Positions 1 through 64,000 of a stretch of 64,000 bases of DNA are shown piece after piece; position 1 is the first letter of the stretch; each line of letters opens with the position of its first letter. Made by a program: the position numbers and the translations under genes. The stretch is from positions 124,001 to 188,000 of the forward strand of contig NZ_JACJRC010000009.1 of assembly GCF_014697025.1 (NCBI RefSeq), written 5' to 3'. The notes beneath the pieces were generated by a model. That model did not search any database and was not told the origin of the DNA. It saw nothing but the letters and a program-made list of their open reading frames with translations. Source of the stretch: Alkalinema sp. FACHB-956. Its GTDB lineage: Bacteria; Cyanobacteriota; Cyanobacteriia; Leptolyngbyales; Leptolyngbyaceae.

Positions 1-2
1 AT

Positions 3-806
3 GCGGTGGTGCTGAATGCGAGTTTGACCCAAAATGCCCCCACCCAGGCCGATCGGGAAACCCTGCTCAACCAACTGGGCCATGTGGTGGAAGCGTTGCG
101 GGCCACCTTTGGGGTGCAGGTTTCGGCCAATGGGGAATTGCTGGTGCTGGTCGATGAAACGGGAAGTCCCATCCGTGGGGAAACGCTAACGGCATTGGTG
201 GTGGAACTGATGTTAAATGCCTATCCTCGCAGTGCCGTGGTGGTTCCGGTGCAAACCTCCAGCGCGATCGAAGATATTGCCCGTCGCCATGACGCCCAAG
301 TGATCCGTACCAAGGCCAATCCAACAGCTTTAATGGAAGCCTGCTATAACAATTCCAATGTTGTCTTAGGCGGCAGTGGCGATATGGGTTTTATTTTTCC
401 GCAGCTCCATCCCGGCTTTGATGCGATGTTTTGCATTGCCAAGTTGATTGAGTTATTGACGATGCAGGAACGAACCCTGGGGGAAATCCGGGCCTCCTGT
501 CCCCGCATCACCCACAAAACCTATACGGTGCGCTGTCCCTGGGGCATGAAAGGTTCGTTAATGCGCCATTTGGTGGAAACCCACGCCAATGATGATTTGG
601 AATTAATCGACGGGGTCAAGATTTTCAATAACCAGCATGACAGTTGGGTGTTGGTCTTGCCGGATGCCAGCGAACCCCAGATTCATATTTGTGCCAATGG
701 CCGCGATCGGGCTTGGGTGGATGAGACGCTGCGGGAATATCGCTTGCAAGTGCAGGAATTTGTGATTCAGCAGCAGGGCATCGAAGAGAGTCGGCAAGTT
801 GTTTAA
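3..806 (+). CDS. Mannose-1-phosphate guanylyltransferase/phosphomannomutase-like protein, C-terminal part (5' truncated by window)
   Basis: The reading frame is already open at the window edge (codons from base 3) and ends at TAA 804-806, so only about 267 C-terminal residues are visible. They match what I know of the last third of the roughly 840-residue cyanobacterial proteins that join an NDP-sugar pyrophosphorylase domain to a phosphoglucomutase/phosphomannomutase domain. Recognisable stretches are IRGETLTALVVELML, VVVPVQTSS, the VLGGSGDMGFIFPQLHPGFD block (sugar-binding loop region) and the LIDGVKIFNNQHDSWVLVLP block near the phosphate-binding domain. The likely role is cytosolic nucleotide-sugar (GDP-mannose type) supply for polysaccharides. 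The GTG at base 6 is internal, not a start. The call is firm at family level; the exact sugar is inferred. Confidence 0.85.
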   Translation, partial: AVVLNASLTQNAPTQADRETLLNQLGHVVEALRATFGVQVSANGELLVLVDETGSPIRGETLTALVVELMLNAYPRSAVVVPVQTSSAIEDIARRHDAQVIRTKANPTALMEACYNNSNVVLGGSGDMGFIFPQLHPGFDAMFCIAKLIELLTMQERTLGEIRASCPRITHKTYTVRCPWGMKGSLMRHLVETHANDDLELIDGVKIFNNQHDSWVLVLPDASEPQIHICANGRDRAWVDETLREYRLQVQEFVIQQQGIEESRQVV

Positions 807-831
807 TCTTTAACCAGGGGTGGAATGATTA

Positions 832-980
832 ATACCAAATTGATTTATCAATGCGACAGATCCGATCCCCCCTACCCTCCTGAAAAAGGAGGGAATTCAG
901 TCAGATTCTTTCAAAGTTCCCCTTATTAAGGGAGATTTTTGGGGATCGTTATGGGTTGCAATCACAAATTAATTGGGTAT
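832..980. mobile_element. MITE-like element with terminal inverted repeats and two internal hairpins
   Basis: The left end ATACCAAATTGATTTATC and the inverted right end ATACCCAATTAATTTGTG agree at most positions. Inside lie two hairpins: CCCTCCT/AGGAGGG around 874-893, and CCCTT/AAGGG around 918-932. These are flanked by CGATCCCC and its inverse GGGGATCG. The whole is about 149 bp with no coding capacity. Elements of this build (nested GATCCCCC hairpins) are widespread in cyanobacterial genomes, so a non-autonomous transposon is the likely reading. No target-site duplication was convincing by eye. Confidence 0.6.
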
Positions 981-1081
981 GACCAATTGAAAAAGCGGCC
1001 CATGGCTGTCGCAACTTTCATCGCAACTTTTCAGTAGTCGCTGAGTCATAGCTTGTAGGTAGCAATATCTGGCCCGATCCC

Positions 1082-1165
1082 CCTCAGAACGCTCTACCTC
1101 AGAACGCTCTACCTCAGAACGCTAGAACCCTGAAAATGCTAGGACACTGAAAACGCTAGGACCCT
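1082..1165. repeat. 15-bp tandem repeat passing into a 17-bp tandem repeat
   Basis: CCTCAGAACGCTCTA occurs twice (1082-1111), followed by a variant third copy (1112-1126). About two copies of a related 17-bp unit ending in GCTAGG follow. It lies just upstream of the serpin gene. Confidence 0.8.
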
Positions 1166-1178
1166 TTGAAAATCTGCT

Positions 1179-2498
1179 ATGACTTCCCATCCCTCTACCC
1201 TACTCAGTACCGCACTCCTGACCCTTTGGTTGGGGGTTGGCATGGTCAGTTGTTCCCAGGCTGCGCCCATCCCATCGCTGCCGGGTTCTCCGTCCAGTAT
1301 GCCGCGCCCATCCCAAGCCAGCCCCACCCGCCCCGTTGCCAGCCCATCCCCCACGCCCTCGACGCCTGCAAAACCCGTGAATCCCAAACTCATCGCTGCG
1401 AACAACCGCTTTAGCTTCAATCTATTGGCTGCCGTGCGGCAACAGGATCGATCGCGCAATGTGTTTATTTCGCCTTCCAGCGTAGCGATCGCGCTGTCGA
1501 TGCTGTACAACGGAGCTGCTGGGGAAACTCAAAAGGCGATGGCAGAAGCATTACAACTGCAAGACTTAAGCCTAGACGCAGTAAACGCAGCTAATGAGAC
1601 GTTGAAAACGCGACTGGAATCGGATAATGCTAAGGTCAAGTTAACGATCGCTAATTCCCTCTGGCTCAAGCAGGGCATGACATTTAACCCGGAATTTCTC
1701 AGCCGTAATCAGAGGTTTTATCAGGCTAAAGTTGCATCCTTGGATTTTGCCGATCCCCAATCGCCACAGGTGATGAATAACTGGGTGAAACGCAATACCA
1801 ACGGACGGATTGAAAAAATCGTCGATCGGCTCAATCCCCAAGATGTGTTGTATTTGATGAATGCGATTTACTTCAAAGGGAGTTGGGAAAAACCATTTAA
1901 CAAACAACAGACGCGGGAGCAGCCGTTTCGGCTAGCCAATGGTCAAACCAAACCGCATCCGATGATGCAGCAGTTTGGTAAGTATTCCTATGCCGAAACG
2001 GAGGATTTCCAAGCGATTAGCCTACCCTACAGCGATCGCCGCTTGAGTCTCTATGTCTTTCTGCCGAAGGAAGGTAAAACGCTGGATGCCTTGGCCGATG
2101 GCCTGACCGCCGAAACCTGGGAACGGTGGCAGCAACAGTTTGGGAAACGGGAAGGGAGTATTGTGCTACCCAAGTTTAAGCTGGAGTACGATACAGAACT
2201 CAAGGATGCACTGACAACGCTGGGGATGAAGTCTGCGTTTATTCCTGGGGTGGCTGATTTTAGGAACCTGAGCGATCGCGCCACATTTATCGGCCAGGTA
2301 AAACATAAGACCTTTGTGGAAGTGAATGAAGAAGGAACGGAAGCGGCAGGGGTGACTTCGATCGGGATCCGAACCACGTCTATCCCCCAAGATCCGCCGT
2401 TTCAAATGGTGGTCGATCGGCCTTTCTTCTGCGCGTTATACGACAGTCAAACCGGGACGATTCTCTTTATGGGAACGATCGTGGATCCCAGTCGCTAA
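1179..2498 (+). CDS. Serpin family protease inhibitor, probable lipoprotein
   Basis: This 439-residue protein is a serpin, a suicide inhibitor of serine or cysteine proteases. Residues 1-25 form a lipoprotein-type signal with a possible lipobox ending at the Cys in GMVSC. A Pro/Ser/Thr-rich linker runs to about residue 65, then the serpin fold starts (NNRFSFNLLAAV). Family marks are NVFISPSSVAIALSMLYNGA, NAIYFKGSWEKPF and the closing signature VVDRPFFCALYDSQTGTILF. The hinge E385-G-T-E-A-A-G391 is of the inhibitory type. Aligning the loop with alpha-1-antitrypsin by eye puts P1 at Thr400 and P1' at Ser401, which would suggest an elastase-like or unusual target. Lipidation would place it on the periplasmic side of a membrane. 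No partner gene is adjacent. No good ribosome site precedes the ATG. Confidence 0.93.
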   Translation: MTSHPSTLLSTALLTLWLGVGMVSCSQAAPIPSLPGSPSSMPRPSQASPTRPVASPSPTPSTPAKPVNPKLIAANNRFSFNLLAAVRQQDRSRNVFISPSSVAIALSMLYNGAAGETQKAMAEALQLQDLSLDAVNAANETLKTRLESDNAKVKLTIANSLWLKQGMTFNPEFLSRNQRFYQAKVASLDFADPQSPQVMNNWVKRNTNGRIEKIVDRLNPQDVLYLMNAIYFKGSWEKPFNKQQTREQPFRLANGQTKPHPMMQQFGKYSYAETEDFQAISLPYSDRRLSLYVFLPKEGKTLDALADGLTAETWERWQQQFGKREGSIVLPKFKLEYDTELKDALTTLGMKSAFIPGVADFRNLSDRATFIGQVKHKTFVEVNEEGTEAAGVTSIGIRTTSIPQDPPFQMVVDRPFFCALYDSQTGTILFMGTIVDPSR

Positions 2499-2534
2499 AC
2501 TGTAGGACTGGGAGAACCGTAGGGATGGGTGTGG

Positions 2535-3473
2535 TCAGTTGCGTAGGCGTTGCAGTTGCCAGAATTGCTCACCTTCTGCCCCCGTGACCCGATCGATCTG
2601 CCAATTGCGCCAGACCCAAGTGCTGTCCTTTTGGTCGATCGTGGTGGGATCGAGTTGGACGAGTTGAGCCAGTTCCAGGGTTGTGATGCAGTATTGGCGA
2701 TCGGCGATTTCATCGGCCATGCGCAGCGTTTCCAATCGCGTTTTGAGATCCATGACTTCACCTGGGGCAGGCTGGGTGGCGTTTGTGGGATGGGCAGAAG
2801 TGATCGGTGGCCAAGCCGCCGCCGCTTCAGATACGGTCAAGGGTTTAACAGCATTCTCGACAGTGTTCTCTTCTGCGGGTTCCGGGGAGGGCGTGGGTTC
2901 AGTGAGTGCAGTAATCGTAAGCTGGCCGATCGCGGGTTCTGGTTGGCTAGCGTCTAATTGACTGGCTTCTAATTGACTAGCGTTTGGTGGCGTTCGATCG
3001 AAGCTTTGTTGCTGCAAATATATCGGTCTCCCCTGGGAAAAGGCCCGCGCAATTTCGTCACAGCGCTCGTTACCCGGATCCCCCGAATGGCCGCGCACAT
3101 AGCGCCATTCCACTTTGGACGAGTTGAGGCGATCGAGGGCTTCCCAGAGATCTTGATTCAGGACAGGTTTGCCCGCTGCGGTTTTCCAGCCTTTGCGTTT
3201 CCATCCGGCGAGCCATTGGGTGACGCCTTTGCGGAGATATTCGCTATCGGTGTAGAGCACGATCGGGGTTGTTTGTTCCGAGGCAGCGAAAAATTCGAGG
3301 GCTGCAACTGCCGCTTGCATTTCCATGCGGTTATTGGTGGTTTGGGAATCGCCTCCCCCCAATTCCTGTACGGTGCCATCGGCGAAGTAAACGACTGTTC
3401 CCCAACCGCCGGGGCCAGGATTGCCAGCACAAGCCCCATCTGTATAAATGCGATCGATTTTGCTGGATGCCAT
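2535..3473 (-). CDS. rnhA: Ribonuclease HI with C-terminal extension
   Basis: The enzyme degrades RNA in RNA-DNA hybrids in the cytosol. The N-terminal ~150 residues are RNase HI: IYTDGACAGNPGPGGWG with the first Asp, RMEMQAAVAALE with the Glu, LYTDSEYL with the second Asp, and the RGHSGDPGNERCDEIA block with His and the last Asp. At 312 residues it is twice the usual 150. A low-complexity Glu/Pro/Ser linker follows, containing an in-frame 15-bp repeat (SQLEASQLDASQPE, near 2945-2990). The C-terminal ~75 residues (DLKTRLETLRMADEIADRQY and a WVWRNWQIDRV segment) resemble an extra domain I associate with cyanobacterial RNase HI. The start is ATG 3471-3473. Confidence 0.93.
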   Translation of the reverse strand: MASSKIDRIYTDGACAGNPGPGGWGTVVYFADGTVQELGGGDSQTTNNRMEMQAAVAALEFFAASEQTTPIVLYTDSEYLRKGVTQWLAGWKRKGWKTAAGKPVLNQDLWEALDRLNSSKVEWRYVRGHSGDPGNERCDEIARAFSQGRPIYLQQQSFDRTPPNASQLEASQLDASQPEPAIGQLTITALTEPTPSPEPAEENTVENAVKPLTVSEAAAAWPPITSAHPTNATQPAPGEVMDLKTRLETLRMADEIADRQYCITTLELAQLVQLDPTTIDQKDSTWVWRNWQIDRVTGAEGEQFWQLQRLRN

Positions 3474-3877
3474 AGCCTACCTTCAATCCGGAATCTGGGA
3501 TGTCTCACGATCGGCCACCGGCTGCGATCGTCTCGAACACCTGAACTATTATGCCGGATTCTGTGCCTAGAACCTGTCCTCCAGGGCACTACCTCCATAC
3601 AAAATCGGGGGCAGAGCTTTTTCTTAGTCTAATCGCACTTGTCTGTACACGGTAGAGAAGCACAGGCATAGAAACAATGATCCAGGTGGATACTGCTCCA
3701 GCCTGGAAGTGCTGTAGATAACTAAGCCAAAAACTAAGCCAAAAACTAAGCTAATCGATCGGAACTTTGGCGTCATCCTAGAAGTATGCACCCTGATGAG
3801 GGATAGGGCATCCAACTTAGACTGCTGGATTTTCAAGCCCTTCCCTCTCTCCTTCAGCCCCTTGGAGGAAATGCTCT
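3474..3877. other. Intergenic region between divergent genes, with a short tandem repeat
   Basis: These 404 bases separate rnhA (minus) from the gene at 3878 (plus), so promoters for both should lie here, but none could be pinned down. The only structure seen is an AACTAAGCCAAA-type tandem repeat, about 2.5 copies near 3719-3752. The 3' end carries TTGGAGGAAATG, a ribosome site for the downstream gene. Confidence 0.5.
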
Positions 3878-4798
3878 ATGGCAGCCATGATTGTTCCTGA
3901 AATTATTCCTGAACTTGTTCCTGAAAACTTGACCCAGAAGTTATCCCCGAATGTGCTCAACGAAAACACAGATATTGCTGGTTCCTGGGTATCCCATCCC
4001 AATTACTTCCATATTCGCGCACGCATTACCACGCTAGTCGATCGTTACCTCAGCAGCGTCCAACTCAATCATCATCTGGCTCATTTTACTGCCCCTGTCG
4101 AACATAGCTACAGCTGCCCCTGGCAAGCAACCCCTTTAAACCTCTCGAATCAGGTCATTGGCATCGATCGAGAGTTATTTGTACAGGTTTTAACCAATTT
4201 AGTACAGGTTGATCCCATCTCTGCTGAATGCATTTCAGCTTATTTGCAGGAGTGGATGCAATCTTTACCGCAAACAGTGTCGCTTCCACCTATTGCACCG
4301 GCCATTCAAACCGCATTAATTAACAACTTGCATCTGCATTATCCAAGCCAGGATTTACCGCAACAACTCTTCCATCGCGTAACCCATACTTGGAGTGCTG
4401 TTTCAATTTACTTTTGGTTAATGGCCCATTCAACCAGTGATCTACAGCAGGCGATCGTTCACTTGTTGCAATCGGAAATCCACCAACTCGCACGATTGTG
4501 GAGCCTGAGTCGTTGGGCCTTAGGTGAAGGGTTTGTCGTTCAGTTACAGTATTCTCAGCAGGATTTCACCACCCCCTTTGATCATCCCCATTCGCTAGAG
4601 CTAGGAGCCAACCATCAGGCAGACTCTCTGCCACTCGTCAAACGGTTACCCATGACGATCGAAATTACCTTTGCATGTCTACAAGTCATGGCACGTCTCC
4701 GGGACTGGAATGATCAACTCCATCCGATCGTCTTGCGGGGCTTATTTGAACCAGAATTCTTCCCCTATCAATTTGAGGACAATCCTTTGAGGGAATAA
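3878..4798 (+). CDS. Hypothetical protein (306 aa), function unknown
   Basis: I do not recognise this 306-residue protein. It starts at an ATG preceded by GGAGGAAA. A short acidic Pro/Glu N-terminus (EIIPELVPENL) is followed by a mostly helical, soluble-looking chain. It is rich in His and Gln, including HHLAHF near residue 65, HRVTHTW near 170 and HLLQSEIHQLARLW near 200. One weakly hydrophobic stretch (SIYFWLMAH) is too short for a clear membrane segment. No nucleotide-binding or metal motif of known type is evident. It stands alone between rnhA and the YiaA/B gene. Codon use and CGATCG content are like those of its neighbours, so it looks native. Confidence 0.7.
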   Translation: MAAMIVPEIIPELVPENLTQKLSPNVLNENTDIAGSWVSHPNYFHIRARITTLVDRYLSSVQLNHHLAHFTAPVEHSYSCPWQATPLNLSNQVIGIDRELFVQVLTNLVQVDPISAECISAYLQEWMQSLPQTVSLPPIAPAIQTALINNLHLHYPSQDLPQQLFHRVTHTWSAVSIYFWLMAHSTSDLQQAIVHLLQSEIHQLARLWSLSRWALGEGFVVQLQYSQQDFTTPFDHPHSLELGANHQADSLPLVKRLPMTIEITFACLQVMARLRDWNDQLHPIVLRGLFEPEFFPYQFEDNPLRE

Positions 4799-4930
4799 AG
4801 GCAGGCTCACGGATATACCAGTGAATCTTGAATGTCTGAATAGAAGACACCCTGAATTTACGATCGCATAAGCTCCTCATCCAATTACTTACATTAATTA
4901 GAAGCATTAGGATCTGTCCTACAGATCCAG

Positions 4931-4989
4931 CGTGTTTACTCAATGCTCAAACGTGTTCACTCAATACTCAAACTTGTTCACTGAATACC
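4931..4989. repeat. 21-bp tandem repeat, nearly three copies
   Basis: The unit CGTGTTCACTCAATACTCAAA occurs at 4952-4972, with a two-mismatch copy at 4931-4951 and a partial third copy at 4973-4989. It lies about 60 bp upstream of the YiaA/B gene. The 21-bp period is two helical turns, so a regulatory role is possible but unproven. Confidence 0.75.
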
Positions 4990-5045
4990 ATGATGCTTGA
5001 GTTCACCATCTTCAATTTTTTAACCTTTTCAAATCAGCAAAACCT

Positions 5046-5345
5046 ATGACTTCAGGAAAACCTATCAACCTCAATCCCAGTCACGATCACAGCACGGCTT
5101 GGGTTACTCAAGTTTGGCTATCGTTTATCATTTCAATTGCCGCAACGATGATTGGAATCATCTATGCACCTGTTAACTCTTGGGTACGCGCATACTTAGG
5201 AATGGGACTCGTTTTTTCCGTCGGATCGTCCCTCAGCTTAGCGAAAACCACCCGAGATTTACACGAATCTAAAAAAGTACTGTCTCGGATCGATGAAGCC
5301 AAACTAGAACGCTTATTGGCTCAGCACGATCCCTATCAACAGTAG
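5046..5345 (+). CDS. YiaA/YiaB family two-helix inner-membrane protein
   Basis: This is a 99-residue integral membrane protein of unknown function. A hydrophilic N-terminus is followed by two transmembrane helices at about residues 23-43 (QVWLSFIISIAATMIGIIYA) and 48-66 (WVRAYLGMGLVFSVGSSL). Then comes the conserved LAKTTRDLHESKK loop and a charged tail (RIDEAKLERLLAQ). This build and the KTTRD motif match the YiaA/B two-helix domain as seen in cyanobacteria. It ends 3 bases before the stop of the convergent mlaE-like gene, leaving no room for a dedicated terminator. Confidence 0.85.
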   Translation: MTSGKPINLNPSHDHSTAWVTQVWLSFIISIAATMIGIIYAPVNSWVRAYLGMGLVFSVGSSLSLAKTTRDLHESKKVLSRIDEAKLERLLAQHDPYQQ

Positions 5346-5348
5346 GAA

Positions 5349-6134
5349 TCATAATCCATTTAGCACGGCACTTCCCGGTCCTTGGAACATTAACCAGGAA
5401 AGAAAGAAGTTAGAAATAAAAATAGCTAATAAGGAGGTAACAACAGCGGTGGTTGTCGATTGACCCACCCCTTTTGCACCTCCTGTTGTTGTTAGGCCCC
5501 AACTAGAACCAATAATTGCAATGAGTAAGCCAAACACAACCCCCTTAATGGGAGCACTACATAAATCCCAAAGGTTTACAAAGTTTTTGGCAGAATCTAA
5601 AAAAACATGGTGGGAAATACCATACATCCAATCTGCAATGAACATTCCACCCGTCATACCCATTGCAAGGGACATTAGCGTTAGCAACGGTAACATCAAA
5701 CAGCAGGCAATCACTCGGGGAATCACTAAGTAATCCACCGGATCAGTTCTCAGCATGTAAAGCGCATCAATTTGCTCAGTCACTTGCATGGTTCCCAATT
5801 CCGCTGCAAAGGCAGAACCAACCCGTCCAGCCAAAATTACAGCCGTCAGCACCGGAGCAAGTTCCCGAGACAGAGAAATTGCCAGAACGCCCCCTACCGC
5901 TGACCCTGCCCCTAAGTTAATAAACTCCCGCGCCACCTGAATCGTAAACACCATCCCGACAAAACTGGCGGTGAGCAGCGCGATCGTCAAAGACTCTGGG
6001 CCAACGAGCACCATTTGTTCCAACGTATTCCGGCGATGAATTTTGCCTTGCAATAGGTGCACCACCACCTGACCCGCCAAAAAACAGGCAGCAATCAGAC
6101 GATTTCCCCACTTAGCAAGCGAACTAGTAGCCAT
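5349..6134 (-). CDS. MlaE family lipid ABC transporter permease
   Basis: This 261-residue permease belongs to the MlaE/YrbE/TGD1 family, which moves phospholipids between envelope membranes with an MlaF ATPase and MCE-domain MlaD partners. Typical features are about five hydrophobic helices and the conserved core FTIQVAREFINLGAGSAVGG-VLAISLSRELAPVLTA. ILAGRVGSAFAAELGTMQVTEQIDAL follows, and later TTTGGAKGVGQSTTTAVV. Length matches the family. No ATPase or MCE gene lies beside it here, so its partners must be encoded elsewhere, as is common in cyanobacteria. The start is ATG at 6132-6134. Confidence 0.94.
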   Translation of the reverse strand: MATSSLAKWGNRLIAACFLAGQVVVHLLQGKIHRRNTLEQMVLVGPESLTIALLTASFVGMVFTIQVAREFINLGAGSAVGGVLAISLSRELAPVLTAVILAGRVGSAFAAELGTMQVTEQIDALYMLRTDPVDYLVIPRVIACCLMLPLLTLMSLAMGMTGGMFIADWMYGISHHVFLDSAKNFVNLWDLCSAPIKGVVFGLLIAIIGSSWGLTTTGGAKGVGQSTTTAVVTSLLAIFISNFFLSWLMFQGPGSAVLNGL

Positions 6135-6358
6135 AGAACTTCAGAGATCCAGAATGAAGGCGAATGGAGGACTGAGCAAAACGTCTCTGGGCATAACGTC
6201 TCTGTTTGAGCTTACCGTGTTTCTGCAAATTCGAAATCTTTACCCCCCGCTTCTTTGCCCACTGCGGCTTCAACCGTTGGTCAAATCCATAACTGGCCAT
6301 GCATTCGACCCATAACTCTGGCCTATCAATCTGACCCATGGGTCCCGATCGAAGACAA

Positions 6359-6421
6359 ATGTCAAGATTTTATGACAAGTTTGATCTCGATAAATACCTA
6401 TTTGTCAGGATTTCATGACAA
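6359..6421. promoter_or_regulatory. Two copies of a TTGTCA-N8-TGACAA dyad, candidate operators
   Basis: ATGTCAAGATTTTATGACAA (6359-6378) and TTGTCAGGATTTCATGACAA (6402-6421) share the arms TGTCA/TGACA around an 8-bp centre. Starts are 43 bp apart, about four helical turns, so a dimeric regulator could bind both on one face. The binding protein is unknown. Confidence 0.5.
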
Positions 6422-6431
6422 GACGATCCCC

Positions 6432-6468
6432 GAAACCCTAATAAAACGGTTGAAACCCTTGTAAAACG
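6432..6468. repeat. 17-bp direct repeat with 20-bp period
   Basis: GAAACCCTAATAAAACG (6432-6448) and GAAACCCTTGTAAAACG (6452-6468) differ at two positions and are spaced by 20 bp. They lie directly downstream of the dyads and upstream of the DUF4912 gene. Confidence 0.65.
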
Positions 6469-6560
6469 ATCGTTTCAGGGGTTGATCCCCAAAGGGAATC
6501 AGTGCACTATAGGCTCAAGGGTTTGCGATCCCCCATTCGGCTAAAGAAATAGGAGGTGCC

Positions 6561-7799
6561 ATGATTCAAGAAGGAATTCCATTGAGTGAGATGACCCTAC
6601 GGCAGTTACGCCGAGTAGCCAGTGCCGTAGGCGTCTCCCGTTATAGTCGGATGCGGAAGGATCAGCTACTCACTGCGATCGTGGCTAGACAAGGCTCTGA
6701 GGAAGCCACGATCGAAGCTTCTAAGTATGGTTTGCAAGCTGCCGCTGTTGAGAATATTGAAATGCCCCTAGCTGACCTGACCCTCGCTGATGTTGATGAA
6801 AGCCTCGCCGATTTGCCGGGTGGCTATGGTGAAAGTCGAATTGTTTTGCTGCCTCGGGATCCGCAATGGGCGTACGCTTACTGGGATATCCCCAACGAGC
6901 ACAAAGATGAGCTGCGACGGGAAGGCGGCCAACAGTTAGCGCTGCGTCTGTACGATGTGACCGACATCAATGTTAACTACCAGGCACCCCACAGTTTGCA
7001 AGAGTACAGTTGCGACGAGCTGTCTCGGGAATGGTATCTACCGGTTCCAGTCAGCGATCGCGATTACGTGGTGGAAATTGGTTACCGGGCTTGGGATGGT
7101 CGCTGGCTGAGCTTAGCGCGATCGGCAGCTGTGCGGATTCCTCCGGTTTATCCCTCCGATTGGATTGAAGACCACTTCTTGACCCTTTCCTGGGAAGAGG
7201 ATTTGACCGGAAAGACTTTTGTAGAATTGGTTCCTCCCAGCAAGAAGGTGGCAGCTGCGGCGGCACAGGGTGGAGTTGGAACGCACGAAGAAATCTTTGG
7301 TTTGGCAGGCGACATTGAAGCCCAGCGCGTTGCTGGATCCCTCTACGGTTCCATGCAACACATTCCGGGATCGGTGGCAGGCTCGATTCAGCACATCGAA
7401 AGCCTCAGCTCCTATGTCTTCCCTTCGGGTGTCGGGATGTGGGCTGTTCCCACCGTATCGGGTCTCACGATGTCTGGGGCAGGCTTCTCTGCTTCGGCGG
7501 CTCCACCCCGTCCTCGCAAGTTCTGGTTGATCGCCGATGCCGAGCTGATCGTCTACGGCGCAACCGAGCCAGATGCCACCGTTTACGTCGATGGCAAACC
7601 GATCAAGCTCAACTCCGACGGAACTTTCCGCTTCCAAATGTCCTTCCAAGATGGTGTGCTTAACTTCCCCATCTTTGCTGTGGCAGCAGATGGTGAGCAA
7701 AACCGAGCAATCCACATGCACTTTGAGCGGGAGACCTTGGAACGCCGGACAAACACAAAGGAAGAAGCGATCGAAGAATGGATCGATATCCCTTCCTAG
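6561..7799 (+). CDS. DUF4912 domain protein with N-terminal SAP/Rho-N-like motif
   Basis: A 412-residue soluble protein of unknown function. Residues ~8-45 (LSEMTLRQLRRVASAVGVSR then MRKDQLLTAI) read as a SAP or Rho-N-like helix-extended-loop-helix, usually a nucleic-acid contact. Residues ~90-215 form the DUF4912 domain: RIVLLPRDPQWAYAYWDIP, LRLYDVTDINVN, REWYLPV, DRDYVVEIGYRAWDGRW and the closing RIPPVYPSDWIEDHFLTL. A Gly/Ser-rich linker leads to a beta-rich tail (FWLIADAELIVYGATEPDAT, VYVDGKPIKLNSDGTFRFQM) resembling an Ig-like or glycogen-binding-type fold. AGGAGGT six bases upstream fixes the start. The unusually long upstream region with repeated dyads suggests regulated expression. Confidence 0.85.
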   Translation: MIQEGIPLSEMTLRQLRRVASAVGVSRYSRMRKDQLLTAIVARQGSEEATIEASKYGLQAAAVENIEMPLADLTLADVDESLADLPGGYGESRIVLLPRDPQWAYAYWDIPNEHKDELRREGGQQLALRLYDVTDINVNYQAPHSLQEYSCDELSREWYLPVPVSDRDYVVEIGYRAWDGRWLSLARSAAVRIPPVYPSDWIEDHFLTLSWEEDLTGKTFVELVPPSKKVAAAAAQGGVGTHEEIFGLAGDIEAQRVAGSLYGSMQHIPGSVAGSIQHIESLSSYVFPSGVGMWAVPTVSGLTMSGAGFSASAAPPRPRKFWLIADAELIVYGATEPDATVYVDGKPIKLNSDGTFRFQMSFQDGVLNFPIFAVAADGEQNRAIHMHFERETLERRTNTKEEAIEEWIDIPS

Positions 7800-7819
7800 G
7801 TGGTTGATTGGTCGTTTTT

Positions 7820-7878
7820 GGGTTAACGGTTTCTCGGTTAACGACCTCTTAGTTAACGACTTCTTAGTTAACGATTTC
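7820..7878. repeat. GTTAACG tandem repeat, four copies of about 15 bp
   Basis: Four copies of a 15-16-bp unit of the form GGTTAACGACTTCTTA follow each other from about 20 bases after the DUF4912 stop codon. Each contains the palindrome GTTAAC. The last copies are closest to each other in sequence. Confidence 0.8.
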
Positions 7879-7884
7879 TTGACA

Positions 7885-7929
7885 GTTTATTGAGGCCCGC
7901 AACTGGCCGTGTATGAAGCCTCAATAAAC
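7885..7929 (+). terminator. Hairpin with 12-bp perfect stem, possible terminator
   Basis: GTTTATTGAGGC (7885-7896) pairs perfectly with GCCTCAATAAAC (7918-7929) across a 21-base loop and is followed by TTTT. It probably ends DUF4912 transcription, though the AT-rich base of the stem and short T-run make this uncertain. Confidence 0.5.
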
Positions 7930-8117
7930 TTTTCGGAATTTGCGTCTCCCAATGCGTAGGGAGCATTAGGTAAGACATGAAAGCGATGACCCGGTCTTGA
8001 TCATCTCAACGGCAGTGATTTGATAGAAGCAATCCTGACCGTTGAAGAATCTCTACGAACCAGGTTGATTGTCTGAAATGCTCCCCTCTAGCAAGTTTGA
8101 TCTCTCCCTTCCTGTCC

Positions 8118-8142
8118 CCTGGCAATTGCTGGGGGCTTTTTA
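8118..8142 (+). terminator. Terminator-like hairpin with T-run
   Basis: CCCCTGGCAATTGCTGGGG folds on the palindrome GCAATTGC with outer C4/G4 pairs and is followed by GCTTTTT. This looks like a rho-independent terminator, about 320 bases downstream of the DUF4912 gene. Confidence 0.5.
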
Positions 8143-8272
8143 TGGCGTTCTCGCGGTGCAGTCCTAGCAGGCGAGTTCTGGTGGTAGCGTTCTCACCGTG
8201 GGATTTAACTTGGGATTCTATGGAAGATTGCTATAGGCTGATAACACAGTTGTGTTAGCCGTAGGATGAGTA

Positions 8273-9748
8273 ATGCAGCGCAAGAACGATACTGTTGCCT
8301 TAGTTTTGGCTTTCTTGATTACCGCTGGATTGTTGGGGACAGGGCTGTGGTGGCTACAACGATCGGGCATGCAAATCCAACTGCCGACCCCTCTGAATCA
8401 ACTCACTACAGGCAATCTCAACGATCGTCTCAGTTCTGGCAACCAACTGCTGATTTTGGACAATGCCAGTCCAGACAAAATTCAAGGCGTGCAAGCCTTC
8501 AGCCAAGGGGACTTGCCACGGGCCATCTCTCAATTTGAGACCGCATTAGCCGCCCAGCCCAATGATCCAGAAACGCGAATTTATTTAAATAACGCGAAAG
8601 CCACCCTTGGGGAGCGCCAGGGTGGAACGGTCTTTACCATCGCCGTCAGTGTGCCGATCGGAAGTAACTTAAACGTTGCCAAGGAAATGCTTCGGGGGGT
8701 CGCCCAGGCCCAAATGGAACTGAATCAACAGAATCGTGGCTTTGCAACCAAGATTTTGCTAGCCAATGATGACAATAATCCCGAAATTGTGCAGGCCATT
8801 GCCACCCAACTGGTCAACCATCCAGAAGTGGTGGCGGTGGTAGGCCATAATGCCAGTAATGCGTCCCTCGCGGGGGCACCCATTTACCAAGCCGGAAAGT
8901 TGGTGATGATTTCGCCCACCAGCTTTGGCAAAAATTTAACCGACATTGGCGATCACATTTTCCGAACAGTCCCCAATGTTCGATCGGTTGCTAATTTGAT
9001 TGCTAGATACGCGGTCAAAACCGATCGCAAAACCAAACTGGCAGTCTGCGCCGATGCCCAAGCAGAGGAACCCAAAACTTCGCGGGACGAATTTATTGCA
9101 GCACTCTTTGATTTACAGGCTCAGTATATTAATGTCCCCTGCGACCTCTCCGCGCCAGATTTTAATCCTGAGGTCATCATTCCCAAACTGGTTAGCTCCG
9201 GTGCTGAAGGTGTGTTTCTAGCACCCTATATCGATCGCCTCGATCGGGCCACGAGGTTTGCCCGGGCGAACCAAGGCCGACTCCTGCTCTACGGGAGTTC
9301 GACACTGTTTACCTTTAAGACGCTACAGACGGGACAAGCGGATATCAAAGATCTCGTGTTGGCCGTTCCCTGGCATCCCGATGCCTTTCCCAACAATCCC
9401 TTCCCTGGCAATGCCCGCCAACTGTGGGGTGGAGCAGTGAACTGGCGCACCGCCATGGCCTTTGATGCCTTCCAAGCGATCGGGCAAGCCTTGCACACGG
9501 CTCCCCGTCGTTCCGGAACCGCCAATCCCCCAGCAGCATTCCGAGATCAGGTGCGATCGCAGATTCAACAAACCTTGGCAAAACCCGATTTTGAAGCCAA
9601 TGGTGCAGCAGGCAAAATTCAGTTTTTGCCATCCCGCGATCGCAATGGTGCAGCGGTTTTAATTACGGTGAAACCGGGAAGTGCTTCCGGCGCAGGCTAT
9701 GACTTTGTCCCTGTGCCCGCGATCGCTGCGCCAAATGGATCCCCCTAG
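8273..9748 (+). CDS. Membrane-tethered ABC-type (Leu/Ile/Val-family) ligand-binding protein with a TPR-like segment
   Basis: A 491-residue protein anchored by an N-terminal helix at ~8-27 (ALVLAFLITAGLLGTGLWWL) with the rest in the periplasm. Residues ~70-110 form a TPR-like pair (QGVQAFSQGDLPRAISQFET). From ~120 on it is a type I periplasmic binding fold of the branched-chain amino acid family: FTIAVSVPIG, AKEMLRGVAQAQMELN, VVAVVGHNASNASLAGAPIY and VMISPTSFGKNLTDIGDHIF. No permease or ATPase genes accompany it. The uncleaved anchor plus TPR differs from ordinary transport receptors. In cyanobacteria such domains also occur joined to Ser/Thr kinases, so a sensory role is plausible. The ATG at 8273 was chosen over the out-of-frame ATG at 8266. 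Confidence 0.88.
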   Translation: MQRKNDTVALVLAFLITAGLLGTGLWWLQRSGMQIQLPTPLNQLTTGNLNDRLSSGNQLLILDNASPDKIQGVQAFSQGDLPRAISQFETALAAQPNDPETRIYLNNAKATLGERQGGTVFTIAVSVPIGSNLNVAKEMLRGVAQAQMELNQQNRGFATKILLANDDNNPEIVQAIATQLVNHPEVVAVVGHNASNASLAGAPIYQAGKLVMISPTSFGKNLTDIGDHIFRTVPNVRSVANLIARYAVKTDRKTKLAVCADAQAEEPKTSRDEFIAALFDLQAQYINVPCDLSAPDFNPEVIIPKLVSSGAEGVFLAPYIDRLDRATRFARANQGRLLLYGSSTLFTFKTLQTGQADIKDLVLAVPWHPDAFPNNPFPGNARQLWGGAVNWRTAMAFDAFQAIGQALHTAPRRSGTANPPAAFRDQVRSQIQQTLAKPDFEANGAAGKIQFLPSRDRNGAAVLITVKPGSASGAGYDFVPVPAIAAPNGSP

Positions 9749-9975
9749 GATGATTCCATCTGTTCTTGGTAAATCTGATGCAGTAAATGCTCCAAGGGTT
9801 CCTCGGGGCAATATTCGATCAGTTGTTCAAATACATCTAGCAACTTCGCCGCACTGTCTCCCAGCATTGGACTCAAGCCCCACACATCCTGCACCCAATC
9901 CTGGGCCGTAGAGTCATCAAAAATGACACGCTCTAGTAATTGCTTGGTTTCTGTTTTGGACATTGCCATTTTCAA
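9745..9975 (-). CDS. Small hypothetical protein (76 aa)
   Basis: A 76-residue acidic, all-helical protein. It contains TKQLLERVIFDDSTAQDWVQ, a WGLSPMLGDSAAKLLDVFEQ segment and an EEPLEHLLHQIYQEQ tail. I cannot name it, but composition and codon use look coding and I see no competing frame. It is convergent with the ligand-binding protein gene, and the two stop codons overlap by four bases. The start may be the Met at residue 1 (9973-9975) or residue 5. Confidence 0.6.
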   Translation of the reverse strand: MKMAMSKTETKQLLERVIFDDSTAQDWVQDVWGLSPMLGDSAAKLLDVFEQLIEYCPEEPLEHLLHQIYQEQMESS

Positions 9976-10187
9976 TCATCACCTGTAAGGAGTATGGACT
10001 GGCAGCCTGGTTGAACCACCGCTAATGATTCTAAAGGACGATCGGACGGGAACGATGGAGAACCCAGACTCTCACACAAACGCTCCCACGGACGATCATA
10101 CGGGTGATCACGATTGAGGGATAGCGAGATGTCCCCTCTGGCCTGTAACCTAGACCCTGTAGCCTTCCGTCTGAATCGTCTTCCACT

Positions 10188-10754
10188 ATGACGCCCCAAG
10201 AAATTCCTAACATTCTAGCCACGCTTTTTGGCGATCGCGTCCAAGCCTTAGCCCCCGGTTCCTATCAAATTGAGCAGGATGGATTCCGGCTACTCGTCTT
10301 GCTTTCGGATGACCAAGCTTGGTTGCGGATGTTGGTTCCGATCGCCCCTGCCGTGGAAGCACAAGCCTTTTTGCAGGAATTATTGGAAGCGAACTTTGAC
10401 GAAACCCAGGAAACCCGCTATGCCATTCAGCAAGAGGTTCTCTGGGCAGTGTTTCACCACACCTGCGAAAGTTTAACACCCGAAGATTTCAAGGCCGCGA
10501 TTCAGCGGTTAATTGTCCTGTTCCAAGACGGGCTTAATACGGCGTTTAATGCCTTTATCGAAAAACAAGTGCGTCAAATCATCCGAGCTGCCAAACTGCA
10601 AGGGCAAACGATGGAAGCAACCCTGCAAACCCTGGAGCGTTTCTATACAGAAGGGGTAATGGGAGATTTGGAAGATAGCGAAAATGCTAAAAATCAAACC
10701 CTAGCGGCATGGCGCTATCAGTTAGAACGGTTATGGCCTGAGGTTGATCCTTAA
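10188..10754 (+). CDS. Conserved hypothetical protein (188 aa), possibly chaperone-like fold
   Basis: A 188-residue soluble protein. The first ~110 residues alternate helix and strand (EIPNILATLFGDRVQALAPG, SYQIEQDGFRLLVLLSDDQA, LRMLVPIAPAVEAQAFLQEL). This recalls the CesT/YbjN-type secretion chaperone fold, but the resemblance is weak. The C-terminal part (residues ~120-188) is helical and charged, with QVRQIIRAAKLQGQTMEATL and a WRYQLERLWPE ending. It stands alone between the small gene at 9745 and the Nudix gene. I infer a cytosolic cyanobacterial protein of unknown role. Confidence 0.7.
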   Translation: MTPQEIPNILATLFGDRVQALAPGSYQIEQDGFRLLVLLSDDQAWLRMLVPIAPAVEAQAFLQELLEANFDETQETRYAIQQEVLWAVFHHTCESLTPEDFKAAIQRLIVLFQDGLNTAFNAFIEKQVRQIIRAAKLQGQTMEATLQTLERFYTEGVMGDLEDSENAKNQTLAAWRYQLERLWPEVDP

Positions 10755-10856
10755 AAACCAAGGGTGAGGAAATGGGAATAGCAGTTCGATCGGCCTTGAG
10801 GTGGGAGTGGAATCGTTGTAATTCAGTAGAACAGGGTTGGGTGGAGGGGTGAAATT

Positions 10857-11435
10857 GTGAAAACAGACCGGAAAACCTTTTTCCAAAATCGTGCCAGCTT
10901 GCGTTCCTATTTGTTGGACGTGGCGGCGGCGGATGGTGATGCCCCTGCAACGGGCGATCGGGTGCTGAATTTTCGCCATGTCCCGATTAAGGTAGGCGTA
11001 ACGGGCTATGTCTTGAAAGGCGATCGCATTTTGTTGTTAGAGCGATCGAACTTAGTGCAATTTCCCGGTAAGTGGAGTACGGTATCTGGCTACATCGACA
11101 ATGTGGATTGGATTCACGATCGCCCCAATTTTTGCCGAGATCATTTAATCCAGGAATTTCAGGAAGAAATTGGTTGGCAATTATCGGACACGCAGTTATC
11201 CGACACAATGCAGCTTTGGGAATGTGGCACGTATACGATCGATGAACCCACGGTCAAATTGCACTTGGAAATGTTTGCCCTCAAAGTTGAACAAACCGTA
11301 CCGGAAATTTGTTTGAATTGTGAACACACGGCCTATCAATGGCAATCGATCGATCAATTAGCTGCCCTAGAACCGATTTTGATGCCGCATTTTATTCCAG
11401 CTTTGCAAGTGGCGGGATTACTGCGATCGGCCTAA
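10857..11435 (+). CDS. Nudix-fold protein with degenerate Nudix box
   Basis: A 192-residue Nudix family protein. The fold is clear (VPIKVGVTGYVLKGDRILLL, FPGKWSTVSGYIDN). The catalytic box is altered: after G78 there is an insertion and no Glu at the usual spacing, and the RExxEExGx part reads QEFQEEIGW (99-107), so Arg is replaced by Gln while the metal-binding EE pair is kept. Activity may be changed rather than lost. The start is GTG 10857, preceded by GGAGG at 10843-10847. The stop codon is the first of three copies of a 15-bp repeat. A canonical Nudix gene lies at 26762, so this genome keeps at least two. The substrate cannot be told. Confidence 0.8.
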   Translation: MKTDRKTFFQNRASLRSYLLDVAAADGDAPATGDRVLNFRHVPIKVGVTGYVLKGDRILLLERSNLVQFPGKWSTVSGYIDNVDWIHDRPNFCRDHLIQEFQEEIGWQLSDTQLSDTMQLWECGTYTIDEPTVKLHLEMFALKVEQTVPEICLNCEHTAYQWQSIDQLAALEPILMPHFIPALQVAGLLRSA

Positions 11436-11468
11436 TTTATGATCGGTCTAATTACGATCGGCTGAATT
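11424..11468. repeat. 15-bp tandem repeat beginning inside the Nudix stop region
   Basis: Three units, CGATCGGCCTAATTT, ATGATCGGTCTAATT and ACGATCGGCTGAATT, run without gap. The first contains the last two codons and TAA stop (11433-11435) of the Nudix gene. Confidence 0.85.
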
Positions 11469-11506
11469 GAGAATGCAATTGCAGAACTAGAGGGATTGAG
11501 ATCGTT

Positions 11507-11914
11507 ATGGATGAAGCTCAGTTAGATTTACTGCAAGTTCTTCGGGAAGATTACGATCGCTTTCCCAACGATCAAACCTATGGCATTTATGCAGCAGATG
11601 TCTTTTTCAAAGACCCCATGAATCAATTTCGAGGGATCGATCGCTATCGCCAGATGATTGGTTTTATTCAGCAATGGTTTCGTGATGTACGGCTGGACTT
11701 ACACCAGATCACCCAAGACGGCCCCCACATTCGCACCGACTGGACTTTGCACTGGACCACACCCCTGCCCTGGCAGCCCCGCATCGCCATTTCCGGCTGG
11801 AGCGAGTTAATCACCAACGACCAAGGACTAATTATTTCTCATATTGACTACTGGCACTGTTCCCGCTGGTCTGTCCTACAACAGCATCTCCCATGGCACA
11901 CCCCCACCCCCTAA
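11507..11914 (+). CDS. DUF2358 domain protein (NTF2/SnoaL-like)
   Basis: A 135-residue protein matching the DUF2358 family common in cyanobacteria and plastids. The family has a SnoaL/NTF2-like cone fold and no known reaction. Seen here are LREDYDRFPNDQTYGIYAAD, VFFKDPMNQFRGIDRYRQMI, WTLHWTTPLPWQPRIAISGW and the ending ISHIDYWHCSRWSVL. Length is usual for the family. GTTATGG precedes the gene, with GGGATTGAG as a weak ribosome site. It follows the Nudix gene by 70 bases, so co-transcription is possible. Confidence 0.85.
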   Translation: MDEAQLDLLQVLREDYDRFPNDQTYGIYAADVFFKDPMNQFRGIDRYRQMIGFIQQWFRDVRLDLHQITQDGPHIRTDWTLHWTTPLPWQPRIAISGWSELITNDQGLIISHIDYWHCSRWSVLQQHLPWHTPTP

Positions 11915-12057
11915 CCTATCCCACTTCCCACTCTCCCACTCCTCCAATCCTCATTCCCTACCTTCCCCAGCAAACCGCCCGGAAATCCAATCCCTATGCC
12001 ACAATGAAAATAAGTTAAAAAACGTAAACATTGCTCAGAGTAGGAATTCAGACTCCC

Positions 12058-13248
12058 ATGCGTGTAATTTTGATGACCGGAAAAGGTGGCGTAGGCAAGA
12101 CTTCCGTTGCGGCTGCCACTGGCCTGCGTTGTGCGGAGCTGGGTTACAAGACGCTGGTGTTAAGTACTGATCCGGCTCACTCTTTGGCCGATAGTTTTGA
12201 TATGGAACTGGGCCACGAACCGCGATCGGTCCGGCCCAACCTATGGGGTGCAGAACTCGACGCACTCATGGAACTGGAAGGCAATTGGGGCGCGGTGAAA
12301 CGCTACATCACCCAGGTATTGCAAGCGCGGGGACTGGAAGGCGTCCAAGCGGAAGAGCTGGCGATTCTGCCGGGGATGGATGAAATTTTTGGCCTCGTAC
12401 GGATGAAACGCCACTATGACGAAGGCGAGTATGATGTCCTGATTATTGATTCGGCTCCGACGGGGACGGCATTGCGGTTGCTGAGTTTGCCAGAAGTGGG
12501 CGGCTGGTACATGCGCAAGTTTTATAAGCCGTTCCAGGGGATGTCCATGGCTTTGCGCCCGATCGTGGAGCCGTTGTTCCGACCGATCGCGGGTTTTTCC
12601 TTGCCGGATAAGGAAGTCATGGATGCGCCCTACGAGTTTTATGAGCAGATCGAAGCACTGGAAAAGGTGCTGACCGACCCGACTAAAACTTCAGTGCGGT
12701 TGGTCATGAATCCAGAAAAGATGGTGATTAAGGAATCGCTACGGGCTCACGCTTATTTAAGTTTGTACAATGTGGCAACGGATTTAGTGATTGCCAATCG
12801 CATCATTCCAGAGAGCGTTCAGGATCCCTTCTTCCAACGCTGGAAGGAAAACCAACAGCAATACAAGCAGGAAATTCATGATAATTTCCGGCCTTTGCCC
12901 ATCAAGGAAGTTCCGCTGTATTCCGAAGAGATGTGTGGCTTGGCAGCCCTCGATCGCTTGAAGGAGACGCTGTTTGGCGGCGGCGAAGATCCCACCCAAG
13001 TGTATTACAAGGAAACAACCTTGCGGGTAGTGCAGAAGGACAACCAGTACAGTTTGGAAATGTATTTACCGGGAATTGAAAAGAGTCAAATTGAACTGAG
13101 TAAAACGGGAGATGAGTTGAATGTTCGGATTGGCAACCATCGCCGCAATTTAGTGTTGCCGCAGGCGTTGGCAGCCCTGCAACCGGCGGGGGCCAAGATG
13201 GAGGAAGACTATCTCAAGATTCGCTTTGCAGATCCGGCCAGAGCTTGA
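12058..13248 (+). CDS. ArsA/Get3 family ATPase with C-terminal HSP20-like domain
   Basis: The P-loop GKGGVGKTS lies at residues 8-16 right after MRVILMT, followed by the switch I motif [13 protein letters not shown] and the switch II region [18 protein letters not shown]. This is the anion-pump/tail-anchored-protein-targeting ATPase class. Residues ~320-396 ([20 protein letters not shown], then [20 protein letters not shown]) form the ArsA_HSP20 beta-sandwich seen in many bacterial members. There is no ars gene nearby, so arsenite transport is unlikely. A role in handling membrane proteins or hydrophobic clients is inferred. I start at ATG 12058, not at the in-frame TTG 12031, because homologues begin [11 protein letters not shown]. 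The stop codon region is duplicated in a 14-bp repeat. Confidence 0.9.
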
Positions 13249-13271
13249 TCCTGCATTCTTGATCCTACATT
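13244..13271. repeat. 14-bp tandem duplication including the ArsA stop codon
   Basis: CTTGATCCTGCATT (13244-13257, containing the TGA stop) is followed directly by CTTGATCCTACATT (13258-13271), with one mismatch. Confidence 0.7.
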
Positions 13272-13433
13272 GACGTGCATTGAGTCGCTTGATCTATGGG
13301 GCAACCACCAGTAGGACGGCTTGGCGATTCCTGAAACTGGAAGGCCAAACGGTGACGATCGATTTGAGTGACTATCCCCTCTACCCCATCAACCGACTTT
13401 TGGGAATGCGGGCTTGGATAGTTGAAAAAGAGT

Positions 13434-13472
13434 GATGCAAAAGGGTGATGCAAAAGGGTGATGCAAAAGGTT
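13434..13472. repeat. 13-bp tandem repeat, three copies
   Basis: GATGCAAAAGGGT occurs twice exactly (13434-13459), then once with changes at its end (13460-13472). It lies just past the stop of the extended frame of the frameshifted gene at 13485-13728. Confidence 0.8.
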
Positions 13473-13484
13473 AATGCAACAAAG

Positions 13485-13728
13485 TTAAGACAGGGCGATC
13501 GACCTGGTGGATTGCCTTGGGTGGGCTCTTGGGTGACGTGTGGAGCCTTCAAGTTTGCCCCCTGGATCAAATAGGACAATAAATTGGTGCTGGGGTTCGA
13601 GCCCGTCGCAGGACTTTGGCGTAGCCGTCGGCGTCAGATTTTTTGGCGAAACGCGCGATCGTCACTCGTTGCATGTTTGGCAACAAGCGCACGACCAGCC
13701 ATCGCGTCATGCGATCGCGATAGGTCAT
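13485..13728 (-). pseudogene. Small cyanobacterial protein gene with an apparent +1 frameshift
   Basis: On the minus strand an ATG at 13726-13728, with GGAG 11 bases upstream, opens MTYRDRMTRWLVVRLLPNMQ, then RVTIARFAKKSDADGYAKVL. This frame stops at TGA 13567-13569 after 53 residues with an odd tail (ARTPAPIYCPI). In the +1 frame the same DNA continues as QHQFIVLFDPGGKLEG and stays open to TAA 13485-13487. I recall small cyanobacterial proteins of the pattern RLLPNxQR...RFxxRSDAEG...LRR...FxVVFDP, which span both frames, so one base appears to have been gained near the CTGCGACGGGCTCG stretch. It could be a recent inactivation, an assembly error or recoding. The family itself has no known function. 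Confidence 0.6.
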
Positions 13729-13822
13729 AATATTCACATCTCCAATGCAAGTTGGAACTAGCCAGTGCAGAACTTTCCACGGGACGCACTGGCTTCTAGT
13801 TTATTGATTCAAATCATATCAC

Positions 13823-13854
13823 ACAAGTTTTCTGTGCATTCAAACAAGTTTTCT
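13823..13854. promoter_or_regulatory. Perfect 11-bp direct repeat, candidate autoregulatory operator
   Basis: ACAAGTTTTCT occurs at 13823-13833 and 13844-13854, exactly 21 bp apart (two helical turns), ending 13 bases before the start of the XRE regulator. Position and spacing fit a site bound by the encoded regulator itself, but this is inference. Confidence 0.5.
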
Positions 13855-13867
13855 AGGGTTTGATTGG

Positions 13868-14095
13868 GTGATTCGGTGGCGACTACGGGAGATTATGGCA
13901 AGGGAGCGGATGACCAACAAGCGGTTATCTGACTTGATGAACGTTCATCCCAACACAATTTCTAATCTGAAAAAACAGGACAACATGCCTCATCTAGGAG
14001 GCGATACACTAAACGCCCTATGCAAGTACCTCAACTGCACCCCTAGCGACTTAATCGAATACAAGCCCGATCGGGATGATGCCACGGATCCCTAG
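13868..14095 (+). CDS. XRE family helix-turn-helix regulator (75 aa)
   Basis: A 75-residue stand-alone Cro/C1-type DNA-binding protein. The core is WRLREIMARERMTNKRLSDL, then MNVHPNTISNLKKQDNMPHL with the recognition helix in HPNTISNLKK. The tail LNALCKYLNCTPSDLIEY is typical of the short HTH_26 group. The start is GTG 13868; there is no strong ribosome site. Small solitary regulators of this type often act on their own promoter, and a perfect 21-bp-spaced direct repeat lies just upstream. No toxin gene is visible beside it, so an antitoxin role is not supported. Confidence 0.85.
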   Translation: MIRWRLREIMARERMTNKRLSDLMNVHPNTISNLKKQDNMPHLGGDTLNALCKYLNCTPSDLIEYKPDRDDATDP

Positions 14096-14226
14096 GGGAC
14101 GATCGTTGGTACACAATCGCTGCCAATTGCAGTCTTCTATGCCATGATCGGAAGCACGACCCACGGAAACACGACACAAAGTTGTGAAGTTGTTCGTCAG
14201 TCATCCCGTGATTTATCGCTGACTCC

Positions 14227-15945
14227 ATGCCGCTCCTCGCACCTCTTTCCACTGGCCTCGTTCTTGAAAACCGTTACGAAGTCGCACAATTTCTGGGCTA
14301 CGGCGGATTTGGACGCACCTATCTCGCCCGCGATCGTCACCGCTTCAACGAACTCTGTGTCCTCAAGGAATTTGCGCCCCAAATCAGCGAACCCAGCATC
14401 CTGCGCAAAGCCGAAGAACTCTTCCAACGGGAAGCCGGAACCCTCTACCAACTGCGCCACCCCCAAATCCCAGAATTCCGAGCCCTGCTGTCCATCCGCT
14501 ACCAAGGCCAAGACGCCCTTCTCCTCGTCGAACAATATATTGCAGGCCAGTCCTACGAAACCTGGGTCGATCGTGGCAACCGCTTCACCGAAGCCGAGGC
14601 CATCCAGTTTCTGCTGGATATGCTGCCCATCCTCAGCTACATCCACGATCGCGGCGTCATCCACCGAGACATCGCCCCCGACAACCTGATTCGCGAACAA
14701 ACCAGCGGCAAACCCTTCCTGATTGACTTCGGCAGCGTACGCCAAGTCGCCACAACCGCCCTGCAACTGTCCGGCAGTCCCGGTATGGGCACCCAAATCC
14801 ACAAACCCGGATTTTCCCCGCCCGAACAATTACGTGGCGAAGTCTTTCCCAGTACCGACCTCTATTCCCTCGCCGTCACCACCCTCGTCCTGCTGACGGG
14901 TCGATCGCCCATGGAACTCTACAACGACCACCAAGCCCAATGGCATTGGCGATCGTTCGTCCCAGTCAGCCCTGCCCTCGGCAATTTACTCGATCGCCTT
15001 CTCTCCCACAGTCCCCGCGATCGCTACAGTTCCGCCCGCGAAGTCCAAACCCTCCTACAGTCCCTCCCACAGCGATCGACCCCAGCCAACTCGATCCCCC
15101 CCAACCCCTCTCCCCAACCCCGCGCCAGCTACATCCCCACTCCCCACTCCCCAAGTCCCAACTCCCCACCTCCCCACGCCCAACCTCCCTACTCTCCCAC
15201 TCCCCAACCCTCCACCTCGACTCCCCCAACCCCTGCCTCCCATCCGCTCTCCCGCATGAACACGGTGGCCATTTCTCCCGCAACGCCCTACCCCGCCACC
15301 CCCCAAGCCAAGCCGCAACCTACCCCACAGTCCAGTTCCCTACCGATTCGATCGGCAGAAACCTCATCCGGCACGATCGTGGCAGCCCCCGGTAATCCTC
15401 GCCCCAGCCGTACCACCTCTGCACCCGCTACGGATGGAACCTGGATGTGGTCGATCCTCGCTCTGCCCTTCCGCCTACTCAAAGGCTGTTTCAAACTCCT
15501 CGGGTTTGGCTTTAAAACCGTTGATTGGGTGATGACCTGGGTGTGGCGGGTCATTTTGATCGGGGTGCTACTGGTGGGCAGTGCGATCGCGTCTTTTCTG
15601 TGGAAGTTAGATTTGACACCGAATTGGCAGTTTCCTGAAATCAAAATGCCGGAGCTGAAACTCCCGGAAGTTAAGCTACCGGAAGTCAAGCTGCCCGATA
15701 TCCAACTCCCCAACCCCGCCGCCGAGAAGCCCAAAACCTGTTCTGATAGTGTCTTTACTCGCTATGAACAGGTCGGCTTAACCAAGCAGGACTTCTACCG
15801 ACAGGTGAATCAGGAATTCTACGATCGCTACCCGGAACGGGTCGGCAGGCCCCTGACCGGGGATGCCAGCGATGCCAAACTGCGGCAGGAATGGTGCCAA
15901 ATTGCGGAAACGGTGCTGGATCGAGCAGCCCGCGATCGGCGTTAA
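14227..15945 (+). CDS. Membrane-anchored serine/threonine protein kinase
   Basis: A 572-residue Hanks-type kinase. Domain marks are the glycine loop GYGGFG (24-29), the ATP-binding K47 in VLKEF, the catalytic loop HRDIAPDN (146-153) and DFG (167-169). The catalytic Asp148 is present. The Lys usual two residues further is Ala, a variant I associate with one cyanobacterial kinase group (HRDxxPDN). Residues ~275-400 are a Pro/Ser/Thr-rich linker. About 406-460 is hydrophobic (LPFRLLKGCFKLLGFGFKTV and WRVILIGVLLVGSAIASFLW) and anchors the protein. A repeated ELKLPEVKLPEVKLPDIQLP linker leads to a ~65-residue outer domain with two Cys (CSDSVFTRYEQVGL, WCQIAETVLDRAAR). A transmembrane sensor kinase is the likely role; the ligand is unknown. 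Confidence 0.93.
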   Translation: MPLLAPLSTGLVLENRYEVAQFLGYGGFGRTYLARDRHRFNELCVLKEFAPQISEPSILRKAEELFQREAGTLYQLRHPQIPEFRALLSIRYQGQDALLLVEQYIAGQSYETWVDRGNRFTEAEAIQFLLDMLPILSYIHDRGVIHRDIAPDNLIREQTSGKPFLIDFGSVRQVATTALQLSGSPGMGTQIHKPGFSPPEQLRGEVFPSTDLYSLAVTTLVLLTGRSPMELYNDHQAQWHWRSFVPVSPALGNLLDRLLSHSPRDRYSSAREVQTLLQSLPQRSTPANSIPPNPSPQPRASYIPTPHSPSPNSPPPHAQPPYSPTPQPSTSTPPTPASHPLSRMNTVAISPATPYPATPQAKPQPTPQSSSLPIRSAETSSGTIVAAPGNPRPSRTTSAPATDGTWMWSILALPFRLLKGCFKLLGFGFKTVDWVMTWVWRVILIGVLLVGSAIASFLWKLDLTPNWQFPEIKMPELKLPEVKLPEVKLPDIQLPNPAAEKPKTCSDSVFTRYEQVGLTKQDFYRQVNQEFYDRYPERVGRPLTGDASDAKLRQEWCQIAETVLDRAARDRR

Positions 15946-15991
15946 GGAGCATTCACCCGGCACTCCAATTTAGGCCACTTCATCATTGACA

Positions 15992-16036
15992 CGAATAAAG
16001 AACAAATGTACTATCTAATCAAGTGTTCTTTATTCG
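15992..16036. repeat. 13-bp perfect inverted repeat at the edge of the CGATCG-free island
   Basis: CGAATAAAGAACA (15992-16004) pairs with TGTTCTTTATTCG (16024-16036) across 19 bases. It lies 47 bases after the kinase stop. No T-run follows, so it is a poor terminator. It could instead be a terminal remnant of the inserted segment that begins here. Confidence 0.6.
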
Positions 16037-16202
16037 CGAGTGGTGTCCTAGTTAGTGATATGGATTCATGGCTGCGTGACGGATAGCATAGCTTGCATAT
16101 TCACCCACATATGGTACAGCTATGGCTTCACAAACCACTCTCTTGGACGCTCTGTTTTTGGTTGGTCAGATATTTAGATCCATCAGCAAGGAGAGCAAAA
16201 CA

Positions 16203-16448
16203 ATGGATGCAAGTAGTCACTTACGCATACCTGAAGAGCCGTGTGTAGTAGTTAAACAAGCACTTGAAGAAGGGGGAGATCTGCGGGCAAACATAGAAAA
16301 AATTTGCAGAAACAATCAATTCAACATTGATACTGTAATTGATATTGATGCTGTAATTGATTATGCAAATGCCCTTGCTGATTCGCGTAAAAACAAACCT
16401 CCACTGGAGTCTTATAACCCGACAGGTGCTTTTGACATCCCAGATTAA
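16203..16448 (+). CDS. Hypothetical protein (81 aa) in AT-rich island
   Basis: I do not recognise this small protein. The start at ATG 16203 is preferred because AAGGAG lies about eight bases upstream. An in-frame ATG at 16122 would add 27 residues but has no ribosome site. The chain is acidic (MDASSHLRIPEEPCVVVKQA, then LEEGGDLRANIEKICRNNQF) with a short in-frame repeat VIDIDAVIDYANALADS. It lacks signal or membrane segments. Its base composition is AT-rich and CGATCG-free like the rest of the island, which points to transfer. Confidence 0.6.
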   Translation: MDASSHLRIPEEPCVVVKQALEEGGDLRANIEKICRNNQFNIDTVIDIDAVIDYANALADSRKNKPPLESYNPTGAFDIPD

Positions 16449-16486
16449 ACAGCACGTTAAAACTAGAGGAGAGCTAGTTAGTGGTT

Positions 16487-17557
16487 TTATATACTGAAGG
16501 GAACGTTGTAATTTCTTTCAAGCTGTGAAACTAGCTTCTCTAAATAGAGCATGTCTTCTTCTTTAGGATAATCACCTTCAAACATCACAACTAGTCTTTT
16601 AAGGTACGTCACAACAACTTCTCTAGACTCTGGTGTTTTTAGATATCTCTCAACTTTAGGAAGTACAGGATATTGAGATACAACTTTTATAATGTACTTG
16701 AGAGCTGTTACGTAAGAGTCCTTTCCTTTATAAAGCGCCTTGCCTTCTTCTTCTAGAGAGCGAACATAAAAAGGTTCAATTGGGATTGGGAATCCGTGCC
16801 TAATACTACAGATGAGCCACGCTTTGAGATAAGATGTAACATCATCATAGAATGGGAGAGCCCAAAACTTTGCAGTTCCTGTTATTCCTAAAGCTTCATT
16901 GCAAGCTGTCCCTACTAGATGATAAAAGGGAGATTGCTGGTCTTTGTCTTCCGTAAAGCCCTCAATCAAACCTCTCTCTGCCTCTTTGCGAGCCCTCAAG
17001 TCTTGATTAAATTTCTTAATTTCATCTTCAAGATGTTCGGGTGATTTTTGGTATATGTGTTGAATATATTCACAGAATACTGCACGACTAAAATAGCTGG
17101 GAATTTTTTCACCACCTGCAGAGTATAGAACATCCAGGAACTCTAGCTCTTGCTCCAAGCGGTATCTATTATTTACTTGTCGAAGTAAATTTGCCCTTTC
17201 ATGTTCAGCCAGTTGCTCTTGAGTTCTCTTGCATTCACTGATTCTTTCAATCACATATTTATTAGTGAAGAGTAGGAAAAAGCTAATTAGTCCGAACTCC
17301 ACAACTACAGGAAAAATGATAGGAGTAAGAAATTGGGTAACATTGGAGGGCTGATTATTAGGAGGTGATGCAGCTTTCTCTTTGGGTGTTGGTGGAGCTT
17401 GCTCTTGAATAGAGCGTTGCACAGCCATACCAAACCAAAATGAACAACCAGCAATTGAGATACATAGAAGCGCTGCTACCAACTGAAAACTTTCAGGTCT
17501 CCATTTACCAATTCTTCGTTGCCAGGGTGATTTTTTCTTATTAGGAATTGCCTTCAT
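16487..17557 (-). CDS. Two-helix membrane protein with coiled coil and cytosolic helical domain, function unknown
   Basis: A 356-residue protein I cannot name. Residues 1-22 are basic (KKKSPWQRRIGKWR), followed by helix one at ~25-46 (LVAALLCISIAGCSFWFGMA). A Pro-rich loop (~50-75) leads to helix two at ~78-98 (IIFPVVVEFGLISFFLLF). A coiled coil (ISECKRTQEQLAEHERANLL, ~105-140) follows, then a ~210-residue helical domain with many Lys, Glu and Tyr. The build, a membrane anchor with a cytosolic effector or sensor part, is compatible with several roles. There is no catalytic motif. The gene lacks CGATCG over more than 1 kb, is AT-rich and neighbours a transposase piece, so recent acquisition is likely. 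Confidence 0.75.
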   Translation of the reverse strand: MKAIPNKKKSPWQRRIGKWRPESFQLVAALLCISIAGCSFWFGMAVQRSIQEQAPPTPKEKAASPPNNQPSNVTQFLTPIIFPVVVEFGLISFFLLFTNKYVIERISECKRTQEQLAEHERANLLRQVNNRYRLEQELEFLDVLYSAGGEKIPSYFSRAVFCEYIQHIYQKSPEHLEDEIKKFNQDLRARKEAERGLIEGFTEDKDQQSPFYHLVGTACNEALGITGTAKFWALPFYDDVTSYLKAWLICSIRHGFPIPIEPFYVRSLEEEGKALYKGKDSYVTALKYIIKVVSQYPVLPKVERYLKTPESREVVVTYLKRLVVMFEGDYPKEEDMLYLEKLVSQLERNYNVPFSI

Positions 17558-17701
17558 AGCTATTTGCTCACCATATTTTATTGATTGGAACCCGAGGATT
17601 CCAGTATTGTTTACTGTAGTCCCATCGAATTAGATAAGACAAAAAACTGTTGGCTATAGCTTGCTTCAGAAAGCGTTTAGCAAATAAGTCTTAATATCAT
17701 A

Positions 17702-18109
17702 TTATTCATGAGGCAAATCTTTTTGAGTTAATTTTCTTAACAAGTTTGGATCTTCTTGTAAACACTTATAGATTCTGGCACGCATGTAAAGCGCTGTATT
17801 CTTATTGACATCAAGTGCTTGAGCAAGTTGTCTTACAGTGATATTTGATGGCGTACTGAAGATTAGGTGAATTGCCTGAAACCATTTCTGTAGATCAAGA
17901 TGGGTTTTGTGGAATAGGGTTCCAACTGTAACACTGTACGAGGTGAAACAGTCTTTGCAGTGGTACCGATGGGTATGTGTGTATGCACTGGATCTTGTCG
18001 ATCCACAGTATGGACATTGGGGCTTTCCTCCCCAGCGAATTTGCTCTAAATGCTTTATGCACTCATCTTCAGTCTGTGGAAACATTGAGGCTAGTAGTTT
18101 TAAGGTCAA
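17702..18109 (-). CDS. IS1595-type transposase N-terminal zinc-ribbon/HTH protein, probably truncated
   Basis: The 135 residues carry the zinc ribbon of ISXO2/IS1595-like transposases: C-P-Y-C-G near residues 32-36 and C-K-D-C near 51-54. These are followed by TLFHKTHLDLQKWFQAIHLI and a helix-turn-helix (ITVRQLAQALDVNKNTALYM). Full transposases of this group are 300 or more residues with a DDE/DDN catalytic domain. Here the frame stops right after the HTH, so it cannot catalyse transposition. It may be a decayed copy or a domesticated DNA-binding protein. The start is TTG 18109 by the family's usual N-terminus; an ATG lies at 18085. No terminal inverted repeats were found nearby. Confidence 0.75.
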   Translation of the reverse strand: MTLKLLASMFPQTEDECIKHLEQIRWGGKPQCPYCGSTRSSAYTHTHRYHCKDCFTSYSVTVGTLFHKTHLDLQKWFQAIHLIFSTPSNITVRQLAQALDVNKNTALYMRARIYKCLQEDPNLLRKLTQKDLPHE

Positions 18110-18287
18110 GCTTTAGTGAATTAGAGGCTTAACCTTAACTACTTGCTAGAACGCTAGAGTTTGTTCAGGAATTGATTTTAATAGTTGGTATTCTCGTTTA
18201 TCCGTTGTTTTAATGGATCCATAAGGCATGGTTTGGTACACCATACTCAAATCAGTGAATGCCCTCAGCCACCGCTCTCTATACAAC

Positions 18288-19166
18288 CTAATTTTTGATC
18301 CCAGTGGCCGCAACTCCGCGAATGAATTGCTTTTGACTGACAAGAAAAATCACCCCGATCGGAATTGTGGCGATCGTCACGGCTGCCATCATCAGTCCCC
18401 AATTGTTCGTAAATTGCTCCTGAAAACTGGCTAGCGCTAACTGCACCGTTTGCAACTCCGGTCGAGTGGTGAAGACCAACGGCTTAAACAAGTCATTCCA
18501 CTCGCCAATAAAGGCAAACAAAAACAGCGTCACCAAAGCCGGTCGTGCCAAGGGCAACAAAATCTGCCAGAGAATTTGCCAGCGATTGGCTCCATCCAAA
18601 GCCGCCGCTTCCTCCAGTTCGATCGGAATCGCCAGAAAATATTGCCGCAGCAGAAAAATTCCAAAGCCATTCACCGCCGACGGCAAAATCAACGCCCCGT
18701 AGGTATTAATCAGATGCCCTGTCTTCAGCACTAAAAAAATGGGGATCACGAGGATTTGTAACGGAATAATTAAGGTCGCCAGAATAATTAACAAAAGAAG
18801 CGACTTGCCCCAGAACCGCAGTCGCGCCAAAGCATAGCCCGCCAGCGCCGACGTAATCATCTGGAAAACCGTGACCCCCACCGCCACGATCGTCGAGTTG
18901 GCAAAGGCGACCCAAAAATTTCCCTGCTGCCAGGCGGCCTGATAATTGGCCAGCGACCAGCCTTCAGCCCCCTGAAACGACACCCACAACACCAAGCCCA
19001 GCGGCACCAGAACGATCGCCGCTCCAACGCCAAGCCCGATCGCTTTCATGACCGACTGCAAAACGACTGGCGTCACCCCGCTTGGCGTCACCCCGCTTGG
19101 CATCACTATGGACTTAACAATCGAGGTGATCCTTTGCATGACGATCGGCAATCTCCGGCCTAGCAT
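18288..19166 (-). CDS. Carbohydrate ABC transporter permease, MalG/UgpE type
   Basis: A roughly 292-residue inner-membrane permease with six hydrophobic helices. The EAA loop EAAALDGANRWQILWQILLP that docks to the ATPase is intact. Other marks are SALAGYALARLRFWGKSLLL, IIPLQILVIPIFLVL and the ending VSQKQFIRGVAATGIKN typical of MalG-like subunits. The normal partners (MalF-type permease, binding protein, ATPase) are not adjacent. I begin at ATG 19166 (GGAAG upstream), although an ATG at 19139 is possible. The N-terminus holds an in-frame 15-bp repeat coding SGVTPSGVTP. Its 3' end is where CGATCG words reappear after the island. The sugar cannot be inferred. Confidence 0.88.
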   Translation of the reverse strand: MLGRRLPIVMQRITSIVKSIVMPSGVTPSGVTPVVLQSVMKAIGLGVGAAIVLVPLGLVLWVSFQGAEGWSLANYQAAWQQGNFWVAFANSTIVAVGVTVFQMITSALAGYALARLRFWGKSLLLLIILATLIIPLQILVIPIFLVLKTGHLINTYGALILPSAVNGFGIFLLRQYFLAIPIELEEAAALDGANRWQILWQILLPLARPALVTLFLFAFIGEWNDLFKPLVFTTRPELQTVQLALASFQEQFTNNWGLMMAAVTIATIPIGVIFLVSQKQFIRGVAATGIKN

Positions 19167-19417
19167 TACTTCCAATCAATCAGGACAAGTCTTCTGACTC
19201 TATTAATAGCCCTACATGGACGGCATACCATAGCAGAACGCTATATAAGCAAAGGCGATTCAGGGAATTTGCTCATCAGATGACACGATGCCTGACCATA
19301 CAGGTTAAAGTGTAGAGTGGGAATTCACAAAACTTCTTGATTCTTTTTCTTTACATAGAAGGGATAATCTGAAGCTGGTAGCTCCCAGCATGTTCATGAT
19401 GAGGAGATGACGAGTCT

Positions 19418-20113
19418 ATGCCGCAACTTGAGGTGATGCCAGAACTCGACTATCAGAGTCCAGTTTACAAAGATGCCTATAGCCGCATCAACGCGATCGT
19501 AATCGAAGGCGAAGAAGAGGCGTATAGCAACTACAACCAACTGGCAGAACTCATGCCCGACGATGCCGCTGAACTCCAAAAGCTGGCAAAAATGGAGTTC
19601 AGACACAAGAAAGGGTTTGAAGCCTGTGGCAAAAACCTAGAGGTTAACCCCGATCTGCTTTTTGCCAAGGAATTCTTTGCAGAGCTGCATGGGAACTTTC
19701 AAGCAGCCGCAGCCGCCGGCAAAATTGTGACTTGCTTACTGATCCAGTCCTTGATCATTGAGTGCTTCGCCATTTCGGCTTACAACATCTACATCCCTGT
19801 GGCCGATGACTTTGCACGCAAGATCACCGAAGGGGTTGTCAAGGATGAATATCTCCACCTCAACTACGGTGAAGAATGGCTGAAGGCAAACTTTGAAGCC
19901 TCCCGCGCTGAACTAGAGGACGCTAACAAGCAAAATCTTCCCCTGGTTTGGAAAATGCTGAACCAAGTTGAACAAGATGCCAAAAAGCTGGGGATGGAGC
20001 GGGAAGCCCTCGTAGAAGACTTTATGATTTCCTACGGTGAAGCCCTCGCTAATATCGGTTTTTCCACCCGCGATATCATGCGGATGTCGGCCTACGGACT
20101 TGCTGCTGTATAG
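19418..20113 (+). CDS. ado: Aldehyde-deformylating oxygenase (alkane synthesis)
   Basis: This ferritin-like di-iron enzyme converts fatty aldehydes to alkanes/alkenes plus formate, the last step of cyanobacterial hydrocarbon synthesis. Length is the usual 231 residues. All six metal ligands sit at the positions known from the family: E32, E60, H63, E115, E144 and H147 ([36 protein letters not shown]). GAGGAG about 15 bases upstream supports the ATG. It is followed 94 bases later by aar, with a 26-bp perfect palindrome between them. The pair ado-aar is the standard arrangement. Confidence 0.98.
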
Positions 20114-20134
20114 AGCGTTCATGATTTGAGCCAC

Positions 20135-20160
20135 TGGGGGCGCGATCGATCGCGCCCCCA
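20135..20160. promoter_or_regulatory. 26-bp perfect palindrome between ado and aar
   Basis: The stretch TGGGGGCGCGATC joined to its exact reverse complement spans 20135-20160, with CGATCGATCG at the centre. As RNA it gives a very stable GC-rich hairpin 21 bases after the ado stop. No T-run follows, so it may be an mRNA 3'-end stabiliser or partial attenuator rather than a full terminator. Confidence 0.75.
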
Positions 20161-20207
20161 ATCCACTTGTCTGGGATCCTTTTATCTAACCCTCTCCCGT
20201 CACGCCC

Positions 20208-21239
20208 ATGTTTGGTCTCATTGGTCATCTCACAAGCCTTCAACACGCCCAATCCGTTGCCCGAGATCTGGGTTACCCAGAGTATGCCGACCAGGATCTT
20301 GATTTTTGGTGCAGTGCACCGCCCCAGATTGTTGATGAGATTAAGGTCACCAGCGCAACGGGACAGGTGATTGAGGGTCGCTATGTGGAGTCCTGTTTTC
20401 TACCGGAAATGCTGGCGACTCGGCGGTTCAAGGCAGCGACTCGCAAAATCATCAATGCCATGGCCCACGCCCAAAAAAACGGGTTAAACATCACAGCACT
20501 CGGCGGTTTTTCCTCGATTATTTTTGAGAACTTTGACCTGTCACAGTTCCGGCAAATTCGCAACGTCACGCTGGAATTTGACAAGTTCACCACCGGCAAC
20601 ACCCACACGGCTTACATCATCGCCCGCCAGGTGGAACAGGCTTCGCAACAATTGGGGATGAAGCTTTCAGACTGCACGATCGCGGTTTGTGGGGCAACGG
20701 GGGATATCGGCAGCGCCGTCTGTCGCTGGTTGAACCAGCGGACGGATATGAAGGAACTGCTGCTGATTGCCCGCAACCAGGAGCGTTTGGAGAACCTGCA
20801 AGCGGATCTAGGCCGCGGCAAAATTATGCCCTTGGAAGCAGCTCTACCGGAAGCAGACATTATTGTGTGGGTCGCCAGTATGCCCAAGGGGGTGGAGATC
20901 GACCCGACTCAGTTGAAGCAACCCTGTCTCTTGATTGATGGCGGCTATCCCAAGAACTTGGGTAACAAGATCCAGCATCCTGGGGTTCATGTGCTGAATG
21001 GCGGCATTGTGGAGCATTCCCTGGACATTGACTGGAAGATCATGAACATCGTCAACATGGATGTGCCCCAACGGCAGCTATTTGCTTGCTTTGCGGAATC
21101 CATGCTGCTGGAGTTTGAGAAATGGTATACCAATTTCTCCTGGGGACGGAATTTGATTTCCACGGAAAAAATGGAACAAATCGGAGCCGCATCGGTCAAG
21201 CACGGGTTCCGGCCTTTGCTGTTGTCAGGCATTAGTTAG
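20208..21239 (+). CDS. aar: Long-chain acyl-ACP reductase
   Basis: The enzyme reduces acyl-ACP to fatty aldehyde with NADPH, feeding ado. It is 343 residues long. The nucleotide-binding motif [10 protein letters not shown] lies at about 160-169. The acyl-accepting cysteine is C294 ([10 protein letters not shown]), the position known for the family. Other typical blocks are [32 protein letters not shown] and LIDGGYPKN. It follows ado on the same strand. A small ABM-like gene starts 72 bases after its stop, ahead of accA. Confidence 0.98.
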
Positions 21240-21311
21240 CTTTTTTCGCGAGTGTTCTGTGTTGCGCTCCCACAGCTAGCCCGTCCTATGCCCTGCAATC
21301 CCCAGCCCTGA

Positions 21312-21593
21312 ATGCAATACGTTCTGATCATTCATGAAGTTGAAGACTACCTAGCGTGGAAGCGGGTTTTCGACGCCGCTGCCTCCATGCGCAAGGCAGC
21401 GGGTGAACGATCGTACCAGGTTCTCAAATATGAGCATGATGCCAACCGCATTGTGCATTTCTCGGTCTGGACTTCGATCGACGCTGCCCGACGGTTCTTT
21501 GAGTCCCCTGAACTCGTGCAAATTCGCAAAGAAGCCGGGGTGAAGGCTCCTGAGTTTCTCTATTTGGAGCAGCTTGAGGCGGGCGATTTGTAA
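21312..21593 (+). CDS. Small antibiotic-biosynthesis-monooxygenase-like (dimeric alpha-beta barrel) protein
   Basis: This 93-residue protein has the strand-helix-strand order of ABM/ferredoxin-like barrels: QYVLIIHEVEDYLAWKRVFD, then RSYQVLKYEHDANRIVHFSV, then WTSIDAARRFFESPELVQIR and FLYLEQLE. The family includes cofactor-free monooxygenases and many small binding proteins. The reaction here cannot be told, and the His/Asn pattern for haem degradation is not evident. It lies between aar and accA on the same strand, inside a cluster usually written ado-aar-accA. A link with aldehyde or acyl metabolism is therefore an attractive but untested inference. Confidence 0.75.
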   Translation: MQYVLIIHEVEDYLAWKRVFDAAASMRKAAGERSYQVLKYEHDANRIVHFSVWTSIDAARRFFESPELVQIRKEAGVKAPEFLYLEQLEAGDL

Positions 21594-21745
21594 GGCAATT
21601 TATCAATCGCTGTCGCGGGGAACCCCCCAGCGATCGCCCCGGTTCGGTTTTCACGATGATTGAGGTTCCAAGGAGATTCCCCCTTAGCTTTATGCTTATT
21701 GAAGGAGTTTGATCTCTCCGCCCGTCCGTTTCATTCTGAATCCCT

Positions 21746-22726
21746 ATGGCAACGCCCGATCGCAAACCCGTTTTGCTCGACTTCGAGAAGCCCCTCGCTG
21801 AACTAGAGGGCCGCATTCAACAAATTCGTGACCTAGCCGACGAAAACGAAGTCGATGTCGGCGAACAAATTCGGCAGTTGGAAGCCAGGGCACAACAACT
21901 GCGGCAGGAAATTTTTGGCAACCTGACGCCAACGCAGCGGCTACAAGTGGCGCGCCATCCCCGTCGCCCCAGCACCCTGGACTATATCCAAGCCATTAGT
22001 GACGAATGGATCGAATTGCATGGCGATCGTGGTGGCTTTGACGATCCAGCCGTGGTGGGCGGTGTGGCACGGCTGGATGGTCGGCCTGTGATGATGCTGG
22101 GTCAGCAAAAGGGGCGGGATACAAAGGATAATATTGCCCGCAACTTTGGCATGGCTTCGCCCGGTGGCTATCGCAAGGCTATCCGATTGATGGAACATGC
22201 CGATCGATTTGGTATGCCGATTCTCAGCTTTATTGATACCCCTGCGGCTTGGGCGGGCCTGGAAGCGGAGGAATTTGGGCAAGGGGAAGCGATCGCCTTT
22301 AATTTACGGGAGATGTTCCGCTTTGAGGTGCCGATTATCTGTACTGTAATTGGCGAGGGGGGATCCGGTGGGGCCTTGGGGATTGGCGTCGGCGATCGCT
22401 TAATGATGCTGGAACACGCCGTGTACAGTGTGGCTCCCCCCGAAGCCTGTGCTGCCATTCTCTGGCGGGATGCCGCTAAAGGCCCCCAAGCCGCAGCAGC
22501 CCTCAAAATCACCTCAGAGGATTTGGCAAACTTGGGCTTGATTGACGAAATTGTGAAAGAACCTACGGGAGCTGCCCATTCTGATCCGGTACAAGCCACT
22601 GAACTACTGAAGGAAGCCCTACTACGCAACCTCCATGAGTTAGATCAGCTCACCAGTCAACAGCGACGAGAGCTACGCTATCGCAAGTTCCGGAACATGG
22701 GCAAATTTACAGAAGCAACCGTCTAA
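21746..22726 (+). CDS. accA: Acetyl-CoA carboxylase carboxyltransferase subunit alpha
   Basis: This is the alpha subunit of the carboxyltransferase that moves CO2 from biotin to acetyl-CoA, making malonyl-CoA for fatty acids. At 326 residues its length is normal. Landmarks are [80 protein letters not shown] and [20 protein letters not shown]. The partner accD and the biotin subunits are not in the window. A strong terminator lies 17 bases after its stop, so it closes the ado-aar-accA transcription group. Confidence 0.98.
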
Positions 22727-22742
22727 GCAATTCTAAGGATTG

Positions 22743-22770
22743 GGCATGGTGTTATTCTCCATGCCTTTTT
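22743..22770 (+). terminator. Rho-independent terminator of accA
   Basis: GGCATGG (22743-22749) pairs with CCATGCC (22759-22765) around a nine-base loop and is followed by TTTTT. Confidence 0.85.
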
Positions 22771-23023
22771 CAATACCAACCAGGGAGCCCTCAGGGTTCC
22801 CAGCAACGATGCTGAATCAGTTTCTGACCCAGTTTTGATGAAGCCAATTTTTAGGCAAGGTTAATCCAAGGGTGAGAATTGGCTGTCAGGATAGTAGCAG
22901 CCCACCCCAGATGTGCAGAACAGTCTGCTGAAAGGATACCCCTTGAGAAGATGCGGGAATAGAGAAAAATCAATCCGTCGCCGTGATTCCGTTAATACTT
23001 GTTCCCCTACCCATCTGCAACAA

Positions 23024-23032
23024 ATGCTATAA
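23024..23032 (+). promoter_or_regulatory. Extended -10 promoter element, probably for the SDR gene
   Basis: TGCTATAAT is a full extended -10 consensus. No good -35 at 16-18 bases is present, which is acceptable for extended -10 promoters. The predicted transcript would have a leader of about 140 bases. Confidence 0.5.
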
Positions 23033-23178
23033 TTTGAAGTCGTAACAATTGTTTACATCTTTTTTTAAGATCGCACTCTGCTTTTGTTTTCCATGAACAG
23101 ACGCTTGTGAAGAACAAGAGTGACGCAGCGATCGTAGTTTTTTAGGCAACTTTCTTAACTCATTGCGAGAACAGTACG

Positions 23179-23898
23179 TTGACTCAAACGCGATACGCTC
23201 TGATTACTGGAGCCAGTAGTGGAATTGGTAAGGCTACGGCGCTTGCATTTGCTGAGGCAGGGATTCATCTAGTTTTGATGGGTCGCAACTTGGCAAAGTT
23301 GGAAGCGGTGGCGGCGATCGCCCGTCAATCCGGTGTGGAGGTTCAGGTATACAGCCTGGATTTTGCTGACCTGGCAGGAATCCAACCGCAGGTCAATACC
23401 ATTGCTAGTTCGGTACCGCGCCTCGACATTGTGGTGAACAATGCTGGAATGGGATATACCGGCTTGTTGGCAGAAACTTCTCTGAAGGATTGGCAGCAAG
23501 TGATCGATTTAAACCTGACCAGCGTATTCCAATGTATCCAAGGAGTTTTACCCGTCCTGCGATCGCAGCGCAGCGGCACCATTATTAACGTTGCTTCCGT
23601 TGCAGCACACCAAACGTTCCCCAATTGGGGCGCTTACTGTGTCAGCAAGTTTGGCTTACTGGCGCTTTCAAAAACGCTGGCAGCGGAAGAGCGAACCCAT
23701 GGAATTCGGGTGGTCACCATTTCCCCTGGCTCCGTGAATACGGAACTGTGGGATACGGAAACGGTAGAGGCAGATTTCGATCGTACTGCCATGCTGACTC
23801 CGGAAGTGGTGGCTCAATCGATTTTGCACATGGCGCAAATGCCCTCAACCGCAGTTGTGGAAGAACTTGTCCTGATGCCGAATGCTGGCACATTTTAG
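23179..23898 (+). CDS. Short-chain dehydrogenase/reductase of the hydrocarbon cluster
   Basis: A 239-residue classical SDR with cofactor motif TGASSGIG (10-17), NNAG (87-90) and catalytic S140, Y153 and K157 (INVASVAAHQ, YCVSK). It likely reduces or oxidises a carbonyl/hydroxyl substrate with NAD(P)H; the substrate is unknown. Its place after accA and before folE repeats the order I know from other cyanobacterial ado-aar neighbourhoods. The start is TTG 23179, giving MTQTRYALITGASSG. No in-frame ATG lies close upstream. It has its own promoter element at 23024. Confidence 0.92.
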   Translation: MTQTRYALITGASSGIGKATALAFAEAGIHLVLMGRNLAKLEAVAAIARQSGVEVQVYSLDFADLAGIQPQVNTIASSVPRLDIVVNNAGMGYTGLLAETSLKDWQQVIDLNLTSVFQCIQGVLPVLRSQRSGTIINVASVAAHQTFPNWGAYCVSKFGLLALSKTLAAEERTHGIRVVTISPGSVNTELWDTETVEADFDRTAMLTPEVVAQSILHMAQMPSTAVVEELVLMPNAGTF

Positions 23899-24016
23899 GT
23901 TCAAGTTTGGCAGGATGGCTCTTGTTTGATTAAACGCTTGGGCAAATGCTTGAGCCAACATTGTTCAGCAAGGGCTTTGGTCAGTTTTTGATTACACACT
24001 CTACCCTCAATTCATT

Positions 24017-24676
24017 ATGACGCTTGCAAAGGATATGTCTCCCCTAACCTCCAGTCTCGAAGCAGAATTGACCCGTAACACCCTGCGTGAAGAAGGCGAT
24101 GCCGATTATTTTGCCTCCATGGAATCTGCTGTTCGAGAAATGCTGATTGGGGTGGGGGAAGATCCCAATCGGGAAGGGTTGCTTAAGACACCGAAGCGGG
24201 TGGCTAAGGCGATGCAGTTCCTCACGAGTGGCTATAGCCAATCCCTAGAGGAGTTGCTGAATGGGGCAATTTTTGACGAAGGACATAATGAAATGGTGCT
24301 CGTGCGCGACATCAATTTCTTTAGTCTGTGTGAGCACCATATGTTGCCGTTTATGGGCCGTGCCCACGTTGCGTATATTCCTAACCAAAAGGTTGTCGGA
24401 CTGAGTAAGCTGGCTCGGATTGTGGAAATGTATTCTCGCCGTTTGCAGGTTCAGGAACGTCTGACCCGTCAGATTGCGGAAGCGTTGCAGGATGTATTGC
24501 AGCCCCGAGGTGTGGCAGTGGTGATGGAAGCAACTCACATGTGCATGGTAATGCGTGGGGTGCAAAAGCCGGGTTCTTGGACGGTGACAAGTGCCATGGT
24601 GGGGTCTTTCCAGGAAGACCACAAGACGCGGGAAGAGTTCTTGAATTTGATCCGCCATCAACCGGCCTTTTTCTAA
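24017..24676 (+). CDS. folE: GTP cyclohydrolase I
   Basis: The enzyme converts GTP to 7,8-dihydroneopterin triphosphate, the entry step to folate and pterins. It has 219 residues. The zinc site is C105, H108 ([10 protein letters not shown]) and C176 ([10 protein letters not shown]). The substrate loop [20 protein letters not shown] and the tail RHQPAFF are typical. It is the last gene of the ado-to-folE neighbourhood and is closed by a perfect hairpin terminator. Confidence 0.97.
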
Positions 24677-24777
24677 GGGCATTCACGGTGCTTCCTAACG
24701 TCGGGCTATGACATTAGGAAATAGATTTTGACGGATTTACTGAATGGGCTGAATGAACAAAAGTTGAATAGACAAGA

Positions 24778-24803
24778 GGTATGGCGATCGCCATACCTTT
24801 TTT
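24778..24803 (+). terminator. Terminator of folE built on a HIP1 palindrome
   Basis: GGTATGGCGATCGCCATACC (24778-24797) is a perfect 20-bp palindrome with HIP1 (GCGATCGC) at its centre and is followed by six T. Confidence 0.88.
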
Positions 24804-24938
24804 ATTGAGATGGGAAATTTTATTGGGACGGGAAATGGAAGGGCTGCTGATCGGGGTCGCTGACACAGCGGCGATCGCTGCATTTGGGTAAAAGCGAGGC
24901 GGACTGCATCGTTAGTCTTTGAGATCAGCGATTCTCAC

Positions 24939-25031
24939 GATGACTTTTTGTGGGTTCGCCTCGGGGTGTGGGAAGCAATTAATCAGGCGTTAGTGGAGCA
25001 GGTGCAGCAACGAGAAGGACGAGAATCCGAA
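24939..25031 (+). pseudogene. Remnant of an IS5/IS4-type transposase
   Basis: The frame reads DDFLWVRLGVWEAINQALVE, then QVQQREGRESE. VWExINxALVxxVxQREGRE is a pattern I know from the N-terminal part of IS5-like cyanobacterial transposases, just before the DDE domain (usually followed by PSAAIIDSQSVK). Here the sequence after ESE is unrelated and no upstream start is left, so it is a fossil. Confidence 0.5.
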
Positions 25032-25059
25032 AACCTGCGGAACACCTGCCCTTCAGCCT

Positions 25060-25272
25060 TTACCAACGGCGTTGCAACACGCTAACCCATTCGCCTTCTA
25101 CCCCAGGCACAGGCATGGGTTTCCCCCAGTAAACCCTGTCCACAAACCCGATCGAATGCAATCGGTTAATGATTGACTCTACCGTTTCCTTAGTGCCGAA
25201 AAGTTGTAACCGATAGTATGGATGCAACTGTTCGATCGAGCGATCATTCCGATCGCTAGAACCTTTCGCCAT
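25060..25272 (-). CDS. Small hypothetical protein (70 aa)
   Basis: A 70-residue basic protein with KGSSDRNDRSIEQLHPYYRL, then QLFGTKETVESIINRLHSIG, then RVYWGKPMPVPGVEGEWVSV. It has an alpha-beta feel (strand-helix-strand) and no membrane segment. I do not recognise it. GGAG lies about six bases upstream of the ATG, and codon use looks native. It sits between an IS fossil and a REP-like repeat, with no co-directional neighbour. Confidence 0.6.
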   Translation of the reverse strand: MAKGSSDRNDRSIEQLHPYYRLQLFGTKETVESIINRLHSIGFVDRVYWGKPMPVPGVEGEWVSVLQRRW

Positions 25273-25304
25273 AATTGAGCTTCTCCTGTTTGTAGTGAGT
25301 CTTT

Positions 25305-25390
25305 GCCCTCACCCTAACCCTCTCCCGGAGGTAGAGGGAACCCGATCTCTTGCTCCCTTCTCCTGCGGGAGAAAGGCCGGGGATGAGGGC
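25305..25390. repeat. REP/MITE-like inverted repeat, GCCCTCA...TGAGGGC
   Basis: The ends GCCCTCACCCTAACCCTCTC and, inverted, GCCCTCATCCCCGGCCTTTC match imperfectly, with CTCCC/GGGAG hairpins inside. This 'accctaaccctctcccg' type repeat is very common in cyanobacterial intergenic DNA. Confidence 0.7.
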
Positions 25391-25751
25391 GGAAGAAAGC
25401 CCAAAAATTTAGAGCCACCCCGTTTGACATCACAAACAAGAGTGGCTCGGTCAGATGCTAAAATCCTCATCAAGCCTCCTTGCTGCTCGCACAGCGCGGG
25501 GGAATAGCTACCCGGAGTTGTCTCACCAACAAAGGGTAGTGCCCTAAATTTTTAGGATCCCAGCGACCTCATGCTTCATGCCAAACCGTCTCACGAAAGA
25601 AGGATGTCCATGGCGATCGCTATGACTGAACACAGTACAAATAAACGCCCATACCTGTCAATCCCACTTTATAAAACTGCTTAATTTGTATTGTTGTGAA
25701 TTAATACTGTCAACCAAATACAGCAAGCATTTATGCAGCAAGCAATTCAAC

Positions 25752-25791
25752 AAAAACAGCGACGATCGCACTCAACACGATCGTCGCTGTT
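25752..25791 (-). terminator. Terminator of gatC with CGATCG stem
   Basis: AACAGCGACGATCG (25755-25768) pairs exactly with CGATCGTCGCTGTT (25778-25791) around nine bases. Read on the minus strand it is followed by a T-run (A 25752-25756). Confidence 0.85.
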
Positions 25792-25849
25792 TCATAATTG
25801 ACTTCTATTGCAACTGACTAACTGTTCATCAATCGAATAAGCAATCGAA

Positions 25850-26143
25850 TTAGTCACCCGTTACAATCTTCGGCACCTTAAAGAAATCATCTTCCCGATC
25901 GGGCGCAGAACTCAGAATCGCCTCCCGGTTTTCGTAGGCCCGCTGCACATCCACCCGCGTCACATTACTTACATCGATCGCCCGAGTCGTCGGTGGCACA
26001 TCCGCCACATCCAACTCATTCAACTGCTCCACATAATCCAAAATGCTCGTGAGCTGCCCCGCAAATTTTTCCTCTTCCTCCGGCGTCAGCGCCAACCGAG
26101 CCAACGTCGCCACCTTATGAACCTGTTCGCGATCGAGGGACAT
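25850..26143 (-). CDS. gatC: Asp-tRNA(Asn)/Glu-tRNA(Gln) amidotransferase subunit C
   Basis: This is the small subunit of the GatCAB complex that amidates mis-charged Glu-tRNA(Gln) in the cytosol. The 97 residues are of standard length. The family pattern VHKVATLARLALTPEEEEKF is complete, with QLTSILDYVEQLNELDVADV, then PPTTRA and the late REAILSSAPDREDDFFKVPK. gatA and gatB are elsewhere, as usual in cyanobacteria. It lies last in the minus-strand series nudix-ycf3-gatC (gap of 73 bases) and is closed by a strong hairpin. Confidence 0.96.
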   Translation of the reverse strand: MSLDREQVHKVATLARLALTPEEEEKFAGQLTSILDYVEQLNELDVADVPPTTRAIDVSNVTRVDVQRAYENREAILSSAPDREDDFFKVPKIVTGD

Positions 26144-26216
26144 ATCTCAACCTTGCCTCCAGAAAACCGTCGTTTATTCTAGCTCAGAAATCGCCATCCC
26201 AAAAAACAGACCGGAA

Positions 26217-26738
26217 TTAGAAATAGACATCGATCGTCGATCGGCCCGTCGTCTTCAACCAGTTCTGCGCTTCGATGTAATTGTTCGGCGCAAGCAAAAT
26301 CGCCCGCTTCCAATACTCCGCCGCCTTATCAAACAGCGCTTCCCCTTCCTCATCCAAGCCCTCTTCCTTGGCCTGCTCCCCTTGGTAATGGTAAATCACC
26401 GCAATATTGTTCAACGCCTGGGGCATCCGAGGATTCAGTTCCAGCGCCTGGTGGTAATAGTCCAGCGCCTCTGCCTGATCACCCACACTCGCCTTGATCA
26501 AGCCAATGTTGTAGAGCACAAAGCTACGATCGTTACTATCTTCCTCCAGCTTCAGCGCCTCAAAATAGTTATCCAGCGCCTCTGCATATTCCCCATCCGC
26601 CTGGGCAGACATCCCATCCCGATAATAGGCAAACGCTTCCTTTTCCTTCTTGCTGGCAGGAAACACCTTGAGGATGATATCCGCCATCACGGTAAAGCTT
26701 TTATCAATGAAGTTGTCGTTGCGTTGGGATCTAGGCAT
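26217..26738 (-). CDS. ycf3: Photosystem I assembly protein Ycf3
   Basis: A TPR protein needed to assemble PSI at the thylakoid membrane. It has 173 residues, the normal size. The family N-terminus [20 protein letters not shown] is intact. Three TPR units follow (~residues 35-150), for example [40 protein letters not shown] and [20 protein letters not shown], then the [20 protein letters not shown] end. It is preceded by the Nudix gene at 23 bases and followed by gatC, so the three are likely co-transcribed. Confidence 0.97.
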
Positions 26739-26761
26739 GACTGTCTCGTTAAAGCAGCAAT

Positions 26762-27253
26762 TTATCTAGCTCCCATTGTAAGGGCTTGGGGTATCACGGG
26801 TTGGGGGAATGCCGCAGGAAACGATCGCCGCAACCAAGGCACCATTTCCTGCCCCCGAAACAGCGTCCAATCCGCATTCCCCAAAGGCACCCAAAAAAAA
26901 TCAAAGGCGATCGGGCCTTTGCGCGCCCCCGAAAATTCCTCATAATGCCGCCACCGCCGGGGCGCAGGGGCCGTCAATTGCAAATGGAAGGCATGGTATT
27001 CCCGCATCCGTGCCTGTCCCACCTTCCAAAAACTGCCGAGATAATCCACAACCTGAACCGCCTTCAACCCCGTTTCTTCATAAACCTCCCGCAGCAGGGC
27101 ATCGACGATCGCCTCTCCCGACTCGATCGATCCTCCGGGAACCTGAATGCCAAAGTAAGGATAATCTTCCTGCCGAAACACTAACAGTTCTTCTTGGTGG
27201 GTGATGTAGGCCAGAACTTTGCGTTTCACCGATGGGGCAGGGGAAAGATTCAT
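26762..27253 (-). CDS. Nudix hydrolase
   Basis: A 163-residue Nudix enzyme with a complete box: G41, E47, R55-E56, E59-E60 and G62 ([20 protein letters not shown] then ETGL). It should hydrolyse a nucleoside diphosphate linked to another moiety with Mg2+. The substrate is not evident. Residues ~85-110 ([20 protein letters not shown]) include the family's usual helper strand. It is the first gene of the nudix-ycf3-gatC series. Compare the degenerate Nudix at 10857. Confidence 0.92.
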
Positions 27254-27451
27254 AGCGGCAGTGGGATGAACGATCGAGCAACTATGCTAACGAAGTTTCC
27301 CCAACTCGGCATGGGGTTAAACACCGTTTTCCATGAATTCTGCCATTGCCAAAAAATTGCAATTGATCATTCCACCCCCCTGACCGGAATTTTCATCCCC
27401 GATCGCCCAAATTCCTTTTAAAATGAAAGAAATATTACAAAATGTAACGAT

Positions 27452-28960
27452 ATGATAAGTCCCGCAAAATCCATTGCAGTCATCGGAGCCGGAATCGGAG
27501 GCTTAACCGCCGGTGCATTGCTGGCAAAACGGGGCTATCAGGTCAAAATTTTCGATCAGGCGATCGTGCCCGGTGGCTGTGCATCCACCTTCCAGCGGCG
27601 GGGCTTCACCTTTGATGTCGGAGCCACCCAAGTCGCTGGATTGGAACCGGGCGGCATTCACCATCGCATCTTTACGGAACTCGGCATCGATCTCCCCGCC
27701 GCCACCCTCTGCGATCCGGCCTGTGTCGTCTGGCTACCGGGCGAGGCAGAACCGATCCAAATGTGGCGCGATCGGGCGCAATGGCAAGCCGAACGCCAAC
27801 GGCAATTTCCCGGCAGCGAACCCTTCTGGCAATTGCTCAACACCTTATTTGAAGCCAGTTGGAAGTTCCAAGGCCGCGATCCAGTTCTGCCCCCCCGCAA
27901 CCTGTGGGATCTGGGCCAACTCCTGCAAGCCCTCCGCCCCGACACCTTAATCACCGCCCCCTTTGCCCTGTCCACCGTAGGCGATGCGCTGAAATGGTTC
28001 GGCCTGTATGACGATCGGCGCTTGCGAACCTTCCTCGATGTCCAACTCAAGCTCTATTCCCAGGTCAACGCCGACGAAACCGCCCTCCTCTACGCTGCCA
28101 CTGCGTTAGCGGTTTCCCAGGAACCCTACGGACTCTGGCATTTGCAGGGCAGTTTGCAAGTCCTCAGCGATCGTCTCACCACCGCCCTGGAAACCCACGG
28201 GGGCAGTCTGCACCTGCGCCACACCGTCGAAGCCATCCACACCAACGGCACCCAGGCCACCGGCATCACCGTCCGCAATCAAAAAACCGGGGAAACTTGG
28301 CTCGAACCCGCCGATCACATTGTGGCCAACGTGACGGTTCAAGACGCCGTGCGACTGCTGGGCGATCGGGCCCCGGCGGGCTACCGTCAGCGGGTCAACC
28401 AACTCACCGATCCTTCGGGAGCCTTCGTCGTCTACCTGGGCGTGGATCAAGCGGCCATCCCCAAGAGTTGCCCACCCCACCTGCAATTCCTGTACGACTA
28501 CAACGGCCCGATCGGAGAAAATAACTCCCTCTTTGTCTCCGTCAGCAAACCAGGGGATGGCCGTGCGCCGGAGGGCAAAGCCACGCTGATCGCTTCATCC
28601 TTCGTCGATGCCACCCCTTGGTGGGCCTTGAAAGATCAACCCGAAGCCTACCAAGCCCGCAAACAGGCGTATACCGACACCGCGATCGCCCGACTGGCCC
28701 AGCATTTTGACCTAGAAGGCACGATCGTCTATCAAGAAGCTGCCACCCCCCTGACCTTTTGGCGCTACACCGCACGACAGAAGGGTTTCGTGGGAGGCGT
28801 GGGGATGCGGTTATCGACCTTTGGCCCCTTTGGCTTTGCCAATCGCACCCCTGTCCCGCACCTCTGGCTCGTGGGTGACTCCACCCATCCCGGCGAAGGT
28901 ACCGCAGGCGTCAGTTACTCTGCCTTGACGGTCGCGCGGCAAATTGCAGCTGAAAATTAA
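27452..28960 (+). CDS. crtD: Carotenoid C-3',4' desaturase
   Basis: A 502-residue FAD-dependent phytoene-dehydrogenase-family enzyme. The dinucleotide fold VIGAGIGGLTAGALLAKRGY is at residues 9-28, followed by PGGCASTFQRRGFTFDVGAT. The C-terminal FAD contact is LWLVGDSTHPGEGTAGVSYS. The GGCAST and GATQVAGLEPGG variants match cyanobacterial CrtD, which introduces the 3',4' double bond during myxoxanthophyll synthesis, rather than CrtO or CrtH. The start is ATG 27452. The end of the gene is repeated as three partial copies of AAATTGCAGTTGA downstream. Confidence 0.88.
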   Translation: MISPAKSIAVIGAGIGGLTAGALLAKRGYQVKIFDQAIVPGGCASTFQRRGFTFDVGATQVAGLEPGGIHHRIFTELGIDLPAATLCDPACVVWLPGEAEPIQMWRDRAQWQAERQRQFPGSEPFWQLLNTLFEASWKFQGRDPVLPPRNLWDLGQLLQALRPDTLITAPFALSTVGDALKWFGLYDDRRLRTFLDVQLKLYSQVNADETALLYAATALAVSQEPYGLWHLQGSLQVLSDRLTTALETHGGSLHLRHTVEAIHTNGTQATGITVRNQKTGETWLEPADHIVANVTVQDAVRLLGDRAPAGYRQRVNQLTDPSGAFVVYLGVDQAAIPKSCPPHLQFLYDYNGPIGENNSLFVSVSKPGDGRAPEGKATLIASSFVDATPWWALKDQPEAYQARKQAYTDTAIARLAQHFDLEGTIVYQEAATPLTFWRYTARQKGFVGGVGMRLSTFGPFGFANRTPVPHLWLVGDSTHPGEGTAGVSYSALTVARQIAAEN

Positions 28961-29003
28961 GGCGACAAAATTGCAGTTGAAAAATTGCAGTTGAAAATTG
29001 CAG
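28941..29003. repeat. 13-14-bp repeat copied from the end of crtD
   Basis: AAATTGCAGCTGA (28941-28953) lies in the last codons of crtD. AAATTGCAGTTGA recurs at 28968-28980, again with one extra A at 28981-28994, and partly at 28995-29003. Confidence 0.75.
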
Positions 29004-29426
29004 CCCCGATCGGAATTTCTGCTAAAAAAAAGTTGAGCAAAAACTGTTTTATCAAGAATAAAACGACTCAAACAGTTTGAGACAATTGCCAAATTTGTAA
29101 TATTTATTTTCTAATTGTGGGTCATGAATTCTGATCTTTCATAGATTCGTGCAATATTTATCCGCTGGATCACGCTTTTTATCCCTGTTTCTTTCCCTCA
29201 AATGGGTGAACAGGTAGGCGATAGGGCATATTCATACAAGACCCATGTCAGGGATCTATCAATTGAATTGAAAAAACATGACTGCATTAAGCGATGTATC
29301 TGTTTAGGGGGAATAGATAACCCCCTCGATCGAACTCCCTGTCTCCGCGTGAGATTGACTGATAGGTTCACTGACAGACGGTTTCTGTTCTGCGAATATA
29401 CTCTAGTCATCAAGTCAGTGTGTTCT
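28961..29426. other. Intergenic AT-rich region
   Basis: These 466 bases contain the crtD-end repeat, then an A-rich tract and a small hairpin GTTTTAT-CAAGA-ATAAAAC near 29046-29064 that could end crtD transcription weakly. An open frame runs through 29202-29426 into the next gene, but its composition looks non-coding, so I leave it out of that gene. Confidence 0.45.
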
Positions 29427-30236
29427 ATGCAAAGTTGGCCTTCGACAGAGCGGTCTTCCAAGGATTTGTTACCTGCATCGATTCCCTACCGACCCAGTAG
29501 CTTACGAACCTCTGATCTCACAACACTGTCTACGGTTGCGCAATATCAAATCCGGAAAATTCTACGCAAGTTCGTCAATAGCCGTTTAGAGCATGTATCC
29601 GAGCCAACGCTAAACTTGCAGAATCTGGAAGCCGTTGATCTCAATGTCCTGTTGCTTTGCCTCTATCCCACCCCCAAGGATCGCTATCAATACGTTCAGC
29701 GGCTGGAAGTGTTGACGCTAGCTCGGAGCCATATCCTACAAGGCCGATCGATGAGTATGAGCCTGGAGGAAGTTGAAAGCAGTATCTTGAGTATTTTAGA
29801 ACTGCCTCGCCAACCCGTACTGTCAACAACGCCTCCACTGCTGACTGAAGCCTTCACGAGTCAGTTTAAATTTTTCCATCACCAGGGCATTCAAGAAGGG
29901 TTGCGATATCAAGATGAGCTGTACGGCTTGATTTACAACATTGAAGGCCATTACAAGCGCTACGCCTATCCCATCCTGTGCGGTTTGCTCAGTCGGCAAA
30001 TTGCAGCCCTGCTCACAATTTCTAGCCGACGGTGGGGCCTCTGGATTGAGATGAAGTCACCGATTTATCAAGTATTGAGCGATTTTCAGTTTGAGGAGTT
30101 TTATAACATTCAGCATTGCTTAGCTTGTCTTGGGGACAGCCATCCTCCGCAAACCTATCCTTGTCTCCCTAGTTCCAGTTTCCCTAGTTCCAGTTTCCCC
30201 AGTTCCAACACCCCAGTTTCTCAAAATCAAGATTGA
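29427..30236 (+). CDS. Hypothetical protein (269 aa) with repeat tail
   Basis: I do not recognise this protein. The chosen start is ATG 29427 (MQSWPSTERSSKDLLP). The frame is open further upstream to 29202, but those 75 residues look like non-coding DNA. The central part is helical: AQYQIRKILRKFVNSRLEHV, LNLQNLEAVDLNVLLLCLYP and GLLSRQIAALLTISSRRWGL. It has no signal or catalytic motif. The C-terminus ends in a low-complexity PSSSFPSSSFPSSNTP tail encoded by a 15-bp in-frame tandem repeat (~30167-30210). It converges on the long minus-strand repeat protein 31 bases further on. Confidence 0.6.
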   Translation: MQSWPSTERSSKDLLPASIPYRPSSLRTSDLTTLSTVAQYQIRKILRKFVNSRLEHVSEPTLNLQNLEAVDLNVLLLCLYPTPKDRYQYVQRLEVLTLARSHILQGRSMSMSLEEVESSILSILELPRQPVLSTTPPLLTEAFTSQFKFFHHQGIQEGLRYQDELYGLIYNIEGHYKRYAYPILCGLLSRQIAALLTISSRRWGLWIEMKSPIYQVLSDFQFEEFYNIQHCLACLGDSHPPQTYPCLPSSSFPSSSFPSSNTPVSQNQD

Positions 30237-30267
30237 CGGGGTTCTTACTGACTGAGGGGTGGAACCA

Positions 30268-32349
30268 TTATTGGCCCATGAGTCTGCGCCATTGCCCGAT
30301 CTGTGACTGCGCTTGGCCGTAGGCGACTGTCCCTGATGGCACTTTTTGCGCCGTGGCGATCGCGCCGGGAAAATCGCCAGCACTGGCTTGACCCAGGGCA
30401 ATGTCTAAAATTTGTTGACTCCATTGATCGACAGCTTGGGATGCCTGCGATCGTAAAGGACTGGAACCTGGAACCTGACGGGCGAGACCAATGGCTTCCA
30501 CCAAGGCATCGGGAGTCCCGCCACTGGCACGCTCCACCGCTCTGGGCAGGATCTGCTCGGCTTGGGCACGGCTGCGGAATTTTTCAATTTTGGCCTGGGC
30601 GGTGTCGTAGGCAGAAGTGCCCGGTGGAATTTGCTCCAATTGCGCGATCGCGGCTTCCAAATCGCCAGATTCCGCCAAACTCTCAGCATTATCGAGAGTG
30701 GGCTGGTACTGAGTCCGGGCAATTTGATCACTCCAGCGCCGAATTTTTTCCTGCGCTTGTTTATACAGCGATCGATTGGACTGAATCTGCTGGGCTTGGG
30801 CGATCGCCGCTTGCAACGAAGTCACATCCCCCGCTGCGGCCAGTTGATCGGCCTGATCTAAAATTGGGCGATCCTCCGCTGCCTGGGTTTGGCTGGTGAC
30901 TTCTTCAATCAGTTTTCTGGCATCGCCATACTGCGCGGTAGATGCATCAATTTGCGAGGCTTCCGCGATCGCCTGTTGAATTTCGTTGGGATTGCCGCTC
31001 TTGGCTAGTTGACGGGCACGATTCAGTTGGCCTAGGGCGGTCAGTTCCGCTTGCCAACGGCTGGCCAACCGTTGTGCCCGATCGTACAGGGGACGACCGG
31101 CACCAATGCGCTGCACCTGGGCGATCGCATCTTCCAAATCCACTTCCAAGCCTTTGGCTGCCCGCGATTGCGCGCCGACTAACACTACAAAGTCGTCTAC
31201 ATCCTGCTTCAGCCTCAGTTGGTCAGGAATGCGATTGGCAATGCGCAGGGCTTCATCAAAGTTGCGCCGTTCCGCTGCATATTCCGCCAGTTCCATCAAG
31301 CGTTTACCCAAGCGGGGCAGCATGTCCTGGGCGTCTTGATAGACATAGCTCTTCTCGTTAATGCTGGCGACGTTTTCCACCGCTTTGATCAGGTCGTCGG
31401 CAGTTCCCCGATCGATCGCCCGTTGCGCTTGTCCCAATTTGGTAATGTCGTCCCGCGTTGTGGCAATGAGCTGGGTAATTTCTGGATATTTTTTCGTTTG
31501 CCAATATTCATTCTCTAACCCCAGGAGTTTAGTAGCTTCCAGGGAGGCTTGTCGCCAATTTTGTTTCCGTAGCAAATCTTCAACTTTCTGGGCGATCGCT
31601 TCGGCCTCTGACCAAATTTTTTCCCAGGTTTTGACCCGTTCTTCCACCAGTTTGGAGGCCGAAGAATCCTGGGGAACCTTGCGGGCTGCACCGATGGCTT
31701 CCTGGATATTGCCTTCTTGGAAACTCTTTTCCGCGAGATTGAGCAAATCCGTTGCCCATTGTTCCATTAACCGACTGGCTTCGGGATAGAGCGGGTGATC
31801 CTTGGGTAACGACTTGACCAATTCGATCGCCTCTAGGAGATCCTTAACGGTTTCCTTTCCGGCAGCAATTTGGGCACAGTGGAGCCGCAACGAAGCCGGA
31901 GCTAAAGGCCAGAAGACTGAAGGACAGTTGGGCACTGCTGGCAATTTAAACAGAAACGCTAGGGACAGCACGGTTAACCCACCGCTGAGCAGTAATCCCA
32001 CGATCGTGATGAACCGCCAATCCAGTAAACGCCGTTGCAAATTGGCCCAAAAGACTGTCTTGGCGCTATTGGAATTGGCATTATCGGAAGGCTGTTGCCG
32101 ATCGGCAGATGGGGGCCGACCAGAACGCCGTTGGACGGGACGATCGGTGGAATTCGATGCCTCCGATCTCGATTGTTGCTGGGCGATCGGGGATCGAGGA
32201 GGTGCTAACTCAGGGGATGCCGCTGCTTCTGGTGCAGAGGAATTCCTCGATCGGGCGGGAGCCCCCTTGCCTTGGGACGGTTGACGCAGCCGATTGGCGG
32301 CATCCGCCGGACGATCTGGACGATTTGGAATTCCCTGTTTTCTCGTCAT
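30268..32349 (-). CDS. Membrane-anchored helical repeat protein (693 aa)
   Basis: Residues 1-100 are a basic, Pro/Ser/Gln-rich disordered segment. One transmembrane helix lies at ~113-135 (ITIVGLLLSGGLTVLSLAFL). The remaining ~550 residues are regular helical pairs of about 50 residues resembling TPR/SEL-type repeats, for example LAAAGDVTSLQAAIAQAQQI and LAESGDLEAAIAQLEQIPPG, each with an A-x-Q-x-I...P pattern. Such proteins are often labelled chromosome-segregation ATPase in cyanobacteria, but no ATPase motif is present, so I do not support that name. A periplasmic scaffold is one possible role. I start at ATG 32349 rather than the TTG two codons earlier. Confidence 0.75.
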   Translation of the reverse strand: MTRKQGIPNRPDRPADAANRLRQPSQGKGAPARSRNSSAPEAAASPELAPPRSPIAQQQSRSEASNSTDRPVQRRSGRPPSADRQQPSDNANSNSAKTVFWANLQRRLLDWRFITIVGLLLSGGLTVLSLAFLFKLPAVPNCPSVFWPLAPASLRLHCAQIAAGKETVKDLLEAIELVKSLPKDHPLYPEASRLMEQWATDLLNLAEKSFQEGNIQEAIGAARKVPQDSSASKLVEERVKTWEKIWSEAEAIAQKVEDLLRKQNWRQASLEATKLLGLENEYWQTKKYPEITQLIATTRDDITKLGQAQRAIDRGTADDLIKAVENVASINEKSYVYQDAQDMLPRLGKRLMELAEYAAERRNFDEALRIANRIPDQLRLKQDVDDFVVLVGAQSRAAKGLEVDLEDAIAQVQRIGAGRPLYDRAQRLASRWQAELTALGQLNRARQLAKSGNPNEIQQAIAEASQIDASTAQYGDARKLIEEVTSQTQAAEDRPILDQADQLAAAGDVTSLQAAIAQAQQIQSNRSLYKQAQEKIRRWSDQIARTQYQPTLDNAESLAESGDLEAAIAQLEQIPPGTSAYDTAQAKIEKFRSRAQAEQILPRAVERASGGTPDALVEAIGLARQVPGSSPLRSQASQAVDQWSQQILDIALGQASAGDFPGAIATAQKVPSGTVAYGQAQSQIGQWRRLMGQ

Positions 32350-32529
32350 AGTCAACTCAGAAACAGCAGTTGCGTTCTACCATCACTCCGGGACAGCAGA
32401 ATTTTGATGACATCCTAACCCCCAATGTTGAAAAAACCAAATTTTTTCTGAGTCACGATCGTGTTGTGGGGAGCTCTCGAAAAAATTATGCTAGGTTGAA
32501 CCTGTCCCTTCGATCGGACTCTTGGGGTT

Positions 32530-33252
32530 ATGGTGAACCTTCAACCGTCTGCCCAAACCGAAGTCACGGTTCCGAGTGAAAATTTATGGGAAGTCGTTTA
32601 CCCGGACAGCGACGGCCAGCCCATAGCGGATAATACGAAGCAGTTTGAGTGGATCGTTTTAATCAAGAAAAATCTGGATCTACTCTTTGTTAAAGAGCCG
32701 AATGTCTTTGTTGCTGGAGATTTGCTGTGGTATCCGGTAGAGGGTAACCCGAAAATTCGCATTGCACCGGATGCCTTGGTGGTTTTCGGTCGGCCTAAAG
32801 GAGAACGAGGTTCCTACCAGCAGTGGCAAGAGGATAATATTCCGCCTCACGTGGTGTTTGAAATCCTGTCTCCTGGCAATACCTCCCTGGAAATGGAGCG
32901 TAAGTTGTTGTTCTATGAACGCTATGGCGTGGAAGAATACTATCTCTACGATCCAGATCACAATCTGTGCCGAGGTTGGCTTAGGGTCGATGGCTATTTC
33001 GACGAAATTATTACGATTGATCAATGGATCAGTCCTCGGTTAGGCATTCGCTTTGACCTGACGCAGGATGTTCTACAGCTTTATCATCCTGATGGTGTTG
33101 TTTGCCAGAGCTATACCGAAATTGCTCAACAGCTTGAACAGGAACGCCAAGAAAAAGAGCAAGCTCTGCAAAAATTAGCAGAAATTGAAGCAAGAGCTGG
33201 TCGTCTGGCCGATCGATTACGAGAATTAGGAATTGACCCCCATCAGATCTAG
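32530..33252 (+). CDS. Uma2 family (DUF820) nuclease-like protein
   Basis: A 240-residue protein of the PD-(D/E)XK-related Uma2 family, which is greatly expanded in cyanobacteria. The putative active-site elements are IRIAPDALVVFG (Asp) and HVVFEILSPGNTSLEMERK (Glu and Lys). YYLYDPDHN is another family mark. A C-terminal coiled coil (LEQERQEKEQALQKLAEIEA then ARAGRLADRLRELGI) is usual. The biological role of the family is unsettled. No toxin-antitoxin partner is adjacent. Confidence 0.92.
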   Translation: MVNLQPSAQTEVTVPSENLWEVVYPDSDGQPIADNTKQFEWIVLIKKNLDLLFVKEPNVFVAGDLLWYPVEGNPKIRIAPDALVVFGRPKGERGSYQQWQEDNIPPHVVFEILSPGNTSLEMERKLLFYERYGVEEYYLYDPDHNLCRGWLRVDGYFDEIITIDQWISPRLGIRFDLTQDVLQLYHPDGVVCQSYTEIAQQLEQERQEKEQALQKLAEIEARAGRLADRLRELGIDPHQI

Positions 33253-33333
33253 TCGCTTGCTGGCGGAGCGAATCTCTTGAGCAGGTTGCCAAAGATGAGT
33301 CTCGCTAAAACAGTGTCCCCTTTGCCGATATGA

Positions 33334-34125
<792 letters not shown>

Positions 34126-34361
34126 GAATACCAGCACAAAGAATCTACCGAGAGGCGTTGGAAAAACGATTCAGTAGACTCTATGGGTAACACCTAGATT
34201 TTTCAAAGGCTGATGGCATAAGGGTTTTCTATTATCTTCTGCTGACTTTTTTGAAGGTTTTGGGCTTCAATTGAGTCGCTAAGAACCGATAGGATTTGGG
34301 GGATTCGTTGAGGACGTTGAATCCTCGTTGACCTGATCCCTGATGTTCGGAGGAAGCCCCT

Positions 34362-36263
34362 ATGTCCCGCCTAGCAGTTTTTTTCATGACTACCTTGAGT
34401 CTGCCTGCCCTGGGGTTGGCAGTTCTTCTAGGGGGCGCTGCTTCCTCAAACGCAGCAGAGATTAAGGCGCAATCTGTCCAGCACAATTCCCAAGCAACCT
34501 TAACCCAGTCAGCTTTAAGCCTGGGGGCGATCGACGGCGCTTCCGTAGACACCCCCAGCTCGGAAATGGGGCAAGTCACTATGGGGCAAGTCACTTCAGT
34601 GTCCCAGCTTTCCGATGTCAAACCCACGGACTGGGCTTTTCAGGCGTTGCAGTCCCTCGTTGAGCGCTACGGTTGCATTGCGGGCTATCCCGATCGCACC
34701 TATCGTGGTAACCGGGCCATGACCCGCTACGAGTTTGCCGCTGGCTTGAATGCCTGCATGGATCGGGTCAATGAGCTGATTGCCGCAGCCACCGCAGATT
34801 TGGTCAAGAAAGAAGACTTGGCCACGCTGCAAAAATTGCAAGAAGAGTTTGCCGCTGAACTGGCGACCTTGCGCGGTCGGGTAGATGCCCTAGAAGCCAA
34901 AACGGCCACCCTGGAAAAGCAGCAGTTTTCCACCACCACCAAATTGCAAGGCGAAGTCATCTTCAGTCTAGCGGGAGCCTACGGAGCCTACGACGGGGGT
35001 AACCTCGCATTTATCAACAACACCAATGCGGCGGTTCTCGCGCCACCCACAACCCCGATCGCCCTCCTCCCAACTCCTACCGCTGGACGGGATGCCAATA
35101 TCACCCTGAATAACCGGGTACGGCTCAATCTCAACACCAGTTTTACCGGCAAGGACTTGCTGATTACCGGACTGCAAGCCTACAACTTTGGCAGTGGCCC
35201 CAGTACCGCCTTTCCTGGCTTCAATAACGGGTCTAGCTTGGCTGGAACTTTGGGGTATGGGGATGTGATTTTCGGCAACAACAGTAACGTCCGCCTAGGC
35301 TACGAACCGCAGTTTCCCACCCTCAATCCCCAAACCCTCCAACCCAAGGGCGGCAATAACAGCCTAGAACTCTACAAACTGCTATACATTTTCCCCGTGG
35401 CCGATCGCTTAACAGCGTTTGTCGGCACCAATGCAGAAGTCTCCGATGCCTTTCCGTCCATTCTGCCCTTTGCGGGAGAAGGCCAGGGAGCGCTTTCCCG
35501 GTTCGCAACGTTACCAGCGGCCCATCGGGTCTCCGGCGGTACTTCCCAAACGGGATTGGCGGCAGCGGCGGGGGTAATTTTTAAGATTTCGGATGCGATC
35601 GACTTCCGTGCCCTCTATGGTTCTGTCAACTCTAACCTGCCCCAAAATCAGGGCTTTCCGGGAACGCCGCTGGGAGCAGGCATTTTCAACGGTAGCTACA
35701 TTGCGGCAGCGCAGTTGACGGTGAAGCCTTCGGCCAATCTGGATATCGGGTTGAACTATGCCCACAGCTACCACCAGATCAACATTCTGGGTACTGGCCT
35801 CAGCAGCTCGGACATCGGCGCAATTCTCTTTCCCGCCACCTCTTTGGGGGATCTCGCCAACCAAGGCATCAAGATGGACACGATCGGGGTGACGGCGGCC
35901 TATCGTTTGAACCCGACGATTACGCTGGCAGGTTCCTTCTCCTACATCTTTAGCGATCTGGTGGATGTCAACGCTTCCACCGACTTTATGAGCTGGTTGG
36001 TGGGCATTCACGCCAAAGATATTGGTCAAAAGGGCAACTCAGCAGGGTTAATCTTTGGTCAACCCCTAGCACGCACCTTCGTGGGTGGATTGGCTGTCAG
36101 ACCGGAAGATACCAAGCCCTACCAGTTGGAAGGCTACTTTAACTATCGAGTGAATGATCACATCAGCATTACGCCAGGGGTGTTTGTCATCTTTAACCCA
36201 GAAGGCTTTAAGGATAACCCCACTGCGATCGTGCCTGTTATTCGGACAACGTTTACGTTCTAA
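34362..36263 (+). CDS. SLH-domain outer-membrane porin (OprB / iron-uptake porin family)
   Basis: A 633-residue cyanobacterial outer-membrane porin. A signal peptide (~1-32, ending SSNAAE) is followed by an SLH domain at ~80-140 (VSQLSDVKPTDWAFQALQSL, AGYPDRTYRGNRAMTRYEFA) that binds the cell-wall polymer. A coiled coil comes next (KKEDLATLQKLQEEFAAELA, then LRGRVDALEAKTATLEKQQ). A ~430-residue beta-barrel with alternating strands ends in the Phe of VIRTTFTF, the usual outer-membrane insertion signal. Such porins pass small solutes or inorganic ions including iron. An in-frame 15-bp repeat codes MGQVTMGQVT near residue 70. It probably forms its own transcription unit. Confidence 0.93.
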   Translation: MSRLAVFFMTTLSLPALGLAVLLGGAASSNAAEIKAQSVQHNSQATLTQSALSLGAIDGASVDTPSSEMGQVTMGQVTSVSQLSDVKPTDWAFQALQSLVERYGCIAGYPDRTYRGNRAMTRYEFAAGLNACMDRVNELIAAATADLVKKEDLATLQKLQEEFAAELATLRGRVDALEAKTATLEKQQFSTTTKLQGEVIFSLAGAYGAYDGGNLAFINNTNAAVLAPPTTPIALLPTPTAGRDANITLNNRVRLNLNTSFTGKDLLITGLQAYNFGSGPSTAFPGFNNGSSLAGTLGYGDVIFGNNSNVRLGYEPQFPTLNPQTLQPKGGNNSLELYKLLYIFPVADRLTAFVGTNAEVSDAFPSILPFAGEGQGALSRFATLPAAHRVSGGTSQTGLAAAAGVIFKISDAIDFRALYGSVNSNLPQNQGFPGTPLGAGIFNGSYIAAAQLTVKPSANLDIGLNYAHSYHQINILGTGLSSSDIGAILFPATSLGDLANQGIKMDTIGVTAAYRLNPTITLAGSFSYIFSDLVDVNASTDFMSWLVGIHAKDIGQKGNSAGLIFGQPLARTFVGGLAVRPEDTKPYQLEGYFNYRVNDHISITPGVFVIFNPEGFKDNPTAIVPVIRTTFTF

Positions 36264-36369
36264 ACGCCAACTTCTTCCAGATTGCCTAGAAACTTAATCC
36301 CCCAGATTCCCTCCAACAAAGCACTTGCAAGTCAATTTTGGAGGGTTCCTGGCGGATATTTCTGGATAA

Positions 36370-36420
36370 CTTTCTGGCATCACCTAGCTTTCTGGCATCA
36401 CCTAGCTTTCTGGCATCACC
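36370..36420. repeat. 18-bp tandem repeat copying the last codons and stop of the CorC-like gene
   Basis: CTTTCTGGCATCACCTAG (plus strand) occurs at 36370-36387 and 36388-36405, then partly at 36406-36420, which is inside the gene end. Read on the minus strand each unit is GTG ATG CCA GAA AGC TAG, so every copy brings its own in-frame stop. Confidence 0.88.
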
Positions 36421-37706
36421 AGCACCTTATCGACCCGATTGCCGTCCATATCCATCACTTCAAACCGCAGGCCATCCCAAACAAAATGATCGGCGGATAT
36501 GGGAATCCGGCCTAGGTACATTACGACAAACCCTCCTAGCGTTTGGTAACTACCGCGATGTTCTCCCGGTAGTTCCCGCTCTTCCATTTCTAGTAATTCT
36601 TTGAACTGATAAATCGGCAACATCCCGTCCAGCAGCCAAGAGCCGTCTTCCCGCTGAATTGCCTGGGGCTCTTCTAAATCCTCCGCACTGGGTAGGTCAC
36701 CTACCAATGCTTGTAGGATATCCGTCAGTGTAACCAAGCCTTGAATTACACCGTATTCATCAACAACAAAGGCAATTTGATTTCCCGTTTGCTTAAACAA
36801 TTCCAAAACCTTGAGCGCACGGGTACTTTCCGGAACAAAAACCGGCTTTTGTAGGGATTTCGTAAAATCGAGTTGGTCTCCTTCCAAGGATTCCATCAGC
36901 AAATCGTAAACTTGGATTACCCCCAACAAGTTATCCAAGCCCCCTTGGCAGACCGGAAAGCGAGCGTGGGAGCCTTCATGCATGGCGCGACGGTTTTCTT
37001 CAGCGGAATCTTCTAGATCTAACCAAAGGATATCCACCCGAGGCGTCATAATCGCACTGACCCGCCGATCGCCGAGCTGGAAGACCCGCTTCATGATGTC
37101 TTCTTCGGCCTGCTCAAACATGCCTGCTTCAGTCCCCTGCTCAATCAGCACCCGAATTTCTTCCTCAGTCACCTGCGGCTCATCGGAAGGCCGAATGCCC
37201 AAAATTTTCAGCACAATATCGGTGGATTGGCTGAGCAAGTAAACGATCGGGGAAGCCACCTTGGCCAACAAACTCATCGGCCCTGCCACTGCTGCAGCAA
37301 TGCCCTCGGGGGAGTTGAGGGCCAGCCGTTTAGGCACCAGTTCCCCCAGAATAAGGGTGAGATAGGTCACGGTCAAAACTGCCAAACCGAAGGCTAAGCC
37401 CTCGCTGTAAGCCTTGAAGATCGGAATATCTTCCAAGATGGGCTTAAACACCGACGAGAAGACCTGTTCCCCAAACGCCCCAGAAATAATCGCAATTAAG
37501 GTAATCCCAACTTGGGCTGCTGCCAAAAAGTTATTGGGATTGTTCGCGAGGTGGAGGGCAGACTTGGCACCTTTGTCGCCTTGGTTGGCGGCCTGCTGCA
37601 ACCGCACTTTGCGGGCAGACACGATCGCCATTTCTGACATCACAAACAGGGCATTGGCAATGATCAGGAGCAGAACGATGAGAAAGTTGGTGGCGAAGGA
37701 AGACAT
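36402..37706 (-). CDS. CorC/HlyC (CNNM) family membrane protein with CBS domains
   Basis: A 434-residue inner-membrane protein often labelled hemolysin; members act in Mg2+/Co2+ handling. The N-terminal DUF21/CNNM part (~1-190) has four hydrophobic helices, including NFLIVLLLIIANALFVMSEM and LGELVPKRLALNSPEGIAAA. Two CBS modules follow at ~210-335 (RRVSAIMTPRVDILWLDLED; VVDEYGVIQGLVTLTDILQA). A CorC_HlyC domain occupies ~345-430 (EDGSWLLDGMLPIYQFKELL, GGFVVMYLGRIP). Length and order are standard. The start is ATG 37704-37706. The last six codons form the repeat at 36370-36420. Confidence 0.94.
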   Translation of the reverse strand: MSSFATNFLIVLLLIIANALFVMSEMAIVSARKVRLQQAANQGDKGAKSALHLANNPNNFLAAAQVGITLIAIISGAFGEQVFSSVFKPILEDIPIFKAYSEGLAFGLAVLTVTYLTLILGELVPKRLALNSPEGIAAAVAGPMSLLAKVASPIVYLLSQSTDIVLKILGIRPSDEPQVTEEEIRVLIEQGTEAGMFEQAEEDIMKRVFQLGDRRVSAIMTPRVDILWLDLEDSAEENRRAMHEGSHARFPVCQGGLDNLLGVIQVYDLLMESLEGDQLDFTKSLQKPVFVPESTRALKVLELFKQTGNQIAFVVDEYGVIQGLVTLTDILQALVGDLPSAEDLEEPQAIQREDGSWLLDGMLPIYQFKELLEMEERELPGEHRGSYQTLGGFVVMYLGRIPISADHFVWDGLRFEVMDMDGNRVDKVLVMPES

Positions 37707-37764
37707 GTCCCCTGGGGATGACGAGAGATGACTGTCTTAGTTTATCGGAGAAAGCTAAGATCGC

Positions 37765-39708
37765 CTAAAACTCCTCTAGGGTCGCTTGAATTCCCAAGCT
37801 GGTTAAACTTTGCAACAGTTGATCAGCCTTGGCCCGATCGCTAAAGGCTCCAGCTTGTAAGACCGTTTGGCCTCGGGATGTAGTTGTAAACGCATCGGGC
37901 ACAATTGTGCGTAAGGCACGCTCATCGGAGAGTGGAGCCACGACCCGCACGCGCAGAACCGCAGCGGGGGCTCCCGATCGGGTTGGAGGAATGGGAGGAC
38001 TTCCGACGCTAGATCGTTTGCCTCCCCGCCAGACTGGAACGGATGCCATATCGCCAACGTTGCCGAGGGGGATGCTGGAACCGGGCACGGGCAGAACGTT
38101 GCTGGGACGCGCTGCTGGGGTAGAAGTCCAGGCATTAAAGGTGAGCGGGGCAGGGCTATTTAAAGGGCTATTTAAACTGGGATTGGCCGCTAGGCTAGAA
38201 GGGCTAGATGTCCCTGTGGTCACACTACTACTCTTTGCCTGTTTGGGTAAGGGCAGCGATCGACCACCGGAACTGACGGGTGCAACGGCAACGGGCACGA
38301 TCACGGAATTGGGCATGGAATTGGGGATACCACTCGATGCATTGGTAGGTACCACGACATCGGGTCTTGGCGCGGGTCTAGCTGCGATCGGGGTGGGGCT
38401 GGCCGCAGGGCGCAAAGGATTGCCAGAGGTGGGCCGCGAAAAGGTGATTTCCCGCACGGGTTGTTCCGAGGTGGCCGGGATCGCCGTTGGCATGGTCGCA
38501 GTGGCCACAGGTACCGGAATGGGAATGGCGGTAGAGGCCGTTGGGGCTGGAAGATTTGCTGCTGGACGGGTCGATGCGGTCGTGCGCACGGGGAGTGCGG
38601 TACTTAGCCGCAGCGGTTCCCGGCTTTCCACAGGGGCAGCGGCAACGGTCGTGGCATTTAGGTCTAGGCGTCCACTGCTGGTGGAAAACTGATTCCCCGC
38701 TGCGGGAATGATTTGGCTGCTGGTTTTAGCGTTGACATCGGACTGGCCATTGCTGAGGAAGGTATTGTTGCCCAAGTCGCCCACGGTGCCTAAGTCCGGT
38801 TGGGTATTGGCGATCGCGACGAGGCCATCCCGCACGTTACCGTCGATCACATTGCCCCGCAAAATGGGGCGAGCATTGCCCTGAACGACGACTCCATCTT
38901 GGTTTTGGGTGATGCGGTTGCCAATCAGGCGAGGAGCGGCATTTTGGGCAATGTTGACGCCAAATCCGGTTTTCTCAAAAATGTTTTCCCGCAATTCAGG
39001 TCGAGAGGTGCCGTAGATCGTGACGCCATTGGCTCCGTTTTCGTAGAAATAGTTATTTTTCAAAACGGGAGCGCTGTTGCCGACGATCGACACGCCATCG
39101 TGATCACTGCCTGTGAAGGTATTGTCGCTGAGGACGGGGCTGCTGGACTCAATCCAAACGCCGTAGCCTTGGGGGGTGGGGTTGGAAACGGTGACGCCGC
39201 GCAGTCCAGCCCGATTAGCTCCGACGATCGCCACATTCTGCCGCCCAAAACTTTTGCTTAGGAAAACTCCGGAACCGCGAATAACGATGTTCTGGCCCCG
39301 ATCGCGGGGTTCGCCTTGCAAGGTCACACCGGGCTTGAGGTTGAGGGGAAAAACTTCCCCAGTGGCGGTGCTGTAGGTGCCAGGGGAGAGAACAATAATC
39401 GTGTTGGGTTGGGCGAGTTGCAGCGCCTTGGTAATGGTGCGCAGGGGTGCTTGGTCGCTACCGTTGCTGCCATCGTTGCCCACCTGGGGATTGACGAAGA
39501 CAAGATTGTAATCTGCCGCTGGGGTGGCCTGGGCGATTTGGTAGGGTTGGGGCTGGCTAGGCTGAGCGATCGCGGGTAGCGTATTCAGCCCGCTGATCCC
39601 CAGGGTTGCCAGGAGACTCATTTGTAAAATCTGCGTGGGATGAGGAACACAGCACAAAGAAAATTGGCGCAGTGGACGATCGAGGTGACGACTAAACTGG
39701 GGGGTCAC
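37765..39708 (-). CDS. Exported beta-helix (DUF1565) protein with C-terminal SPOR-like domain
   Basis: A 647-residue exported protein. A signal peptide lies within the first ~50 residues; the mature part starts near TLPAIAQ. Residues ~68-320 form a right-handed beta-helix of the DUF1565/NosD kind: FVNPQVGNDGSNGSDQAPLR, PLNLKPGVTLQGEPRDRG, then regular turns such as SSPVLSDNTFTGSDHDGVSI and ARPILRGNVIDGNVRDGLVA. A ~230-residue Pro/Ala/Thr-rich linker follows. The last ~80 residues read as SPOR (RVRVVAPLSDERAL, QTVLQAGAFSDRAKADQLLQ), which binds denuded septal peptidoglycan. A cell-wall surface carbohydrate-active or binding role is inferred. The start is GTG 39708; an internal Met at residue 30 is an alternative. 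Confidence 0.85.
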   Translation of the reverse strand: MTPQFSRHLDRPLRQFSLCCVPHPTQILQMSLLATLGISGLNTLPAIAQPSQPQPYQIAQATPAADYNLVFVNPQVGNDGSNGSDQAPLRTITKALQLAQPNTIIVLSPGTYSTATGEVFPLNLKPGVTLQGEPRDRGQNIVIRGSGVFLSKSFGRQNVAIVGANRAGLRGVTVSNPTPQGYGVWIESSSPVLSDNTFTGSDHDGVSIVGNSAPVLKNNYFYENGANGVTIYGTSRPELRENIFEKTGFGVNIAQNAAPRLIGNRITQNQDGVVVQGNARPILRGNVIDGNVRDGLVAIANTQPDLGTVGDLGNNTFLSNGQSDVNAKTSSQIIPAAGNQFSTSSGRLDLNATTVAAAPVESREPLRLSTALPVRTTASTRPAANLPAPTASTAIPIPVPVATATMPTAIPATSEQPVREITFSRPTSGNPLRPAASPTPIAARPAPRPDVVVPTNASSGIPNSMPNSVIVPVAVAPVSSGGRSLPLPKQAKSSSVTTGTSSPSSLAANPSLNSPLNSPAPLTFNAWTSTPAARPSNVLPVPGSSIPLGNVGDMASVPVWRGGKRSSVGSPPIPPTRSGAPAAVLRVRVVAPLSDERALRTIVPDAFTTTSRGQTVLQAGAFSDRAKADQLLQSLTSLGIQATLEEF

Positions 39709-39859
39709 GGTAGAACTCTCCTATTCACGGCTTATAGGATTCTTGGACTTGTAGCTTACTCGAAATTTCTTGGTCTGATGCACCGGATCTGAACAATTTT
39801 TCCTGTTCCTGAAAATTTTTGCAAGGGGTTGAGGATTACAGCAGATCCACCAGTAACTA

Positions 39860-40066
39860 GATGGACGATCGCTGAAATTGTTTCTCTATCAATGGGCTTT
39901 GGAAGAACAGGAGCCAGAGCGCGAGTTATTCTGGGCGGTGAGTCAAGATATCTACATCAAGCATTTCCAAAAACCGATTTTTCAGCTAGCTGTGCAGCGT
40001 AATAAGATCAACCTTCTAGTTTATGAACCTAGCCAGGAGGTCATTCTGCAATGGATCAAACCTTGA
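39860..40066 (+). pseudogene. xisH: xisH fragment, N-terminal half missing
   Basis: From about 39860 the frame reads ...FLYQWALEEQEPERELFWAV, then SQDIYIKHFQKPIFQLAVQR and NKINLLVYEPSQEVILQWIK. This is the C-terminal part of XisH-type fdxN-element excision controlling proteins. The ~75-85 N-terminal residues with the nuclease-like core (EVGDVEMYIDL-type segment) are absent, and a stop lies just upstream in this frame. It overlaps xisI by 16 bases, as intact pairs often do. Confidence 0.75.
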
Positions 40067-40359
40067 GTTATGCGGACATTCTAAAAAAGACTGTGCGAGC
40101 AGCGGTGGTCAATCAACCCCGATTGCAGGAAATTAAACTCTATTCTGTGTGTGACACTGAGTCCGGTCATTTTTTGGTTCTGGCAACGGGCTGGGACAAA
40201 CAACGCTGGATGGACACTATCTTGTTTCATGCTCGTTTAGTGGGGCAGCAAATCTTCATTGAGGAAGATAACTTTGAGGAGAGCTTAACTCAATTGCTCA
40301 TTGCGAGTGGAGTTCGAAATGAGGATATACGGCACGAGGATCTTAGGGCTACAGCATAA
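40051..40359 (+). CDS. xisI: XisI family protein
   Basis: A 102-residue member of the XisI family, named for control of fdxN-element excision in heterocyst-forming Anabaena but common in other cyanobacteria. Seen are LSYADILKKTVRAAVVNQPR, KLYSVCDTESGHFLVLATGW, DTILFHARLVGQQIFIEEDN, and FEESLTQLLIASGVRNEDIR. Length is normal. Its partner xisH upstream is truncated, so the usual XisH-XisI pair cannot form from this locus. No excision element or recombinase (xisF) is in the window. Confidence 0.93.
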   Translation: MDQTLSYADILKKTVRAAVVNQPRLQEIKLYSVCDTESGHFLVLATGWDKQRWMDTILFHARLVGQQIFIEEDNFEESLTQLLIASGVRNEDIRHEDLRATA

Positions 40360-40418
40360 AGTCTCTAGCCACTGCTCAAGGGAAACGTTAGGATAATTGA
40401 GGTTTTTCAAAGGTTCCC

Positions 40419-41510
40419 ATGAGTTCTGCTGCGCTGTATCGCATTCTGGACGCCAATCTCGATCGCGCCCGTGAAGGGTTGCGAGTGGTGGAGGAATGGT
40501 GTCGTTTTGGCCTCAATCAGGCGGAATGGACAGAGCACTGTAAAGCGATGCGGCAGGAATTGGCAAAGTGGCACCTACCGGAATTTCGGGCAGCGCGAGA
40601 TACGCCGGGGGATCTGGGTACCCAAATGACCCATCCCCAGGAGGCGCAGCGGGATAGTATTGCCCAGGTTTTGCAGGCGAATTTGTGTCGGATTGAAGAA
40701 TCGCTGCGGGTGCTGGAGGAATACGGCAAGGTGCATAGTGCCGAGATGGGCGCTGCCATGAAGCAAATGCGCTATAAAATCTACACCTTAGATAGCCAGT
40801 TGCAAACCAACTCAAAAACTGGCCAGTCCCCCGCTAAGTTGCAAACCTACACAATAGAAACGTTACCAGAACGGCCAACCATGACCCATTCCCGCCACGA
40901 TCGCCTCCATCAAGCGCAACTGTACTTAGTGACTTCACCCTGCGATCGCTTAATTGAGGTGGTGGAATCTGCGCTGCAAGGCGGGCTGACGTTGGTACAG
41001 TATCGCGATAAAAATACTGACGATGGACTCCGGTTCGATCGGGCCCAGAAGTTAAAAGCCCTCTGTCAGCAATACGGTGCTTTGTTTATTGTCAACGATC
41101 GGGTCGATTTGGCTTTGTCGGTGGATGCGGATGGGGTGCATTTGGGCCAGCAGGACTTACCCTATGGGGTCGCTCGGCAGATCCTAGGGCCGGACAAAAT
41201 TATTGGTCGATCGACGACAAATCCCGAAGAATTTGCGAGAGCGATGCAGGAAGGAGCCGATTACATCGGGGTTGGCCCAGTTCATGAAACGCCCACGAAA
41301 GCAGGCAAGGCCGCCGCAGGCTATGACTATGTGCGCTATGCCACCGAAAATTGTGCGATGCCCTGGTTTGCGATCGGGGGGATTGATCTGAGTAATGTGC
41401 AAGCGGTCATTGATGCGGGAGCGCGGCGGGTTTCTGTGGTGCGAGCTGTGATGGAAGCGGAGAACCCCCAAGCCGTAACGCAGCAATTTCTGGCTCGATT
41501 AATGGCCTAG
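40419..41510 (+). CDS. thiE: Thiamine phosphate synthase with N-terminal ThiD2-like domain
   Basis: The enzyme joins HMP-PP and the thiazole phosphate to give thiamine phosphate. The 363 residues are two domains, the normal cyanobacterial form. Residues ~1-135 (YRILDANLDRAREGLRVVEE) are the extra domain. Residues ~165-360 are the TIM barrel with VQYRDKNTDDG, FIVNDRVDLALSVDADGVHL, IIGRSTTNPEEFARAMQEGA and GVGPVHETPTKAG. thiS lies 1.3 kb downstream, separated by cpcL. The 17-bp stretch with the stop codon is repeated 43 bases further on. Confidence 0.96.
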   Translation: MSSAALYRILDANLDRAREGLRVVEEWCRFGLNQAEWTEHCKAMRQELAKWHLPEFRAARDTPGDLGTQMTHPQEAQRDSIAQVLQANLCRIEESLRVLEEYGKVHSAEMGAAMKQMRYKIYTLDSQLQTNSKTGQSPAKLQTYTIETLPERPTMTHSRHDRLHQAQLYLVTSPCDRLIEVVESALQGGLTLVQYRDKNTDDGLRFDRAQKLKALCQQYGALFIVNDRVDLALSVDADGVHLGQQDLPYGVARQILGPDKIIGRSTTNPEEFARAMQEGADYIGVGPVHETPTKAGKAAAGYDYVRYATENCAMPWFAIGGIDLSNVQAVIDAGARRVSVVRAVMEAENPQAVTQQFLARLMA

Positions 41511-41560
41511 AAAATCAGGGTTTAGACAGTCATGGTTTAGAAAAATGGCCTAGAAAATCA
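41501..41560. repeat. Exact 17-bp repeat including the thiE stop codon
   Basis: AATGGCCTAGAAAATCA occurs at 41501-41517, with the TAG stop inside, and at 41544-41560. A degenerate copy (ATGGTTTAGAAAA) lies between them. Confidence 0.8.
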
Positions 41561-41875
41561 AAGCGCCGGGGCGGGGCAATAGGCTTGGAATTGCTGGGAG
41601 ACCGCGTTTTCCAATCGACTAGAACTTGTAATTGAGATTGAGTTGCATCTATTTAGACGAACTGTCAAGTGTGAAGTTTCTTGATCAAGATATTACAGTT
41701 CATGTCTGAATGATGGAAGTGGTAATCCGATCGCCTAGCCTAGGATCGAACTAAGCTTTTTTACCTATTAGCAAGCCACTAGCAAAGGAACAAACCAGTG
41801 TGAATTTTTGTTGCTTTGTTGAGATTCACTTGCGATAGAACATGGTGTGAATGATCTGTTAGGAGAATTTTTACA
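41511..41875. other. Intergenic region upstream of cpcL
   Basis: These 365 bases hold the thiE-end repeat and presumably the cpcL promoter, which I could not define. TTAGGAGAATTTTTACAATG just before 41876 supplies a strong ribosome site (AGGAG). Confidence 0.5.
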
Positions 41876-42628
41876 ATGTCTCTTCCTCTGCTTGAGTACG
41901 CGCCTTCCTCTCAAAATCAACGGGTTGCAGGCTTTGAAGTCCCAGGTGACGAACAGGCTTGGGCCTTCAGTACGGATGCCATTTTGAGTGCTGTGGAGAT
42001 GGATGCGGTTATCCAGGCTGCCTATCGCCAAATCTTGAATGAACAACAGATGACGAGTAGTTCGCGGATTCCCTATTTGGAGTCGCAACTGCGTTCGGGT
42101 CAAATGACGGTTCGAGAGTTCATTCGAGGTCTGGCCACTTCCGAGATCTTCCGTACACGCAATTACGACACAAACAATAACTATCGGTTTGTGCAAATGT
42201 GTATCCAGCGGCTGCTGGGCCGGGAAGTCTACAACGATCGGGAAAAATTTGCCTGGTCTACGGTACTGGCGACCAAAGGGTTGAATGGCTTTATTAGCGA
42301 TCTGTTGGAGTCTGAAGAATATCTGACGAACTTTGGAGATCACACCGTGCCCTTCCAACGGCGGCGGGTGGTGCAGCAGCGCACCACTGGGGATCTGCCC
42401 TTTGCGCGCATGGCTCGCTACGATGAATTCCACTTGGCGCAACTGCCGAAGACGAGTGCCTACGGCGTCTCTGCCAGCACCTATCGGGTGACCAATATCG
42501 GTCGGAGCGATCGCTGGGCTTGGCAACGGGGGGCTGACCAACGCTATGCCCAAATTTGGTATGGGGTCATCCTCGCCAGCGCCGGATTCCTCACCTTGCC
42601 CCTGTTAGGGTTGATCTTTGGCTGGTAG
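41876..42628 (+). CDS. cpcL: Membrane-anchored phycobilisome rod linker (CpcL/CpcG2 type)
   Basis: A 250-residue linker. Residues ~18-145 are the phycobilisome linker domain (AVIQAAYRQILNEQQM, SGQMTVREFIRGLATSEIF, RLLGREVYNDREKFAWSTVL). The last ~24 residues (IWYGVILASAGFLTLPLLGL) are hydrophobic. That tail separates CpcL/CpcG2 from the core-binding CpcG1 and anchors rods to the thylakoid membrane for energy transfer to PSI. The gene is monocistronic, with AGGAG at the start and its own terminator. It lies between thiE and thiS. Rod genes cpcBA are not in the window. Confidence 0.93.
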   Translation: MSLPLLEYAPSSQNQRVAGFEVPGDEQAWAFSTDAILSAVEMDAVIQAAYRQILNEQQMTSSSRIPYLESQLRSGQMTVREFIRGLATSEIFRTRNYDTNNNYRFVQMCIQRLLGREVYNDREKFAWSTVLATKGLNGFISDLLESEEYLTNFGDHTVPFQRRRVVQQRTTGDLPFARMARYDEFHLAQLPKTSAYGVSASTYRVTNIGRSDRWAWQRGADQRYAQIWYGVILASAGFLTLPLLGLIFGW

Positions 42629-42712
42629 GTAATGTTTCGCGAGCCATTGTTGCGCTTTGCAGCAATTGTGTAATTTCAAAGTTTTTCAAGCAAGTTTGCC
42701 CTCTCAACTTCT

Positions 42713-42746
42713 AGCAACCAGACGCTATCCACCTGGTTGCTTTTTT
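42713..42746 (+). terminator. Rho-independent terminator of cpcL
   Basis: AGCAACCAG (42713-42721) pairs with CTGGTTGCT (42733-42741), followed by a run of T to 42746. Confidence 0.88.
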
Positions 42747-42855
42747 ATTGGATTGAGGCTGGTAAGATTGCCCGCAAGATGATTCGATCGAAGGTTGCAA
42801 TGCGAAGGTTGTAATCTGCAATGATGCAGAAAATGACGCGAAAGGTATGAACCCC

Positions 42856-43065
42856 ATGGAAACGATTACTCTACACGTGAATGGCGAAGTTAAAGACTGT
42901 CCCTCTCAGCTCAATTTGCCGCAACTGTTAGAACATTTAGGGATGAATCCGCGTTTGGTGGCGGTGGAATACAACGGTGAAATTTTGCATCGTCAGTTTT
43001 GGGAGAACACGGAGGTGCAGGCAGGCGATCGCTTGGAAGTGGTCACGATCGTGGGTGGCGGCTAG
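42856..43065 (+). CDS. thiS: Sulfur carrier protein ThiS
   Basis: A ubiquitin-like carrier whose C-terminal Gly-Gly is thiocarboxylated to deliver sulfur to the thiazole of thiamine. The protein is 69 residues from ATG 42856 (ETITLHVNGE). An ATG at 42847 would add MNP but leaves only 2-3 bases after AAAGG. LNLPQLLEHLGMNPRLVAVE, NGEILHRQFW and GDRLEVVTIVGGG are standard. It belongs functionally with thiE, 1.3 kb upstream. Confidence 0.96.
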   Translation: METITLHVNGEVKDCPSQLNLPQLLEHLGMNPRLVAVEYNGEILHRQFWENTEVQAGDRLEVVTIVGGG

Positions 43066-43251
43066 ATTGACGGAAAAATTCAAGGGAAATTCAAGCGAAA
43101 TCCCCGTTGGATCGGGAATCCCGACCTGAAGTCACGCCGGGTTCGCATTCCCGAACGGAGACGCAAACGATAAAGTAGAAAGAGCGAAGCATGTCGTCTC
43201 ATCCGGCCAATCCGCCTGAGCCATGCGACTTAACTTCTGCGGGATGCTGCT

Positions 43252-44214
43252 ATGAAAACTCGATTTACTCATTTTCTGAAACCCCTTTTGAAACCTATTC
43301 TCGCGATCGCACTGATCTTTACCCTCTTTTTTGGTGCGGTGGATCAAGCCCAAGCGGCGAGCTATGGGGGACGGATGGGTGGGGGATCTTTTCGATCAGC
43401 CCCTAGCCGAACCTACAGCGCACCCCGTTCCTACGGCGGTGGCTATGGCGGCGGTGGCTACTATGGCGGCGGTGGCAGCAGTTTCTTCTTCTTCCCTTCC
43501 CCTTGGATGTTTTTCTGGGGTGGCGGTGGTGCCTTTGGGGGCCTGTTCACCGTGTTGATTTTTGTCGCGATCGCGAATTTCGCCTTCCGCGCTTTGCGCA
43601 ATGCCCAGTCCGGTGACGGGGAAAGCTTAGGAGCATCCACGGTTTCGGTGACCAAGCTGCAAGTGGGGCTATTGGCCCAGGCTCGGGAATTACAGTCTGA
43701 CCTGAATCGCATTGCGCAACGGGCGGATACCAGTTCCAGCGCAGGCTTGGCGCAGGTGTTACAGGAATCCACACTGTCGTTGATGCGTCACCCGGAATAC
43801 TGGGTCTATGCCGGTGGAGAAACCAAAAATGCAGGACTGACGGCGGCGGAAGCGGAATTCAACCGCATTGCCCTGGCGGAACGCAGCAAGTTTAAAGGCG
43901 AGTCGCTTTCCAATGTGAGCGGTCAGTTGAAGCAAGCCGATAGCAGTTCTCTGACGGTTGCTCAGAAGGGAGACCTCGCGACCCAAGCACCGGGGGAATA
44001 TATCGTGGTGACCTTGGTGGTCGGTGCCGAAGGTAAAGTCGATTTACCTAAAATTACCAGTGCGGACGATGTGCGCAAGGCTCTGAGCGCCTTGGGAAGT
44101 GTCTCCAGCGATCGGCTGATGGCCTTGGAAGTGCTGTGGACGCCGCAGGTAGAAGGGGATGTCTTCACCAGTGATGACATGATTGTCAGCTATCCTACGT
44201 TGAAGCTGGTGTAG
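43252..44214 (+). CDS. DUF1517 membrane protein
   Basis: A 320-residue member of the DUF1517 family found in cyanobacteria and chloroplasts. An N-terminal signal/anchor lies at ~12-36 (ILAIALIFTLFFGAVDQAQA). A Gly/Ser/Tyr-rich stretch follows (~38-80, GYGGGGYYGGGGSS). A membrane segment is at ~88-115 (MFFWGGGGAFGGLFTVLIFV), then the conserved domain: TVSVTKLQVGLLAQARELQS, LQESTLSLMRHPEYWVY and EYIVVTLVVGAEGKVDLPKI. Function is unknown. A terminator follows 24 bases after the stop. Confidence 0.92.
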   Translation: MKTRFTHFLKPLLKPILAIALIFTLFFGAVDQAQAASYGGRMGGGSFRSAPSRTYSAPRSYGGGYGGGGYYGGGGSSFFFFPSPWMFFWGGGGAFGGLFTVLIFVAIANFAFRALRNAQSGDGESLGASTVSVTKLQVGLLAQARELQSDLNRIAQRADTSSSAGLAQVLQESTLSLMRHPEYWVYAGGETKNAGLTAAEAEFNRIALAERSKFKGESLSNVSGQLKQADSSSLTVAQKGDLATQAPGEYIVVTLVVGAEGKVDLPKITSADDVRKALSALGSVSSDRLMALEVLWTPQVEGDVFTSDDMIVSYPTLKLV

Positions 44215-44238
44215 GTTAGATTGTTGGACTTGTATGGG

Positions 44239-44268
44239 GGATGCGTTGTCGATGGCGCATCCTTTTTT
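44239..44268 (+). terminator. Rho-independent terminator of the DUF1517 gene
   Basis: GGATGCG (44239-44245) pairs with CGCATCC (44256-44262), followed by six T. Confidence 0.88.
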
Positions 44269-44449
44269 GTTCACTACAATTCATTAAATTTAGTTTTAAT
44301 TGTTTTTCTTGAATTTAGCTGTTTTCCTCAGCTTTGTTCTATGTTGATAAATCAATTACTATTTTGTTTTTAAATGATTGACTTTTTATTAACCTATTGA
44401 CTGATCTATGGATTGATCTGCTAGTTGACCTTAGTAAGGCTGAAGCGCT

Positions 44450-44878
44450 ATGGATAACGCACATTTGGGAATTGGATTGCTGGCCTTGGGTGGAATTGCC
44501 ACGATCGGTGCAGGATCACTATTCTGGGCTTACAAAGGGGCAGGCAGTGTGGCTGTTCTATTTCCAGAAGTGATGCCTGCGCCACCGGACTTGCCTGATC
44601 CGGTGCATTATTTATTTCAGACTGGGGTAAGTGCCTATTGTGCGGGGAATTATCGGCGTGCCCTGGATGCGTTTAATCAAGTACTGCAAACCCAGGCGGA
44701 TTTGGCTGAAGCCTACCACGATCGTGGCCTCTGTCTGGCCAACCTACGACAGGATGATCAAGCAACCCGTAGTTTTGTGAAGGCAGCGGAGTTGTATTTA
44801 GTTCAAGACGATCGACCCTCCGCAGAGCTGGTAAAACAGCATTTGAGGGCGCTGAAGCAGCGAAAGCAGGCAAAATAG
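44450..44878 (+). CDS. Small membrane-anchored TPR protein
   Basis: A 142-residue protein with an N-terminal membrane helix at ~7-28 (GIGLLALGGIATIGAGSLFW), a short Pro-rich link, then two TPR units (~52-120: YLFQTGVSAYCAGNYRRALD, AFNQVLQTQADLAEAYHDRG, LCLANLRQDDQATRSFVKAA) and a basic tail. The function is unknown; TPRs suggest protein binding near the membrane. The stop codon is the first base of a 20-bp tandem repeat that follows. Confidence 0.8.
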   Translation: MDNAHLGIGLLALGGIATIGAGSLFWAYKGAGSVAVLFPEVMPAPPDLPDPVHYLFQTGVSAYCAGNYRRALDAFNQVLQTQADLAEAYHDRGLCLANLRQDDQATRSFVKAAELYLVQDDRPSAELVKQHLRALKQRKQAK

Positions 44879-44950
44879 GAGCACGATTAACTATTAGGAG
44901 CACCATTAAACTATTAGGAGCACCATTAAACTATTAGGAGCGCCATTAAT
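44876..44950. repeat. 20-bp tandem repeat starting exactly at the TPR gene stop codon
   Basis: TAGGAGCACGATTAACTAT (44876-44894) starts with the TAG stop. TAGGAGCACCATTAAACTAT occurs exactly twice (44895-44934) and a partial copy ends at 44950. Confidence 0.9.
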
Positions 44951-45179
44951 TGTGTAGGGTGACGTATGTGTAGGTGACGTATGTGTAGGGTGATGTGTAG
45001 GTAATGTAGTGCTATTGTGCTAGGTCTCTGAGACAGTTCTGGGGGATGGGTGGTCCTGGAGAATACCTATTAAAGGCGAGGCGAGCGGGAGAGATTGCCA
45101 AATTACTCAGCAAGAAGAACCGCTTAGGCTACTCTAGAACAACGTCCCCTCTGTTCCCTTGTGGTAACTTCCTCTGATT
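44879..45179. other. Intergenic region, mostly tandem repeats
   Basis: The first 70 bases continue the 20-bp repeat. At 44951-45010 a second family of 14-16 bp (GTGTAGGTGACGTAT and variants) follows directly. The remaining ~170 bases before the HAD gene show no further structure. Confidence 0.6.
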
Positions 45180-45947
45180 ATGCAGACTCCTAATTTGCTG
45201 GCCTTAGATTTTGATGGTGTGATCTGTGATGGGCTGTTGGAATATTTCCAAACCGCTTGGCGAGCCTATTGCCAGTTATGGCATCCAGACAATACGCCCC
45301 CGACGGAGGAACTCGCACAAACGTTCTATCGCTTGCGGCCTGTGGTGGAAACGGGTTGGGAAATGCCAGTGTTGATCCATGCCCTAGAGTCGGGGTTTAG
45401 TGAAGCCGCAATTTTGCAAGAGTGGCCGAATCTAGCGTTAGAACTATTGCATCACCACCGCCTTAATCCGAAGGAAGTGGGCGCGATCGTGGATGGGATT
45501 CGCGATCGTTGGATTGTGCAGGATCTGTCCAGTTGGTTGGGGGAACATCGGTTTTATACAGGGGTGATCGATCGGCTCAAGGCGACTGAAAATTTTGTGA
45601 TTATTAGTACTAAAGAAGCGCGATTTATCCGCCAATTACTGCAACAGCAGGGAATTGATATCCAGGACGAGCAACTGTTTGGCAAAGAGAAGCAACGGCC
45701 TAAGTATGAAATTCTGCGCCAACTCAAACCGCAGTATGAAACGATTTGGTTTATTGAAGATCGGCTCAAAACGTTGCAAATGATTGAACAGCATCCTGAG
45801 CTGACCAATGTGGAACTGTTTTTGGCAGACTGGGGCTATAACCTGTCCCGCGATCGCGAGATTGCCCAGCACAGCGATCGGCTCAAGCTGTTGTCTTTAG
45901 ACCAATTTCACCAGCCCTGCGATCGATGGATAGGCGAGTCTGCATAA
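45180..45947 (+). CDS. HAD superfamily hydrolase
   Basis: A 255-residue haloacid-dehalogenase-type phosphatase. Motif I is DFDGV with nucleophile D10 and general acid D12. Motif II Thr/Ser is in VIISTKEARF. The Lys is in FGKEKQRPKYEILRQLKP. Motif III acids are in IWFIEDRLKTL. A helical cap lies between (~20-115). The substrate is unknown. The gene converges with the symporter gene, with a repeat between them that includes its stop codon. Confidence 0.88.
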   Translation: MQTPNLLALDFDGVICDGLLEYFQTAWRAYCQLWHPDNTPPTEELAQTFYRLRPVVETGWEMPVLIHALESGFSEAAILQEWPNLALELLHHHRLNPKEVGAIVDGIRDRWIVQDLSSWLGEHRFYTGVIDRLKATENFVIISTKEARFIRQLLQQQGIDIQDEQLFGKEKQRPKYEILRQLKPQYETIWFIEDRLKTLQMIEQHPELTNVELFLADWGYNLSRDREIAQHSDRLKLLSLDQFHQPCDRWIGESA

Positions 45948-45993
45948 GAAGCTCATTGCTCTAGAAGCTCATTAGTCTAGAAGCTTCCTAGTC
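45945..45993. repeat. 16-17-bp repeat spanning two convergent stop codons
   Basis: TAAGAAGCTCATTGCTC (45945-45961) starts with the HAD stop. TAGAAGCTCATTAGTC (45962-45977) and TAGAAGCTTCCTAGTC (45978-45993) follow, and the last contains the stop of the opposing symporter gene (45988-45990). Confidence 0.85.
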
Positions 45994-47295
45994 TACAGGG
46001 GATTGATTAAGCGAAGAACCTGCGGTCGCTTGCATTGCTATAGCAACTGTTTCTTGTGTTGTTACTTCCTGTGTTACTCCAGCAATTGTTTCTAAATAAT
46101 TCCTTTCCAACTTGTCTAGTATTGCTGCATGGACAATGTTTCCCAATACATTGAGCATTGTTGATAGGCCGTCTACCAAGCGGTTGACCCCTGCCACGAT
46201 CGCCACGCCTTCCACGGGTAAGCCCGCAGCCGTCAGTACGGTTGTCATCATGATAATGCCAGCCCCCGGCACTCCAGCGGTACTGAGGGAGACGAGAAAA
46301 GTGCTGAGAAAGATAGCGGATAGCAAAGTGGGCGTCAGGGGAATATGAAATAATTGGGCAATAAAAACAGCATTGAAACCCTGCATAATGGCTGAACCAT
46401 CCCGCTTTAGGGCGGTACCCAGGGGAATGGCAAAACTGGCAATCTCATCGCGCATTCCATACTGGGTGTGGGCATCTTGGAGAGCAACGGGTAAGGCTGC
46501 ATTAGAACTGGCGGTGCCAAAGGCCAGGGATAGGCTAGGAGAGAAGCTTTGAAAGAGCTTCAGTGGAGAAAGTTTAAATGCAAGGAGAATGGCAATGTAA
46601 ATCGCAATCATCCAGAGAATGGCAATAGCATCCCCTACAACATAGTTAAATAGTTTTGCAATAATGCCTAAACCTTGATTGGCTACGACGGAACTCATCA
46701 ACGCAAACACCCCGATCGGAGATGCGTAAAGCACTAGAAACAAGATCTTTTCACTAATTGCATAAATACTCTCTACAAACTGCACAAAGGGTTGAGCCCG
46801 ATTACCCGCTTGCTGAATCCCCAATCCAATCAATCCTGCGGAGAGAATGGTTTGCAATAAATTTCCCGTTGCCAGGGCAGTGAGGGGATTGGTGGGGACG
46901 AGGCTAATCAGCCATGCCAAGAGGTCGGGAGCTTGGGGGGTTTCTAGGACAGGCGCGATCGCAAGCTCGGTCATCTGGACAGACGATCGCAGCACAATAG
47001 CGGTGCCCATACCAAGGGCGACGGCTAGGGAACTGGTGAGTAAATAGCCGCCCAAGAGCTGAAGGGTATATCGCCCCATTTGAGCCGCATTGCGGATGCG
47101 TGCCATCGCCAAAATCAACGAAGAGAAGACGAGGGGCACGACGACAAACTGAATTAACCGCAGAAAGATTTGGCCTAGGGGATCAAAACCATAGTGGTCT
47201 ATTAAACCGACCCAAGCAGGACAAAGATCATGGAGGGCTGTTCCAAAGGCTAATCCTCCCACCAATGCCAGCAAAATTAGCGTTGAAAGTGTCAT
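45988..47295 (-). CDS. Dicarboxylate/amino acid:cation symporter, copy 1
   Basis: A roughly 435-residue inner-membrane symporter of the DAACS (GltP/DctA) family, which takes up glutamate, aspartate or C4-dicarboxylates with H+ or Na+. Hallmarks are LAFGTASSNAALPVALQDAH (serine-rich hairpin), IPLGTALKRDGSAIMQGFNA, STAGVPGAGIIMMTTVLTAA and VNRLVDGLSTMLNVLGNIVH. I begin at ATG 47295 (MTLSTLILLALVGG) because its neighbour copy starts at the same place in the alignment. The longer TTG start at 47316 has no support. It lies beside a paralogue in the same direction. Confidence 0.93.
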   Translation of the reverse strand: MTLSTLILLALVGGLAFGTALHDLCPAWVGLIDHYGFDPLGQIFLRLIQFVVVPLVFSSLILAMARIRNAAQMGRYTLQLLGGYLLTSSLAVALGMGTAIVLRSSVQMTELAIAPVLETPQAPDLLAWLISLVPTNPLTALATGNLLQTILSAGLIGLGIQQAGNRAQPFVQFVESIYAISEKILFLVLYASPIGVFALMSSVVANQGLGIIAKLFNYVVGDAIAILWMIAIYIAILLAFKLSPLKLFQSFSPSLSLAFGTASSNAALPVALQDAHTQYGMRDEIASFAIPLGTALKRDGSAIMQGFNAVFIAQLFHIPLTPTLLSAIFLSTFLVSLSTAGVPGAGIIMMTTVLTAAGLPVEGVAIVAGVNRLVDGLSTMLNVLGNIVHAAILDKLERNYLETIAGVTQEVTTQETVAIAMQATAGSSLNQSPVD

Positions 47296-47458
47296 GGTCT
47301 GCGATCGGGCTCCCAAAAATTCACCACCCCACTAATTTATCTAAGTTCCACAGGTTTAATTGTGTCCAATGGATAAGTTTTGATAGAGATCAAGCAGCGT
47401 TCCAGGGGCCTTGGTCCTGTTTGGGGGGGTGGACGTTTCGACGTGCTCAGCATCATGG

Positions 47459-48724
47459 CTAGTGCGGTTGGGTTTCTTCCGATCGTGCTTGGGCGGTGGC
47501 TTCCTGGGCTGCTTCTCCAGAGGGCTGTCCTTGTTCCCAGCGTTCCAGAAATACCGCATTGGCCGTATTGCCCACCACGTTCAAGATCGTGTGAAAGCTA
47601 TCCATTAAACGATCGATGCCCGCTACGATCGCCACGCCTTCAATGGGCAGCCCCGCAGCGGTTAGTACCGTCGTCATCATAACAATGCCTGCGCCGGGAA
47701 CTCCAGCAGTACTGAAGGACACGAGTAAGGTACTCAGGGCGATCGCAGACAGCAAACTGGTCGTGATGGGGACATCGTACAACTGCGCCACAAAAAGGGC
47801 GTTAAATCCCTGCCCGATCGCCATGCCATCGCGTTTGAGGGCTGTGCCGAGGGGAATGGCAAAACTGGCGATCGGGGCTGAGAGGCCATAGGTTTCCTGG
47901 GCGTCTTTGAGGGCGATGGGTAGGGCGGCGTTGGAACTGGCGGTACCGAAGGCGAGGGATAGGGTGGGAAAAAAGCTACGGAAAAAATGAATCGGTTTGC
48001 CCTGAATCAACCCCAACAACAGCCCATAGACTCCAATCATCAACCCGATCGCGAACACAGTCCCCACCATGTAGGTCAACAGACGGGTTAAAATGCCGAA
48101 ACCTTGAATGGCAATCACAGAACTCATGAGCGAGAACACACCAACGGGAGCAAAGTTGAGAATGAAAAATAGAATCTTCTCACTAATGCTGTAGACACTT
48201 TCCACAAAGGCGATAAAGGGTTTCGCTTTCTCGCCAGCTTGTTGGATGCCGATGCCAATTAGTGCGCCGGAAATGATGGTTTGCAACAGGTTGCTAGTGC
48301 TGAGGGCCTGTAAGGGATTTGTGGGAATCAGGCTGACCATCCAGTCAATCAAATCGGGGGCAGTGGTGCTGGTATTCACCGTTTCTAAGGTGAAGCCAAT
48401 CATGCCGCTGCCTGGTTGCAAAATAGCAGCGGTTCCCATGCCCAGGGTAACGGCGATCGCGCTGGTCAGAAGATAACCCAGTAAGAGTTTGGCGGTATAG
48501 CGGCCCACTTGGGCGGCATTTTGGACGCGGGTGAGGCCGAGGATCAGGGAGGAAAAGACGATCGGGACGACGACGAATTGAATCAGCCGCAGAAAGGCTT
48601 GGCCTAAGGGGGCTAGGCAGTAGTGATCTAAGGAAAGAACCCAAGCTGGAAAAAACTCATGGAGGGTTGCACCAAAGGCAATCCCTAGGCCCATGGCCAA
48701 TAGGATCAGGGTAGAAAGATTCAT
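47459..48724 (-). CDS. Dicarboxylate/amino acid:cation symporter, copy 2
   Basis: A 421-residue paralogue of the gene downstream, with the same hallmarks: LAFGTASSNAALPIALKDAQ, IPLGTALKRDGMAIGQGFNA and STAGVPGAGIVMMTTVLTAA. The two align from the first residue (MNLSTLILLAMGLGIAFGAT against MTLSTLILLALVGGLAFGTA). They differ most near residues 100-130 and at the C-terminus. A tandem duplication followed by divergence explains them. The pair may be an operon (about 160-base gap) with different substrate ranges. The start ATG is 48722-48724. Confidence 0.93.
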   Translation of the reverse strand: MNLSTLILLAMGLGIAFGATLHEFFPAWVLSLDHYCLAPLGQAFLRLIQFVVVPIVFSSLILGLTRVQNAAQVGRYTAKLLLGYLLTSAIAVTLGMGTAAILQPGSGMIGFTLETVNTSTTAPDLIDWMVSLIPTNPLQALSTSNLLQTIISGALIGIGIQQAGEKAKPFIAFVESVYSISEKILFFILNFAPVGVFSLMSSVIAIQGFGILTRLLTYMVGTVFAIGLMIGVYGLLLGLIQGKPIHFFRSFFPTLSLAFGTASSNAALPIALKDAQETYGLSAPIASFAIPLGTALKRDGMAIGQGFNALFVAQLYDVPITTSLLSAIALSTLLVSFSTAGVPGAGIVMMTTVLTAAGLPIEGVAIVAGIDRLMDSFHTILNVVGNTANAVFLERWEQGQPSGEAAQEATAQARSEETQPH

Positions 48725-48841
48725 GGGAACTTACGATCGCAGAGCAGGAAGGATGATCCGTTGAGGAACTTGATTTCAAGATACTGCAAGTTTTCCAGAT
48801 TTTTTCAAACAGACACCTTGCAATCGCGATCGGTGGACTAT

Positions 48842-48909
48842 GCAGGTCTGTCTTGTGACGGCAGGTCTGTCTTGCGAGTACAGGTCTGTCTTGCGAGTAC
48901 AGCTCTGTT
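48842..48909. repeat. 19-20-bp tandem repeat, about 3.5 copies
   Basis: GCAGGTCTGTCTTGTGACG, GCAGGTCTGTCTTGCGAGTA and CAGGTCTGTCTTGCGAGTA follow each other (48842-48899), then a partial copy. Confidence 0.85.
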
Positions 48910-48953
48910 GGCGATCGGTTACAGCCTAATCGGTGGGGTAAGGCGCGATCGGG

Positions 48954-49010
48954 TTGACATACTCAACAAATTGAGTATATAGTGCTGGACATACTCAATT
49001 TGTTGAGTAT
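48954..49010 (+). promoter_or_regulatory. Sigma-70 promoter overlapped by two mutually inverse 20-bp dyads
   Basis: TTGACA (48954-48959) and TATAGT (48978-48983) are separated by 18 bp. The dyad ATACTCAACAAATTGAGTAT (48959-48978) fills the spacer. ATACTCAATTTGTTGAGTAT (48991-49010), its exact reverse complement, lies just downstream of the -10. Centres are 32 bp apart, three helical turns. This is a textbook layout for repression by a dimeric regulator; which one is unknown. Confidence 0.8.
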
Positions 49011-49032
49011 TGATCTGTCCAGGGAGATTGCT

Positions 49033-49422
49033 ATGCTGAAATATAAGCTCTATCAAGCTGCTTTGCCGGAGCATCCCGAGGCGGTGGTGTTTGTGAATGG
49101 GATGATTGCCCGCGATCGGGCGGGTTTTTTGTGGTTTTGGCGGAATTTGCCCAGTATTTATCGATCGACTTCGCAGGCTGCGGGCTGCTTGCAGGTGAAG
49201 GCGGGCATTTGTGGCCCGAAGGAAGTGATTATGGTGAGTTATTGGGAATCCGAGGCGCAGTTGATGGCGTTTTTTCGGGGGGCGGCCCATCGGGAGATGA
49301 TGCAATTTACCCAGCGTCATCCCAATAGCTTGTGTCTTTATAACGAAACCTATCAGCCGAGAAAAAGTGGGAAATATAGCCACGAGCCGCAGGGAATGGC
49401 AATCGTCTATGGTGTGTCGTGA
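49033..49422 (+). CDS. Small monooxygenase-like (dimeric alpha-beta barrel) protein
   Basis: A 129-residue protein. AVVFVNGMIARDRAGFLWFW, VIMVSYWESEAQLMAFFRGA and AHREMMQFTQRHPNSLCLYN give the strand-helix pattern and HREM element of ABM-like or DUF4188-type proteins. The exact family is uncertain. I start at ATG 49033, with AGGGAG at 49021-49026. An upstream ATG at 48982 would overlap the promoter and the second operator. Transcription is likely tightly controlled by the dyads at 48959-49010. The reaction cannot be told; related small proteins modify or bind quinone-like and aromatic compounds. Confidence 0.8.
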   Translation: MLKYKLYQAALPEHPEAVVFVNGMIARDRAGFLWFWRNLPSIYRSTSQAAGCLQVKAGICGPKEVIMVSYWESEAQLMAFFRGAAHREMMQFTQRHPNSLCLYNETYQPRKSGKYSHEPQGMAIVYGVS

Positions 49423-49557
49423 TATTTTGTAACCGTAGGGTGATTCCCCAGTAATTTTGGGATGGTAGAGTGAGGATATTCTCCCCTAATGGGTATTAAT
49501 AGCTCAATGGGAGGGATTTTGGACGATCGACTTGGACGATTGACATTGTAAGGCTGT

Positions 49558-51210
49558 ATGCTCTCTCACCCGTTTATTCCCGTGGCTCTGAAACGATGGG
49601 CGATCGCGATCGCGACTCCGTTATTCCTTCAGTCGATCAATTTGCCACTATCTGCTGTTGCTGCGGATATTCCTAATCTGCCGAAGCCTGTTCGATCGAA
49701 CGCGGAAACTCAACGATCGGAATACGTTACGACAGTCTTTGACCTCTCGGGAACATCTTTGGCGCAGGTTGAGGGAGAAATTAAAGAGTTCAGCGCTGAT
49801 GGTCAGTATTTCCTGATAGCTTTTGGTGATAGTAGAGGATACGCTTTATTTCAACGTTCTGGGCACAAGCGGTTGCAACTGGATGTGGGTATTGTGAAGC
49901 TGAGTCCCGATGGGAAAACCTTGGTGTCTGAGCGATTCAATCAGTCTCAGTTGTACAGTTCCACTGGAAAGCGCCTCGCTGAATTGCCGGGACAAGATGC
50001 CAGCTTTAGTCAAAATGGTCAACTCATTCTGACTAGTACGTATGAAAGTTTTTACTTAAGTGAGGCTTCGGGGAAAAGGTTGGCTCAAATATCGGGCTCC
50101 CCGTTTCCACCAAGTTTAGGTTTGGAGAGCTTTGCTGTGACTAGTCGCCATCTTACTGTTACGCGATCGAGAGAATGGCAGAAAAAGATTGTGACGACTT
50201 GTAATTTCTTGGATGCCTCTGGTAAAACGATCGCTGAATTTCCCCAAGTGTGTGGTGGGTTTAGCCCCAATGGGGATAAGTTTGTGGTTTTGAATGGTAC
50301 ACAAAGCGAGAATGTTGATGCAAGCTTGTATGATTTGTCGGGTCGAAAATTGAATACTTTAAAGGGTGAGGTTGTTCGGTTTAGTCCTGATGGAAATTTG
50401 ATATTGACCCATGCACGTCTAAGTAGCTCTGAGAGCTATCTATATAATTCGGTAGGCCAAAAAATTGCGCTGCTTCAGGGGGAATCCGGTAGATTTAGTT
50501 CGACGAGCCTGCGCATCATTACCGTCTCTAGTCAAGGAATTCATCTATATAATTCCGCTGGTCAGGAGTTGGCAAGACTGCCAGGGCAACGGGCTGCTTT
50601 TCTGCCCAAGACTGATCGGATTGTGACGGTCGGAGAAGTCAAGACCTCCGACCTGCCGCGATCGTCCAGAGTTGAACCCATCTGCCATGACCCTGCATCG
50701 ATCAAAAAACAGGCCGTTAGTTTAGAAAAACGGGAGTTGCAAAAACCCTCTCAAATCGCGGCTGTTTCGAACACGGCGGCACAACCTAATGCTTCTTCTA
50801 AAGAATCTCCAAAAGAAATTCGATTATTCGATCTCACTAGCTGTAAGTCAACTGTGCTTAAAGGTAGCTTTGATGCCTACTTTATGGAGCTATCGGGTGC
50901 GGGGGGGAGTAATCTGCAAAATTCTCAAGATTATTTGCCTTTCTTGAGTCCTGACGGAGAGCGTGTAATTACTAGTGAGGCAGGCACGATTTACCTCTAC
51001 AGTGCATCTGGCCAACTGGTTGCCCAGCTACCGGGACAGTTTTTGCAGTTTGATGCAACCGGAAAGTACGGCTTAGCAAAAATGAGGGATGAGGTTTACG
51101 TGTTCGATCGATCGGGCCGACAAATTATGAAAACGAAAGGGGAATTTGGGCTGTTCAGCCCTAATGGTCAATCCGTTGCTATCTCAGCCAAACAAGCTAT
51201 AGACTTCTGA
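49558..51210 (+). CDS. Exported beta-propeller-like repeat protein
   Basis: A 550-residue exported protein. A signal peptide of ~35 residues ends near SAVAADIP. The rest is made of repeated strands of the kind LYSSTGKRLAELPGQDASFS, LSEASGKRLAQISG, LYDLSGRKLNTLKGEVVRFS, LYNSAGQELARLPGQRAAFL and LYSASGQLVAQLPGQFLQFD. Each is followed by a PDGxxILT-like turn. This is a WD40-like (PD40) propeller pattern with more than eight blades, the number not certain. No catalytic motif is seen; a periplasmic binding role is inferred. It appears monocistronic. Confidence 0.8.
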   Translation: MLSHPFIPVALKRWAIAIATPLFLQSINLPLSAVAADIPNLPKPVRSNAETQRSEYVTTVFDLSGTSLAQVEGEIKEFSADGQYFLIAFGDSRGYALFQRSGHKRLQLDVGIVKLSPDGKTLVSERFNQSQLYSSTGKRLAELPGQDASFSQNGQLILTSTYESFYLSEASGKRLAQISGSPFPPSLGLESFAVTSRHLTVTRSREWQKKIVTTCNFLDASGKTIAEFPQVCGGFSPNGDKFVVLNGTQSENVDASLYDLSGRKLNTLKGEVVRFSPDGNLILTHARLSSSESYLYNSVGQKIALLQGESGRFSSTSLRIITVSSQGIHLYNSAGQELARLPGQRAAFLPKTDRIVTVGEVKTSDLPRSSRVEPICHDPASIKKQAVSLEKRELQKPSQIAAVSNTAAQPNASSKESPKEIRLFDLTSCKSTVLKGSFDAYFMELSGAGGSNLQNSQDYLPFLSPDGERVITSEAGTIYLYSASGQLVAQLPGQFLQFDATGKYGLAKMRDEVYVFDRSGRQIMKTKGEFGLFSPNGQSVAISAKQAIDF

Positions 51211-51257
51211 TAACCTTGGTAGATGCAGACTAAGAATCTTGATTGGAACTTGATGAT

Positions 51258-52241
51258 CTAGACTAAATAGCAATCATTCGATCGAAACATCTTTAACTGT
51301 TGCAACCGCTGATGGAAATAGTAATCATCTAAGCGACAGTAATTATTCCATCGGGAATGGGTGAGACTGATGGCCCAAGACCAAATAAAGGCCACCTGGG
51401 TTAAGCTACGCAGGGCATCCAGTTCAAACGGCTCCAAAGGTTGTACCGATTGATATCCTGTAAGAAACGCTTGCCGGATCGATCGACTGGTTCCCGCCGT
51501 TAATGCCGTTTTCAGAAACTTAGCAATTTCAAACGATCGCCAGCTATACCCACATTGGTCAAAATCAAACAGCGTCATCTGTGTATCTGACGTAAAGTGC
51601 GCGTTGCCGCTGTGGGCATCCCCCCAACACACCACCCAATAGGGGGAGTCCCGAGGATAATCCTGCAACTGTTGGTGCACCTGGTCTGCCGTTTCCAGCA
51701 AACAATCCCGATCGTCAGCGGACAAAAACGGTTCAATTTCCGCGACCGAACGATCGAGTAAATAGTCCAAATCTAAAACTTTTTCTGGGCCACTGGGTTT
51801 AAACGCCAAACTGGTGCGATGTAACTTGGCGACCGTGGCTCCTAGGTGCTGTCCCTGGGTGACATTCAGATCCCCTAGGGGTACCTGGCCAGGTGCATAG
51901 ATAAATAACGATGCATAGCGCGGGCCTTCCGGGGCCTGGATCTCCACCGACAATTGCCCCTCGATCGTCCGCAGGGGGTAGGCGATCGGAAACCGTTGAC
52001 CACGGAGAAAGCTGAGAAACTCTAGCTCGAAATTAATTTCGTCCCGCGATCGCCAATGGTTATGGGAAACCCGCAACACATACTGACTATCCAGCGTTTC
52101 CACGACATAGACATCGCTTAAGCCCCGGTGCCAAAACTCGCAGCTTTGGATCGGTGCGATCGCATAACTGGACAGAACTCGATCGGCGAGTGCATCACAG
52201 GCTAACGTCGAATAGATAACCGGAAACACGGTGGCAACCAT
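51258..52241 (-). CDS. Aminoglycoside-phosphotransferase-fold kinase
   Basis: A 327-residue APH/choline-kinase-fold protein. The catalytic loop is VCWGDAHSGNAHF (Asp and Asn; His-Gly replaced by Trp-Gly) and the metal site is LFDFDQCGYSWRSFEIAKFL. The N-lobe has YVLRVSHNHW with the ATP-binding Arg/Lys position less typical. This pattern is close to the YihE/SrkA and homoserine-kinase-like branch, so a small-molecule or stress-protein kinase is more likely than antibiotic resistance. It stands alone, with start ATG 52239-52241. Confidence 0.88.
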   Translation of the reverse strand: MVATVFPVIYSTLACDALADRVLSSYAIAPIQSCEFWHRGLSDVYVVETLDSQYVLRVSHNHWRSRDEINFELEFLSFLRGQRFPIAYPLRTIEGQLSVEIQAPEGPRYASLFIYAPGQVPLGDLNVTQGQHLGATVAKLHRTSLAFKPSGPEKVLDLDYLLDRSVAEIEPFLSADDRDCLLETADQVHQQLQDYPRDSPYWVVCWGDAHSGNAHFTSDTQMTLFDFDQCGYSWRSFEIAKFLKTALTAGTSRSIRQAFLTGYQSVQPLEPFELDALRSLTQVAFIWSWAISLTHSRWNNYCRLDDYYFHQRLQQLKMFRSNDCYLV

Positions 52242-52588
52242 AGAGATTACTTTAGAGAAGCAAAACGAATGATTGTCTAGGCTATTGTTTAGAGTCTGTA
52301 GTATGGAGTTTTTAACTTAAGTAATTTAACTAGGCAATGCTAACTAAATAGTATTGTTAGTGTTCGCTGATACGAAAAATGTGTCATAAGCAACGGTTTT
52401 GAAATTTTTCTGTTAAAAATATGACGATTCTGCATCTAGTTCTTGCGCCTTGTCGCTTCTGCAAGCTGCGGATGCCCTCAGGCACCCCTACCTGTCTCCT
52501 CAGGGCGATCGGAAGTACTAAAAAACGAGGGCGATCGATCACCCTCGTACCTGGATAGTGATATCCAATGTTCAATCACCCACGATCG
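52242..52588. other. Intergenic region with desB terminator
   Basis: In these 347 bases the only clear element is the terminator at 52520-52548. A CTAAC/GTTAG hairpin lies near 52338-52362 in an AT-rich stretch upstream of the APH gene. No gene is evident. Confidence 0.5.
52520..52548 (-). terminator. Terminator of desB with CGATCGATC loop
   Basis: ACGAGGG (52525-52531) pairs with CCCTCGT (52542-52548). The loop contains CGATCGATC. On the minus strand a T-run follows (A 52520-52525). Confidence 0.82.
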
Positions 52589-53671
52589 TTAATTCAATGA
52601 ATTCTCCGATCGATTCGTAGGCGACTGGTAATAGATTTTGCTGCCCTGATCTGCAATGAAGTGGCAAGCAAAATAGGAGCGCCAGAATGACGTCCAAATG
52701 GACTCATCCGACTTACGATAATAGTCACCTAACAATGGCTTAATGGCTTCCGTTGCCGTCTTGAGACGGTAGTGCGGCATGTTCGAGAAAATGTGATGGG
52801 CAACGTGGGTTCCAATGTCATGGTGAATCCAGTTGATAAACCCATAATCCCGATCGATCGTCGAAAGCGCACCCTTCAGGAAATACCAATCATCACCACG
52901 GTACCAAGGAATATCCGCTTCAGTGTGGTGCAGGAAAGTCACTAAATCCAGCCACATCACAAAGACGATGTAGCCTCCCACGTAGTATTTCAACAGAAAT
53001 TCCAAACCATAGGCATATCCCAACCAACCCAGGAAGGCAACCATTGCGCCCCAGCAGACTGTACTGACAATGACATCATTGCGCTCAGACGGCTTGAACA
53101 AAGGGCTGCTAGGCAAAAAGTGGGAGCCTTTTTTACCGGGCGATCGCCGGAACAGATAAATCGGATAGGCCAACAACGGCAAATAGAAGCGAATCAACTT
53201 CTCCAGAAAGCCCATTTGGTTGTACTTGCTTTCCGTAATCGGGTACCAACTCTCATCGGTTTCGATGTTGCCTGTGTTGGAGTGGTGGGTGCGATGGCTA
53301 ATCCGCCAACCATGGAACGGCACCAAAATCGGACTATGGGCCAAATGGCCAATCAAGTTATTCAGCCACTTATGTTGCGAAAAGGAACCATGACCGCAAT
53401 CATGCCCTACCACAAACAATGCCCAAAACATCGTGCCCTGGGCGAGCCAAAAAATTGGAAAAAACCACCAAGAATCGATCGTGGCAGCCAATGCACACAG
53501 TCCAGCAATGACCCCTAAATCCCAAAAAAAATAGGCCATCGATCGCCAGGTCGAAGGCCGAAAACACTCATCTGGGATTGCATTGCGGACATCTGCCAGG
53601 GTAAACGGTAGATCCTGTGAACGGGTTGAAGGATTCGGTAAAGTTTGCACGTAGCACCAAAAGTCAAACAA
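52589..53671 (-). CDS. desB: Omega-3 fatty acid desaturase (DesB type)
   Basis: A membrane desaturase that adds the omega-3 (delta-15) double bond to glycerolipid fatty acids, used in cold acclimation. It has 360 residues, the normal length. The three His boxes are intact: HDCGH at 90-94, HRTHH at 126-130 and HVAHH at 289-293. Hydrophobic pairs are placed as expected (AYFFWDLGVIAGLCALAATI; FPIFWLAQGTMFWALFVVGH). The text matches Synechocystis DesB more than DesA, with GALSTIDRDYGFINWIHHDI in common. The start is TTG 53671, or possibly GTG 53650; neither has a good ribosome site. It is monocistronic. Confidence 0.93.
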   Translation of the reverse strand: MFDFWCYVQTLPNPSTRSQDLPFTLADVRNAIPDECFRPSTWRSMAYFFWDLGVIAGLCALAATIDSWWFFPIFWLAQGTMFWALFVVGHDCGHGSFSQHKWLNNLIGHLAHSPILVPFHGWRISHRTHHSNTGNIETDESWYPITESKYNQMGFLEKLIRFYLPLLAYPIYLFRRSPGKKGSHFLPSSPLFKPSERNDVIVSTVCWGAMVAFLGWLGYAYGLEFLLKYYVGGYIVFVMWLDLVTFLHHTEADIPWYRGDDWYFLKGALSTIDRDYGFINWIHHDIGTHVAHHIFSNMPHYRLKTATEAIKPLLGDYYRKSDESIWTSFWRSYFACHFIADQGSKIYYQSPTNRSENSLN

Positions 53672-53915
53672 CTCCGCTATCTTATCGCGCTTAGTAGAGA
53701 GAAATGTAAAGAATGTGGGGAATTTTGTCGAAATAATCTACCAGATGTGCTTCCCGTTTTCTCCAGCGATCGTCTAGGGTTCCGACCCGGCGCGCGTTCA
53801 CCCCGCTCCGCTATCCCAAAAACCAAAGCTAGCCTAGGCCAGAAACCTTCTATGATCAGGCTAATGCCAGGGCGCTTCCTGGCTTGGAACTTGTTACTGG
53901 AGATGCTACCTCTCG

Positions 53916-54221
53916 ATGTTTAAGGTCGTTACCCGTGGATTTTCCCAGGAATTTGAGCGCTGGACCGATGCCCTAGAGACGGCAAATAGCCTCGTTCCCA
54001 ATTGCAAAGGCTTCTTCGATGAAATCCGAGTGCTGGAACGGGGCGAAGTTGTCTGGGCCTATACCCGTTGGCACAAGTATCCCCAGTACGTTGGCCCCGG
54101 CACCTATAACCGTCTAGCCCGACGCTTTCTGCTGGAAAATAGTCTTGACCCCGAGGCCGAAGAGACGGATAACCCTGCGATCGAAGCTGTCGATCGGTCA
54201 TTTCCTGACCAATCTGCCTAA
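53916..54221 (+). CDS. Conserved hypothetical protein (101 aa)
   Basis: A 101-residue soluble protein: FKVVTRGFSQEFERWTDALE, TANSLVPNCKGFFDEIRVLE, RGEVVWAYTRWHKYPQYVGP, GTYNRLARRFLLENS and an acidic tail. I recall similar short proteins in other cyanobacteria but no function. CTACCTCTCG precedes the ATG with no good ribosome site. It lies between the divergent desB and the M16 gene, on the same strand as the latter. Confidence 0.75.
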   Translation: MFKVVTRGFSQEFERWTDALETANSLVPNCKGFFDEIRVLERGEVVWAYTRWHKYPQYVGPGTYNRLARRFLLENSLDPEAEETDNPAIEAVDRSFPDQSA

Positions 54222-54272
54222 AAATCCTCCAGGAGTCAGTGGATCGCCCTTAGAAGGAGCCATCGGTCTTCG

Positions 54273-54278
54273 TATAAT
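54273..54278 (+). promoter_or_regulatory. -10 promoter element before the M16 gene
   Basis: TATAAT lies 37 bases upstream of the GTG start. The -35 at the right distance (near 54250) is weak. Confidence 0.45.
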
Positions 54279-54314
54279 GGATTGATCCGTGTTATGCCTT
54301 GAGGTTTCCGCTCC

Positions 54315-55601
54315 GTGACCCAAACCATTGATCTCGCTCAAAATCGATCGGTCTATCGCACCGTCCTGAGTAATGGCATCGTTGTCCTCGTCACGGAAAA
54401 TCCTGCCGCTGATATTATTGCAGCCCGTCTCTTTCTCAAAGGTGGCCACCGATCGGAGGCCGTCCAGCAAGCGGGACTCTGTCACTTACTGAGTTCTGTC
54501 ATTACGAAGGGCACCCTGACCAAATCGTCCATGCAGATTGCCGAACAGGTGGAAACTGTGGGCGCAAGCTTGGGGGTTGAGGCCTCCTCTGATTATTTCA
54601 TCACCAGTGTAAAAACGGTTTCTGGGGATTTTTCCGAAATTTTTGCATTAGCAGGAGAAATTCTACGATCGCCCAGTTTTCCAGAGGCTGAGGTGGAACT
54701 GGAACGGAAGCTCACCCTCCAGGCGATCCTCTCCCAGCAGGAGCAACCCTTTGCGGTGGCGATGGAGAAGTTGCGGCAGGCGCTCTACGGTAACCATCCC
54801 TACGCCTACACCAGCCTCAGCACCGCTGAAACGATCGCCACCATTACCGCCCAAGATTTACACCACTACCACAAAACCTGGTTTCGTCCCGATCACTTGG
54901 TCATCAGCATTGCTGGGCGCATTGATCCCCAGGCGGCGATCGCGCAGGTGGAGTCGGTGTTTGGCGACTGGGCCGTTCCAACGGAACCGCAGCCGACCGT
55001 GTCTCTACCGGACATTGTGACCGATCCAACCCAAATGTTGACGCCCCAAGAGACGCAGCAGTCGATCGTAATGCTGGGCTATCTTGCGCCTGCCATGAGT
55101 TCGAATTTGCATAATCTCACGGACTTTTCAGCCTTGAAGCTTCTGTGTACCTACCTGGGCAATGGTCTATCCAGTCGGTTGTTTGTGGAACTGCGGGAAA
55201 AGCGGGGGCTGGCCTATGATGTGTCGGCGTTCTATCCCACGCGGCTGGAGACATCCCATTTTGTGGCCTACATGGGCACCGCACCAGAAAATACACAGAT
55301 TGCGGTGGATGGCCTTAAGACGGAGATCGATCGCCTAGCCTCACACACATTGTCCACCGAGGAACTGCAAACGGCCAAAAATAAGGTGTTGGGGCAGTAT
55401 GCCTTGGGGAAACAAACCAATGGTCAGATTGCTCAGACCTTGGGGTGGTATGAGTTTCTAGGGGTGGGGGTGGATTTCGATCGCCATTTCCCAGCAGCCA
55501 TTACAGCCATTACGCCGGAGATTGCCCAGGCGGCGGCCCAGCGTTGGTTTGGGCAACCTTGTCTATCCCTGCTTGGCCCGGAAGCTTGGATTACCCTTTG
55601 A
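54315..55601 (+). CDS. M16 peptidase family protein, non-catalytic type
   Basis: A 428-residue pitrilysin/MPP-fold protein. The zinc motif HxxEH is lost: the site reads H57-L-L-S60-S61 in AGLCHLLSSVITKGT. The C-terminal half keeps the Arg/Tyr substrate-binding element (FVELREKRGLAYDVSAFYPT, about residues 290-305). In paired M16 enzymes one subunit carries the zinc and the other the R/Y element, so this is most likely the non-catalytic partner. The catalytic partner, often adjacent, is not in this window. The start is GTG 54315. It is otherwise full length, with no sign of decay. Confidence 0.9.
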   Translation: MTQTIDLAQNRSVYRTVLSNGIVVLVTENPAADIIAARLFLKGGHRSEAVQQAGLCHLLSSVITKGTLTKSSMQIAEQVETVGASLGVEASSDYFITSVKTVSGDFSEIFALAGEILRSPSFPEAEVELERKLTLQAILSQQEQPFAVAMEKLRQALYGNHPYAYTSLSTAETIATITAQDLHHYHKTWFRPDHLVISIAGRIDPQAAIAQVESVFGDWAVPTEPQPTVSLPDIVTDPTQMLTPQETQQSIVMLGYLAPAMSSNLHNLTDFSALKLLCTYLGNGLSSRLFVELREKRGLAYDVSAFYPTRLETSHFVAYMGTAPENTQIAVDGLKTEIDRLASHTLSTEELQTAKNKVLGQYALGKQTNGQIAQTLGWYEFLGVGVDFDRHFPAAITAITPEIAQAAAQRWFGQPCLSLLGPEAWITL

Positions 55602-55698
55602 TCGCTGGCTGCTGTGGGTTCGATCGCGGGGACGTCGTTGCATAGGTTGGGCGACCTCTGAGTTATCAATTTAGGTAGCTACAAAATCCAGTGCAGAA

Positions 55699-58302
55699 AT
55701 GTCAATATTTGGGAAGTCAGCACAGGTACTTTTGCTAGGGTTGGGATGGATGCCGATATTGCCAGGAGTCGTGCTTCTGTCAACTCCTCCAGCGATCGCG
55801 CAAACCAGCCCTACGGCTCAAAAGGCAGAAGCCGATAGACTTCTCCAGCAAGGCATTCAGCAATATCAGACTAGTCAGTTTGAAGCCGCTCTGCAATCCT
55901 GGCAACAGGCATTAACACTTTATCGAGCTCTCAAAGACCGATGGAACGAAGGAGTTACTCTGGGCAATCTGGGACTTGCTTATGATGTACTGGGTAACTC
56001 CCCCCAAGCCATTGAATATCAACAACAAAGTTTAGCCATTGCACAGGAACTCAAAAACCGACAAGGAGAGGGTAATGCGCTAGTCAATCTGGGTAATGCT
56101 TATGGGGCTCTCGGCAACTATCCCAAAGCCATTGAATATCAACAACAAAGTTTAGCCATTGCGTGGGAAATCAAAGACCGACAAAGAGAAAGGAATGCGC
56201 TGGGCAATCTGGGACTTGCTTATTATTTGCTGGGCAACTATCCCAAAGCCATTGAATATCAACAACAAAGTTTAGCCATTGCACAAGAAATCAAAGATCG
56301 ACAAGGTGAAGGCACTGCACTGGGCAATCTGGGACTTGCTTATTATTCACTAGGCAACTATCCCAAAGCCATTGAATATCAACAACAAAGTTTAGCCATT
56401 GCGCAAGAAATCAAAAACCGGCGAGGAGAAGGTCAATCTCTGGGCAATCTGGGAATTGCTTATGGAGCTCTCGGCAACTATCCCAAAGCCATTGAATATC
56501 AACAACAAAGTTTAGCCATTGCACAGAAAATCAAAGACCGCAGCGGAGAAGGTCAATCTCTAAACAATCTGGCGAACGCTCACTCTTCACTGGGAAACTA
56601 TCAGAAAGTTATTGAGTATCAGGAACGAAGTTTAGCCATCAAGCGGCAAATCAAAGACCGACTGGGAGAAAGCTTCTCTCTAGGTAATTTGGGGAATGCT
56701 TACTACTCCCTAGGAAACTACGCTAAAGCGATCGAATATCAACAACAGGGCTTAACGCTTGCGCGGGCAATCAAAGACCGATCAGGGGAAGGCCGATCCC
56801 TGGGTAATCTAGGACTGAGCTACTCTTCATTAGGCAACTATGCTAAAGCGATCGAATACCAACAACACGGCATAACAATTGCACGAGAAGTCAAAAATCG
56901 TAATGAAGAGGGACAGCTGCTGAATAATCTAGGTTTCACCTTCCTCAAGCTGAATCGCTTGGCAGATGCGGAATCAACTTTACGATCTGCCATCGCAATT
57001 CAAGAGTCTCTCCGCACAGGACTCACCGATCGCAACAAAATCTCGATTGCTGACACCCAGAAAGATGCTTACATCAATCTGCAAAAAGTTCTAATTGCCC
57101 AGAATAAACCGGAAGTAGCCCTGGAAATCGCAGAAAGAGGTCGGGCGCGGGCACTAGTTGAATTACTATCCTCTCGGTTTAATCATCAATCTCAGACAAG
57201 TCTGCAAAACATAATTCAAGCTCCCGATGTTAACGCCATTCGCCAAATTTCTAAAACACAAAATGCAACGTTGGTACAGTATTCGATCGCATATGGTGAA
57301 CAACTGTATATCTGGGTGATTAAACCCACGGGTGAAATTATCTTGCGATCGACCCAACTTGATCCCTCTCAACCACTGGCACAGTTAGTCAGCAATAGTC
57401 GTCGTGATCTGGGTGTACGCGGACGGGCCAGTGTCAAAATTTCCCAACAACCCATTTCATCCAACCAGACAGATCCTCTCGCCCAACTCTATCAACTCCT
57501 GATTGCCCCGATCGCCCAAGACTTGCCGACTGACCCAAACCAACGGGTCATTTTCCTACCCCAGGGCGAACTCTTCCTGGTTCCCTTTGCCGCCCTGCCC
57601 GATGCCCAAAATCGTCCCCTGATTGAACGCCACACAATTTCCACCGCACCCTCCATCCATACCCTCGCCCTCACCCACACCCTCGCCCAACGGCCTAAAA
57701 CCAAGGGAGGCACAGTCATCGTCGGCGATCCCCAAATGCCCATCTACAACGGCCAACCGCTACAACCTTTACCCGCCGCCCGCCAAGAAGCGATCGCCAT
57801 CGGTCAACAACTCAACACCACCCCCCTAATTGGAGCCCAAGCCACCAAAGTCACTGTCTTGCAACAAATGACCTCCGCTAAGCTCCTACACTTCGCAACC
57901 CATGGCCTCCTCGATCGCGTCTATGGCGATATTCCCGGCGCGATCGCCCTAACGCCCAGTGGGCAGGATAATGGCTTCTTGAGTGCTGGGGAAATTTTCA
58001 ACTTGAAACTGAATGCGGATCTCGTTGTTCTGAGTGCCTGTGATACCGGACGGGGCGAGATTACCGGGGATGGTGTGGTGGGACTCTCGCGATCGTTCAT
58101 TGCAGCGGGTGCGCCCAGTGTGGTCGTTTCTTTATGGGCAGTCAACGACCAATCCACCAGCGACTTGATGCAGGCGTTTTACCACCAACTGAAGCAGCAA
58201 CCCGACAAAGCCCAAGCTCTCCGCCAAGCCATGCTCATCATAAAACAGCGCTATCCCGATCCCAGCCACTGGGCCGCCTTTACGCTTGTGGGTGAACGTT
58301 AA
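55699..58302 (+). CDS. Exported TPR-CHAT protease-like protein
   Basis: An 867-residue protein. A signal peptide (~1-35, ending PPAIAQ) is followed by eight near-identical 40-residue TPR units (~95-415; for example LGNLGLAYYSLGNYPKAIEY then QQQSLAIAQEIKDRQGEG). A helical link leads to a C-terminal CHAT domain. CHAT is a caspase-related cysteine protease fold; the dyad is H735 (LLHFATHG) and C781 (VVLSACDTG), both present, with GDGVVGLSRSFIAAGAPSVV and VSLWAVNDQSTSDLM typical. TPRs probably bind partners. Export puts it in the periplasm or outside, unlike the cytosolic gasdermin/CRISPR-linked CHATs. The TPR-coding DNA shows high 120-bp identity. Confidence 0.93.
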   Translation: MSIFGKSAQVLLLGLGWMPILPGVVLLSTPPAIAQTSPTAQKAEADRLLQQGIQQYQTSQFEAALQSWQQALTLYRALKDRWNEGVTLGNLGLAYDVLGNSPQAIEYQQQSLAIAQELKNRQGEGNALVNLGNAYGALGNYPKAIEYQQQSLAIAWEIKDRQRERNALGNLGLAYYLLGNYPKAIEYQQQSLAIAQEIKDRQGEGTALGNLGLAYYSLGNYPKAIEYQQQSLAIAQEIKNRRGEGQSLGNLGIAYGALGNYPKAIEYQQQSLAIAQKIKDRSGEGQSLNNLANAHSSLGNYQKVIEYQERSLAIKRQIKDRLGESFSLGNLGNAYYSLGNYAKAIEYQQQGLTLARAIKDRSGEGRSLGNLGLSYSSLGNYAKAIEYQQHGITIAREVKNRNEEGQLLNNLGFTFLKLNRLADAESTLRSAIAIQESLRTGLTDRNKISIADTQKDAYINLQKVLIAQNKPEVALEIAERGRARALVELLSSRFNHQSQTSLQNIIQAPDVNAIRQISKTQNATLVQYSIAYGEQLYIWVIKPTGEIILRSTQLDPSQPLAQLVSNSRRDLGVRGRASVKISQQPISSNQTDPLAQLYQLLIAPIAQDLPTDPNQRVIFLPQGELFLVPFAALPDAQNRPLIERHTISTAPSIHTLALTHTLAQRPKTKGGTVIVGDPQMPIYNGQPLQPLPAARQEAIAIGQQLNTTPLIGAQATKVTVLQQMTSAKLLHFATHGLLDRVYGDIPGAIALTPSGQDNGFLSAGEIFNLKLNADLVVLSACDTGRGEITGDGVVGLSRSFIAAGAPSVVVSLWAVNDQSTSDLMQAFYHQLKQQPDKAQALRQAMLIIKQRYPDPSHWAAFTLVGER
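55975..56925. repeat. 120-bp tandem repeats within the TPR-coding part
   Basis: About eight units of exactly 120 bp. The ~50-bp core beginning GGCAACTATCCCAAAGCCAT is identical at 56113, 56233, 56353 and 56473 and nearly so at 55993. The later units (from about 56590) are diverged. No indels break the 120-bp period. Confidence 0.92.
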
Positions 58303-58320
58303 TCTGGGTGAACGTTTATC
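58290..58320. repeat. 16-bp duplication including the CHAT gene stop codon
   Basis: GGGTGAACGTTAATCT (58290-58305, with TAA stop) is followed by GGGTGAACGTTTATC (58306-58320). Confidence 0.75.
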
Positions 58321-58660
58321 AAGGGGCATCAGCTGAAATCCTGGAATCGCTGGAATCCTGGAATCGCTAGAATCAAACGGAACTCAGCATCAGATTGGCA
58401 GTATGTCAGCACGATCGGGAAGCGTAGCCCCGCATCTTAGAAATCAACCCATGACAACGGCTACATCTATAAAACGGTCGTGAAAATTGCCAGAAACAAA
58501 AAACCGATCGCACTTATAGAACAAGGTCGATCGGTTTAATTTTTGGTTACAGTCAATGAATCAAAAATTAGGCACTAGTCAAGCTGGAATCTACTCAGAG
58601 CTAGTTAACTAAGTTCTAATCCACTAGGTTCTAATTCACTAGGTTCTAATCCACGAAGTT
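58303..58660. other. Intergenic region between convergent CHAT and ndhD genes
   Basis: These 358 bases contain the CHAT-end duplication, a short CTGGAATCG repeat (about 58338-58373), a hairpin terminator (58498-58537) and the 15-bp repeats seeded at the ndhD stop (58601-58675). No gene is seen. Confidence 0.6.
58498..58537 (-). terminator. Terminator of ndhD with CGATCG stem, perhaps bidirectional
   Basis: AAACCGATCG (58501-58510) pairs with CGATCGGTTT (58528-58537). A-run 58498-58503 gives a T-run on the minus strand; on the plus strand AATTTTT follows, so it may also stop CHAT transcription. Confidence 0.72.
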
Positions 58661-58675
58661 CTAATCCACTAAGTT
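58601..58675. repeat. 15-bp tandem repeat copying the last codons and stop of ndhD
   Basis: Five units of 15 bp (58601, 58616, 58631, 58646, 58661). On the minus strand the last is AACTTAGTGGATTAG, encoding Asn-Leu-Val-Asp-stop of ndhD. The four downstream copies differ by 1-3 bases and keep TAG. Confidence 0.92.
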
Positions 58676-60367
58676 AAGAGCGCTAGAGAGTTCCACCTCA
58701 GCCAGCTTCGCATTCGTGCCTAATACTTGGGCGTAAACCTTGGGGGCACCGATCGAGGCAGGATTGCTTTGGGCAATTTCCGTATACGCTTGGCGCAGTT
58801 CCGTATTCACTGCCACCATCTTGGCATCGTACATTTGCGTGGCCAGCTTGGGATAGAACCCAATGCCCACAATCAGCACTAAGAAACACACCGCGATAAA
58901 GACTTCCCGAGGTTTCGCATCCTTGAACTCGGCGTAGGCAGGTAATACGCAATCCGTCCCAAAACAAACGGCTTGTCCTTCCTCTGGCTGCTTAATTTCG
59001 CTCTGGGTCAAGTTACAGCTTTGGGCGAGGCCCGTGCCATAAAAGACCTGACGCAACATCGACAGCAGATAAATCGGTGTCAAAATCACACCCACCGCCG
59101 CCAAAAAAATCGTAATCGTCCGGAAGGCATCACTATAAACATCACTGGTCGTCATGCCCACAAACACTGCAATTTCGCTTGCGAAACCACTCATTCCCGG
59201 CAATGCCAACGATGCCATCGAACCCGCCGTAAACAGCGCAAACACCTTCGGCATCACTTGACCAATGCCACCCATTTCGGTCATGGCCATCGTATGGGTG
59301 CGATCGTAGGTAACGCCCGCCAAGAAGAACAACACCGCAGCGATTAACCCGTGGGAGAGCATTTGCAGCATTGCTCCGCTAATCCCCAAGTCGGTAAACG
59401 AGGCAATTCCCAACAGTACAAAGCCCATGTGCGACACCGACGAATAGGCCAGTCGTCGCTTCATATTGGTCTGGGCGAAGGAACTTAACGCCCCGTAGAT
59501 GATGTTGACTACACCCAGCACCATGAGCACCGGGGCAAAGTAGACATGGGCATCGGGTAGCATTTCCATGTTGATCCGAATTAGCCCATAGCCGCCCATC
59601 TTGAGCAGGACGCCCGCCAAAATCATGGAGACTGGAGCCGATGCTTCACCGTGGGCATCGGGCAACCAAGTGTGCATGGGGAAAATTGCCAGCTTAACGC
59701 CGAAGGCAATCAGCAAGCCCGCATAGAGGAACAATTCCAGCCCCAGCGGATAGTCCCGCATCCCGAGTTCCGCCATGTCAAAGGTGAGGGGGCCACCACC
59801 GTACAGAGCCATACCCAGCGCCGCCACCAGGATAAAGATGGACGCCGCTGCCGTGTACAGCAGAAACTTTGTGGCCGCATAACGCCGCCGTTGGCCGCCC
59901 CAAATACAGACCAAGAGGTACACCGGAACCAACTCCAGCTCCCACATGATGAACAGCAGCAGCATATCTTGGGCAACAAACACCCCAATCTGAGCTGCAT
60001 ACAGCACCAACATGAGGAAGTAAAACAGCCGAGGCCGCCGATCGACCTGCCACGCCGAGAACATTGCCATCGTTGTGACCAGTCCGGCCAGCAGCACCAA
60101 GGGCGCTGACAACCCATCCACCGACAATGACCAACTGAGTCCCAACTGGGGGATCCAGTTATATTTTTCTACCATCTGAAAAGTTGTGCTACTGGGATCG
60201 TAATGGATCCAGAATGCGTAACACATGAGCGCAAAGTCCGCGATACCCACACCAAGGGCATACCACCGCAGACGCTTGCCATCTTTATCGGGCAGAAAAG
60301 GCACAGCAAAAGCAGCGATGAAGGGGAGTAGAACGATCGCGGTCAGCCAAGGAAATTGATCCGCCAT
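58661..60367 (-). CDS. ndhD: NAD(P)H-quinone oxidoreductase subunit 4 (NdhD)
   Basis: A proton-pumping, antiporter-like subunit of the thylakoid NDH-1 complex in respiration and cyclic electron flow. The 568 residues form about 14 hydrophobic helices. Core motifs include [20 protein letters not shown] (functional Glu in helix 5), [20 protein letters not shown] (Lys and His), [15 protein letters not shown] and [16 protein letters not shown]. The C-terminal loop after helix 14 (~residue 440 on) is longer and hydrophilic. I cannot tell safely between the NdhD1/D2 (respiratory) and D3/D4 (CO2 uptake) types; the absence of adjacent ndhF/cup genes favours D1/D2. The last five codons seed the repeat downstream. 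Confidence 0.94.
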
Positions 60368-60518
60368 AGTGTAGTGAGAAAAAATACCTACCAGTTGATC
60401 AAATATTACTAAACTTTATGAAGTGTTATGAATCAATCTTGCTATTGGTTTAGTGAAGATTCTGAGCAATCCATGGAAAATTTTTGGGAACCCAGACAGG
60501 GCAGGCGATCGCGCCATC

Positions 60519-60553
60519 AAAAAGCCGATCGCTAGAACAGATGCGCGATCGGC
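60519..60553 (-). terminator. Terminator of the EamA gene with HIP1-like stem
   Basis: GCCGATCGC (60524-60532) pairs with GCGATCGGC (60545-60553). On the minus strand a five-T run follows (A 60519-60523). Confidence 0.82.
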
Positions 60554-60598
60554 GAATTTTAGCCTGTGCAACCTTTGCCTGGATCCATCAACAGAAAT

Positions 60599-61039
60599 CT
60601 ATTCTCCAGTGGTAATCAGAAGCATGGCAACTAACCCGAGGGCAATCCCGATTCCCTGCCGTAGACTCAGGGGTTCCCGCAGAAACGTCACAGCCAGCAA
60701 GACGCTGACGATCGGGTAGAGGGCAGAAATGGTGGCTACGAGGGTGACGGGGCCAGAGGTCACGGCATTGAGGAAGCAGAACGCCCCCAAAAATCCCAGC
60801 ATTCCGGTTGAGAGCGCCAAGGGGATGCCGATCGGATGGACCTGGGGCCGCACCTGAAACAGAATTACGAGCAGGGATGCAAAGAGAACCGCTCCCAAGA
60901 CTTCATAGAGAATGGCGCTTTTGGGCGATAGATACTGGGTGGTTAATTTGGGAATAAAGCCCCACAGGCCCCAACAGAGCATAGCTCCGAGGGTGGGCAA
61001 CATCCAACTGGGCAAAAAACTGGGCGTAACACTGGACAT
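60599..61039 (-). CDS. Half-size EamA (drug/metabolite transporter family) membrane protein
   Basis: A 146-residue protein with one EamA repeat: five hydrophobic helices including LPTLGAMLCWGLWGFIPKLT, AILYEVLGAVLFASLLVILF, GMLGFLGAFCFLNAVTSGPV, and LVATISALYPIVSVLLAVTF with LREPLSLRQGIGIALGLVAM. Full EamA transporters have two such repeats (about 300 residues), while single-repeat members work as dimers. The substrate is unknown. A 38-residue membrane-peptide gene precedes it by 66 bases on the same strand, and a clear terminator follows. Confidence 0.9.
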   Translation of the reverse strand: MSSVTPSFLPSWMLPTLGAMLCWGLWGFIPKLTTQYLSPKSAILYEVLGAVLFASLLVILFQVRPQVHPIGIPLALSTGMLGFLGAFCFLNAVTSGPVTLVATISALYPIVSVLLAVTFLREPLSLRQGIGIALGLVAMLLITTGE

Positions 61040-61105
61040 AAAAGGACTTGCGTGGAATGAGTTAGGTGAGTTGTCTCCCCTACTCTACTGGGTTGGAGTC
61101 TAGGT

Positions 61106-61222
61106 TTAGTCCCGTGGCTTGCTGGCTAGAATGCGCCAAGTGACGAAGGCTGTAAACGCCACAAAGCTCCAAAAGACCAGCGCATCCTGCCAATTTTCTA
61201 AAAATCCCGGTGCAGAGTTCAT
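61106..61222 (-). CDS. Small single-helix membrane protein (38 aa)
   Basis: ATG at 61220-61222, preceded by AGGA about nine bases upstream, opens MNSAPGFLENWQDALVFWSF, then VAFTAFVTWRILASKPRD and TAA (61106-61108). It has a short amphipathic start and one membrane helix (~14-31) with a basic tail, the look of a small accessory membrane subunit. It lies just upstream of the EamA gene in the same direction. I do not recognise a family. Its short length makes the call uncertain, but composition, ribosome site and placement agree. Confidence 0.5.
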   Translation of the reverse strand: MNSAPGFLENWQDALVFWSFVAFTAFVTWRILASKPRD

Positions 61223-61792
61223 GGCGTAAGTTCCTGAGGTTGAGCGCTAGTACCCATCCAATCACAAGATCCAATCACAATCCAATCAGAATCTTGTCTG
61301 TTATCTAATTTGCGGAATACCCCATCCACCATGCGGTGGGGAGTGTCAAGAAGCCATCACGATCGCGGCCTGATTCCGATCGATTTCCACTGCATCGATT
61401 TCCATTGATTGGATCCCGATTGATCGAGTCAACTACTGCTTCTCAACCACTGCTCCTTAAATACGGCTTTCGCTGGGATCGCGAATTTGTCATTTTCCAG
61501 GCTGAAATTAACGATTTTTCCAAGAATTTGCAAGGTGATAGGATCGAGCTTCTCAACCCAGCGATCGACCTGGATCAAATCCCCGCAAACCCTGATGAAA
61601 TAAGCCACTAAGATTTTCTTGCATTTTTTGATATCTGAAGTATGATGCTGTGACTCCCAAGCAGGGAAGCATTTTCGGCAAGCTATCTTCGATAAGTGTC
61701 TTTGGATCGAGTCTGTAGAGATCGAGGTCTTTAGCCAACTTGTCGTACCCGGTTCTTGGCTTAATCTGACGGAAGTTCTGTGAGTTCTGGCT
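61223..61792. other. Intergenic region upstream of the CapA-like gene
   Basis: These 570 bases contain a promoter candidate (61619-61646). Open frames at 61336-61611 (plus) and 61553-61819 (minus) lack ribosome sites and coding character, so I do not call them. Short repeats of CCAATCACAAGATCCAATCA type lie near 61255-61285. Confidence 0.5.
61619..61646 (+). promoter_or_regulatory. Sigma-70-like promoter candidate for the CapA-like gene
   Basis: TTGCAT (61619-61624) and TATGAT (61641-61646) are separated by 16 bp. The leader to 61793 would be about 140 bases. Confidence 0.5.
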
Positions 61793-64000
61793 ATGGTTTA
61801 CGCTAGCGATCGCGAGCAATTATCAATGGTAGAAATGGCACAAGGTGGGCATTTGCCGTCCTTGACCCAGTGGCTAAATGGCCAACTCGCTCCCTATCGA
61901 CTGCGGGCGAGGCTGAGTTGGGTAAGACCGGCCTATCTGCGAGTGGTTGTAGAACTGCGTCCCTCGAAAACTGATTTGAAAGGGCGTGCCTTCCGCAATC
62001 GGTTGGCTCGATTCATCTGCCATCAGTTGTGGATTTTGAATTCCGATGTGTTGGACGGAGCCTACATTGTGGCGAAACAGGTGGGCAAGCCGAACATTCT
62101 ATGGAAACAATCGGTTCGCATCGTTTCCCCCGCCCGCAAAATCGTACTGGCGCAACAAGCCGCACAACAAGCCGCACAACAAGCGGTTCAGCCGTCCCAG
62201 GTGGCTCAGACCCAGCACCTTCAAACTCGAATTCGTCGCGCCAGCCAACAGAAAAAACAATTCCAAACCCTACGATCGCTCATTATTAGCGGGTCGTCTG
62301 CGGCAGCATTTATCATTGGTTGTTGGCTAGGCTACGCCGATGCTCCCCCCGAACAAACCAGCGCTTCCGCTCGGTTCGCGGGTCAGTCTACAGAATGGGT
62401 TCAAAATTCCTCAGAAAAAGTCAAGACGGCGTTAGAGGAAATTCCCGTGATTAAAAAAGCGGCTGGGAATTCCGATCCAGCCGCAAGTTTATTGTTTGCA
62501 GGGGATGTTACCCTGTCTGATGCCTATACCTTTAAGGTTAAGAACGACCATCACTGGGCCTTTGCACCCTTTGAGGAATCGCGCCAAGTGGATGTGAGCA
62601 TGGTTAATCTAGAAGCTCCATTTACGACGGCTAGTCAAGCGCTGCCTGGTAAAAAAGCCACGTTCAAAGCCCCACCAGAAAATGTTCAAGTGCTGAAAAA
62701 TGGCGGCATTGACATCGTGAATTTGGCCAATAACCACGCGATGGACTATGAGCAAGCGGGCCTCGATCAAACCCTCAAATCGCTACAGGCGGCTGGCATT
62801 TCCCACGTGGGGGCAGGCTTGAATAGTCAAGAAGCCCGCCGTCCGGTAGTAATGGATGTGAAAGGGCAGCGGATTGCCTATCTGGGTTACTACGATGCGG
62901 ATTTACATGCGGCTTCGGCCCAGGGCGCGGGTACCAATCCTCGGCGCAACGATCGCGTGGCGGCGGATATCAAGGCGTTGCGGAGTCAGGTGGATTGGAT
63001 TGTGGTTAATTACCACTGGGGCGATGAATTGGCAAAATACCCCGGTGATTGGCAGATTGACCTAGCTCGATTCACGATCGATCAGGGGGCCGATTTGGTT
63101 GTGGGTCACCATGCCCAGGTGCTGCAAGGTGCAGAGGTTTACAAAGGTCGCCCGATCGTTTACTCCCTAGGTAACTTTATCTTTGGCGGGAAATCCATTA
63201 GTGATTACGACACCGCAGCGCTGAAAGTTTCGCTGAAAGATCAGAAAATGAAAGTGGAATTGCTGCCGGTACAGGTGCGGAATTACCAAGCCAGGGTGGT
63301 GAGTGGTGATGCTGGACAACAGATCTTGCAACAGGTGAAGAGTGTTTCGGATATTTTCCAGGAACCCTTGGCTTCTCCGATGGTGATTGATGCGAAAACG
63401 AACCAAGCAACGCCGATCGAATCTACTAAACCCAGTCCTGCCAATAGCAACCAAGATTCGGGTAACCAGGATTCAGGTTCTCCATCCAAGCCCGCTGCTG
63501 AGGAGAAGTCTGCTAAGCCTAAGGAACCGACCAAGCCCCTTGTGGAAGATCCCCAGAATCCGTGGAATCCCGATGGGTTTACGCTGCCAGGGGACAAGCA
63601 TAAGTCGATGACGGAAGAGGGGAATCAAGGGGTTGCGCCCAGTGATATGCCCAGCGATGCATCCGATGATGCGCCCAGTGAAACGCCTGGTGGTTCCCAA
63701 GTGCGACCCGCTAAGACGATCGTGGCGGAAATCCCTTCGATTAACCAATTGGAACGGGAATCGATGCTGGCGGGTGAATCGCCGGAGTTCTTGGAGTCGG
63801 CTTTGAAAAAAGCCGTGATCGAGAAAGCGCAGAAAGCGCAGCAGGCTGAGTCTACTCAAGCTGTCCCCACGGCGGCAAAACCCGAAGAAACGGTGCAAGC
63901 GGCATTAGGTGAAGCAACGGGTGAACAGCAAGCGGCGGGTGCACAAGTGTCCAATTCAGAACCCAATTCCGTGCCGAGCCTAGAACCGATGCAGCGTCGG
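61793..64000 (+). CDS. CapA family (PGA_cap) metallophosphatase-like protein, 3' end beyond window
   Basis: The frame opens at ATG 61793 and is still open at base 64000 (736 codons seen). Residues ~1-115 are a cytosolic domain (LPSLTQWLNGQLAPYRLRAR) with a Gln/Ala repeat AQQAAQQAAQQA (12-bp repeat). A membrane helix lies at ~163-183 (SLIISGSSAAAFIIGCWLGY). Residues ~230-510 are the CapA domain: LLFAGDVTLSDAYTF, VSMVNLEAPFTT, VNLANNHAMDYEQAGLDQTL, NYHWGDELAKYPGDWQIDLA, and VVGHHAQVLQGAEVYKGRPI with YSLGNFIFGG. The Asp/Asn/His pattern is that of calcineurin-like phosphatases, and the family is linked to poly-gamma-glutamate or capsule work. A long Pro/Ser/Glu-rich tail follows. The N-terminal cytosolic part is additional to the usual CapA layout. 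Confidence 0.9.
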   Translation, partial: MVYASDREQLSMVEMAQGGHLPSLTQWLNGQLAPYRLRARLSWVRPAYLRVVVELRPSKTDLKGRAFRNRLARFICHQLWILNSDVLDGAYIVAKQVGKPNILWKQSVRIVSPARKIVLAQQAAQQAAQQAVQPSQVAQTQHLQTRIRRASQQKKQFQTLRSLIISGSSAAAFIIGCWLGYADAPPEQTSASARFAGQSTEWVQNSSEKVKTALEEIPVIKKAAGNSDPAASLLFAGDVTLSDAYTFKVKNDHHWAFAPFEESRQVDVSMVNLEAPFTTASQALPGKKATFKAPPENVQVLKNGGIDIVNLANNHAMDYEQAGLDQTLKSLQAAGISHVGAGLNSQEARRPVVMDVKGQRIAYLGYYDADLHAASAQGAGTNPRRNDRVAADIKALRSQVDWIVVNYHWGDELAKYPGDWQIDLARFTIDQGADLVVGHHAQVLQGAEVYKGRPIVYSLGNFIFGGKSISDYDTAALKVSLKDQKMKVELLPVQVRNYQARVVSGDAGQQILQQVKSVSDIFQEPLASPMVIDAKTNQATPIESTKPSPANSNQDSGNQDSGSPSKPAAEEKSAKPKEPTKPLVEDPQNPWNPDGFTLPGDKHKSMTEEGNQGVAPSDMPSDASDDAPSETPGGSQVRPAKTIVAEIPSINQLERESMLAGESPEFLESALKKAVIEKAQKAQQAESTQAVPTAAKPEETVQAALGEATGEQQAAGAQVSNSEPNSVPSLEPMQRR

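Follow-up and report, generated by a model that had tools for sequence, protein, structure and literature searches.

Among the closest known relatives of the system analyzed here is AphA of Vibrio, a PadR-s1 protein (PDB 1yg2) that prefers ATGCAA-N4-TTGCAT as target sequence (PMC6855506). It represses some of its targets, its own gene included, via sites located over promoter elements (PMC6855506, PMC3440409), and the genes it targets are quorum-sensing or virulence genes. The Bacillus/Lactobacillus PadR proteins (padC repressor) and LmrR/LadR share with our locus, as interpreted here, the PadR-family control of detoxification-type genes by inverted-repeat operators; their reported motif consists of ATGT and ACAT, 8-10 bp apart (PMC3506622). 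The cyanobacterial clock protein Pex is cited in a passage of PMC3506622 as a PadR regulator of circadian rhythms, and by this description it likewise represents a PadR-family regulator in cyanobacteria. A Nostoc transcriptome paper names a PadR gene just in passing. Our literature search for a link between PadR and DUF4188 found none, and the sole DUF4188 paper it found was a database.

The locus analyzed here is a promoter within a 64-kb window (the whole stretch of DNA that was analyzed). Its two putative operators share with the AphA operator the 6-bp arms, the 4-bp spacer and the CAA-N4-TTG core (ACTCAA-N4-TTGAGT), but their half-site reads ACTCAA and not ATGCAA. In contrast to AphA, the sites form a tight pair 32 bp apart, and the target is a gene with a predicted ABM fold. 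The kind of system is already known; what is new is the proposed code that relates a regulator residue to the half-site, and the relocation of the regulator gene.

The DUF4188 promoter and its paired dyads

The features of the promoter region are as follows (window coordinates).

48954..48959, plus strand: TTGACA, -35 element of the DUF4188 promoter; relatives keep this hexamer, or one close to it, before operator 1
48959..48978, no strand assigned: operator 1, ATACTCAACAAATTGAGTAT, an 8-4-8 dyad that fills the -35/-10 spacer; position kept in 30/37 relatives
48976-48981: TATATA, overlapping the -10 element, with a 16-bp spacer; position conserved in relatives
48978..48983, plus strand: -10 element TATAGT, with an 18-bp spacer
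48991..49010, no strand assigned: operator 2, ATACTCAATTTGTTGAGTAT, 32 bp downstream of operator 1
49033..49422, plus strand: putatively regulated gene for a 129-aa PF13826 protein (DUF4188, Monooxy_af470-like; Pfam) with a predicted ABM ferredoxin-like fold

TTGACA and TATAGT together match 11 of 12 consensus bases of a sigma-70-like promoter. GACA directly precedes TACTCA in both operators, and the distance of 32 bp corresponds to about three helical turns. These coordinates confirmed the original prediction, which had described two mutually inverse 20-bp operators three turns apart, one in the -35/-10 spacer, its inverse copy downstream of the -10 element, and GAC in front of both. Operator 2 would cover the predicted start site and the first transcribed bases.

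When we searched for the exact pattern TACTCAA-N4-TTGAGTA, only the two 18-bp operator cores were found in the 64-kb window, and the 6.16-Mb genome contained no others. Shuffled sequences yielded 1.8 matches per window at up to three mismatches, and scaling of this count gave about 2e-4 exact matches expected. The prediction had also held that complementarity over 20 bp could not be due to chance. The complementarity itself follows mostly from the palindromy of the sites: each copy is a perfect dyad by itself (ATACTCAA-N4-TTGAGTAT), and any two copies therefore match at 16 of 20 bases in either orientation. The exact inversion of the pair is due solely to the 4-bp centres, CAAA and TTTG.

Base-pairing between the copies is possible along all 20 bp, which would leave a loop of 12 bases, and at the 5' end of the mRNA operator 2 could fold into a hairpin by itself; the element might therefore be a nucleic-acid structure (hairpin, cruciform or 5'-UTR stem-loop) instead of a pair of protein operators. 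We regard this as extremely improbable. Operator 1 lies between the -35 and -10 elements and is untranscribed from the DUF4188 promoter, several relatives carry the copies in direct orientation (L021, L029), and the same dyads occur singly in other padR promoters.

The 129-aa product scored 34.7 bits with PF13826 (cutoff 25, Pfam), and PF03992, the ABM family itself, remained just below its cutoff. Its AlphaFold model is of moderate confidence (mean pLDDT 63.8), and ABM proteins, RslO4, SnoaB and YgiN among them, dominated the Foldseek matches of this model. These data predict a ferredoxin-like ABM fold with moderate confidence. With the ABM and PF13826 proteins YgiN, SnoaB and Af470 the product shares the PF13826 domain and the predicted fold; a sequence search for a solved relative found no close one, and a search for plasmid carriage of the gene gave no match. 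Of the original prediction, the double operator of a repressor type in front of an ABM-like gene is supported.

Two further observations concern the DNA upstream. A short tandem array (48843-48908; 3.5 copies of CAGGTCTGTCTTGCGAGTA, 89% matches) lies just upstream of the DUF4188 promoter, between it and a divergent symporter gene. This gene (47459-48724) is the second of two adjacent, similar sodium:dicarboxylate symporter-like genes on the minus strand, matches PF00375 and, together with its neighbor (45988-47316), probably arose by tandem duplication.

A candidate regulator encoded elsewhere in the genome

The regulator that we propose is encoded on another contig (C51) of the genome (G000).

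G000:C51:10578-11147, distant from the target gene: padR, coding for an AphA-like PadR (PadR-s1) protein of 190 aa

An operator site with one mismatch (C51:11165-11182) was found 18 bp upstream of the padR ATG, and no other transcription-factor gene of the genome has a site of zero or one mismatch immediately in front of its start codon. The padR promoter has a single operator and not a pair. The protein matches the PadR winged helix in its N-terminal part (PF03551, 46.9 bits) and Vir_act_alpha_C in its C-terminal part (PF10400, 91.0 bits), both above cutoff; with this domain pair and its length it falls into PadR-s1 (PF03551 plus PF10400, about 180-190 aa). Vibrio AphA, with which it shares both domains and full-length similarity, was its best PDB match (1yg2, E 2e-33, residues 1-177), and similarity to the solved PadR 5x11 of the Bacillus/Lactobacillus type was weaker (E 4e-17). 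A search of the genome with the C51 protein detected no second AphA-like PadR, and the other PadR-domain genes have neither a full site match nor a QQQ-type recognition helix. The genome's only AphA-like PadR is thus the most likely regulator of the DUF4188 promoter.

A repressor of the MarR, TetR or HxlR type had originally been suspected; the candidate is an AphA-like PadR instead, identified by its domains and by the site before its own start. The proposal to look for a self-regulated repressor pointed in the right direction, as judged from this site. The genome search with TACTCAA-N4-TTGAGTA, which had been expected to uncover a regulon, led to the additional one-mismatch site at padR but to no third exact copy. 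The convincing sites are those of the DUF4188 promoter and padR only, and the predicted regulon is very small.

Other matches were inspected. An intergenic sequence, TACTCAATTTGTTGAGTG (G000:C16:18196-18213, L005 2997-3014), differs from operator 2 at one position, has the same centre and precedes a histidine kinase/response regulator pair by about 155-170 bp. We rejected it as a second target, as none of 13 kinase homologues had a comparable site, and the match may possibly be due to chance. A match at C8:24778 is located inside a short ORF and was taken as chance. The looser pattern TANKCAANNNNTTGMNTA gave 81 genome matches compared with 41 for the reversed control, and there was no convincing paired site among the part of the 81 that was inspected.

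We inspected 37 cyanobacterial loci with a homologue of the target gene (L013-L049). In 26 of them the adjoining divergent gene codes for a homologue of the C51 PadR (43-60% identical). The complete arrangement of TTGACA, operator 1, TATA and operator 2 at 31-33 bp was found in 30 of the 37. When the window is included, the spacing is 32 bp in 24 elements, 31 bp in six and 33 bp in one. L009 has TATTCACTAAATTGAATA and its inverse between padR and the gene, again at a distance of 32 bp. Judged by sequence conservation, the element of the window is a real, conserved double operator, most likely of PadR. A few relatives lack it (L037, L040, L043, L045, L047, L049), and PadR control would therefore not be universal. 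In L040, the promoter of the DUF4188 homologue, upstream of the match at 6001, has no PadR dyads and shows another inverted repeat, an imperfect one (GTTGACACTGTTAACAT...ATGTTGATAGTGTAAACATGTCAA); this promoter has possibly been taken over by another regulator. In the intergenic region upstream of padR in L074 and L023, one of the operators is overlapped by a further long inverted repeat (CAATTAATTGACTAATCG...CGATTAGTCAATTAATTG).

Dyads of this size at promoters are generally typical of several repressor families, and a winged-helix or TetR-type protein unrelated to PadR (MarR, HxlR, ArsR, TetR) might bind them. However, the sole other convincing genome site is the padR promoter, padR is the divergent neighbor in most relatives, and the half-site letters track a residue of the PadR recognition helix (see below). 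Such a repressor is, to our judgment, highly unlikely. Taken together, we put the probability that the two dyads are operators of the C51 AphA-like PadR repressor, working as outlined here, at roughly 0.86. In this model, the -35/-10 spacer would be taken up by a PadR dimer bound at operator 1, and another dimer, bound at operator 2 three turns further along the same face of the DNA, would mask the start site. The two dimers together would shut out RNA polymerase and silence the ABM-fold gene, until PadR is released by an effector that is probably hydrophobic or aromatic. padR would limit its own synthesis via the single operator just before its start codon. What the sequences show are the sites, their conservation, the gene neighborhood, the site at padR and the covariation of residue and half-site. 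We infer binding by PadR, repression, same-face cooperation and the ligand, and, since AphA can activate as well as repress, also the direction of control, for which the operator placement is our guide.

The neighbors of related PadR genes bear on the ligand. Genes of the RPE65 type (carotenoid-cleavage-oxygenase-like) lie upstream of AphA-like padR on the opposite strand in L079, L086, L087, L090 and L091, and HlyD-type adaptor genes take their place in L084, L088, L097 and L098 (Pfam check of L079, L090, L084, L097 and L098). Further neighbors are Coq4-like and other PF13826 proteins. Such neighbors suggest hydrophobic or isoprenoid-derived ligands.

Residue 37 and the operator half-site

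For 167 PadR proteins from cyanobacterial genomes, we gathered sites of the type TANNCA-N6-TGNNTA upstream of padR, leaving NN free, and sorted the half-sites by residue 37 of the recognition helix.

Q37 (45 proteins), 134 half-sites: CT 65, TG 0
H37 (51 proteins), 170 half-sites: TG 98, CT 7
F37 (41 proteins), 154 half-sites: TT 102, CT 15

It can be seen that Q37 pairs with TACTCA, H37 with TATGCA and F37 with TATTCA-like half-sites. The genome of the window combines a Q37 PadR with TACTCA. Vibrio AphA has H at position 37 in the alignment where the C51 PadR has Q, and ATGCAA-type half-sites in cyanobacteria occur with H37 PadRs. In a genome of the same family as that of the window (G167), a Q37 PadR with 61% identity in the matched part is encoded beside a DUF4188 gene and has a TACTCA-type site. 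As a separate observation, TACTCAACAAATTGAGTA, upstream of a Q37 padR in another genome (L196, G366), equals the operator 1 core letter for letter; we found no match to the target protein in that genome.

The same pairing was seen at target promoters. With a Q37 regulator encoded at a distance, and hence with target and padR sites that are distinct, 19 of 24 half-sites carry CT; next to an F37 regulator, where padR and target share the sites, it is 8 of 100. The genomes with a distant regulator represent only about two lineages, that of the window and a Calothrix group. The best tree shows about seven changes of residue 37, few of them on well-supported branches, and the covariation is therefore a strong association built on few independent events. 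On balance, we lean slightly towards the view that residue 37 (Q/H/F) sets NN of TANNCAA (CT/TG/mainly TT), that operator and residue stayed matched after padR and target were separated, and that the mirror-image promoter preserves a former two-way layout as a fossil.

Origin of the mirror image

For 26 distinct elements, we compared the two copies in both orientations. The inverse comparison was better in 16, the direct one in five, and five were ties, which makes exact inversion a tendency and not a rule. Apart from this excess, inverse identity was higher than in partner-shuffled pairs (15.7 vs. 14.7 of 18), and the symmetry itself might be functionally required, for example when a PadR tetramer reads the asymmetric centres face to face. 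However, the inverse-identity test keeps sequence relatedness in, exceptions occur among the elements, and a two-way promoter predicts equal symmetry and also accounts for a lost mirrored -10 element. We consider a requirement for symmetry unlikely.

At divergent loci, the rightward gene promoter has operator 1 in its spacer, and the padR promoter would read leftward with operator 2 in its spacer, so that two promoters would face each other, each with one operator in its spacer. Of 25 loci with padR as neighbor, 19 have a mirrored leftward -10 element (TATA), compared with 0 of 6 where padR lies elsewhere; the Fisher test gave p 0.001, which overstates the evidence since the six non-adjacent cases represent about two lineages. 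The mirrored -10 element of the window reads TATGTC, and the leftward -35 element is poorly conserved. Since the mirrored -10 element was mostly kept beside padR and lost elsewhere, the pair is most simply understood as a fossil two-way promoter. The mirror image of the window would thus be inherited from such an ancestral promoter and is best explained as its relic, with the putative operators still in use.

These results assign a cyanobacterial promoter to a definite candidate regulator and offer, for a large PadR subfamily extending to Vibrio AphA, a DNA-recognition code based on one residue. As PadR genes of this subfamily lie divergently beside carotenoid-cleavage oxygenases, exporter adaptors, Coq4-like and PF13826 proteins, the code could help to map their regulons and to find the small molecules that are sensed.
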